Part shown: piece after piece, positions 1 through 28,161 of the stretch
How the letters are laid out: each line of letters starts with the position of its first letter
Position numbering within the stretch: the stretch's first letter is position 1
From: a virus
Reading direction: 5' to 3' (one strand)
Length of the DNA: 28,161 nucleotides
Virus record (IMG/VR): IMGVR_UViG_3300027963_000265
Location: 1 to 28,161 of that record
Made by a program: the position numbers and the translations under genes
Notes under the pieces: generated by a model
Told to the model about the DNA's origin: nothing
What the model saw: the letters and a program-made list of their open reading frames with translations, nothing else
Database searches by the model: none

Positions 1-48
1 TTAGTCGTTTGTCCTCGCGCCCACCCGCAGGGCAGGGGGGTTTATGGC

Positions 49-58
49 GTGCTATCGT
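49..58 (+). promoter_or_regulatory. Extended -10 promoter, probably leaderless
   Basis: GTGC followed by TATCGT (53-58) forms an extended -10 box (TGN then TANNNT). Exactly six bases separate it from the ATG at 65, so transcription would start at or next to that codon and the mRNA would be leaderless. No convincing -35 is present about 17 bases upstream. The same GTGCTA core recurs before the portal gene and after the tail-tip gene, which supports a shared promoter class. Activity is inferred. Confidence 0.45.
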
Positions 59-83
59 TCAGCCATGACTAAACGCGATGAAC
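56..83 (+). repeat. Copy 1 of a 28-base duplicated element (terminase start)
   Basis: The block reads CGTTCA, two bases, CATGACTAAACGCG, two bases, GAAC. It matches bases 1999-2026 at 24 of 28 positions. Here it spans the start codon of the first gene. CGTTCA (56-61) can pair with TGAACG (84-89), so the start codon would lie between two arms. The role is unknown; an operator or an RNA-level control is possible. Confidence 0.6.
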
Positions 84-562
84 TGAACGCCCGCCGAGTC
101 GCCCACGTTTCCATGCTGCGGGATCTCATGGAGGAGGCCAGAAGCCGCGAGAGCTTCGGGTCGGCCGCCAATCTCGCCCGCCAGATCGCCGACCTCGAGG
201 GGCTGATGGCGCCGCCCCCGCAGCCTGTCCGCCGCCGTCGCCCGCCGCCCGAGATCGCAGATCCGATCGAGGCCATGCGCGCCCGGCTGTCGGATACCGT
301 GGCGCTGCGAATGACCGCGACGGACAAGGGGAGCAACGACAGCGCCGCCCGACTGTTGCGTCTGGAGGTCGACCTGCGCGCCGAGCTGGATGCAGCCGTG
401 CGGCTGGCGGGGGCTGCGGCGTCCGGCGAACTGACAGACGACGACCTGATCGGGCAGGTCGCATCCGACCTCCTCGCGATGCCGCCCGCGATGCGCCGGT
501 CTGTGCTGGCGATCGTACAGGCTGGCGACCGGCCCGCTACCCCCGGCCGCCCGGCGAACTGA
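65..562 (+). CDS. Small terminase subunit-like protein
   Basis: This 165-residue protein probably recognises packaging sites and hands DNA to the large terminase. The assignment rests mainly on position: its TGA (560-562) overlaps the ATG of the large terminase. The protein is helical and charged, with a basic, proline-rich patch near residues 50-65 (PVRRRRPPPE). A helical segment after residue 90 could oligomerise. No certain helix-turn-helix is visible by eye. I chose ATG 65 over ATG 44 because the TATCGT -10 box overlaps the 44 start and is spaced for a leaderless start at 65. Size fits small terminases (about 140-200 residues). An unrelated packaging-operon protein is possible. Confidence 0.6.
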   Translation: MTKRDELNARRVAHVSMLRDLMEEARSRESFGSAANLARQIADLEGLMAPPPQPVRRRRPPPEIADPIEAMRARLSDTVALRMTATDKGSNDSAARLLRLEVDLRAELDAAVRLAGAAASGELTDDDLIGQVASDLLAMPPAMRRSVLAIVQAGDRPATPGRPAN

Positions 563-1998
563 TGGACCGCTCCCGGCTGCGGGGCAACCTCGCCGAGCTG
601 GCCCGACGCCGCGCAGCGAGCCCCCTCGACTACTTCCGCTGGCTCGTCCCGCAAGACCGCTGGCTACGTCTGCCGGGAGACAAGCTGTATCGCGCCGGGA
701 ATCAGGCCCTCGGCAAGAGCACCGCCGCGCTTGCCGAGGTGATCTGGCGCTGTCTCGGGACGCACCCGCACTACCCGAGCAAGACCCCGCCGATCGAAGT
801 GATCGTCTGCTCGTTGAACCAGGCGCAGTCGATCAGCATCCAGGGCAAGTTCCACGCGCTGCTCCCGGCCGACGTGCTCGACCCGGACTGCGAGTACAAC
901 AGCAAAACCGGGTTCGGCGCCAACCGGCCCATGACGCGGTTTCGGAACGGGTCCACGATTCGGTGGGTGACGGACGACCAGGGCCCCCGCGCTGTAGCCG
1001 GTGCGACGGTGGACGTGGTCTTGGTGGACGAGCCCTGTAGCCCCGAGATGATGCGCGAGCTCCGGAAGCGCCTGTTGGTCAAGGCCGGCGTGCTGCTGAT
1101 GTCGCTGACCCCGATCAACGGCCCCGTCGAGCACATCCGGGCGGCTGTCGAGTCCGGCCTGATCCCCGAGGTCCACGCCGAGCTGACCGAGGACAACCTG
1201 CGCCACGTCGACACGGGCGAGATCCGGACACTGGAGGACGGGACGATCTGCGATGCGGTCTGGATCGCGGAGATGTGGCGCAAGGAGCCGGCATCGTGGG
1301 CCGGCATCACCTTGAACGGGCTTTGGGAGGTCCGGCCCGAGGGCGCGTGGTTCGCGCCGATCTGGGACGCGGCCAAGCACGTTTCTGACCGCGCCCGGCT
1401 CGACGGGGAGACCCGCTGGCACCTCGGCATCGACTACGCGGCGGCCGACCGTCCGCAGGGTCTGGTCGCCGTGCTCGCGCTGGTCGAGTCGAGCCGGTCC
1501 GAAACGGGGCACGCGGTCGAGTCGGTGATCGTCGAGGACATGGTGAGCCTGCCCGGTACGGCTACGGTTACGATGTTCGCCCAGGACATCCTCCGCATGT
1601 TGGCGAGGAACGGCATTTTGTGGCGCCACCTACGCACGGTCTACGGCGACAACCCCGTTCAGGGCAGGCACGAGTACAAGGGCAACTACGACCTCACCCG
1701 GCGACTCGCGCACGAGCTCAAGGTCGCGCAGAACGGGTTGAGCCCCCGGATCATGGGCGCGAAAGAGAAGATGCGCGGGGGGAGTCGTGACACCGGCTGT
1801 AGGTATCTGTACGAGGCGATGGCGTCCGGCCGGCTGGTGGTGCGGTCTCGGTGTGCCCCGCTGGTCGAGGCGATCGAGACATGGGACTACACCACGCAGC
1901 ACCCATCCAAGGACCGGATCGACGCCCTCCGGTACGCGCTCAAGGACTACGTGTTCCCGCTGGGCAGGGTGGCGTATGCGACTGTACGGGTAGCCTGA
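562..1998 (+). CDS. terL: Terminase large subunit
   Basis: This is the 478-residue ATPase-nuclease motor that packages DNA into the prohead through the portal. Visible motifs come in the expected order. There is a Walker A variant GNQALGKST (46-54), Walker B VVLVDE (152-157) with its catalytic glutamate, and a coupling motif SLTP (181-184). The RNase H-like nuclease domain has acidic residues at LGIDYA (D291), YGDNP (D363) and RIDALRYAL (D454). The length is normal for the family. Its start overlaps the stop of the upstream gene (TGATG). The portal follows 44 bases after its stop. No truncation or missing catalytic residue is seen. Confidence 0.93.
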   Translation: MDRSRLRGNLAELARRRAASPLDYFRWLVPQDRWLRLPGDKLYRAGNQALGKSTAALAEVIWRCLGTHPHYPSKTPPIEVIVCSLNQAQSISIQGKFHALLPADVLDPDCEYNSKTGFGANRPMTRFRNGSTIRWVTDDQGPRAVAGATVDVVLVDEPCSPEMMRELRKRLLVKAGVLLMSLTPINGPVEHIRAAVESGLIPEVHAELTEDNLRHVDTGEIRTLEDGTICDAVWIAEMWRKEPASWAGITLNGLWEVRPEGAWFAPIWDAAKHVSDRARLDGETRWHLGIDYAAADRPQGLVAVLALVESSRSETGHAVESVIVEDMVSLPGTATVTMFAQDILRMLARNGILWRHLRTVYGDNPVQGRHEYKGNYDLTRRLAHELKVAQNGLSPRIMGAKEKMRGGSRDTGCRYLYEAMASGRLVVRSRCAPLVEAIETWDYTTQHPSKDRIDALRYALKDYVFPLGRVAYATVRVA

Positions 1999-2026
1999 CG
2001 TTCACTCATGACTAAACGCGCCGAAC
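1999..2026 (+). repeat. Copy 2 of the 28-base duplicated element (portal leader)
   Basis: This is the second copy of the block CGTTCA / CATGACTAAACGCG / GAAC found at 56-83. It is flanked by a perfect dyad, ACGTTC (1998-2003) and GAACGT (2023-2028), with 19 bases between the arms. Here the block supplies a -35-like ATGACT (2008-2013) to the portal promoter and also opens a 12-codon reading frame that starts MTKR, like the first gene. An operator or attenuator is possible. Confidence 0.6.
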
Positions 2027-2036
2027 GTGCTACCGT
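2008..2036 (+). promoter_or_regulatory. Promoter for the portal gene, probably leaderless
   Basis: ATGACT (2008-2013, four of six matches to TTGACA), a 17-base spacer and an extended -10 TGC-TACCGT (2028-2036) form a plausible housekeeping promoter. Six bases separate the -10 from the portal ATG at 2043, the same geometry as at 53-65, so the transcript is predicted to start at the ATG. The -35 lies inside a dyad, which would allow regulation. Confidence 0.5.
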
Positions 2037-2046
2037 TGCGGCATGA
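2008..2046 (+). CDS. Possible 12-residue leader peptide
   Basis: An ATG at 2008 opens a frame reading MTKRAERATVAA, whose TGA (2044-2046) overlaps the portal ATG (2043) as ATGA, the junction style used all over this genome. Its first four codons copy those of the first gene. It would be translated only from read-through transcripts, because the local promoter starts downstream of it. It could couple terminase-to-portal translation, or it could be a by-product of the duplicated DNA element. No clear ribosome binding site precedes it. Confidence 0.2.
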   Translation: MTKRAERATVAA

Positions 2047-3461
2047 GCACCGAGTACGGCGATCCTACCATCGTCCCGACGCCCTCCGACATGGAGACTC
2101 AACGCCGCTGGGCTCACTCCCGGCTGGTCCGTCGCATGCTCGACGGCGCTTGGCAACTGGACCTTGAGCAGCGGATCGCCGAGGAGGTCGGCCGGGAGCG
2201 GTCGAGTGCGTGGGGGATCGCCAAGACAACCTGCATGCCGCTCGCCTCGATCTGCCGGGAGACGGCCGCGCTCTACATCACCGAGCCCGAGGTCTACTCG
2301 CAGGACGCCCCGATCTACGGCGTGCTCGACACCGCGATCCGGGCGTCGGGTCTGTGGGCGAGGATGCCCCGGTATCAAGCGATGGTGATCGGGCTCCGCG
2401 AGTGCGCGATGCGGATCAGCGTCAGCCCGTCCGGCGTGGCCCAGTACCGCCCGGTGTTCCCCGACCTTTGCACCGCCGAGTCAGACCCCGACGCGCCCGA
2501 CGTGCCGACCTCGATCGAGGAGTTGCGCTGGCGTTCGGGGGTCGGCTGGTGCTGGGACTGCCTCGACGTGAGCGACCCGAAGGCGCCCGAGTACCGGATC
2601 GAGACGTTCAGCCGGGACGAGGACGTGACGGCCGCGGTGCTCGGGCAGTCCTACAGCGGGGACGCCTACCCCTACCGCCGGGCTGATGGCACGCCCATCC
2701 TACCCTACGTGCTGCACCATGCCGAGTCCTTGGGCGACCGGCTCTGGAACTGGCGCGGCAACTGGGAGACGGTGCAGGCGTGCCTCGACCTCGGCGTCAA
2801 CTTCACATTCTTGGGCCACGTCTTGCGCGATGCCAGCTTCCCCCAGCGGTATACCCTTGACTGCGGATTCGTCGGCGCTGGCACGATCGAGAGCCCCGAC
2901 GGCACGTCCCGCATGGAGGTGATCGCCGATCCGGCCGTCATCATGCGAGCCGAGTCGACGCAAGAGGGCCGACAGCCGATCATCTCGCAGTTCCAGCCGG
3001 GCGCGGACCCGGCGATGTTGGAGGGCGTGATCTCGGCCCTCGCCAACCGGATCGCCATCGACGCCGGCCTACCCCCGGCCGACATTCAGCGCATGGGCGG
3101 CACCGCTAAGAGCGGCTACGCGATCGCGCTGTCGAACGAGGGCAAGCGGACTGCGGCCAAGCGGTACGCCCCGATCTTCCGGCCGGTGGACGAGCGCATG
3201 ATCGAGACGACGGCGATCATTCTGAACCGGGCAACCGGGAGCAACCTCCCCGAGTTCGGGTACCAGGTCCGCTACCGTGACATGCCGCTGTCTCCCGAGG
3301 AGTTGGCCGCCCGCCGGGCGAACGTGATCGAGATACGGAACGCCGGCTTGATCTCGCGCGTCAAGGCCTACCAGGAGCTGAACCCCGGCATCACCGAGGC
3401 GACCGCCCGTCAAGAGCTCGCGCGCATCGACGCCGAGCGCACCGCCCTCTCCACCCTCTGA
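2043..3461 (+). CDS. Portal protein
   Basis: This 472-residue protein is expected to form the dodecameric ring at one capsid vertex through which DNA enters and to which the tail attaches. The call rests on its place right after the large terminase, its usual length, and its C-terminal half. That half has a segment around residues 352-372 (GGTAKSGYAIALSNEGKR) typical of SPP1/HK97-type portals, followed by a helical stem and a late LSPEELAARRANVIEIRNAG region. The N-terminal part has conserved-looking tryptophans and acidic surface. No head morphogenesis (MuF) domain is fused. It starts at ATG 2043, beneath a promoter that probably gives a leaderless mRNA. The next gene begins 12 bases after its stop. 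Confidence 0.85.
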   Translation: MSTEYGDPTIVPTPSDMETQRRWAHSRLVRRMLDGAWQLDLEQRIAEEVGRERSSAWGIAKTTCMPLASICRETAALYITEPEVYSQDAPIYGVLDTAIRASGLWARMPRYQAMVIGLRECAMRISVSPSGVAQYRPVFPDLCTAESDPDAPDVPTSIEELRWRSGVGWCWDCLDVSDPKAPEYRIETFSRDEDVTAAVLGQSYSGDAYPYRRADGTPILPYVLHHAESLGDRLWNWRGNWETVQACLDLGVNFTFLGHVLRDASFPQRYTLDCGFVGAGTIESPDGTSRMEVIADPAVIMRAESTQEGRQPIISQFQPGADPAMLEGVISALANRIAIDAGLPPADIQRMGGTAKSGYAIALSNEGKRTAAKRYAPIFRPVDERMIETTAIILNRATGSNLPEFGYQVRYRDMPLSPEELAARRANVIEIRNAGLISRVKAYQELNPGITEATARQELARIDAERTALSTL

Positions 3462-3473
3462 CCCGAGCGACCC

Positions 3474-4091
3474 GTGAGCGACACCACGACCGACGACAGC
3501 ACGAACGAGATCCCCGACGACGCGACCCCGCGCGCCAAGGAGCGGATCATCGCCCTTGCCGCAGAGCGCACAGCCCTGCGCCAACAGCTCGACGCGGTCG
3601 GGCCGAAGCTGGCCGAGGTAACGACGCTCCAGGCGCAGCTTTCCGCCGCGACCGAGACCCACCTCAAGGCGGCGGCCGAGTGGGCGGCGAAGGAGACGGC
3701 GTGGCAGACTGACCGCGCGCTGCTGGCTGCTGGGATCACAGACCCCGAAGCGGCCGACATTATCGCGCACGCCTACGGCCGGGTGACGCCAGCCGAGGGC
3801 GCCGACAAGCCGAGCCTTGCGACGTGGCTACAGGACCGTGCCGCGCTGCCGAAGGGTGTGCAGGCGTACCTCCCGCCGGCTGCGACGACGACGCCGACAC
3901 CGACCGCGACGACCACCAAGACCGAGCCGGCCAAGGTCGCGCCACCGAACGCGAACGCGGGCGCCGGGTCGAGCGCCCCGCTGAACGGCCCTCTGTCGGC
4001 TGCGGAGATCACCGAGATGATGCGGACGCCAGAGGGGATCGAACGCTACAAAAAGGTCCGCGCTGCTCACCTGTCCGGGCTGCGGGCTTGA
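3474..4091 (+). CDS. Scaffold-like capsid assembly protein
   Basis: This 205-residue acidic protein lies between portal and major capsid, the usual site of the scaffold that shapes the prohead and is then removed. Residues 20-85 form a predicted coiled coil rich in Ala, Glu, Lys and Gln. A compact segment near 80-135 (LLAAGITDPEAADIIAHAYG) is followed by a Thr/Pro/Ala linker (about 140-170). The short helical C-terminus (about 175-205) is a plausible capsid-binding tail. The start is GTG at 3474. No serine protease motif is visible, and no separate protease gene lies nearby, so the scaffold may exit intact. The last codon and stop overlap the -35 box of the capsid promoter. Confidence 0.7.
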   Translation: MSDTTTDDSTNEIPDDATPRAKERIIALAAERTALRQQLDAVGPKLAEVTTLQAQLSAATETHLKAAAEWAAKETAWQTDRALLAAGITDPEAADIIAHAYGRVTPAEGADKPSLATWLQDRAALPKGVQAYLPPAATTTPTPTATTTKTEPAKVAPPNANAGAGSSAPLNGPLSAAEITEMMRTPEGIERYKKVRAAHLSGLRA

Positions 4092-4116
4092 CACACCGGC
4101 CGTAGCCCTCTACATT
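4088..4116 (+). promoter_or_regulatory. Strong sigma70-like promoter for the capsid gene
   Basis: A perfect -35 TTGACA (4088-4093), a 17-base spacer and -10 TACATT (4111-4116) form the best match to a housekeeping promoter in the window. The -35 overlaps the stop codon of the scaffold gene (TGA 4089-4091). Transcription would begin near 4123 and give a leader of about 88 bases before the ATG at 4211, containing the nested hairpin at 4146-4200. This would allow capsid protein to be made in excess over portal and scaffold. Confidence 0.75.
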
Positions 4117-4145
4117 CTCGGTATCAGCGTTCGGGTCGAGTCCCG

Positions 4146-4200
4146 TAAAAAGCGAAACACGCGAAAGACCAGATCCTCTTTCGCTCACCCTTCGCTTTAC
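4146..4200 (+). promoter_or_regulatory. Nested double hairpin in the capsid mRNA leader
   Basis: An inner 8-bp stem pairs GCGAAAGA (4161-4168) with TCTTTCGC (4177-4184) around an 8-base loop. An outer 8-bp stem pairs AAAGCGAA (4149-4156) with TTCGCTTT (4191-4198), leaving 4-base and 6-base sides between the stems. The outer arm can extend to GTAAA/TTTAC with a small bulge. The structure ends two bases before AGGTG (4201-4205), the likely ribosome binding site. No U-tract follows, so it is not a standard terminator. A 5' stabiliser, an RNase III site or a translational switch all fit. Confidence 0.75.
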
Positions 4201-4210
4201 AGGTGCCACA

Positions 4211-5131
4211 ATGGCCGACGCTCCGATCACCTACGCCTCGCTTTCCGACCTCACGGTCGCCTCCACCCTCGCCGCGGAGCTCCAACTCAAGCTCGGCGAC
4301 CGCGCCAGCCTGATGGGCCATCCTGCGATCGCCTACGTTGGCGACGTGCGAGGCAGCGGGTCCACCGTCAAGAAGGTGGGCATCATCGGTGCCGGCCTCG
4401 ACGCGATGGCCGCCGTGGCTGACGGGGTCTCGGTCGAGTCCGTGGCGCTCACCAACGCCAACGTCTCGATCACGGTCGCTCGGCAGGCGCTCTACCGCGG
4501 CCCGACCGACCTCGCCGCGACGGTGTGGAGCAACGTGCAGGAGCTCGTCTCCTACCTGACCGACGACATGGTGGGCGCCGTCCGGATCCGCGCGATGGCG
4601 ATGATCGCGACCTCCGGCTCGACGTTTTCCAACACGGTCGGCACCTCGGGTACGGCGTTCACCGTCACCAACCTGTTCAGCGCGATCGCCCAGCTCGAGA
4701 GCGTGTCGGCCCCCGGCCCGTTCCTTGCGGTGATCTCGCCCAAGCAGCTGTCGGACTTCCAGAGCTCGCTGCGGGCCGAGACCGGCGCGCTCCAGTGGAT
4801 CGCGGCGACCCCCGAGATGATGGCGATCAAGGGCCAGGGCTACGCGGGGTCGTTCCTTGGGATCGACTTCTTCGTGACCAGCCGGGTCGTCACCAGCGGC
4901 GGCGACAAGCTCGGGTTCTTGATCAGCTACGGCGCGATCGGGTACGCGGACGGCACGCCGGCCCCGATCATGGGCGCGGGCGGGCTGGTCATGCCGGCCG
5001 GGTCGAAGATGGTGGTCGAGCTCGGACGCACCCCCGAGGGCGCGATCACCAAAGTGATCGGCAACTGGTACGCCGGCTTCGCCGAACTCCAGGACTCGAT
5101 GGGCGTCCAGATCACGACCCGCGCCTCCTGA
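4211..5131 (+). CDS. Major capsid protein
   Basis: This 306-residue protein is predicted to form the icosahedral shell. Evidence is its place after portal and scaffold, the length of an HK97-fold capsid protein, its own strong promoter, and its composition. It has a short N-terminal arm, then Ala/Gly/Val-rich strands, then a spine-helix-like stretch near residues 100-135 (TDLAATVWSNVQELVSYLTD). The C-terminal part carries alternating strands (KLGFLISYGAIGYADG, about 232-247; KMVVELGRTPEGAITKVIG, about 265-283). No long N-terminal delta domain is seen, which fits a separate scaffold. The ATG at 4211 follows a modest AGGTG site placed directly after the leader hairpin. A 10-bp hairpin follows the stop. 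Confidence 0.82.
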   Translation: MADAPITYASLSDLTVASTLAAELQLKLGDRASLMGHPAIAYVGDVRGSGSTVKKVGIIGAGLDAMAAVADGVSVESVALTNANVSITVARQALYRGPTDLAATVWSNVQELVSYLTDDMVGAVRIRAMAMIATSGSTFSNTVGTSGTAFTVTNLFSAIAQLESVSAPGPFLAVISPKQLSDFQSSLRAETGALQWIAATPEMMAIKGQGYAGSFLGIDFFVTSRVVTSGGDKLGFLISYGAIGYADGTPAPIMGAGGLVMPAGSKMVVELGRTPEGAITKVIGNWYAGFAELQDSMGVQITTRAS

Positions 5132-5138
5132 CCCTACC

Positions 5139-5166
5139 GCCGGGCGATTCGCAAGGATCGCCCGGC
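5139..5166 (+). terminator. 10-bp hairpin after the capsid gene
   Basis: GCCGGGCGAT (5139-5148) and ATCGCCCGGC (5157-5166) form a perfect 10-bp stem with an 8-base loop, starting seven bases after the capsid stop. There is no T-run after it, so strong intrinsic termination is doubtful. It could act as a partial terminator or as a 3' end protector that makes the capsid message more abundant than downstream genes. Confidence 0.6.
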
Positions 5167-5199
5167 ACCTCGTCCCCATCACCCGAGAGCATCGACACC

Positions 5200-5841
5200 A
5201 TGCCCATCGTCAACGACTTCCAGCCCAAGACCTACACCGGCACCGGCAGCAACCGCGCCGGGCTCGCGCTGAACCCGGCGGAATACCCCGACTTTCGGCT
5301 GATGTACCACCCCAAGCGGTGGCAGTTCCGCGAGTCTGCCGGCGAGTGGCTCCCCTACCTCGCCCCGCTACACCTGGTCCCCGGCGTGTCGTGCGTGGAC
5401 AAGGACGGCAGCTACGGCCTCGCGATCGTGGAGATGCAGCAGCGCGGCTGGACCGTGCTGCTGAACGCCGCCGACTACGTGAGCCAGTACGACGGCCAGC
5501 CCTCCGCATCCGGCAAGGTGCCGGTGATCTACCTCCCCAAGTGGATGGTCCCCGTGGTCGTCGCGGGTGAGATCAAGGTCAAGTACGACGCCGAGATCGA
5601 GTACGAGTTCCTCCGCGAGATGATCGCGACGCACCGGATCTCGCAGATCGAGCCCGACATCAAGGCATACCAGCGCGCCAAGATCCAAGACGAGCACGAC
5701 CGGGACGCGGGCGAGAGCACGTCGGACGGCAAGGCCGCCCGACGCGCCAAGTCCGCCGCAGCCATGCTCGACGCCATCGACGCCGCCGAGTCCGGCGAGC
5801 CCCCGCCCGCCAAGGCCAAGCGCGCCCCGGTGAAGCCGTGA
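5200..5841 (+). CDS. Unrecognised head-region protein
   Basis: I do not recognise the family. This 213-residue protein starts at ATG 5200 after a GAGAG site. Residues 1-130 look globular and aromatic (YPDFRLMYHPKRWQFRESAG, 29-48). Residues 130-213 are charged and probably helical, ending in a Lys/Pro/Ala-rich tail. Sitting between capsid and decoration-like genes and sharing their strand, it is probably a virion or assembly protein made late in infection. Its stop overlaps the GTG of the next gene. A head vertex or minor capsid role is possible but not shown. Confidence 0.65.
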   Translation: MPIVNDFQPKTYTGTGSNRAGLALNPAEYPDFRLMYHPKRWQFRESAGEWLPYLAPLHLVPGVSCVDKDGSYGLAIVEMQQRGWTVLLNAADYVSQYDGQPSASGKVPVIYLPKWMVPVVVAGEIKVKYDAEIEYEFLREMIATHRISQIEPDIKAYQRAKIQDEHDRDAGESTSDGKAARRAKSAAAMLDAIDAAESGEPPPAKAKRAPVKP

Positions 5842-5981
5842 CCGACGAGGAGAAGGCCCGCAAGGGGGCTGACGGCCTCGCCCGCCGGATCCACGAGCAC
5901 GCCGGCCCCGACGCCGTCCGCAAGTCCGCCGACCTTCGCGAGAAAGCGATCCGCGACCTTCAACGTCAGCAAAAAAAGTAG
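5838..5981 (+). CDS. Small basic protein, 47 residues
   Basis: A GTG at 5838 overlaps the upstream TGA (GTGA) and opens a frame of 47 residues that is highly charged and probably one or two helices (ADLREKAIRDLQRQQKK at the C-terminus). Function is unknown. It ends in an A7 run followed by TAG (5979-5981), and the TAG is part of the ribosome binding site of the next gene. It is in the same frame as that gene, with only TAG and three codons between them. Junction style and codon use support a real gene. Confidence 0.6.
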   Translation: MTDEEKARKGADGLARRIHEHAGPDAVRKSADLREKAIRDLQRQQKK

Positions 5982-5997
5982 GAGTCTCCGATGGCTA
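5978..5997 (+). promoter_or_regulatory. Reused ribosome-binding cassette, copy 1
   Basis: GTAGGAGTCTCC (5978-5989), one base, then ATGGCT forms a strong Shine-Dalgarno site with seven bases to the ATG. The same block with a single change recurs at 7604-7622 before the tail tube gene. In both places the TAG in it is the stop of the upstream gene. Both target genes are predicted to encode abundant virion proteins. Confidence 0.7.
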
Positions 5998-6437
5998 CCC
6001 CCGAACTTACCTCCCGCAACCGCTCGGCTATCGGGTTCACTGGCGTCGTCGTCACCGACGATCCGGACGCCGCGCCCGGCACCCAGCTCGGCGGTCACAT
6101 CCAGATGGCCGGCGAGATCATCGTGCCCGGGGCATCGACGGCCGCCGCCGGGGCGAACAACGGGGACGCCGCTACGCTCCCCGCAGGCACGTCGAGCACT
6201 TACCCGGTGACCGGCGCGGACGACACCAAGGGCGTGATCATCCACGCGACAGACAAGGTTACCGGCAAGGTGATCCGCATCGGCAACCTCGTTTTCAACA
6301 AGATCTTGAAGGTCTACCCGCCCAGCGGCGGCACGATCAACGGTGCGGGAGCGAACGCCGCCTACTCCTCGGGCTCCGGGAAGGGCGTGATCCTCCAGTG
6401 TTTGTCCGGCTCGGCAAACACTTGGATGGCTTGGTAG
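5991..6437 (+). CDS. Probable capsid decoration protein
   Basis: This 148-residue protein is rich in Gly, Ala, Thr and Val and lacks charge clusters, as expected of a beta-rich surface protein such as lambda gpD-type decoration proteins. Its position shortly after the capsid gene and its strong ribosome binding site (GGAG, seven bases from ATG) suggest high expression. The C-terminal part (PPSGGTINGAGANAAYSSGS, about 110-129) is flexible and glycine-rich. No specific catalytic or binding motif is visible. A head fibre is an alternative. The function is inferred from context and composition only. Confidence 0.6.
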   Translation: MATPELTSRNRSAIGFTGVVVTDDPDAAPGTQLGGHIQMAGEIIVPGASTAAAGANNGDAATLPAGTSSTYPVTGADDTKGVIIHATDKVTGKVIRIGNLVFNKILKVYPPSGGTINGAGANAAYSSGSGKGVILQCLSGSANTWMAW

Positions 6438-6441
6438 CCTG

Positions 6442-7194
6442 ATGTCCGGCAGCGAGACGATCTACGCTGCCCGCCTGGTCGGCCCCGAGATGATCGAGGC
6501 CGGCCGGGACAACGTCGTTACGTGCCCGGTGTACTACGCGGGCGCCATCGTGACTCCGACCGCCGGAACGCTCACGGTGTGGACGGCGTCGAACGCATCG
6601 GTATCGGTCGGCGCCGTGTCGTTCGTCGGGGGTGTCGCCACGGCTACGATCTCGGCGTCGGCCCTTTCGGCACTACAGCCCGAGGACGGCTGGCGGCTTG
6701 AGTGGGCGCTTACGATCGCCTCGGTCGTCCGCACGTTCTGCCGCGACGGCTCGCTCGTCTATCGCCGGCTCTACCCTGTGGTGACGGACGCCGACCTGTT
6801 GCGGGCTCACACGGACCTGACCGCCCGCCGTCCGTCTACGGAGTCCAGCTACCAGGACTACTTGGACGAGGCATGGGCGCGGGTCGAGTCCCGGCTGATC
6901 AACACCGGCAAGCGGCCGTGGCTCGTGATGAGCCCGAGCGCGCTGCGTGACGTACATCAGTACGAAACCCTCGCCATGATCTTCGCCGACTTCGCGACCG
7001 GCGGCAGCACGTCGGCCGAGTGGGAGATGATGCAGCACTACGAAAGGAAGGCCAGCGATGCGTGGTCGATCCTGACGTACCCCCAGCGCGATCAGACGAC
7101 CGGGAAGGCGATGGCCCCGGCCGGCACTCGGCAGGCTGGGATCCCGACGACGTGGGCAGGTAGCCGGCTCGGCGGTCGGTACGGTGTCCGATGA
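6442..7194 (+). CDS. Head-tail connector (adaptor) with Ig-like N-terminus
   Basis: This 250-residue protein appears to have two parts. Residues 1-115 are beta-rich and resemble an Ig-like surface domain. Residues 116-215 are helical, with DADLLRAHTDL and a later RDVHQYETLAMIFADF segment, resembling gp6/gp15-type adaptors that sit below the portal. Gene order (after decoration, before a tail-terminator-like gene) supports an adaptor role at the connector. ATG 6442 lies two bases after the stop of the previous gene. Its TGA overlaps the next ATG (ATGA). The two-part reading is by eye and is the weaker part of the call. Confidence 0.65.
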   Translation: MSGSETIYAARLVGPEMIEAGRDNVVTCPVYYAGAIVTPTAGTLTVWTASNASVSVGAVSFVGGVATATISASALSALQPEDGWRLEWALTIASVVRTFCRDGSLVYRRLYPVVTDADLLRAHTDLTARRPSTESSYQDYLDEAWARVESRLINTGKRPWLVMSPSALRDVHQYETLAMIFADFATGGSTSAEWEMMQHYERKASDAWSILTYPQRDQTTGKAMAPAGTRQAGIPTTWAGSRLGGRYGVR

Positions 7195-7607
7195 GTTCGA
7201 TCGCCGCCGTCCGCGCGCAGGTCGCCGCTCGCCTCTTGGCTACCGGTGTCCTGACCCGTGAGAGCGCCGAGCCGATCGAGATGATCCGAGCCGAGACGCA
7301 CTCCCCGGTGCACCTGGAGTACGCGGTCGGCTCCCCGTCGCAAGAGTACACGGCGCGCGGCAAGCAAAGCCGGACGCAGATCGAGATTGTGATCGCGTAC
7401 CACCTGCCGCCGAAAGACCGCGTCACCGGATACGACACGATGCTGGGGATCGAGCGCACGGTGGTCGCCGCCCTCCAGACCTCCGATTGGGGCGCGCTCA
7501 ACCCCCGGCTCGCCTCGCTGACCCCCGTTGAATCGACCCGCACGCCGGGCGCGGACGGCTGGATCTGGCTCACGATCACGTTTCTTGCCCTCCACTACAC
7601 CCTGTAG
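7191..7607 (+). CDS. Tail terminator/completion-like protein
   Basis: This 138-residue protein has the size and place of a tail terminator, which caps the tube and joins it to the head. A helix at residues 3-18 is followed by alternating strands such as QIEIVIAYHLPP (64-75), then a helix, then a C-terminal strand (WIWLTITFLALHYTL, 124-138). This alpha-beta pattern fits gpU-like or gp17-like tail completion proteins. It overlaps the adaptor gene by ATGA, and its stop lies inside the ribosome binding cassette of the tail tube gene. No catalytic motif is expected or seen. Confidence 0.65.
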   Translation: MSSIAAVRAQVAARLLATGVLTRESAEPIEMIRAETHSPVHLEYAVGSPSQEYTARGKQSRTQIEIVIAYHLPPKDRVTGYDTMLGIERTVVAALQTSDWGALNPRLASLTPVESTRTPGADGWIWLTITFLALHYTL

Positions 7608-7622
7608 GAGTCTCCAATGGCT
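7604..7622 (+). promoter_or_regulatory. Reused ribosome-binding cassette, copy 2
   Basis: GTAGGAGTCTCC (7604-7615), one base, then ATGGCT repeats the block at 5978-5996 with one difference (A for G before the ATG). It overlaps the stop codon of the upstream gene and starts the tail tube gene. Confidence 0.7.
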
Positions 7623-8150
7623 GTCGTCTCCCTCTCCCCTGTCGTCGGCATCGACGGCGTCCTGACGATCAAGGACGGCGCCGCGCTCACCTTGGCGCTC
7701 CCGTTCACAAACGGGGACTTCAAGCTGCCCGGGCTCAACGGCGGCCTCACCTCTGGCCGGACCTCCATGCAGGAGGTGACGGACTTTTTCGCGCGCGGCA
7801 AGTACATCGGCTCTCGGTACACCAAGGGGAAGATCCTTGAGTGCTCGTTCACCGCGCACCTGACGGCGCTGACCGGCGAGACCGGGGACGCGACGATCCT
7901 CGACGTAGCCCTCCGAAAGAACGACTGGGCCGCCCCGACGAGCACGATCCCCGTGGCGCGCGGCGACGTGTTGCACTACACGCTGGAGTGGGCGGTCGAG
8001 CGGTCGGACTACGGCGCGACGAACGACCGGAAGGTCACGATGAAGTATTGCGAGGTGACGATCGACATCGCCGAGGGCGACGACGGGTCCACCCTCACGA
8101 TCAACATCCGGGCAAAGCCGTTCTCCACCGACTCGATCGCGTTCACCTGA
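7617..8150 (+). CDS. Major tail tube protein
   Basis: This 177-residue protein is placed between the tail terminator-like gene and the frameshifted chaperone pair, the standard site of the tube subunit. It has the alternating strand pattern expected of tail tube folds (GVLTIKDGAALTLALPF, 14-30; KVTMKYCEVTIDIAEG, about 141-156). A loop containing EVTDFFARGKYIGSRY (53-68) could bridge subunits. The strong Shine-Dalgarno cassette fits high output. Length is at the small end of the family, as in simple siphoviruses. No extra Ig-like domain is attached. Confidence 0.75.
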   Translation: MAVVSLSPVVGIDGVLTIKDGAALTLALPFTNGDFKLPGLNGGLTSGRTSMQEVTDFFARGKYIGSRYTKGKILECSFTAHLTALTGETGDATILDVALRKNDWAAPTSTIPVARGDVLHYTLEWAVERSDYGATNDRKVTMKYCEVTIDIAEGDDGSTLTINIRAKPFSTDSIAFT

Positions 8151-8167
8151 TCCCATAGGAGGCGACG

Positions 8168-8599
8168 ATGCGCGACACCGCACCCCCGCCCGAGCCCGTT
8201 ACGATCCACGTCAGCACCCCGACCGGCCCACGCGCCGAGGTGCTGCCGGTGGTCATTCCGTCCGACTACGCGCTGTTGGAGGAGCTCCTTCTCGCCAGCC
8301 TCGACGCCGACGACGACCCGGTCACCAACGCCCGGATCGGCGCGGCGATGCTGGCGACGTGCTGCCCGGCACTCGGTCGCATGGTCGGCCGCGCCGGCAT
8401 CGACTACGCCAAGCACGGTTACAGCCCCCTCGGTTACGGCCGGGCGGTCTACGCGTGGCTCCACGCGCAGGGCGTCCCGGTGGCCGAGGTGGTCGCCGCG
8501 CGCGAGTACTTGCGTCCGCTGCTAGCCTCGCGTGCGTGGCCGACCCCCGACGAGGTAGCCGACGAGCTGGGAAAATCACCGGGCCGAGAGGCGTCTTAA
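8168..8599 (+). CDS. Tail assembly chaperone, unshifted product (gpG-like)
   Basis: This 143-residue product of the zero frame would coat the tape measure during tail assembly. The ATG at 8168 follows a strong AGGAGG site. The N-terminus is Pro-rich; the rest is helical (SDYALLEELLLASLDA, 35-50). It ends at TAA 8597-8599, which lies inside the loop of the frameshift hairpin. It sits between tail tube and tape measure genes, and the last codons carry a G_GGA_AAA slippery site. This is the arrangement of lambda G/GT. Confidence 0.85.
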   Translation: MRDTAPPPEPVTIHVSTPTGPRAEVLPVVIPSDYALLEELLLASLDADDDPVTNARIGAAMLATCCPALGRMVGRAGIDYAKHGYSPLGYGRAVYAWLHAQGVPVAEVVAAREYLRPLLASRAWPTPDEVADELGKSPGREAS

Positions 8600-8778
8600 A
8601 CCTCGCGGCCCTGCGGATCAGCCTGCGTTATGGATCGGGCGACCTTGATTGGTTCGCTCACCTACCCCGTCACCACCAGGCCCGAATGCTCGCGATGTAC
8701 GCCCACGATGCCCCACAGGAGAAGCCCAAGAGCGGGCTGGAGGCGTTGGAGCGTGCGGCGGCGGGTGTGCGGCGATGA
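8168..8778 (+). CDS. Tail assembly chaperone, -1 frameshift fusion (gpGT-like)
   Basis: A -1 slip at 8569-8575 joins residues 1-136 of the upstream frame to 67 residues read in the other frame, giving about 203 residues. The coordinates cover the fused product, which is not one continuous frame. The extension begins ITGPRGVLNLAALRI and ends in a helical, charged tail (KSGLEALERAAAGVRR). In lambda, the T part recruits the tube subunit to the G-coated tape measure. The extension has no good start codon of its own, and its TGA (8776-8778) overlaps the next ATG. Confidence 0.85.
8569..8611 (+). promoter_or_regulatory. Programmed -1 ribosomal frameshift element
   Basis: The heptamer G_GGA_AAA (8569-8575) is in the correct phase of the chaperone frame (CTG GGA AAA). 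After a 5-base spacer comes a hairpin. GGGCCG (8581-8586) pairs with CGGCCC (8606-8611), and GAGG (8588-8591) pairs with CCTC (8601-8604). The two stems are separated by one A-G mismatch, with a 9-base loop. Spacing and stability match known stimulatory hairpins. Confidence 0.9.
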
Positions 8779-9392
8779 GCGCGATCCGCTACCGTGACGG
8801 CGGGGCGTCGGTCGAGTTGACCGGTGACCTCGCCGCGTGGGCCGAGGCGGCGATCCAGAAGGCTGCGGGCGAGGCGATCAGCATCGTCCGTGCCGAACTG
8901 GAGACGGTCGCACGGCAGGCCGAGGCGGGCTGGTACAGCTCGGCGGGTGTCGAGCGCCGTACCGGGCAGTCGGGTCAGATGGCGGTGACGACGACGATCG
9001 ACGCCGCCCGGGGTGTGATCCGGGTGACGGTCGGATCGAGCGACACGAGGCGGGTCGGAAAAAAGAACCTCGCGCCCGCCGCCTACGTCCACCGAGCCGG
9101 GCCGAACTCGGTCGCGCTCCGGGTCGTGAGCGAGTCCGAGTACTACGCGGCCCCGAAGTCTACGCGGTACTGCCGCGCCAAGCGGGACGGGAAGTTTTGG
9201 AAGGTGCCGAGCCCCGAGATCAATGAGGGCGACTACGTGATCAAGGTCCAGAATCCCCGGGCCAGCGACGGAAAGAAGCTGTCTCCGATCTTCGTGTTCG
9301 CGCCGGGTAAGCGGGTGATCACGGCGGCCCTCCCCAAGATCGGCGCCGCGATGGCCAAGACCGCAACCGCTATCGAGGTGCCCCGTGCCTGA
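8775..9392 (+). CDS. Unrecognised tail protein before the tape measure
   Basis: This 205-residue protein starts at ATG 8775, overlapping the chaperone stop (ATGA). It starts inside the tail block and overlaps the tape measure start, so it is almost surely a tail component or assembly factor. Residues 15-55 are helical (AAIQKAAGEAISIVRAELET). The middle is basic and strand-rich, with repeated Arg/Lys (RRVGKKNLAPAAYVHRAG, about 95-112). The C-terminus is a helix (ALPKIGAAMAKTATAIEV). A HK97 gp10-like tail-component fold is possible, though those usually lie before the tube gene. No catalytic motif is seen. Confidence 0.6.
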   Translation: MSAIRYRDGGASVELTGDLAAWAEAAIQKAAGEAISIVRAELETVARQAEAGWYSSAGVERRTGQSGQMAVTTTIDAARGVIRVTVGSSDTRRVGKKNLAPAAYVHRAGPNSVALRVVSESEYYAAPKSTRYCRAKRDGKFWKVPSPEINEGDYVIKVQNPRASDGKKLSPIFVFAPGKRVITAALPKIGAAMAKTATAIEVPRA

Positions 9393-11244
9393 CATTTCGC
9401 TAAACGTCGATCTCAAGGTACAGCAAGCCCTATCCGAGCTCAAGCGCCTGTCCCCGGGCGCGGACAAGGAGGCCAAGGCCATCTCGGCATCTCTCGGCAA
9501 GGCTCTGCGGGATGCCGAGAAGGAGGCCAAGAAGCTGGGCGACGAGATGGGCAAGGCCGGAAAGGCCGGAGGTAACGGGCTGGAGCGCGCGGCAGAAGCG
9601 TCGGCCAACCTCGGCACGGGCGGGTCAAAGGCGCTCAAGGCGTTGGGGCCGCTTGGGGGGGTGCTAAGCCGGATCAGCCCGGAAGCCGGGGCGGCGGCAA
9701 GTTCGATCGCTGGGCTCACCTCGGCGTTTGAGGGTTTCGGGATCGAGGGCGGCATGCTGACCTCGGCTGTCGGTGCATCCCTTCCGGTACTCGCGGCGGG
9801 GGCCATCGCGATGGGCTCCCTCGTCGGGGTCATGGACGACTACACGGCGGCGAGCAAGGCGGCGAGCGCGGCCCACTCGGCGTTTGCCGCGGCGCTCGCC
9901 CCGATGGACGACGCGATCGACGCCGCCCGGAAAGAACAGGAGCGGCTGAACGCGGCACTCGATTCCGGGTCGGCGAAGAAGTACATCCAGATTTCCGACC
10001 TGTCGGCCATCGCAGACGAGAAGGAAGCCGAGGCGACCAAGGGTCTGCGCGAGGAGAAGGATCGGCTGATGCAGACCCTTGCGGCGTCCGCGAACATGGA
10101 CAACTTTGAGGGCCAACTTGCGCAGAACCGGATCGGGCAGATCGACAAGGAGATCGGGGCGGTCCACCAGAAGGCGAACGAACTGGCCCGGCTCTCGGTC
10201 GAGAACTACACGCTCCGGGGTGCCATCGACGGAGCGAGCGATTCCGAGAAGGGCCAAGCTGACGCATCCAAGGCCTTGGCGGCAGCGGCCAAGGCCGCCA
10301 AGGCCGACCTGTCCGCGCTGAACGCCGAGATGGAGCGGGCCGAACGCGCGGCCGAGGCGAACGTAAAGGGCTACAACTCGGCGATCAGCGCGTTGCAGGG
10401 CATGGAGGACCAGAGCAAGCACAGCCTCGCCGGGGAGATGGACCGGATCGACCTCGACCGGCAGGCGGCGCTGGCCAAGTCGCAGGCGCTGGCGGACGAG
10501 GCGAGCACCTACGCCTCGACGGTATCGGCGCGCGAGACGATCGACGCGCAGCACCGGGCGACGGATGTTGCCGCGGAGGCCGAGTACCAGGCGGCGAAGA
10601 GCGCCCTACAGGAGCGCGCGGCATCGGAGCGAGACGCCCTCGACCAGCAGGCGATGGCCGACCGGCTACAGCAGCAGCAGGCGATCGGGGGCGCGTTCAT
10701 CTCGCTCGGGGACTCGATCGTGGCTGCGACAAGCAAGCAGCACGACACGACGACGCGCGAGGGCCGGCGTGCTGCCCTTGCCCAGTTCTCGGTGCAGAAG
10801 GGCGTCATGCTCGCACAGGCCACGATCGCGGGTGCGCTGGCGATTAACGAGGCGCTCGCCAGCCCGGCTGGTCCGCCGGCTAGCTACATCATGGCGGCGG
10901 CAACCGGCGCAGCGTCGGCGGTCCAGATCGGGACCATCGCCGCGACCCAGCCGAGCTTTCACCAAGGGTACGCGCCGGACGAGCAGTCAGCGCGGGTGCT
11001 CAAGCGAGAGTCGGTGCTGACGACGACGGCGACGGCCGCGGTAGGCGTGGGCAAGGTGCGCGAGTTGAACGCGGGCATGACCGGAGGCGGCGGCTACCAG
11101 GGCCCCGCGCCGGTCATCCTCGGCCACCGGGTCGTCGACGAGGCCATCAAGCGGGAGTTGCGGTCGAGCGGCGCGCTGTCGTCGGCCCTGTCGAGCGGCC
11201 GGGTAGTCGGTCACCGAACGAACCGCCGCGGTACCACCGGTTAG
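9385..11244 (+). CDS. Tape measure protein
   Basis: This 619-residue protein sets tail length and probably helps DNA cross the cell envelope. It starts with GTG at 9385, eight bases inside the previous gene. Features match the family. The N-terminal helical region is Ala/Lys-rich. A hydrophobic Gly/Ala segment lies at about 103-152 (VLAAGAIAMGSLVGVM). Long coiled coils run across about 175-215 and 290-425, and a second hydrophobic stretch lies near 470-520. The order after the chaperone pair is diagnostic. At roughly 1.5 angstroms per residue the tail would be near 90 nm. No lysozyme or peptidase domain is fused. Confidence 0.88.
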   Translation: MPDISLNVDLKVQQALSELKRLSPGADKEAKAISASLGKALRDAEKEAKKLGDEMGKAGKAGGNGLERAAEASANLGTGGSKALKALGPLGGVLSRISPEAGAAASSIAGLTSAFEGFGIEGGMLTSAVGASLPVLAAGAIAMGSLVGVMDDYTAASKAASAAHSAFAAALAPMDDAIDAARKEQERLNAALDSGSAKKYIQISDLSAIADEKEAEATKGLREEKDRLMQTLAASANMDNFEGQLAQNRIGQIDKEIGAVHQKANELARLSVENYTLRGAIDGASDSEKGQADASKALAAAAKAAKADLSALNAEMERAERAAEANVKGYNSAISALQGMEDQSKHSLAGEMDRIDLDRQAALAKSQALADEASTYASTVSARETIDAQHRATDVAAEAEYQAAKSALQERAASERDALDQQAMADRLQQQQAIGGAFISLGDSIVAATSKQHDTTTREGRRAALAQFSVQKGVMLAQATIAGALAINEALASPAGPPASYIMAAATGAASAVQIGTIAATQPSFHQGYAPDEQSARVLKRESVLTTTATAAVGVGKVRELNAGMTGGGGYQGPAPVILGHRVVDEAIKRELRSSGALSSALSSGRVVGHRTNRRGTTG

Positions 11245-11252
11245 GGGGCAAC

Positions 11253-14200
11253 ATGGCCGATCTCACTCCATCCACGATCCGAGCCCTGCTCACCCTCGAT
11301 ACCCGGTTCGGCTCGGCATCCCTCGTCGCGAGCGGCACGGACGGGGCCGACTACACGCAGGCCGAGCGGCTGATCGGGGCGGTGACTCCGGGCAGCACGA
11401 CGACGCCCGCGATCATCCTGTCCGGCACCCCGACCGGCGATCCGTCGTTCGCGCTTGAGTGCGTGCGCGGCGGGAACCCGGGCGCGTCGGTGGACTTGCT
11501 CGCGGACACGCCGCCCGGGATCGCAGTCGGCCCCGGGGTGGTCTGGACGCGCGACGGGGACGCGCTGTACCGCGGCTGGGATCCACCGACCGCCATCAGC
11601 GAGTTCGAGTTCATCGACCGCTCGACCACGGCCAACGAATGGCTCTACCCGCACGTCGTCTCCCGGGCTGATGGGTCTGCCTACCTGGTCGTCCAGCACT
11701 CCGAGCGGTACGTGGCGACCTACACCCGGACCAACGGCGGGACGTGGACGGCGTCGGGGGTGGTGTACGATGCCGGGAGCGCCTACTACGCCAGCCCGAT
11801 CCGCGCGTGTCCCTGCCTCCTCAACCTGCCAGGAGACCGCCTCCTGTGCGTGTGGCTCGGGGCGCTCGACGGGTTCCTGTCCTCGATCAGCAGCGACAAC
11901 GGCGCGACGTGGAGCACGCCGGCCGTGTGCGACTTTGAGATCCAGACGTGGGTGCTCGTCTACTCGCTTATGAAGGTCCGCGCCGCCTACTCCAACGGCC
12001 AGATCCTGCTACTCGCATACCTGACCGGCGGCGGCATCGACACCGTGATCCAGCTTGCCAGCGTTGACAACGGCGCATCGTTCGCTCTGGTCTCGACGGT
12101 AGTAGACCGGGACGCCGGATACGCCGAGGTCGTCGCAGCCCCGGGCGGCTCCGGGTTCGTTGTCGCGACACTGGAGACCGCCCGAGACACCGCCGGCCCA
12201 TCGACGGTGCCGCCCTACGTCCGCCGGATCGGGTCCGCGTTCGATTTCGTTATGTACACGGAACCGACCCTCGCGCAAGCCGCCTCCGACACGGCGCGGT
12301 GGGGCACGCGCGCTGGCGGGTCGGGATCGGTGCTGACTGCCGGCGAGCTCGCGCTGACTGTGGACCACGCCGGTACGCTCTGGCTGTTCGGCCTCAACTT
12401 TGCGAGCACGCGCCAAGGACTCGTCAGCCGCAGCGACGACGGCGGGGCAACGTGGGCGCTCCAGTCGCGCCAGTGGTACGACTGCGCCGACGCTACTCGC
12501 GGACCCCGGCAAATGGCCGCAGCGTGGCAAGGCGCGCGCGTAATCCTCGCGCACACGCTCAACGCCTCGACGGCTACAGCATCGCTGGCGGTGGCGTACC
12601 TCGGCGGCGATACGACGGTGTGCCGGCCGCAGCTTTACGGCGCGCTGTCCGTCCCCAATTACGTGGGCGACTACACCGTGGCGTGGCTCCCCTACGCGCT
12701 CCCCGAGGCCACGGGCGCGACGTGGACATATGCGGCTGTCGGTGCCCCCACGATCACGCTCACAGGCAACGGCGCGCGGGTCCAACACGGCGGCGTGCTC
12801 GACTCGGCAACGTGGACGGCTACCCCGACCACCAGCAACGCGAACGGGCTGCATCTCCTCGCCGACCTAAAGGCGGCGGTCGGAAACGCCTACGTGCAGG
12901 CACGGATCGGAGCGGCTGGCCCATCGTCCTACGAGGTGCGGGTGCTCGTCACGCCTACCTCGATCGTGTTCCGCGACGTGACGAGCGGGGTAGACCTCGC
13001 GACGGTCTCGACTACGGCCGGGGCGACGGGCGTGCAGGTCATGCTCGGCATCGGGGACACGGTCGGCGGCGCCCTGTCCGGCGACTGCCAAGCCTGGTAC
13101 CGTCCTTGGGGCAGCAAGGCGGATCGGGAGTTCATTCGGATCCACCAAGCGACCACTCTCACCCAAGGCGCGAGCACGACCGACCGGATCCAGTTCGGGA
13201 CGATCGCCGGCAGCGCGACCACCGACGCGAACGTGCGTTTGGTCCAGTACGCCGAGGGCTCCGACTGCGGCGTCAACATATACCTCTCGACCTACACGTC
13301 AAAGGCGCGGCTGCTCGGCGTGCCCGTGTCGCCCTACCCGACGCCGCTGGCAGAAACGGGCGTGTCGGTGTCGGGTCTCGCTGGTCCTCTGGCTACCGGT
13401 CAGACGTGGACGGCCCCGGTAGAGCACGGCTACGCGGTCTCGCTGACCGACCCCGCCGTATCCGCGAGCCCCCGCCGGACGTGGCGCAGCACGGCGGACA
13501 CGGTGAGCCAGCGGATCGTGTGGACGTTTGACGAGGCGACCACGATGCAGAGCCCCCTCGCGGGCGTCTACATCGACGGGTGCAACTTTCAGCAGGCAAC
13601 GCTCGCCGGCTGGAACGGCGCGGCATGGGTGACGATCGCGACCATCGATCTGCGACTCGGCGCGACGGCCGGGATCAAGTACACGCGGCAGGGTGAGATC
13701 GTGTACTGCGGGACGGGCGGCGGCTCGGCGATCACGGACTACCTGGACCGCGGGGAGCTCGCCGGGTACACGATCAAGCTCGCCGCCGGCCAGTACCGGC
13801 GGATCAAGACAAACACGGGCGGCCGGTGGACGGGCGCGGCGGCGACGACTACCCGCCCAGTGGTGACGCTGGAGAGCTACACGCCCGGCGATGCGACCTC
13901 GGGCAGCGCGTCGGAGATCTGGACCCCGCGCGCCTGTGTCGTGTTCCGGGGTGCGACCACTGGCTATAGCCGGTACAGCCTGCACATTCCGTCGAGCCCA
14001 ACGGCTGACGGGTACTACACGATCGGCGCCATCGTGATCGGGCCGCTGGTCGTGCTCGGCGACCCCGACACCGAGCGGCAGTACAGCCGCGCGACGAACG
14101 TGCTGACGACGACGGCGCGCAACGGGACGCGCACCCAGCGCCGGCTCGGTCGGGCGGCGCGGGCGGTGCAGGTGTCGTGGACGGACGGGATCGACGGCAG

Positions 14201-14516
14201 CAACGTTCATGATGCGGTGCCCGACTACGTGCTCGACTACACGGGCGGCACTCCGATCAGCACCCCGGCGGCGCTGTCCGGCGACATCCTCGGCGTGGTC
14301 GCCGAGAATGACGTAACGCCTGTCGTCTACCTGCCAGCGGTGGCGGTCCCGGGCTCGGCGACTACCTCGCTGGTCGTGTCGGCTGACCTGATGCTGTACG
14401 GGGACATCGTCACCGACACGATCCAAACCGACGTGGTCTGCGGCGACGAGCACCAGGTGAGCGGCAAGGGCGAATACGTGCGGGTCGGCACGGTGCGGCT
14501 GGAGGAGGTGCTGTGA
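11253..14516 (+). CDS. Large tail protein with Asp-box beta-propeller
   Basis: This 1087-residue protein is the largest in the window and follows the tape measure directly. Four Asp-box-like motifs are visible at residues 159-165 (RTNGGTW), 213-220 (SSDNGATW), 270-277 (SVDNGASF) and 394-401 (SDDGGATW). Their spacing is that of sialidase-type beta-propellers. Residues 500-690 look like a lectin-like beta-sandwich. Around 730-850 a discoidin-like stretch appears (ESPL-type strand, then LAGWNGAAWVTIATIDLR). The C-terminus is beta-rich. It probably binds or cleaves surface glycans at the tail tip. Catalytic residues of true sialidases were not identified, so binding alone is possible. ATG 11253 follows AGGGGG. 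Confidence 0.72.
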   Translation: MADLTPSTIRALLTLDTRFGSASLVASGTDGADYTQAERLIGAVTPGSTTTPAIILSGTPTGDPSFALECVRGGNPGASVDLLADTPPGIAVGPGVVWTRDGDALYRGWDPPTAISEFEFIDRSTTANEWLYPHVVSRADGSAYLVVQHSERYVATYTRTNGGTWTASGVVYDAGSAYYASPIRACPCLLNLPGDRLLCVWLGALDGFLSSISSDNGATWSTPAVCDFEIQTWVLVYSLMKVRAAYSNGQILLLAYLTGGGIDTVIQLASVDNGASFALVSTVVDRDAGYAEVVAAPGGSGFVVATLETARDTAGPSTVPPYVRRIGSAFDFVMYTEPTLAQAASDTARWGTRAGGSGSVLTAGELALTVDHAGTLWLFGLNFASTRQGLVSRSDDGGATWALQSRQWYDCADATRGPRQMAAAWQGARVILAHTLNASTATASLAVAYLGGDTTVCRPQLYGALSVPNYVGDYTVAWLPYALPEATGATWTYAAVGAPTITLTGNGARVQHGGVLDSATWTATPTTSNANGLHLLADLKAAVGNAYVQARIGAAGPSSYEVRVLVTPTSIVFRDVTSGVDLATVSTTAGATGVQVMLGIGDTVGGALSGDCQAWYRPWGSKADREFIRIHQATTLTQGASTTDRIQFGTIAGSATTDANVRLVQYAEGSDCGVNIYLSTYTSKARLLGVPVSPYPTPLAETGVSVSGLAGPLATGQTWTAPVEHGYAVSLTDPAVSASPRRTWRSTADTVSQRIVWTFDEATTMQSPLAGVYIDGCNFQQATLAGWNGAAWVTIATIDLRLGATAGIKYTRQGEIVYCGTGGGSAITDYLDRGELAGYTIKLAAGQYRRIKTNTGGRWTGAAATTTRPVVTLESYTPGDATSGSASEIWTPRACVVFRGATTGYSRYSLHIPSSPTADGYYTIGAIVIGPLVVLGDPDTERQYSRATNVLTTTARNGTRTQRRLGRAARAVQVSWTDGIDGSNVHDAVPDYVLDYTGGTPISTPAALSGDILGVVAENDVTPVVYLPAVAVPGSATTSLVVSADLMLYGDIVTDTIQTDVVCGDEHQVSGKGEYVRVGTVRLEEVL

Positions 14517-16198
14517 GTTCGCATCTCCTCCTCACGATCCACGTAGACGGGCAGGTAGTGCGCGTGGCCACCGACGCCGTCGACGTGGCCGACGCCAGCA
14601 CCGGGCGCGTCTACCCGTACTCCGCGGGGATTGACGATCTCACCGTAAGTTCGGCGCTCACGTTCTTGTCGACTTCGGGGCCGCTCTCGGTGCCGGTCGA
14701 GGCGATCCTACCGGTGGACGTGGCTGCGCTGGTGGCTGCTGGGGTAGTGCTCGACGGGTCCGCCGCCGAACTCGCGCTGTGGACGGAGGGCGACGACTAC
14801 GGCCGGCGGATCGTGCTTGCGTCGGCGACGGTGACGGGTGCCGAGTGGGGCGAGCTGGGCGAGCCGGTGCGGTTTTCGATTGAGCGGGCCGCAACCTCCG
14901 ACGCCGTCAACCTGCCGAGCGTCACCGAGGTGATCGACGTGACCAACCTCGACCCGGCAGACTCCCTGCCTCACCTCGCCAAAGAGGACAAGGGGCAGAG
15001 CTACCCGATCGTGTTTGGATCTCCGGGCCGGATCGATGGGGACGACTGGGTGACCGGCAGCCAAGCGGTTTGGGCGATGCACCAGGGCGACGGAGCGATC
15101 AACTACCTGCGGCTGGTGGTCGCAGGGCACGCGGTCAGCGGCTCGGACTATGTATGGCTGTCGGGGGACAAGGACGTAAACGGGCACCGGTTCCGGGTCT
15201 ACAACACGCGCGACGGTCGAGGGCAAGCGGTAGCGGTAGTGACCGAGGGGATCGACTGGACGCCTACGGATGTGCTCGGCAGCGGCTCGGCGGTGTCGTC
15301 GTTCTCGACCGACGGGGACGGGTACTACTACGGGCTAAACTGCCAGATCCAAGCGAACTTAGCCGACGCGAACCCGAACCTGCCGCCGGAACTCTACCAG
15401 CCGGTGACGATCATAGGATCGACAGCTGCCCCGACCACGTCGGCGGTGTTCGCGTCTTGGCGCGGCCCGGGCGCGTCGGATGGGATCGCCGGCCTCTCCC
15501 CGGTAGCCGGCGACGTGATCCGCTACGTCCTCCAGCGGGCCGGCGTACCTGTCGATCATGGTCGGTTTGAGGCGTCTGCTCGGCTGCTCACGAGCTACCG
15601 GTTCGACTGCGTGATCGACACCCCGACGCCCTGCCTGGAGTGGCTGCGGTCGTCGGTCTACCCGCTGCTCCCGCTGTCGGTCGAGTCGGGTCCGGCCGGT
15701 GACTACCCGGTGGTATGGCGGTACGATCTCGGGGCTGCTGACGTTACCGCGGTGGTAGACGCCGACGCCGATCCGGCCATTAGCCGAGCGAGCGCCATCA
15801 AGACGGACTCCTCGCAGGTGGCCAACGCATTCGCCATCGAGTACCGCTACAGCGTCCGCACGGGCAGCTACACGGAGACGGTCACGCGGGACGCATCGAC
15901 GTGCCCGTACTGCGCGGCCAGTGAGCGGCGATGGGGCAGGATCGAACGCCGGACGCAGACCGTGATCGTGTACGACGCGGCGACGGCTGCGGCGATCCTC
16001 GCGTGGCAAGCGAGGGCGTACACGTCTCCTCGGCTGTCGGTGTCCTACCTGGTCCCGAGCACCTACGGACTCCAGCGCGGGCAGGTCGTGCGGCTGACAG
16101 ACTCGCTGGTGAGTCTCGACGGCGTGATCTGCCAGGTCGAGAACGTGCAGATAGACGGGACGGGGATCGACGGGGTGACGTTCCGCCTGTCTCCGTGA
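14513..16198 (+). CDS. Tail tip or baseplate hub-like protein
   Basis: This 561-residue protein overlaps the previous gene by GTGA. The N-terminal 150 residues form paired strands (VDGQVVRVATDAVDVADAST). A central part contains DYVWLSGDKDVNGHRFRVYN, and the C-terminal region has a Cys pair (CPYC, about 463-466) and strands such as LQRGQVVRLTDSLVSLDGV. The C-terminal pattern resembles hub domains of siphovirus tail tip proteins, which connect tube to fibres. The Cys pair could bind metal or make a disulfide. The call relies on location and general fold. A receptor-binding role cannot be excluded. Confidence 0.6.
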   Translation: MSSHLLLTIHVDGQVVRVATDAVDVADASTGRVYPYSAGIDDLTVSSALTFLSTSGPLSVPVEAILPVDVAALVAAGVVLDGSAAELALWTEGDDYGRRIVLASATVTGAEWGELGEPVRFSIERAATSDAVNLPSVTEVIDVTNLDPADSLPHLAKEDKGQSYPIVFGSPGRIDGDDWVTGSQAVWAMHQGDGAINYLRLVVAGHAVSGSDYVWLSGDKDVNGHRFRVYNTRDGRGQAVAVVTEGIDWTPTDVLGSGSAVSSFSTDGDGYYYGLNCQIQANLADANPNLPPELYQPVTIIGSTAAPTTSAVFASWRGPGASDGIAGLSPVAGDVIRYVLQRAGVPVDHGRFEASARLLTSYRFDCVIDTPTPCLEWLRSSVYPLLPLSVESGPAGDYPVVWRYDLGAADVTAVVDADADPAISRASAIKTDSSQVANAFAIEYRYSVRTGSYTETVTRDASTCPYCAASERRWGRIERRTQTVIVYDAATAAAILAWQARAYTSPRLSVSYLVPSTYGLQRGQVVRLTDSLVSLDGVICQVENVQIDGTGIDGVTFRLSP

Positions 16199-16199
16199 C

Positions 16200-16209
16200 G
16201 TGCTACGAT
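16200..16209 (+). promoter_or_regulatory. Extended -10 promoter of the tail-fibre/lysis module
   Basis: GTGC followed by TACGAT (16204-16209) matches the GTGCTA core at 49-58 and 2027-2036. Transcription would start near 16216. Unlike the other two, it has no ATG six bases downstream, so the message would carry a leader of about 170 bases. No strong -35 is visible. Confidence 0.4.
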
Positions 16210-16325
16210 CACCGGGCGGCGATGGTCATCCGTTCCAAGCCCGCCGAATCGCTGGCCGCACCCATTGGACATGCAGCGAGACAGCGGCTTAGGCTTCCCC
16301 CGGGCCGAAACCGGACCCTGCCGAG

Positions 16326-16350
16326 AAGGGCGCCGGACGGGGGCGCTCTT
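16326..16350 (+). other. 9-bp stem-loop in the intergenic leader
   Basis: AAGGGCGCC (16326-16334) pairs with GGCGCTCTT (16342-16350), nine pairs with one G-U, around a 7-base loop. No T-run follows. It could weaken read-through from the tail genes or shape the leader. Confidence 0.4.
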
Positions 16351-16360
16351 GCGCGAATCG

Positions 16361-16369
16361 TGGTAGTGT
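16361..16369 (+). promoter_or_regulatory. Weak extended -10 box before the fibre genes
   Basis: TGG-TAGTGT lies between the inverted hexamers TTGCGC (16349-16354) and GCGCAA (16371-16376). A start near 16376 would leave a short leader with AGGAG (16378-16382) before the ATG at 16389. The dyad could be an operator. There is no -35 match. Confidence 0.3.
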
Positions 16370-16388
16370 AGCGCAACAGGAGCCCCCT

Positions 16389-16766
16389 ATGGCCGCACTC
16401 GACCTGTCCGCTGTCACCACTCCAGGCCTCGTCAGGAAGGAAACGCTTGGCAACGCGACCGAGCCCCGCCGAGTGGTCCTACCTACCGCCATGCGAGGCA
16501 CGCGGGGTAGCGGTCTGACCGTGAGCATCTACCCGATCACGTCGGATGCGTACTGGGTGAGCCCCGACTACTCGCCGTACCCCGCGGACACGTCGCCAAT
16601 CTTCGACCCCGTCGCACAAACGAAGTTCGGGATCTGCCCGGCCGACCAGTGGACGCCGATTCCCTGGGACACCACGGAGGGCGCACCATCCACGATCGCG
16701 ATCGTCCCATCGGCCGGCGGGATGAGCATCTACATCGCGGTCAACCCCGCGCGCGTGCCAGCATGA
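16389..16766 (+). CDS. Small virion-associated protein, unknown
   Basis: This 125-residue protein starts at ATG 16389 after AGGAG. It is beta-rich with many Pro, Thr and Tyr residues (TVSIYPITSDAYWVSPDYSP, about 44-63) and ends in a hydrophobic strand pair (STIAIVPSAGGMSIYIAVNP). This is the look of a small tail or fibre-associated domain. Its TGA overlaps the ATG of the fibre-like gene (ATGA), so the two proteins may be made together and interact. I cannot assign a family. Confidence 0.65.
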   Translation: MAALDLSAVTTPGLVRKETLGNATEPRRVVLPTAMRGTRGSGLTVSIYPITSDAYWVSPDYSPYPADTSPIFDPVAQTKFGICPADQWTPIPWDTTEGAPSTIAIVPSAGGMSIYIAVNPARVPA

Positions 16767-17902
16767 GCGGGATCGTCGGCTCGGGGATCTCCCGCGCGAC
16801 GGTGCAGGCGATGATCACCGCGGCGGCCCCAGCGGCGTCCACCTCGATCTACATGCCCTCCGACATCGTCACCGTGCTCGCCTCGGGCACCTCCGGGCAG
16901 TTCGCGCGATGCACCTACGCGCCGTCCGTCGTCGTCCTCGCAGCCCCGACCGACTTCGGCGCGGACCAGGCGTCGGTGGCGTCGCTGGCGACGTGGACCC
17001 AACGAAACACCGCCAACCGAACGGCGCTCTCGGTCACGGGCGGCGTGCTCACGCTGACTGCCAACGCAGGCTACGGAAACGGTCTGGCCAGCAGCTACGC
17101 CATCGTGCGCGCCATCGAGTTGGGGCCGTACTACCAGACGGTGCGCAGACTGACGTGCCCGACGAACTTGGCCGGGACCGGGCTCTGGTACGAGTTGTCC
17201 AGCGCGGGGGCGCAGTATGCCAGCTGGTACTACTACTCGAGTGGGACGCTGGAGGCAGCCGGCAACGGGTCTGTCCGAGGATCCGCCGCCCTGACACCGG
17301 GTAGTTCGGTGTGGCTGCGCGTGACGATTTCCTCGGGATATGCCTACTCAGAGTACAACACCACCAACTCGGCGACCGAGCCGACGACGGGTTGGGTGCC
17401 GCTCGCCACCTTTGCGGTTCCAATCCAGCCCTTGATTTACGATTGTGTGTGGGCGCAGAATCACACGTCGTCGGCTGGCGGGTCGAGCCTGACCATCGCC
17501 GGTTTCCGCGAGTCCTACGGCCCCCCGTACACCTCACGGCCTGCGCTGTGCGCGAACGGCTATGCCACGGCCCCGGGGGCGCTCACGCTCGCGACCATCG
17601 ACGCAGGCTCGGGCTCCACGTTCTTGCCGTCGCAGGCGGCGCTGCGGCTTCGGCTCGCCGACGCCGTCAACCGGCTGCCCGGCGACGCAGGAACTTGGAC
17701 GTTCAGCATGACCGGCAACGCGGGCGGATCGCCGGTAGCGGCGACGACCTACCAGAGCGCGGCCACCCTGACGCTCAAGGATGCCGGCACCGACACGACG
17801 ACGACGACGAAGTATCGCTACTGGATTTTGCGCGCGAAGTGTACCAGCACGAGCGGACTCCAGCCGGCGTCAATCGACCTCGCGATGCTGGTGATCACGT
17901 GA
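16763..17902 (+). CDS. Putative tail fibre / receptor-binding protein
   Basis: This 379-residue protein starts at ATG 16763 inside the stop of the previous gene. A short N-terminal helix (SRATVQAMITAAAP, about 9-22) could attach to the tail. Residues 70-240 form a beta-sandwich pattern with lectin-like strands (GLWYELSSAGAQYASWYYYS, about 133-152), as in concanavalin A/LamG domains. Residues 250-379 are Thr/Ala/Gly-rich strands. Place between tail tip and lysis genes, low charge and many aromatic residues suggest a host-recognition protein. The carbohydrate target is unknown. A structural cap is an alternative. Confidence 0.6.
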   Translation: MSGIVGSGISRATVQAMITAAAPAASTSIYMPSDIVTVLASGTSGQFARCTYAPSVVVLAAPTDFGADQASVASLATWTQRNTANRTALSVTGGVLTLTANAGYGNGLASSYAIVRAIELGPYYQTVRRLTCPTNLAGTGLWYELSSAGAQYASWYYYSSGTLEAAGNGSVRGSAALTPGSSVWLRVTISSGYAYSEYNTTNSATEPTTGWVPLATFAVPIQPLIYDCVWAQNHTSSAGGSSLTIAGFRESYGPPYTSRPALCANGYATAPGALTLATIDAGSGSTFLPSQAALRLRLADAVNRLPGDAGTWTFSMTGNAGGSPVAATTYQSAATLTLKDAGTDTTTTTKYRYWILRAKCTSTSGLQPASIDLAMLVIT

Positions 17903-17955
17903 GCCTCCGGTGCGACCACCTGTATCGAGCCTGGGTGGACCGTGGATCTCGCTGA
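17899..17955 (+). CDS. Possible 18-residue coupling ORF
   Basis: A GTG at 17899 overlaps the fibre stop (GTGA) and opens an 18-codon frame ending at TGA 17953-17955, which runs over the GTG (17942) of the next gene. Overlap at both ends would carry ribosomes across the 39-base gap. The peptide has no recognisable features and the frame may be incidental. Confidence 0.2.
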   Translation: MSLRCDHLYRAWVDRGSR

Positions 17956-18337
17956 TTTTGCAGCGCAACAGGCCCAGCAGCACCAGGAGCGGCGCGAGGA
18001 CGGCCGCGATCTCAAGTCCGCGCTGGTCTCGGCGCTCGGCACGATGTCCACCGAGAGCCGCGAGGCTCACGCGCGGCTCGAAGAGAAGCAGGGCCAACTG
18101 ATCGCTAAGCAAGCGGAACTTTCGACTCAGCTGGCCGTGATCCAAGCGGGGGGCCTCGGCACGTGGGAGCGGCGCGGGATCCTGACCGGCGGGCTCGTGG
18201 TGCTGCTGCTCCTGATCCTCCTGTTGGCCACGTCCCGCGGCGTCGACCCCAGCGCGGCGGTCGAAGGCGTGCGCCGGCTGACTCCTACGGCCGGCGCGGC
18301 CGAGAGCGACCCTCTCACCGACCAGCCGGAGCCATGA
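17942..18337 (+). CDS. Coiled-coil protein with one membrane segment (holin-like)
   Basis: This 131-residue protein starts with GTG at 17942. Residues 8-68 are a long Gln/Glu/Arg/Ala coiled coil, residues 80-97 a strong membrane segment (ILTGGLVVLLLLILLLAT), and the rest a short acidic Pro-rich tail. This N-terminal coil plus single membrane helix resembles several lysis-cassette membrane proteins, and the gene opens the block that ends in the endolysin. It may be a holin, antiholin or spanin-like partner. It lacks a signal peptide or lipobox, which argues against an outer-membrane spanin. Its stop overlaps the next ATG. Confidence 0.65.
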   Translation: MDLADFAAQQAQQHQERREDGRDLKSALVSALGTMSTESREAHARLEEKQGQLIAKQAELSTQLAVIQAGGLGTWERRGILTGGLVVLLLLILLLATSRGVDPSAAVEGVRRLTPTAGAAESDPLTDQPEP

Positions 18338-18552
18338 TGGCCACCCGCCTCCCGCCCCACCCCCTCCGCGTCGACCAGCTCATCGACCTCCCCGCCGACC
18401 TCCTCGCCATCGTCGCGCAGATCCGCGAGATGACCAGCCCCGATGGCGACGGCGGAAAGCGCGTCACGCCGCACGAGCTCATGGATCTACTCGGCCTGCT
18501 CGTCAAGGGCGCGGGGCACGTCGCACCGCTGGTCGAGGTGAAGCGGCGGTGA
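18334..18552 (+). CDS. Small lysis-cassette protein, 72 residues
   Basis: This 72-residue protein starts at ATG 18334 (ATGA overlap) and stops at TGA 18550-18552, overlapping the next ATG. It is probably two or three helices (VDQLIDLPADLLAIVAQIRE, 13-32; HELMDLLGLLVKGAGHVAPL) with no membrane span. Tight coupling on both sides suggests a stoichiometric partner of its neighbours. The function is unknown. Phages often place similarly short soluble proteins between holin and endolysin. Confidence 0.6.
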   Translation: MMATRLPPHPLRVDQLIDLPADLLAIVAQIREMTSPDGDGGKRVTPHELMDLLGLLVKGAGHVAPLVEVKRR

Positions 18553-18689
18553 TGTACCCCAGCGTGATCGCCGAGATCGTGCGCCGAACCGGCTGCTCAC
18601 AGGCATGGGCCGAGCGGGCTGTCGAGGCGGTCGGCATGGACGCGGATCGCGCGGTCAAGTGGCTGCGGGCTCGTGCGGTGATCCTGTGA
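18552..18689 (+). CDS. 45-residue UBA/TS-N-like domain protein
   Basis: The ATG at 18552 overlaps the preceding TGA (TGATG). The 45-residue product consists almost wholly of one three-helix pattern: EIVRRTGCSQAWAERAVEAV, then GMDADRAVKWLRAR. The order hydrophobic helix, TG turn, Ala/Glu helix, G-hydrophobic-D, then A-x-x-WL is that of UBA domains and of the N-terminal TS-N domain of elongation factor Ts, which contacts EF-Tu. No other domain is attached. Overlaps on both sides place it in the translated chain. The similarity is by eye. A generic three-helix peptide is the alternative. Confidence 0.55.
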   Translation: MYPSVIAEIVRRTGCSQAWAERAVEAVGMDADRAVKWLRARAVIL

Positions 18690-18775
18690 CCCATCTCGGC
18701 GCGCTCGGCCTCGGCGCGTGCATCGGCGCGGCGGTGGTGTTTTTGTCGTTGACCTCGACTCGGATCGCGCCGTGA
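18686..18775 (+). CDS. 29-residue membrane micro-protein
   Basis: A GTG at 18686 overlaps the stop of the UBA-like gene, and its TGA (18773-18775) overlaps the GTG of the endolysin, so it fills exactly the space between them. The product is 29 residues with one hydrophobic stretch (ALGLGACIGAAVVFLSL, about 6-22), enough for a small membrane helix. It could help release or regulate the endolysin. It is too short for family assignment. Dual GTGA overlaps, the genome's own junction style, are the main support. Confidence 0.5.
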   Translation: MTHLGALGLGACIGAAVVFLSLTSTRIAP

Positions 18776-19218
18776 ACCTCTCACCGCACTTCACCCTCGA
18801 CGAGCTCACTCGCACGGCAACCGGGCTCCCGAATACCCCGACCGCCGAGCACCTGGCTGCCCTCACCGCGCTGTGCTCGACCATGCTGGAGCCCGTCCGC
18901 GCGAGGTTCGGCCCGGTGTCGATCCACTCTGGCTACCGGTCAGCAGCCGTCAACACGAAGATCGGCGGCTCCCCCACGTCGCAGCACATGCGCGGCGAGG
19001 CGGCGGATCTGCACGTCCCCGGCCACTCGCTCGAGGAGGTGTTCCGCTGGATCGTCACCGAGTCGGGGCTCAAGTACGGCCAGGTCATTCTGGAGGGTCA
19101 CACGGCGGGCAATCCGACGTGGATCCACCTGTCCCTGGGCGAGCCGTGGCGCGTCGGGTCGTCGTGTAGGCAGGCGCTCACGTTCGACGGGGCGCGCTAC
19201 TCGGCTTGGCGGGGCTGA
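18772..19218 (+). CDS. Endolysin, M15 family D-Ala peptidase
   Basis: This 148-residue enzyme is predicted to cut peptidoglycan stem peptides and lyse the host. It has the zinc-site pattern of the M15 carboxypeptidase family. SQHMRGEAADLH (70-81) supplies H72 and D79, WIHLSL (117-122) supplies H119, and E108 is a candidate base. The SGYRS motif (53-57) is also typical. It begins with GTG at 18772, overlapping a small membrane ORF. The short length equals one catalytic domain with no cell-wall binding module and no signal peptide, so it should need a holin. It closes the rightward lysis cassette. Confidence 0.9.
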   Translation: MNLSPHFTLDELTRTATGLPNTPTAEHLAALTALCSTMLEPVRARFGPVSIHSGYRSAAVNTKIGGSPTSQHMRGEAADLHVPGHSLEEVFRWIVTESGLKYGQVILEGHTAGNPTWIHLSLGEPWRVGSSCRQALTFDGARYSAWRG

Positions 19219-19221
19219 CGG

Positions 19222-19440
19222 TCAAGCATCGGGATCGCCACGGCACGACTCTGTCCCCGATCGCCCACCGCACCACGTCACCCAAACGGTCTGCCGCCGG
19301 AATCGCTGGTACACGTCGGGCCCGAGGTTGCCTGGCGCAACAAGCTGGGCCTCGGGTGACAGCCGCACCATCGCGGTCGGATCGAAGCATGGATCGAAGC
19401 CCGCCCACTCGCGGCAGTCGACGCGGGGGAGGCGGCTCAC
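19222..19440 (-). CDS. Small Cys-containing protein, 72 residues (end of leftward operon)
   Basis: This is the last gene of the leftward operon, starting with GTG at 19440 (GTGA overlap) and ending three bases from the endolysin stop. The 72-residue product carries four Cys (residues 9, 18, 52 and 60) and a Trp-rich C-terminal part (RRQTVWVTWCGG). The Cys could bind metal, but spacing is not that of a standard zinc finger. I do not recognise the family. Overlap and codon use support expression. Confidence 0.55.
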   Translation of the reverse strand: MSRLPRVDCREWAGFDPCFDPTAMVRLSPEAQLVAPGNLGPDVYQRFRRQTVWVTWCGGRSGTESCRGDPDA

Positions 19441-19760
19441 GACCACCACCCGCACGCCGCGCACAGCCACGTCCCGCGGCCATCGGTGCGGAGGGCGTCA
19501 CGGTGACAGGCGGGGCAGTTTCCGTCAGGGGTGGGCGGCACCTCGGGATCGTCCGGCAACGCCTCGGCACGGGTCCGCGCTACCCTCGCCGCACGGTCGA
19601 GAGCGTCGGCGGCGAAGTGGCGATTGGTAGCCAGCCGCTCCCCCATCGTCCGGTGCCGGGAAAGCCGTGCCGCCTCCTCACGCTCGGCCTGTGCGAGCCG
19701 CTCGAGGTCGATGGCGAGGGAGAGGAGGCCGTCGCGGTTGCCGCGCTGGTAGGGGGTCAT
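19437..19760 (-). CDS. Small protein with C-terminal zinc ribbon
   Basis: This 107-residue protein starts at ATG 19760, overlapping the upstream stop (ATGA). Residues 10-70 are helical and charged. The C-terminus has a zinc-ribbon pattern, CPAC (82-85) and CAAC (100-103), ending GWWS. Small phage proteins of this design often bind nucleic acid or help transcription or replication. No catalytic domain is present. Function is unknown. The four spaced cysteines are seen directly; metal binding is inferred. Confidence 0.65.
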   Translation of the reverse strand: MTPYQRGNRDGLLSLAIDLERLAQAEREEAARLSRHRTMGERLATNRHFAADALDRAARVARTRAEALPDDPEVPPTPDGNCPACHRDALRTDGRGTWLCAACGWWS

Positions 19761-20224
19761 GCGACCCTCCCCGCAAGCTCGATCATCACCGCCGCGCACG
19801 CCCTGCCCATGCTCGCGTGCATCGTGATCGAGGAGTTGCAGGAACTGCCGAACAGGTCCGCCAGCCACGGTGTCCCCGCGGCCTGCTTGTGGAGGCTCGG
19901 CGAGTACCGGACCCGCGCGGCTTCGTGGCCGAGGGCGGCGAGGAGGGCGCCTCCGGTGGCGGGGTCGTCGAGATCCGGAACCCACGGCCGGTCCGGCAGT
20001 GGGGGCGGCGCTCCGGGGCGCATCGCGTACTCTAGTGTGAACCCGTGCTTTCCGAGGGTCGGGCGCATAACGCCATCTACGTGGAGAGGGTCGCCCATTC
20101 CAAGCACGCGACAGGTGCGGTACTCCATGCCCGGCTTCGGGTCGCGAGCAAGCATCCCCGGCATCCACCGCCACCCCGGCAGTGCGACCATCCGGCGGGC
20201 GAGGTCGAGGGCGTCGGGGGTCAC
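19757..20224 (-). CDS. Unrecognised operon protein, 155 residues
   Basis: It starts with GTG at 20224, at a GGGGTGGCAAGTGA junction, and stops at 19757. The N-terminus is basic (LDLARRMVALPGWRWMPGML, 6-25). A central portion reads PDLDDPATGGALLAALGHEA, followed by residues that resemble a small alpha-beta fold. The PDLxDPAT-type motif recurs, as I recall, in uncharacterised phage proteins, so it is probably a conserved accessory factor. No catalytic or membrane feature is seen. Junction style supports translation. Confidence 0.6.
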   Translation of the reverse strand: MTPDALDLARRMVALPGWRWMPGMLARDPKPGMEYRTCRVLGMGDPLHVDGVMRPTLGKHGFTLEYAMRPGAPPPLPDRPWVPDLDDPATGGALLAALGHEAARVRYSPSLHKQAAGTPWLADLFGSSCNSSITMHASMGRACAAVMIELAGRVA

Positions 20225-20574
20225 TTGCCACCCCGCGCGATGTCGGCGCACCCGCTCATGACTTCCTGCAGCGAGTACCCGTTGCGGGATCGGTAGGCCG
20301 TCTCGATTTGCGGCCATCGCGCAACGAGCCGGCCCCACGACGGCGACATCTCCGACATCTCCGACATGCGAGCGCGCCACCCCTCGCCGTGCTTCTCGGC
20401 GAGGTCCAGCACGCGAACGCAGCGGCCGACGTCGTCGAAGTCTGACGGTGCCGCCCAGCCATGCGAGTCGACCGGAATCCCCGCGACACCCGAGAGCTTC
20501 GCGACGATCGCGCGTGACGACAGGCCAGCATCGTGACCCAGCAGCCACCCCAGAAGCCATGTAGGGCACCTCAC
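20221..20574 (-). CDS. Unrecognised operon protein, 117 residues
   Basis: It starts with GTG at 20574 in a GGGGTGCGACGTGA junction. The N-terminal part (TWLLGWLLGHDAGLSSRAIV, 5-24) is hydrophobic then helical. The middle contains ARMSEMSEMSPSWGRLVARW, with a tripeptide repeat, followed by a possible helix pair. Its last residues (ADIARGGK) nearly copy those of the upstream gene (ADIARGAT), and the DNA there includes a 20-base exact repeat. The function is unknown. A helix-turn-helix-like DNA-contact role is conceivable for the GLSSRAIVAKLSGVAG part (17-32), which has the spacing of a small HTH, but this is weak. Confidence 0.6.
   Translation of the reverse strand: MRCPTWLLGWLLGHDAGLSSRAIVAKLSGVAGIPVDSHGWAAPSDFDDVGRCVRVLDLAEKHGEGWRARMSEMSEMSPSWGRLVARWPQIETAYRSRNGYSLQEVMSGCADIARGGK
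20229..20248. repeat. 20-base direct repeat, copy 1
   Basis: This exact 20-base block recurs at 20579-20598. Both copies lie at the 3' ends of consecutive leftward genes and encode ADIARG in the same frame. The repeats are 350 bases apart and span one whole gene. Confidence 0.85.
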
Positions 20575-21092
20575 GTCGCACCCCGCGCGATGTCGGCGGC
20601 GCGCATGGCGGCGCGGGCGTACTTGGTCGGAGTGCCCGTCTTGCCGGACCCGGACCCGCCGATGGTCTGCCAGATCCAGTCGCCAGCGCTGGTGACCTCG
20701 ACAAGCCAATCGTTCGTCTCGCCCTCGGGCTCCGTGGACCACAGCCACACGCAGCTGTTGTCGTCGTACCACCACCCCTCACTCGGCGGCGCACCCTCCC
20801 CGCGCTCGTTGGCGAGGGTGGCGGCGAGTTCGTCGCGCTCGGCCTCCAACACCCGAACCTGGGCGACGAGGGCGGGGATGTCGGCGCGGGCGGTGGCGAT
20901 GAAGGAGGCGTCGTCGGCCGCCACGTCCATCGCGACGTAAACACCCGCGCCAAGTCCGGCCTCGATGTGCCGCTCGCCGGGGTGGGAGGAGGATCGCGAC
21001 ACGGTCCACGGCCCCAGGGTTGCGGCGTTCGCGCGGGCTTCGATGGCGTCATGGTCGAGCATGGTGGTCTCCGGGTTGGGGGTATGGGTCAC
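20571..21092 (-). CDS. Ea22-like phage protein with coiled coil
   Basis: The 173-residue form starts with GTG at 21092 in the repeated stop/start junction. An internal ATG at 21062 with GGAG in front gives a 163-residue form that fits family N-termini better. The opening LDHDAIEARANAATLGPWTV is typical of a widespread phage family related to Ea22-like proteins. A later DDASFIATARADIPALVAQV leads into a coiled coil (VLEAERDELAATLANERGEG). The C-terminal half has Trp-rich strands (WWYDDNSCVWLWS). Such proteins are common in early operons, but their roles are poorly known. Confidence 0.68.
   Translation of the reverse strand: MTHTPNPETTMLDHDAIEARANAATLGPWTVSRSSSHPGERHIEAGLGAGVYVAMDVAADDASFIATARADIPALVAQVRVLEAERDELAATLANERGEGAPPSEGWWYDDNSCVWLWSTEPEGETNDWLVEVTSAGDWIWQTIGGSGSGKTGTPTKYARAAMRAADIARGAT
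20579..20598. repeat. 20-base direct repeat, copy 2
   Basis: Exact match to 20229-20248, within the last codons of the Ea22-like gene. Recombination between copies would delete the 117-residue gene cleanly while keeping the stop/start junction. Confidence 0.85.
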
Positions 21093-21733
21093 GTCGCACC
21101 GCCTCCCCGAGTCGCCAGCCACCCAGCCAGCTTCTCGATCTCGGTGGTCTGTCGGAGGTCAGACACGACAGCCGAGAGCGCCTGTGCCGTCAGCGCGTCA
21201 ATGTCGATGCCATGTCCGCCCAGGTACTCGCGCAGTAGGTCCACCGTCAAGCCGTCCGCCAGCTTGCCGACCGCCTCGACAAACCGGGGCAGGGCGGTCG
21301 GTGCTGTGCTCGGCTGCTGGGGACGATCGGGGGGCAGGACGGCTACCGAGTACGTCGCGCGCTTGCCCTTGGTGACAGTGAGCGCCACCGAGTACGGACG
21401 CTGGATGTCGGAGAGCGCCCGGATTCGCAGCCCGCCGGTAACGTCGGACCCGAAGCGCACGGTCGGATCGGTGTACAGTTCCAGGCGCTTTCCGATCCAT
21501 GCCGCTGGGTCAAGCTGGCCATCGACTACGCCGCCCCAGCATGCCATCAGGACGCGCCGCATCGTCAGGCACGGCCGGTAGACGCGCTCCTGACCTGACA
21601 GCACGAGGTCGATCGCCTGCTTGGCATCCGGGCCGGGGCGGACTCCGGTGACCGTCGCAACGATCGAGCGACCGCCTACGAGGTCGTCGGCGTTGATCTG
21701 GTCGCTCTTGGGCTCGGTGCGGATCGGGATCAC
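21089..21733 (-). CDS. Companion of the exonuclease, possible ssDNA-binding fold
   Basis: It starts with GTG at 21733 inside the exonuclease stop (GTGA) and encodes 214 residues. The N-terminal 115 residues form a beta-rich domain (RSIVATVTGVRPGPDAKQAI, 22-41; KRLELYTDPTVRFGSDVTGG, 82-101) that could be an OB-like fold. The remainder is a linker, then a helical tail (LPRFVEAVGKLADGLTVDLL, about 148-167). Phages usually pair such exonucleases with a single-strand annealing or binding protein. No RecT, Erf or Beta motif is seen, so this gene is the best candidate for that role. This is inference from adjacency and strand pattern only. Confidence 0.65.
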   Translation of the reverse strand: MIPIRTEPKSDQINADDLVGGRSIVATVTGVRPGPDAKQAIDLVLSGQERVYRPCLTMRRVLMACWGGVVDGQLDPAAWIGKRLELYTDPTVRFGSDVTGGLRIRALSDIQRPYSVALTVTKGKRATYSVAVLPPDRPQQPSTAPTALPRFVEAVGKLADGLTVDLLREYLGGHGIDIDALTAQALSAVVSDLRQTTEIEKLAGWLATRGGGAT

Positions 21734-22593
21734 GTTGCACCCCACAACACCGAGACATCGTCCGACCCGGTCACCCACGCTGGTAGGTCCAGCGGCGTCA
21801 CCTCGGCGCTGCGGCCGGGCCACTCTCCCGACGCCTCGCACTCGGCGACACGGGCCAACAGCCGGGCTACCTCGGCTTTCGGGCGCTGCTGCTGGTCGTC
21901 CGTGAGCTCGTAGACGCACACGTCGTAGGGCGCGTCCGACTCGACCACGATGAACAGGATCTGCGTGACCTCGTACCCGTTCGCCTCCAGACCGGCCTTG
22001 TAGTGGCACAGCTGCTCGGGGTAGCCGTAGCGAGCGGCATCCCGACCGAACTCGCGGGCGTCGGCGCTGCGGCTCGTCTTGACGTCCACGAGGATGCCGC
22101 GCCGGTAGAACTGGCCGGGCGTCCCCTTGCGGAAGTCCATGCCCATCCCGTCGTTCGCGATCCAGTCCGTCCGGCCCTTGCACGCGAGCCCGGTCGCCGA
22201 GTCGGTCCACGTGAACGACTGCTCGGCCCACCCCGACGTGAACAGGGGGCCGGCGATGGGGTGTTGGTCGATGGCGTCGGCCATCGCTTGGACCTCGTCC
22301 ATCTCGTCGCGCTTGAGGATCGTCCTGTCGCCGCACTCGGCCGCAAACGCCTTGTACTCCTTCGATGCGCGCGTCCCCTCGCCATCGTAGACGGCGTACC
22401 GGGTCGCGAACTCGCCGGGCTCCAAGACGAGGGTGTGCAGCGCGGACCCGGTGACCTGTGCGGCAGTCGGCCCTCGCTTGTGGTCGAGCGCGTCCCGGTA
22501 GTGCAGCGGGGAGGCGCGCATCTTGGAGAGGGTGGACCAGTTGACGCCGTGGAGCGTCTGGTACTCGGGGAATGGGATCGAGAGAGGGGGCAT
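21730..22593 (-). CDS. PD-(D/E)XK exonuclease (RecE/YqaJ-type)
   Basis: This 287-residue nuclease likely resects double-stranded DNA ends for phage recombination. Family motifs are in order. GSALHTLVLEP (49-59) has the conserved His. Then come E124 (AEQSF), KGRTDW (139-144, D143), LVDVKTSR (168-175) with D170 and K172, and YPEQLCHYK (191-199) with Q194 and Y198. This matches the phage exonuclease family seen next to recombinases. The ATG at 22593 follows AAGGA. Its stop forms the junction with the companion gene. All catalytic residues are present, so it should be active. Confidence 0.88.
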   Translation of the reverse strand: MPPLSIPFPEYQTLHGVNWSTLSKMRASPLHYRDALDHKRGPTAAQVTGSALHTLVLEPGEFATRYAVYDGEGTRASKEYKAFAAECGDRTILKRDEMDEVQAMADAIDQHPIAGPLFTSGWAEQSFTWTDSATGLACKGRTDWIANDGMGMDFRKGTPGQFYRRGILVDVKTSRSADAREFGRDAARYGYPEQLCHYKAGLEANGYEVTQILFIVVESDAPYDVCVYELTDDQQQRPKAEVARLLARVAECEASGEWPGRSAEVTPLDLPAWVTGSDDVSVLWGAT

Positions 22594-22597
22594 GGTG

Positions 22598-22747
22598 TCA
22601 GTCCTTGGTGGGGGTGGTGTGAACGTTCGCAAGGTCGGCAGCACTCGGCACCGGTTCCGACCACGTCAGCGGCTGGAGCGCGATGGCCAGCGCGAGGAGG
22701 ACGATGCCGGCGACGACGGCGAGGAGGGGGATGGGGGAGGTGGTCAT
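22598..22747 (-). CDS. 49-residue membrane protein
   Basis: An ATG at 22747 overlaps the upstream TGA (ATGA); the frame ends at 22598, four bases before the exonuclease start. Residues 6-25 form a clean hydrophobic helix (IPLLAVVAGIVLLALAIALQ), followed by a short polar tail. It would place a small single-span protein in the inner membrane during early infection. Roles such as superinfection exclusion are plausible for such proteins, but nothing here proves one. The overlap junction and hydrophobic pattern support a real gene. Confidence 0.6.
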   Translation of the reverse strand: MTTSPIPLLAVVAGIVLLALAIALQPLTWSEPVPSAADLANVHTTPTKD

Positions 22748-23466
22748 GCGGTCACCGCGAGCATGCGATCGACGAGGTCAAGGACTGACGCTTGAAGGGT
22801 GGCCACGGTCGGAGCGAGAGCGTCCCAAGCGGCGGCCCCAGCGGCGGCACAAGCGGCGGCCCGAGCGGCGGCCCAAGCGGCGGACCCAGCGGCGGACCCA
22901 GCGGCGTCCCCAGCGGCGGCCACAGCGGCGGCCCAAGCGGCGGCCCCAGCGGCGGCCCCAGCGGCGTCCCAAGCGGCGTCGAAAGCGGCGGCCCGAGCGG
23001 CGTCCCAAGCGGCGTCCCGAGCGGACCTGACCGTCTCCGAAACCGCTTGCGCGGTCGTGAGGTCTACGATCTCCGGCAATCCTCGCAGCGCCACGGCGTT
23101 TGGTGCCAGCGCCGGAACGAGGATGAGCACAGTCGGGGTGTAGACCCGGATCAGCCAGTCGAGCGAAAGGTACGAGCGGCGCTCCTCCACTGCGGGCGTG
23201 CTCTTGCTGCCGACCAACCGTGAGATCATGGGGGAGAGCAGTCGGACGCGGTCGGCGTCGGTCGGGAGCCCGTCGTTCCAGGACCGCAAGAACGCGCTGA
23301 TCACAGGGCAGGCGCAGGCGGGTGCGTCCGACCACGGCTCCCCCGCGACGTAGGCTACGGCCTCCATGACGCACATCTCGCCGTCTGTGGGCGCGTCGGT
23401 GGCGGGGTGGCTCGACTTGCCGAGCGCCAGGCGGGAGACGATGGCGAGGCGTTCGGGGATGATCAC
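22744..23466 (-). CDS. Conserved-type N-terminal domain with 16-unit AAxx repeat
   Basis: This 240-residue protein starts with GTG at 23466 in the repeated stop/start junction. Residues 30-90 read like a domain I recall from actinobacterial and phage proteins (MEAVAYVAGEPWSDAPACAC, 34-53, then ISAFLRSWNDGLP). Residues 110-130 are hydrophobic. Residues 152-215 consist of 16 tetrapeptides of form A-A-x-x (AAWD, AARA, AAFD, AAGA and so on), coded by a 12-base tandem repeat. A helical C-terminus follows (LQASVLDLVDRML). The repeat may form a rod with Trp/Phe stripes or an oligomerisation surface. Function is unknown. Unit number may vary between relatives. Confidence 0.7.
   Translation of the reverse strand: MIIPERLAIVSRLALGKSSHPATDAPTDGEMCVMEAVAYVAGEPWSDAPACACPVISAFLRSWNDGLPTDADRVRLLSPMISRLVGSKSTPAVEERRSYLSLDWLIRVYTPTVLILVPALAPNAVALRGLPEIVDLTTAQAVSETVRSARDAAWDAARAAAFDAAWDAAGAAAGAAAWAAAVAAAGDAAGSAAGSAAWAAARAAACAAAGAAAWDALAPTVATLQASVLDLVDRMLAVTA
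22829..23020. repeat. Tandem repeat, 16 units of 12 bases
   Basis: Sixteen consecutive 12-base units, mostly GCGGCGGCCCAA-like on the plus strand with changes at a few positions, run without spacers. They encode the AAxx tetrapeptides on the minus strand. All units keep the frame, so the array is under protein-level constraint, while its length could change by slippage. Confidence 0.9.
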
Positions 23467-23765
23467 GAGGCACCCCCAGCCGCGGTCGGATCGGCGTAGT
23501 CGCTGTCGCCGGGCGCGATGTCTTGCAGCTCCACGTAGACGAGCGCCACGCCCTCGATCTGGCCGTTGGTGTGGCGGGACTCCTGCGGCCCGACCGGACC
23601 GGCGTAGGGGCGCCACGGCTCGGTGATGCCGTTCGCGTCCGGGGGCAGCGGCCCGCGCGTCTGGACTTGGATGAGACCGGGTCGGACGTACACGTTCATC
23701 GGGTCGATGTCGGGCCGGCTGTCGAGCAGGCCGGCGACGTGGCGGAGGCGGGTAGAGGTGGTCAT
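23463..23765 (-). CDS. First gene of the leftward operon, 100 residues, unknown
   Basis: The ATG at 23765 has GGAG six bases upstream on the minus strand. The product has no recognised family. It contains a short helix (TRLRHVAGLLDS, 5-16), strands such as MNVYVRPGLIQVQTRG (23-38), and a late VALVYVELQDI strand. It could be a small alpha-beta protein. As the first gene of the operon it should be made early and in quantity. Its stop forms a GGGGTGCCTCGTGA junction with the next gene. Confidence 0.6.
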   Translation of the reverse strand: MTTSTRLRHVAGLLDSRPDIDPMNVYVRPGLIQVQTRGPLPPDANGITEPWRPYAGPVGPQESRHTNGQIEGVALVYVELQDIAPGDSDYADPTAAGGAS

Positions 23766-23794
23766 GGTGGGCTCCGGGGTTGACTGACACGGAA

Positions 23795-23800
23795 AGTCTA
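23795..23800 (-). promoter_or_regulatory. Candidate -10 for the leftward operon
   Basis: On the minus strand TAGACT fits TANNNT and lies 29 bases before the ATG at 23765, which would give a leader of about 23 bases with a GGAG site. The -35 region (TGGCCG-like) is poor, so the promoter may need an activator, or start elsewhere in 23766-23860. It touches the inverted repeat at 23801-23835. Confidence 0.3.
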
Positions 23801-23835
23801 CTCCGAAGCGTGACCGGTCGGCCACCTGTTCGGAG
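23801..23835. promoter_or_regulatory. Inverted repeat, candidate operator between divergent operons
   Basis: CTCCGAA (23801-23807) and TTCGGAG (23829-23835) form a perfect 7-bp inverted repeat, with an 8-bp palindrome GACCGGTC (23812-23819) between them. It adjoins the leftward -10 candidate and lies 25 bases before the rightward -35. The HTH gene just downstream is the natural candidate to bind here. Confidence 0.5.
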
Positions 23836-23859
23836 CAGAAACACGAAAAAAGATTCTCG

Positions 23860-23888
23860 TTGACGCGACCGTGCGGGCGCGGTACGGT
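23860..23888 (+). promoter_or_regulatory. Rightward promoter of the regulator/replication operon
   Basis: TTGACG (23860-23865), a 17-base spacer and TACGGT (23883-23888) make a good housekeeping promoter. Transcription would start near 23895, and GGAGA (23899-23903) serves as the ribosome binding site for ATG 23910. An A-rich stretch lies just upstream (23843-23851). Confidence 0.7.
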
Positions 23889-23909
23889 TTTTGGCTCTGG
23901 AGATCACAC

Positions 23910-24155
23910 ATGACCCTCGCCGCTCTACTCACCCACCTTCGCACGACATCGGAGCGCGGACCAACGGCCGCGGGTTTCGGTGTCGCGTCGGCTGCTCGGG
24001 CTATTGGGATCAACAGGCGGACGCTCTTTCGCTGGGAAGCTGGGACGCGGTCGCCGACGCACGACGACCTCCTCCTGTTGCTCGACGCCTACGGGGCCAA
24101 CGGGGAGCAGCGGGTCGAGGCCGAGCGGCTGCGGCGGGCGGGGGTGACCTCGTGA
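23910..24155 (+). CDS. Small HTH (XRE-like) regulator
   Basis: This 81-residue protein opens the rightward early operon and probably controls the divergent region. A helix-turn-helix pattern is visible at about 28-60: VASAARAIGINRRTLFRWEA then GTRSPTHDDLLLLLDAYG, close to Cro/C1-type domains (recognition helix NRRTLFRWE). There is no extra ligand or peptidase domain, so it is a Cro-sized protein. I chose ATG 23910 since it has GGAG in front and lies just after the -10, which rules out the upstream ATG at 23871. The stop overlaps the RecU-like start (GTGA). Repressor or activator status is not known. Confidence 0.75.
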   Translation: MTLAALLTHLRTTSERGPTAAGFGVASAARAIGINRRTLFRWEAGTRSPTHDDLLLLLDAYGANGEQRVEAERLRRAGVTS

Positions 24156-24676
24156 CCAAGCGCGCGAACCTCGGAAAGCCCCTGGAGCGCGCCATCAACA
24201 CCCAGCACGACACCTACGAGGCGCTGGGGTTGGCGAGCTGCATCAACATCCCGACGCCCTACCGCGTGCTTGGCCGGCTGATGGGTGGCGCGCTCAAGGT
24301 CGCCTACACCGAGAGCGGCCACCCGGACTACCACGTGCAGGCGTCCCGCGTCTCGTTCCTGTTCGACGCCAAGCACACCGATGAGACGCGGTGGCCGCTG
24401 AAAGACCTCCCCCAGCACCAGGCTGACCGGCTTATGCTTCACGAACGGCATGGCGGATACTCGTTCATCCTGCTCGACATCGGGGCGACGGTGTACCTGT
24501 TGCCGTGGTCGCTGCTCTCGGTGCGCTACCGGGTGTGGATGGCCGGGATCGCAGCGAGGGGCGCTGCGTCTCTCACGATCCCCGACTGCCGGGCGATGGG
24601 GACGGCGATCGACGGCGTGGACTGGCTCGATGTTGGGCTGTCGTGCGCTCGGTCGGCGTTGGGGTTGGGGGCGTGA
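24152..24676 (+). CDS. recU: RecU-like Holliday junction resolvase
   Basis: This 174-residue nuclease is predicted to cleave Holliday junctions or branched packaging substrates. RecU-type features appear in order. G8 and E12 sit in the first helix (LGKPLERAINTQHD), followed by NIPTPYRV (32-39), D59 in HPDYHVQA, and the catalytic FDAKHT (71-76; D72, K74). PLKDLPQHQADRLMLHERHGG (82-102) and a hydrophobic strand ending YLLPW (115-119) follow. Length is normal for RecU. It begins with GTG 24152 at a GGGGTGACCTCGTGA junction, and GTGA overlaps follow. In the phage it may resolve replication concatemers before packaging. Confidence 0.85.
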   Translation: MTKRANLGKPLERAINTQHDTYEALGLASCINIPTPYRVLGRLMGGALKVAYTESGHPDYHVQASRVSFLFDAKHTDETRWPLKDLPQHQADRLMLHERHGGYSFILLDIGATVYLLPWSLLSVRYRVWMAGIAARGAASLTIPDCRAMGTAIDGVDWLDVGLSCARSALGLGA

Positions 24677-25368
24677 CACAGCCCGCCCTGTTTGTCGGCC
24701 TGCCCTGCGCTGCCCCGGCCGGGATCGACCTCCGATGCGCCGACCTGTTCGACGTGCTCGCGGACGTTCGCGGCGCGGCGCTCGTCCATGCCGATCCGCC
24801 GTGGGCCTACAGCGCTGGCGCGGCGGGGAAGGGGCAGGCCAACCCCGGAGACGCCGCGAGCAGCTACGGGACGATGACCGAAGCCGACATCACCCGCGCG
24901 CTCGATCTGGCCTACGATTGCGCGCTCCCCGGTGCCCGGCTCGTCTGTTGGGCGACGTGGCCCAAGCTGCTCGAACACCTGACGAGCGGCGGCGCGGGTA
25001 CACGGTGGCGCTACGTCACCGGCGGTGCGTGGCTGAAAACGCCTCACGTTGGGGTCGGCTACCACTGGCAGGGACACACCGAGCCGGTGCTCGTCTACGT
25101 CAAAAAAGGCACGCCCTACACGGACACGTCAAACATGCTGGGCAACGGCTGGGCGAGCAGGCCCGAGGAGCACTCCCGCAAGCCGATGGAGTGGCAGCGC
25201 GGGATGCTGCGGCGATGGACCGAGCCCGGCGCGCTGGTACTCGATGCGTGGGCGGGACTCGCCCCAATGGCCGCGGCGTGCGTGTTGGAGGGTCGGGCCT
25301 ACGTCGGCGCAGAGATTGATCCGGAGCGCCACGGGGTCTCACTGGCGCGGCTGCGGAAGCACACGTGA
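24673..25368 (+). CDS. DNA adenine/cytosine methyltransferase (DPPW type)
   Basis: This 231-residue enzyme is expected to transfer a methyl group from SAM to the amino group of adenine or cytosine in DNA. It has the catalytic DPPW tetrad (41-44), an HTEPVLVYVKKG strand typical of the family (about 136-147), and a C-terminal VLDAWAGLAPMAAACVLEGR segment where SAM-binding motif I should lie. This order matches beta-class enzymes. The motif I is AGLAP rather than the usual xGSG, which is noted as odd. No restriction partner is nearby, so it may protect phage DNA or mark it. It overlaps both neighbours by GTGA. Confidence 0.8.
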   Translation: MTQPALFVGLPCAAPAGIDLRCADLFDVLADVRGAALVHADPPWAYSAGAAGKGQANPGDAASSYGTMTEADITRALDLAYDCALPGARLVCWATWPKLLEHLTSGGAGTRWRYVTGGAWLKTPHVGVGYHWQGHTEPVLVYVKKGTPYTDTSNMLGNGWASRPEEHSRKPMEWQRGMLRRWTEPGALVLDAWAGLAPMAAACVLEGRAYVGAEIDPERHGVSLARLRKHT

Positions 25369-27224
25369 TCGACTACCCCGCCATCGCCCGACTCCTCGCC
25401 GACCCAACACCCGCGATCCTCGCCGGGATGGACGAGGAAACGGCGATGGAGTACGAGCGGCTGTTGCTTGCTGGCGACCACCCGCCCAAGCCCCTGCGGC
25501 GTTGGCAGGCCGAGGCGCTACCCCGGGCTCTGTGTTCGTTGGAGGCTCGCCAGAACGGCGTAATCGTCGCGACCACTGGCGCGGGTAAGTCGGTGTTCCT
25601 TGCCGAGTTGATCCGGTGTTGGCGGCAGACTCACCCAAATGACGTGATCGTGGTCACGACGCCGAGCGTACAGCTTGTGGAGCAGTTGGGGACAACTATC
25701 GCCGAGTGGCTCGGGCCGGGCATCGTGGGGCGCTACTACACCAAGGCGAAACAGTGGAAACGGCCGGTGATCGTTGCCTGCAACGCGTCCGTCGTCACGC
25801 TGTCGGAGGTGCTGCGGGAGGCGGGGCGCGAGGTCGGCGTTTGGATCGCCGATGAAGTGCACAAGGCGGTCGGCGCGACGTTTGAGGCGGATCAGGTCGA
25901 GGGCGAGGATCCGGCCGACGACGTGATCGCCGACCGACTCGGCGCGGCTCGGCGGATCGGGCTCACGGCTACCCCGTTCCGCTCGGTCGAGGAGCAGCGG
26001 ATCAGCCTGTTCGCCGAGGTCGTCTACCGGTACTCGCCGGCCGATGCGCTGCGGGACGGGGTGATCGTGCCGTGGCGCTTTGTGCCCTGGGACGACGACG
26101 CTGTCGAGGTAGACGAGGCGTGTATCCCGATGATCCACGCGCTCGGCACTCGGGAACAGCGCGGGCCGGGGGTCGTCAACGCGAGCGACATCGGGGATGC
26201 CGAGGAGTACGCCCTGACGCTGTCGGCCAACGGAATCGAGGCGCGGACGATTCACTCCCGGATGCCGGCCAAGACGCGCGAGGCCAACGTCGCGGCGCTG
26301 CGTGACGGGATGATCGACTGCCTGGTACACGTCTCGATGCTGGTCGAGGGGGTCGATTACCCTTGGCTGCGCTGGGGCTGCTTGCGTCGGCCAGTGGGGG
26401 CGCGGGTCCGGTTCATCCAAGAGCTCGGGCGGTACCTGCGGGCGCACCCGGGCAAGACCGAAGCGATCATCCTCGATCCGAACGCCTTGGAGTCAAAATT
26501 CCAGATCACTTACGAGGCGGCGCTGGGATGGGTCGAGCCGGTCGAGGAGGTCGAGCAGGTCGAGGAGGAGCCGCCGGACCCCATGAAGGAAGCGCCGGAC
26601 AAGACGCCCAAGAGCGTGATCACGGCGCGGGTCCACTGTCTCGCGCGCTACGTCCGGCAGCTGCACCAGGCCTTGATCGCGGAGGGCGTGTGCGAGGCGG
26701 CTGAACGTCTCGCCGGCGGGTGGCGGTTGGAGGACGCGAGCCCGAAGCAACGGCAGGCGCTGGTCAAGATGGTCCGCGTGTCGAACCGGCTGGGCACGAC
26801 TCACCGGGCGGCGCTCGGCAAGTTGGCCGGGTGCCAGATCCTCACTCGGGGGCTGGCGTCGGACATGTTCGACCTGTTGAAAGCCCTGCAAAAACTCAAG
26901 TCGGGCGAGCGGGCATGGGAACCGGCGTTGGTCGTGCCCGTGCCGCCAGAAATCGCGTTTGAGGAGGTCACCGCGCCAGTATTCATCGGCGCGGCGATGA
27001 GCGAACAAGGGACGGCGCTGGCCATCATTCGCAACGGGATGCCCGTGTTTTGTCGCGCGCGACAAGCAAAGCGCGACGACGAGATGGGCGCTTTGCTGAA
27101 CCGGGCGCGGGAGATGTGTACCGGCGGCGTATTCGCGTTTACCGTCCGATCCGACATGGTGGTACACAGCCCCGACGCCGACGCAAAGGCAGCGCAAGAG
27201 ATCAAGCGATGGGCGGGCGCATGA
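25365..27224 (+). CDS. SF2 DNA helicase (DEAD/H box)
   Basis: This 619-residue helicase starts at GTG 25365. Motifs are Walker A ATTGAGKS (69-76), DEVH (163-166), TATP (201-204), and a C-terminal QELGRYLR arginine motif with a preceding MLVEGVDYPWLRWG. This set matches the UvsW/RecG-like and type III-like SF2 families of phages, which remodel branched DNA and R-loops. A Glu-rich linker (VEEVEQVEEEPPDPM) separates the core from a 200-residue C-terminal region of unknown function. It lies between methyltransferase and primase, so a replication role is likely. ATGA overlap joins it to the primase. Confidence 0.88.
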   Translation: MIDYPAIARLLADPTPAILAGMDEETAMEYERLLLAGDHPPKPLRRWQAEALPRALCSLEARQNGVIVATTGAGKSVFLAELIRCWRQTHPNDVIVVTTPSVQLVEQLGTTIAEWLGPGIVGRYYTKAKQWKRPVIVACNASVVTLSEVLREAGREVGVWIADEVHKAVGATFEADQVEGEDPADDVIADRLGAARRIGLTATPFRSVEEQRISLFAEVVYRYSPADALRDGVIVPWRFVPWDDDAVEVDEACIPMIHALGTREQRGPGVVNASDIGDAEEYALTLSANGIEARTIHSRMPAKTREANVAALRDGMIDCLVHVSMLVEGVDYPWLRWGCLRRPVGARVRFIQELGRYLRAHPGKTEAIILDPNALESKFQITYEAALGWVEPVEEVEQVEEEPPDPMKEAPDKTPKSVITARVHCLARYVRQLHQALIAEGVCEAAERLAGGWRLEDASPKQRQALVKMVRVSNRLGTTHRAALGKLAGCQILTRGLASDMFDLLKALQKLKSGERAWEPALVVPVPPEIAFEEVTAPVFIGAAMSEQGTALAIIRNGMPVFCRARQAKRDDEMGALLNRAREMCTGGVFAFTVRSDMVVHSPDADAKAAQEIKRWAGA

Positions 27225-28161
27225 CCTGGTCCGACGAACTCCGCGCGTCCTCCCCCGACGTACTCGACGTTGCCGGCCACCTCGGCCTCGACGTGACCCG
27301 GCGCCGGTTTGGGCCGTGCCCCGCGTGTGGACATGCGGATAGACACCACCAGCCGGTGACGCCTCGACACAACGGGAAGGGGTGGCTGTGCGCGAGTTGC
27401 AAGGCCCACGGGGACGCGATCCGGCTCGCCTGCTGGGTCGTGCTCGGCAAGGACCGCGCGACGACCGGCGAGGAATGGGGCAGGGTCAGGGCGGTGCTCG
27501 CGGCGGGCGGGTGGTGCTCGGCTGATGGGCAGACGGCGGCCAAGTGGACACCGCCGGCACCGAGGCCCCCACAGCCGGAGATGGAGTACCCTGATGTTGT
27601 CGAGCTCCGAATGCTGCTCGGGGCGTGCGCGCGGGTGGCCGACCGGCAAGAGGTCGCGGAGTGGTGCATGGGTCGAGGGTTCGCGACGGCTACGATCCCC
27701 GCCGCCGTGCTGCCATCTCATCACCCGTGGCCGGCATGGTGGCCCTACCGCGGCTCCCCGTGGCGGCTGGTCTGCTCGATGGTCGATGCCGGCGGCGTGA
27801 TCCGGTCGATGCACGGGCGCGCGACCGAGGAGACGATCAGGGGCAAGACGCGCTGGCCGTTTGAGACGCGCGCGACCGGGCTGCTGTTCGCCGACCCTTG
27901 GATCGCGCGGCCGATGCTCCGGGGTGTTGATGTCGGCGTCGAGCGGGTCGTCGTGATCGAGGGCATCACCGACTACCTGGCGCTGTCGTGTCGTCGGCCG
28001 GATGGGACGGCGGTACTGGGGGCGTGCTCGGGTGGGTTCGGGGCGCTGGGGAGTGCTCGGCTACCGGGGGTGCCTGTCTACGTCGCGACCGATGGGGACA
28101 CCGCCGGGCAGAGGTACGCCGCCGAGGTCGAGCGGGCGCTACCGGGGGCGGACCTGCGACG
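27221..28161 (+). CDS. DNA primase, cut by the window end
   Basis: The first 313 residues are present and the frame is open to the last base. A zinc ribbon has CPAC (33-36) and CASC (57-60). The TOPRIM domain shows VVVIEGITDY (243-252; E247) and VATDGDTAGQ (288-297; D291, D293). Between them lies a Trp-rich segment (HPWPAWWPYRGSPW, 168-181). This arrangement fits phage primases of the gp4/DnaG type, with a helicase domain perhaps following past the window. ATG 27221 overlaps the helicase stop (ATGA). It makes RNA primers for phage replication. Confidence 0.88.
   Translation, partial: MTWSDELRASSPDVLDVAGHLGLDVTRRRFGPCPACGHADRHHQPVTPRHNGKGWLCASCKAHGDAIRLACWVVLGKDRATTGEEWGRVRAVLAAGGWCSADGQTAAKWTPPAPRPPQPEMEYPDVVELRMLLGACARVADRQEVAEWCMGRGFATATIPAAVLPSHHPWPAWWPYRGSPWRLVCSMVDAGGVIRSMHGRATEETIRGKTRWPFETRATGLLFADPWIARPMLRGVDVGVERVVVIEGITDYLALSCRRPDGTAVLGACSGGFGALGSARLPGVPVYVATDGDTAGQRYAAEVERALPGADLR

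Follow-up and report, generated by a model that had tools for sequence, protein, structure and literature searches.

In phage T4, the mRNA leader of gene 32 contains a pseudoknot upstream of the Shine-Dalgarno (SD) for which a role in translation control has been proposed, and gp32 represses translation of its own mRNA (PMC535899, PMC3014915). This leader is the nearest described phage precedent for the element analyzed here, by function only; it belongs to a different gene, has a different fold, and diverges even among T4 relatives, whereas the core of the head-gene element is nearly invariant across phage groups and genes. Among bacterial RNAs, the SAM-II and preQ1 types are small translational riboswitches that operate by SD sequestration. 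Like these, the head-gene element has a short aptamer-like core, a pseudoknot or outer helix (P1) at the ribosome site, variable platforms, and tandem copies, but it has no Rfam match, would act on structural genes of phages, and did not turn up in host genes. The T7 gene 10 leader is a stabilizing and enhancing structured leader of the major capsid gene in one phage group and, compared by description only, shares with the leader examined here both its structured nature and its location before the major capsid gene. The put RNAs of HK022 are also promoter-proximal folded phage RNAs and are located upstream of the terminators they suppress, whereas the head-gene element, although likewise promoter-proximal and folded, includes the SD in one of the lineages described below. 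A literature search of partial coverage (few subscription papers) found no capsid-leader RNA motif. As described below, the element is almost certainly a conserved, structured cis-regulatory RNA of phage head operons, and we assign a probability of roughly 0.5 to our main reading, namely that it is a new class of cis-regulatory RNA controlling the translation of virion structural genes via an aptamer-like core and lineage-specific masking of the SD.

The capsid leader in the window

The window is the entire 28,161-nt stretch of viral DNA that was analyzed (IMGVR_UViG_3300027963_000265). The original prediction for this locus was a nested hairpin of two perfect 8-bp stems, positioned under the strongest promoter of the window and ending two bases before the capsid SD. 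Both stems were confirmed by direct reading and by folding, as the leader (leader starts were set by rule) reaches -34.1 kcal/mol when folded from ~4123, compared with -23.5 +/- 3.1 kcal/mol for 200 dinucleotide shuffles (z -3.43), none of which was as stable. The promoter assignment and the spacing to the SD were likewise correct, while the proposed direct and inverse GCGAAA repeat is real except that its last copy reads TTCGC rather than TTTCGC. What did not survive was the nested hairpin as the functional unit, because its inner stem is clade-specific and its outer stem is one helix of a pseudoknot. The conserved object is instead a P1/P2/J core plus the pseudoknot, and it begins 5' of the two stems. 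The features of the locus are as follows:

3474-4091, + strand: scaffolding-protein-like ORF of 205 aa upstream of the leader, with a weak match to PF06810 (Phage_scaffold)
4088-4116, + strand: sigma70-type promoter TTGACA-17-TACATT, the best promoter-like site of the window (10/12)
4127-4130, + strand: 5' strand of P1, GCGU, paired with 4159-4162 and part of the covariance model match at 4127-4162
4132-4145, + strand: P2 hairpin CGGG-UCGAGU-CCCG, identified from alignments, with pair changes in relatives
4146-4158, + strand: conserved strand J, UAAAAAGCGAAAC, identified from alignments A5, A7, and A11 (canonical form U(N)AACAGCGnAR)
4149-4156, + strand: 5' strand of pseudoknot helix P3 (the earlier outer stem), AAAGCGAA, forming 8 bp with 4191-4198
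4159-4162, + strand: 3' strand of P1, ACGC, on the same basis as its 5' strand and sharing two bases with the inner stem
4161-4184, + strand: clade-specific hairpin (the earlier inner stem), 8 bp with a loop of 8
4191-4198, + strand: 3' strand of P3, TTCGCTTT, ending two bases before the SD
4201-4205, + strand: SD AGGTG, read from the sequence
4211-5131, + strand: major capsid protein (MCP) gene of the HK97 fold, starting with the ATG at 4211 and assigned by comparison of an AlphaFold model with PDB phage capsids and by tblastn

The whole RNA occupies ~4127-4205: the outer helix P1 encloses the hairpin P2 and the single strand J, and beyond its return arm a 3' segment folds back beside the SD to pair with J. 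As this 8-bp pairing crosses P1, the true topology is a pseudoknot. Inside P1, the core consensus is GGGU-N-GC-A-CCCGU-(N)-AACAGCG. The strands of the clade-specific hairpin (4161-4168, GCGAAAGA, with 4177-4184, TCTTTCGC) form 8 bp, of which 6 (4163-4168/4177-4182) remain when P1 forms; the hairpin is present with altered pairs in two relatives (L003 and L004) and missing from the other subfamilies.

The 205-aa ORF matches PF06810 with E 0.0014 (below the cut-off) and with E 4.7e-6 in a one-genome search, and its position fits isolates annotated with a scaffold-MCP order. The capsid protein alone has no Pfam or PHROG match. Its AlphaFold model, made from 23 relatives (pLDDT 71.5, pTM 0.71), matches PDB phage capsids with a best E of 5e-14, and tblastn ties the protein to the annotated MCP of phage DSL-LC06. 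Elsewhere in the window, weak portal (phrog_533, 2043-3461) and tape-measure (phrog_1506, 9385-11244) matches support the structural gene order, and a 1087-aa ORF (11253-14516), which matches a BNR repeat below threshold, probably encodes a tail fibre or receptor-binding protein.

Compensatory change in related capsid leaders

Relatives of the capsid protein were fetched from IMG/VR by protein only, with the leader ignored (16 close and ~80 more distant), and the core precedes the major capsid gene in ~120 IMG/VR contigs. Nearly all leaders share one layout, consisting of a P1 of 4-8 bp, a short P2, a J near GU(N)AACAGCGnAR, and the second arm of P1, while the promoter is found at the same place in nearly all relatives, with 5-27 nt between the -10 and the start of P1. 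Covariance model R1 matches the element at all tested capsid loci except L069 and L094, and in the window it matches 4127-4162 with E ~1e-9, the E-values being rough; since the model was built from picked sequences among these same capsid leaders, its matches to them arise by construction and are not independent. The sequence pattern p2 gave 80 matches in IMG/VR, 78 before an MCP gene and 2 cut off by contig ends, these counts being uncorrected for chance matches. Several other matches were discarded: most of the 37 matches to pattern p3 that have no capsid downstream look like chance in coding DNA, weak covariance model matches ~4 kb upstream in L194, L205, L213, L230, L243, and L256 fall within the stretch of the terminase gene that encodes Walker-A, and a weak second match in L003 also looks like chance.

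Three subfamilies of capsid leaders can be distinguished, having the P2 loop UCGAGY (the window type), the loop CAAG together with an extra 5' hairpin, or the loop UCGCA (the canonical form). The extra hairpin of the CAAG-loop subfamily (L056-L115) is strong, CGTGAGGC...GCCTCACG along with compensated variants, and is located at ~+1 of the transcript. A pairing of the P2 loop with J (CGC with GCG) was also considered, but was rejected as it shows no covariation. In one clade (L004-L013), TGACACG...CGTGTCA inverted repeats flank the promoter (e.g. L005, ~2865-2905) and likely serve as a repressor or activator operator; the window is without them.

The original prediction named covariation in homologous leaders as its check, and these leaders do carry a structured element in which compensatory changes are numerous. 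Across 43 distinct capsid-leader sequences, all five modelled P1 pairs vary on both sides, and the P1 covariation score is 0.386, compared with 0.141 +/- 0.018 for shuffled sequences and <=0.132 for slid partners. The three P2 pairs are G-C in 41, 38, and 41 of the 43 sequences, with compensated A-U or U-A pairs in seven cells. Because the alignments behind these pair counts were fitted to the model, a cleaner test was made with a pattern that omits P1 (GGGTNGCACCCGTN{0,1}AACAGC), which contains only P2 and J and leaves the flanks outside. Run over IMG/VR, it matched 77 contigs (a count uncorrected for chance matches), and the flanks of these loci pair with a mean P1 of 6.5 bp, compared with 4.3 bp for swapped flanks (maximum of 2000 permutations 4.9) and 3.8 bp for shuffled flanks. 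Examples of such flank pairs include ACAATC/GATTGT, ATAACTT/AAGTTAT, ATTGGT/ACCAAT, CATCG/CGATG, and TTGGG/CCCAA. P1 of the scaffold-type leaders described below behaves similarly (0.365 vs 0.132), and its frequent G-U pairs argue for RNA rather than DNA. The element accordingly combines compensatory structure beyond the controls with a fixed position in the 5' leader. Inverted repeats do lie near the promoter, and one clade of relatives carries the TGACACG/CGTGTCA repeats around it, as a DNA-level operator or a chance palindrome would have it; however, the arms vary in sequence between phages and yet still pair, G-U pairs occur, and the conserved strand is asymmetric, which makes this explanation negligible.

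Scaffold genes, additional copies, and distribution

The core also precedes a PF06810 scaffold gene in phages of the gut/rumen type, their host assignment resting upon gene content and one isolate. A further 62 loci were fetched, of which 16 lie before a capsid gene of the window family and 44 have the hairpin loop UAGCA. The UAGCA-loop element is followed in nearly all 44 by a gene for a ~190-226-aa protein with a recurring N-terminus; the three of these proteins that were tested match PF06810 Phage_scaffold, and Phage_cap_E capsid genes lie two genes further on. In these leaders, the sole SD (AAAGGA in 37/44) is formed by the end of J and the start of the P1 return arm (P1'), the ATG follows within a few bases, and by motif the SD lies inside the element in 41/44. 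The isolate carrying this form is Flavonifractor phage Chenonceau (ON453904.1, 26341-26374), in which the element contains the SD and directly precedes the annotated head scaffolding protein; a BLAST search with the Chenonceau leader among 50,697 phage records found only itself. Intrinsic-terminator-like hairpins with T-runs occur 15-60 nt upstream of the element in 25/44 scaffold-type leaders (L329, L341, L344, and others) and also in L139. Dulem virus 33 and similar relatives keep the P1-hairpin-SD layout with a different core. Scaffold leaders of the related gut phages L331, L334, and L336 have a P1-hairpin-SD-P1' layout whose core (CCCCGAAGAAACGGGG CCAAAGAAAAGGA) also differs and may represent a second type of operator.

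The element can occur more than once in a phage. One phage (L304) has a copy before a window-type capsid gene and another with the same P1 before a gene in the tail-fibre region, a second (L139) has a copy before a PF06810 scaffold gene (with GAG/CUC as P2) and another before a 724-aa ORF, and tandem copies precede a single capsid gene in L052, L136, and partly L174. Copies at several genes and in tandem point to a signal that acts in trans more than to a structure dedicated to a single protein. Tandem copies are also among the features that a simple 5' stabilizer or translation enhancer, i.e. a folded 5' end that blocks 5'-dependent decay of late mRNA or presents the SD without any trans ligand, would not need, and the same applies to the ~18 near-invariant, partly unpaired bases and to an SD within the fold. 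Moreover, half of the scaffold leaders have the element behind a terminator and not at a clear +1. Such a role is improbable, even though P1 of many leaders starts near the predicted +1, the second subfamily has its strong hairpin at the extreme 5' end, and the downstream genes are highly expressed. A put-like RNA for processive antitermination, loaded at the late promoter, would explain the promoter-proximal location ahead of long late operons, but the Firmicutes-type element abuts the start codon, contains the SD, and sits downstream of terminators, and so antitermination fits poorly and is very improbable.

Rfam 15 gave no relevant match at the gathering threshold for the window, L139, and 16 other loci covering all types, while a permissive scan of the window leader gave chance matches only; known Rfam families were rejected, including a sub-threshold antisense match to Guanidine-II. 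No copy was detected in 298 other Pseudomonadota genomes, E. coli, or host genes, and the only carrier in the prophage search was a Janthinobacterium MAG contig. Isolates with distant capsid relatives (DSL-LC06, HTVC112P, and HTVC026P) are without it. This near absence from cultured phages may explain why the element has been overlooked.

Access to the Shine-Dalgarno and the candidate ligand

Pairing between J and a segment adjoining or within the SD occurs in the window clade and also in several other lineages. Among 22 lineage representatives, the cognate pairing of J with the downstream segment (c') was superior to swapped (p 2e-5) and shuffled (p 0.002) partners, and the 3' strand of P3 varies together with J in relatives (AGCGAA/TTCGCT, CGAAGG/CCTTCG, and ACAG/CTGT). 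An H-type pseudoknot is accordingly indicated in part of the lineages, with P1 shown by covariation and the J-c' helix by the swap and shuffle tests. The large CAAG-loop subfamily is without the J-c' helix and has a CTCC...GGAG hairpin over the SD instead. In the AT-rich capsid leaders L134, L135, L145, and L158, no obvious SD masking was seen, and thus translation control is not visible everywhere.

Judged from sequence, a conserved core is joined to variable platforms, including the ribosome site, in three arrangements. A shared core with a varying read-out would be the usual anatomy of riboswitches and of some protein operators. The P1/P2/J core starts near the transcription start and precedes capsid, scaffold, and a few other structural genes, where it would serve as an aptamer-like site for a trans-acting ligand common to phages of different bacteria, with binding being read out at the ribosome site through lineage-specific platforms. 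In the Firmicutes-type phages, the SD AAAGGA lies within J/P1', so formation of P1 would hide it; in the window clade, J would pair with the segment directly beside the SD, and in the third group, the local CTCC...GGAG hairpin would cover it. Action at translation initiation via access to the SD is probable, and the idea that a structured leader sets capsid output survives its covariation check, even though the specific nested-hairpin picture was wrong.

As for the ligand, the core is invariant across unrelated downstream proteins, which argues less for autoregulation by a gene product than for a metabolite or conserved host factor, and we would give even odds to a binder of this kind. A phage protein is a rather unlikely binder, the best candidate being the scaffold. 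By that account, free scaffolding (or other head) protein would bind the core and keep translation of the head genes repressed until assembly has consumed it. A PF06810-type scaffold is indeed found in both phage groups, with strong matches downstream of the element in the Firmicutes type and L139 and weak matches upstream of the capsid gene in the window, L171 (2.6e-8), L122, L159, and L070, and a pseudoknot operator near the SD exists in T4 gene 32 (PMC535899). However, the core varies far less than the scaffold proteins, which share 25-38% identity, the T4 and RB69 operators diverge, the scaffolds of L079 and L095 have no PF06810 match, and some copies precede neither scaffold nor capsid (the 724-aa ORF of L139 and the fibre region of L304). 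Scaffold-like ORFs before the capsid gene begin with a CPHC or CPKC motif in L066, L070, L120, L132, L159, L171, and L177, a possible zinc site that could bind nucleic acid. We tentatively entertain the narrower proposal that the element is an undescribed riboswitch class, found almost only in uncultured phages, that controls the synthesis of virion proteins, capsid and scaffold among them, in response to a universal small molecule or ion.

If our main reading of a new translational cis-regulatory RNA class is true, the element would amount to an RNA checkpoint on virion assembly, widespread yet hardly seen in cultured phages. Reuse of one translational element at both capsid and scaffold genes, in phages that infect different bacteria, opens head-protein timing and stoichiometry to direct testing, and Flavonifractor phage Chenonceau, as an isolate carrier, makes such work possible at once. 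Should the binder be a metabolite, phages would read the state of the host before committing to particle production.
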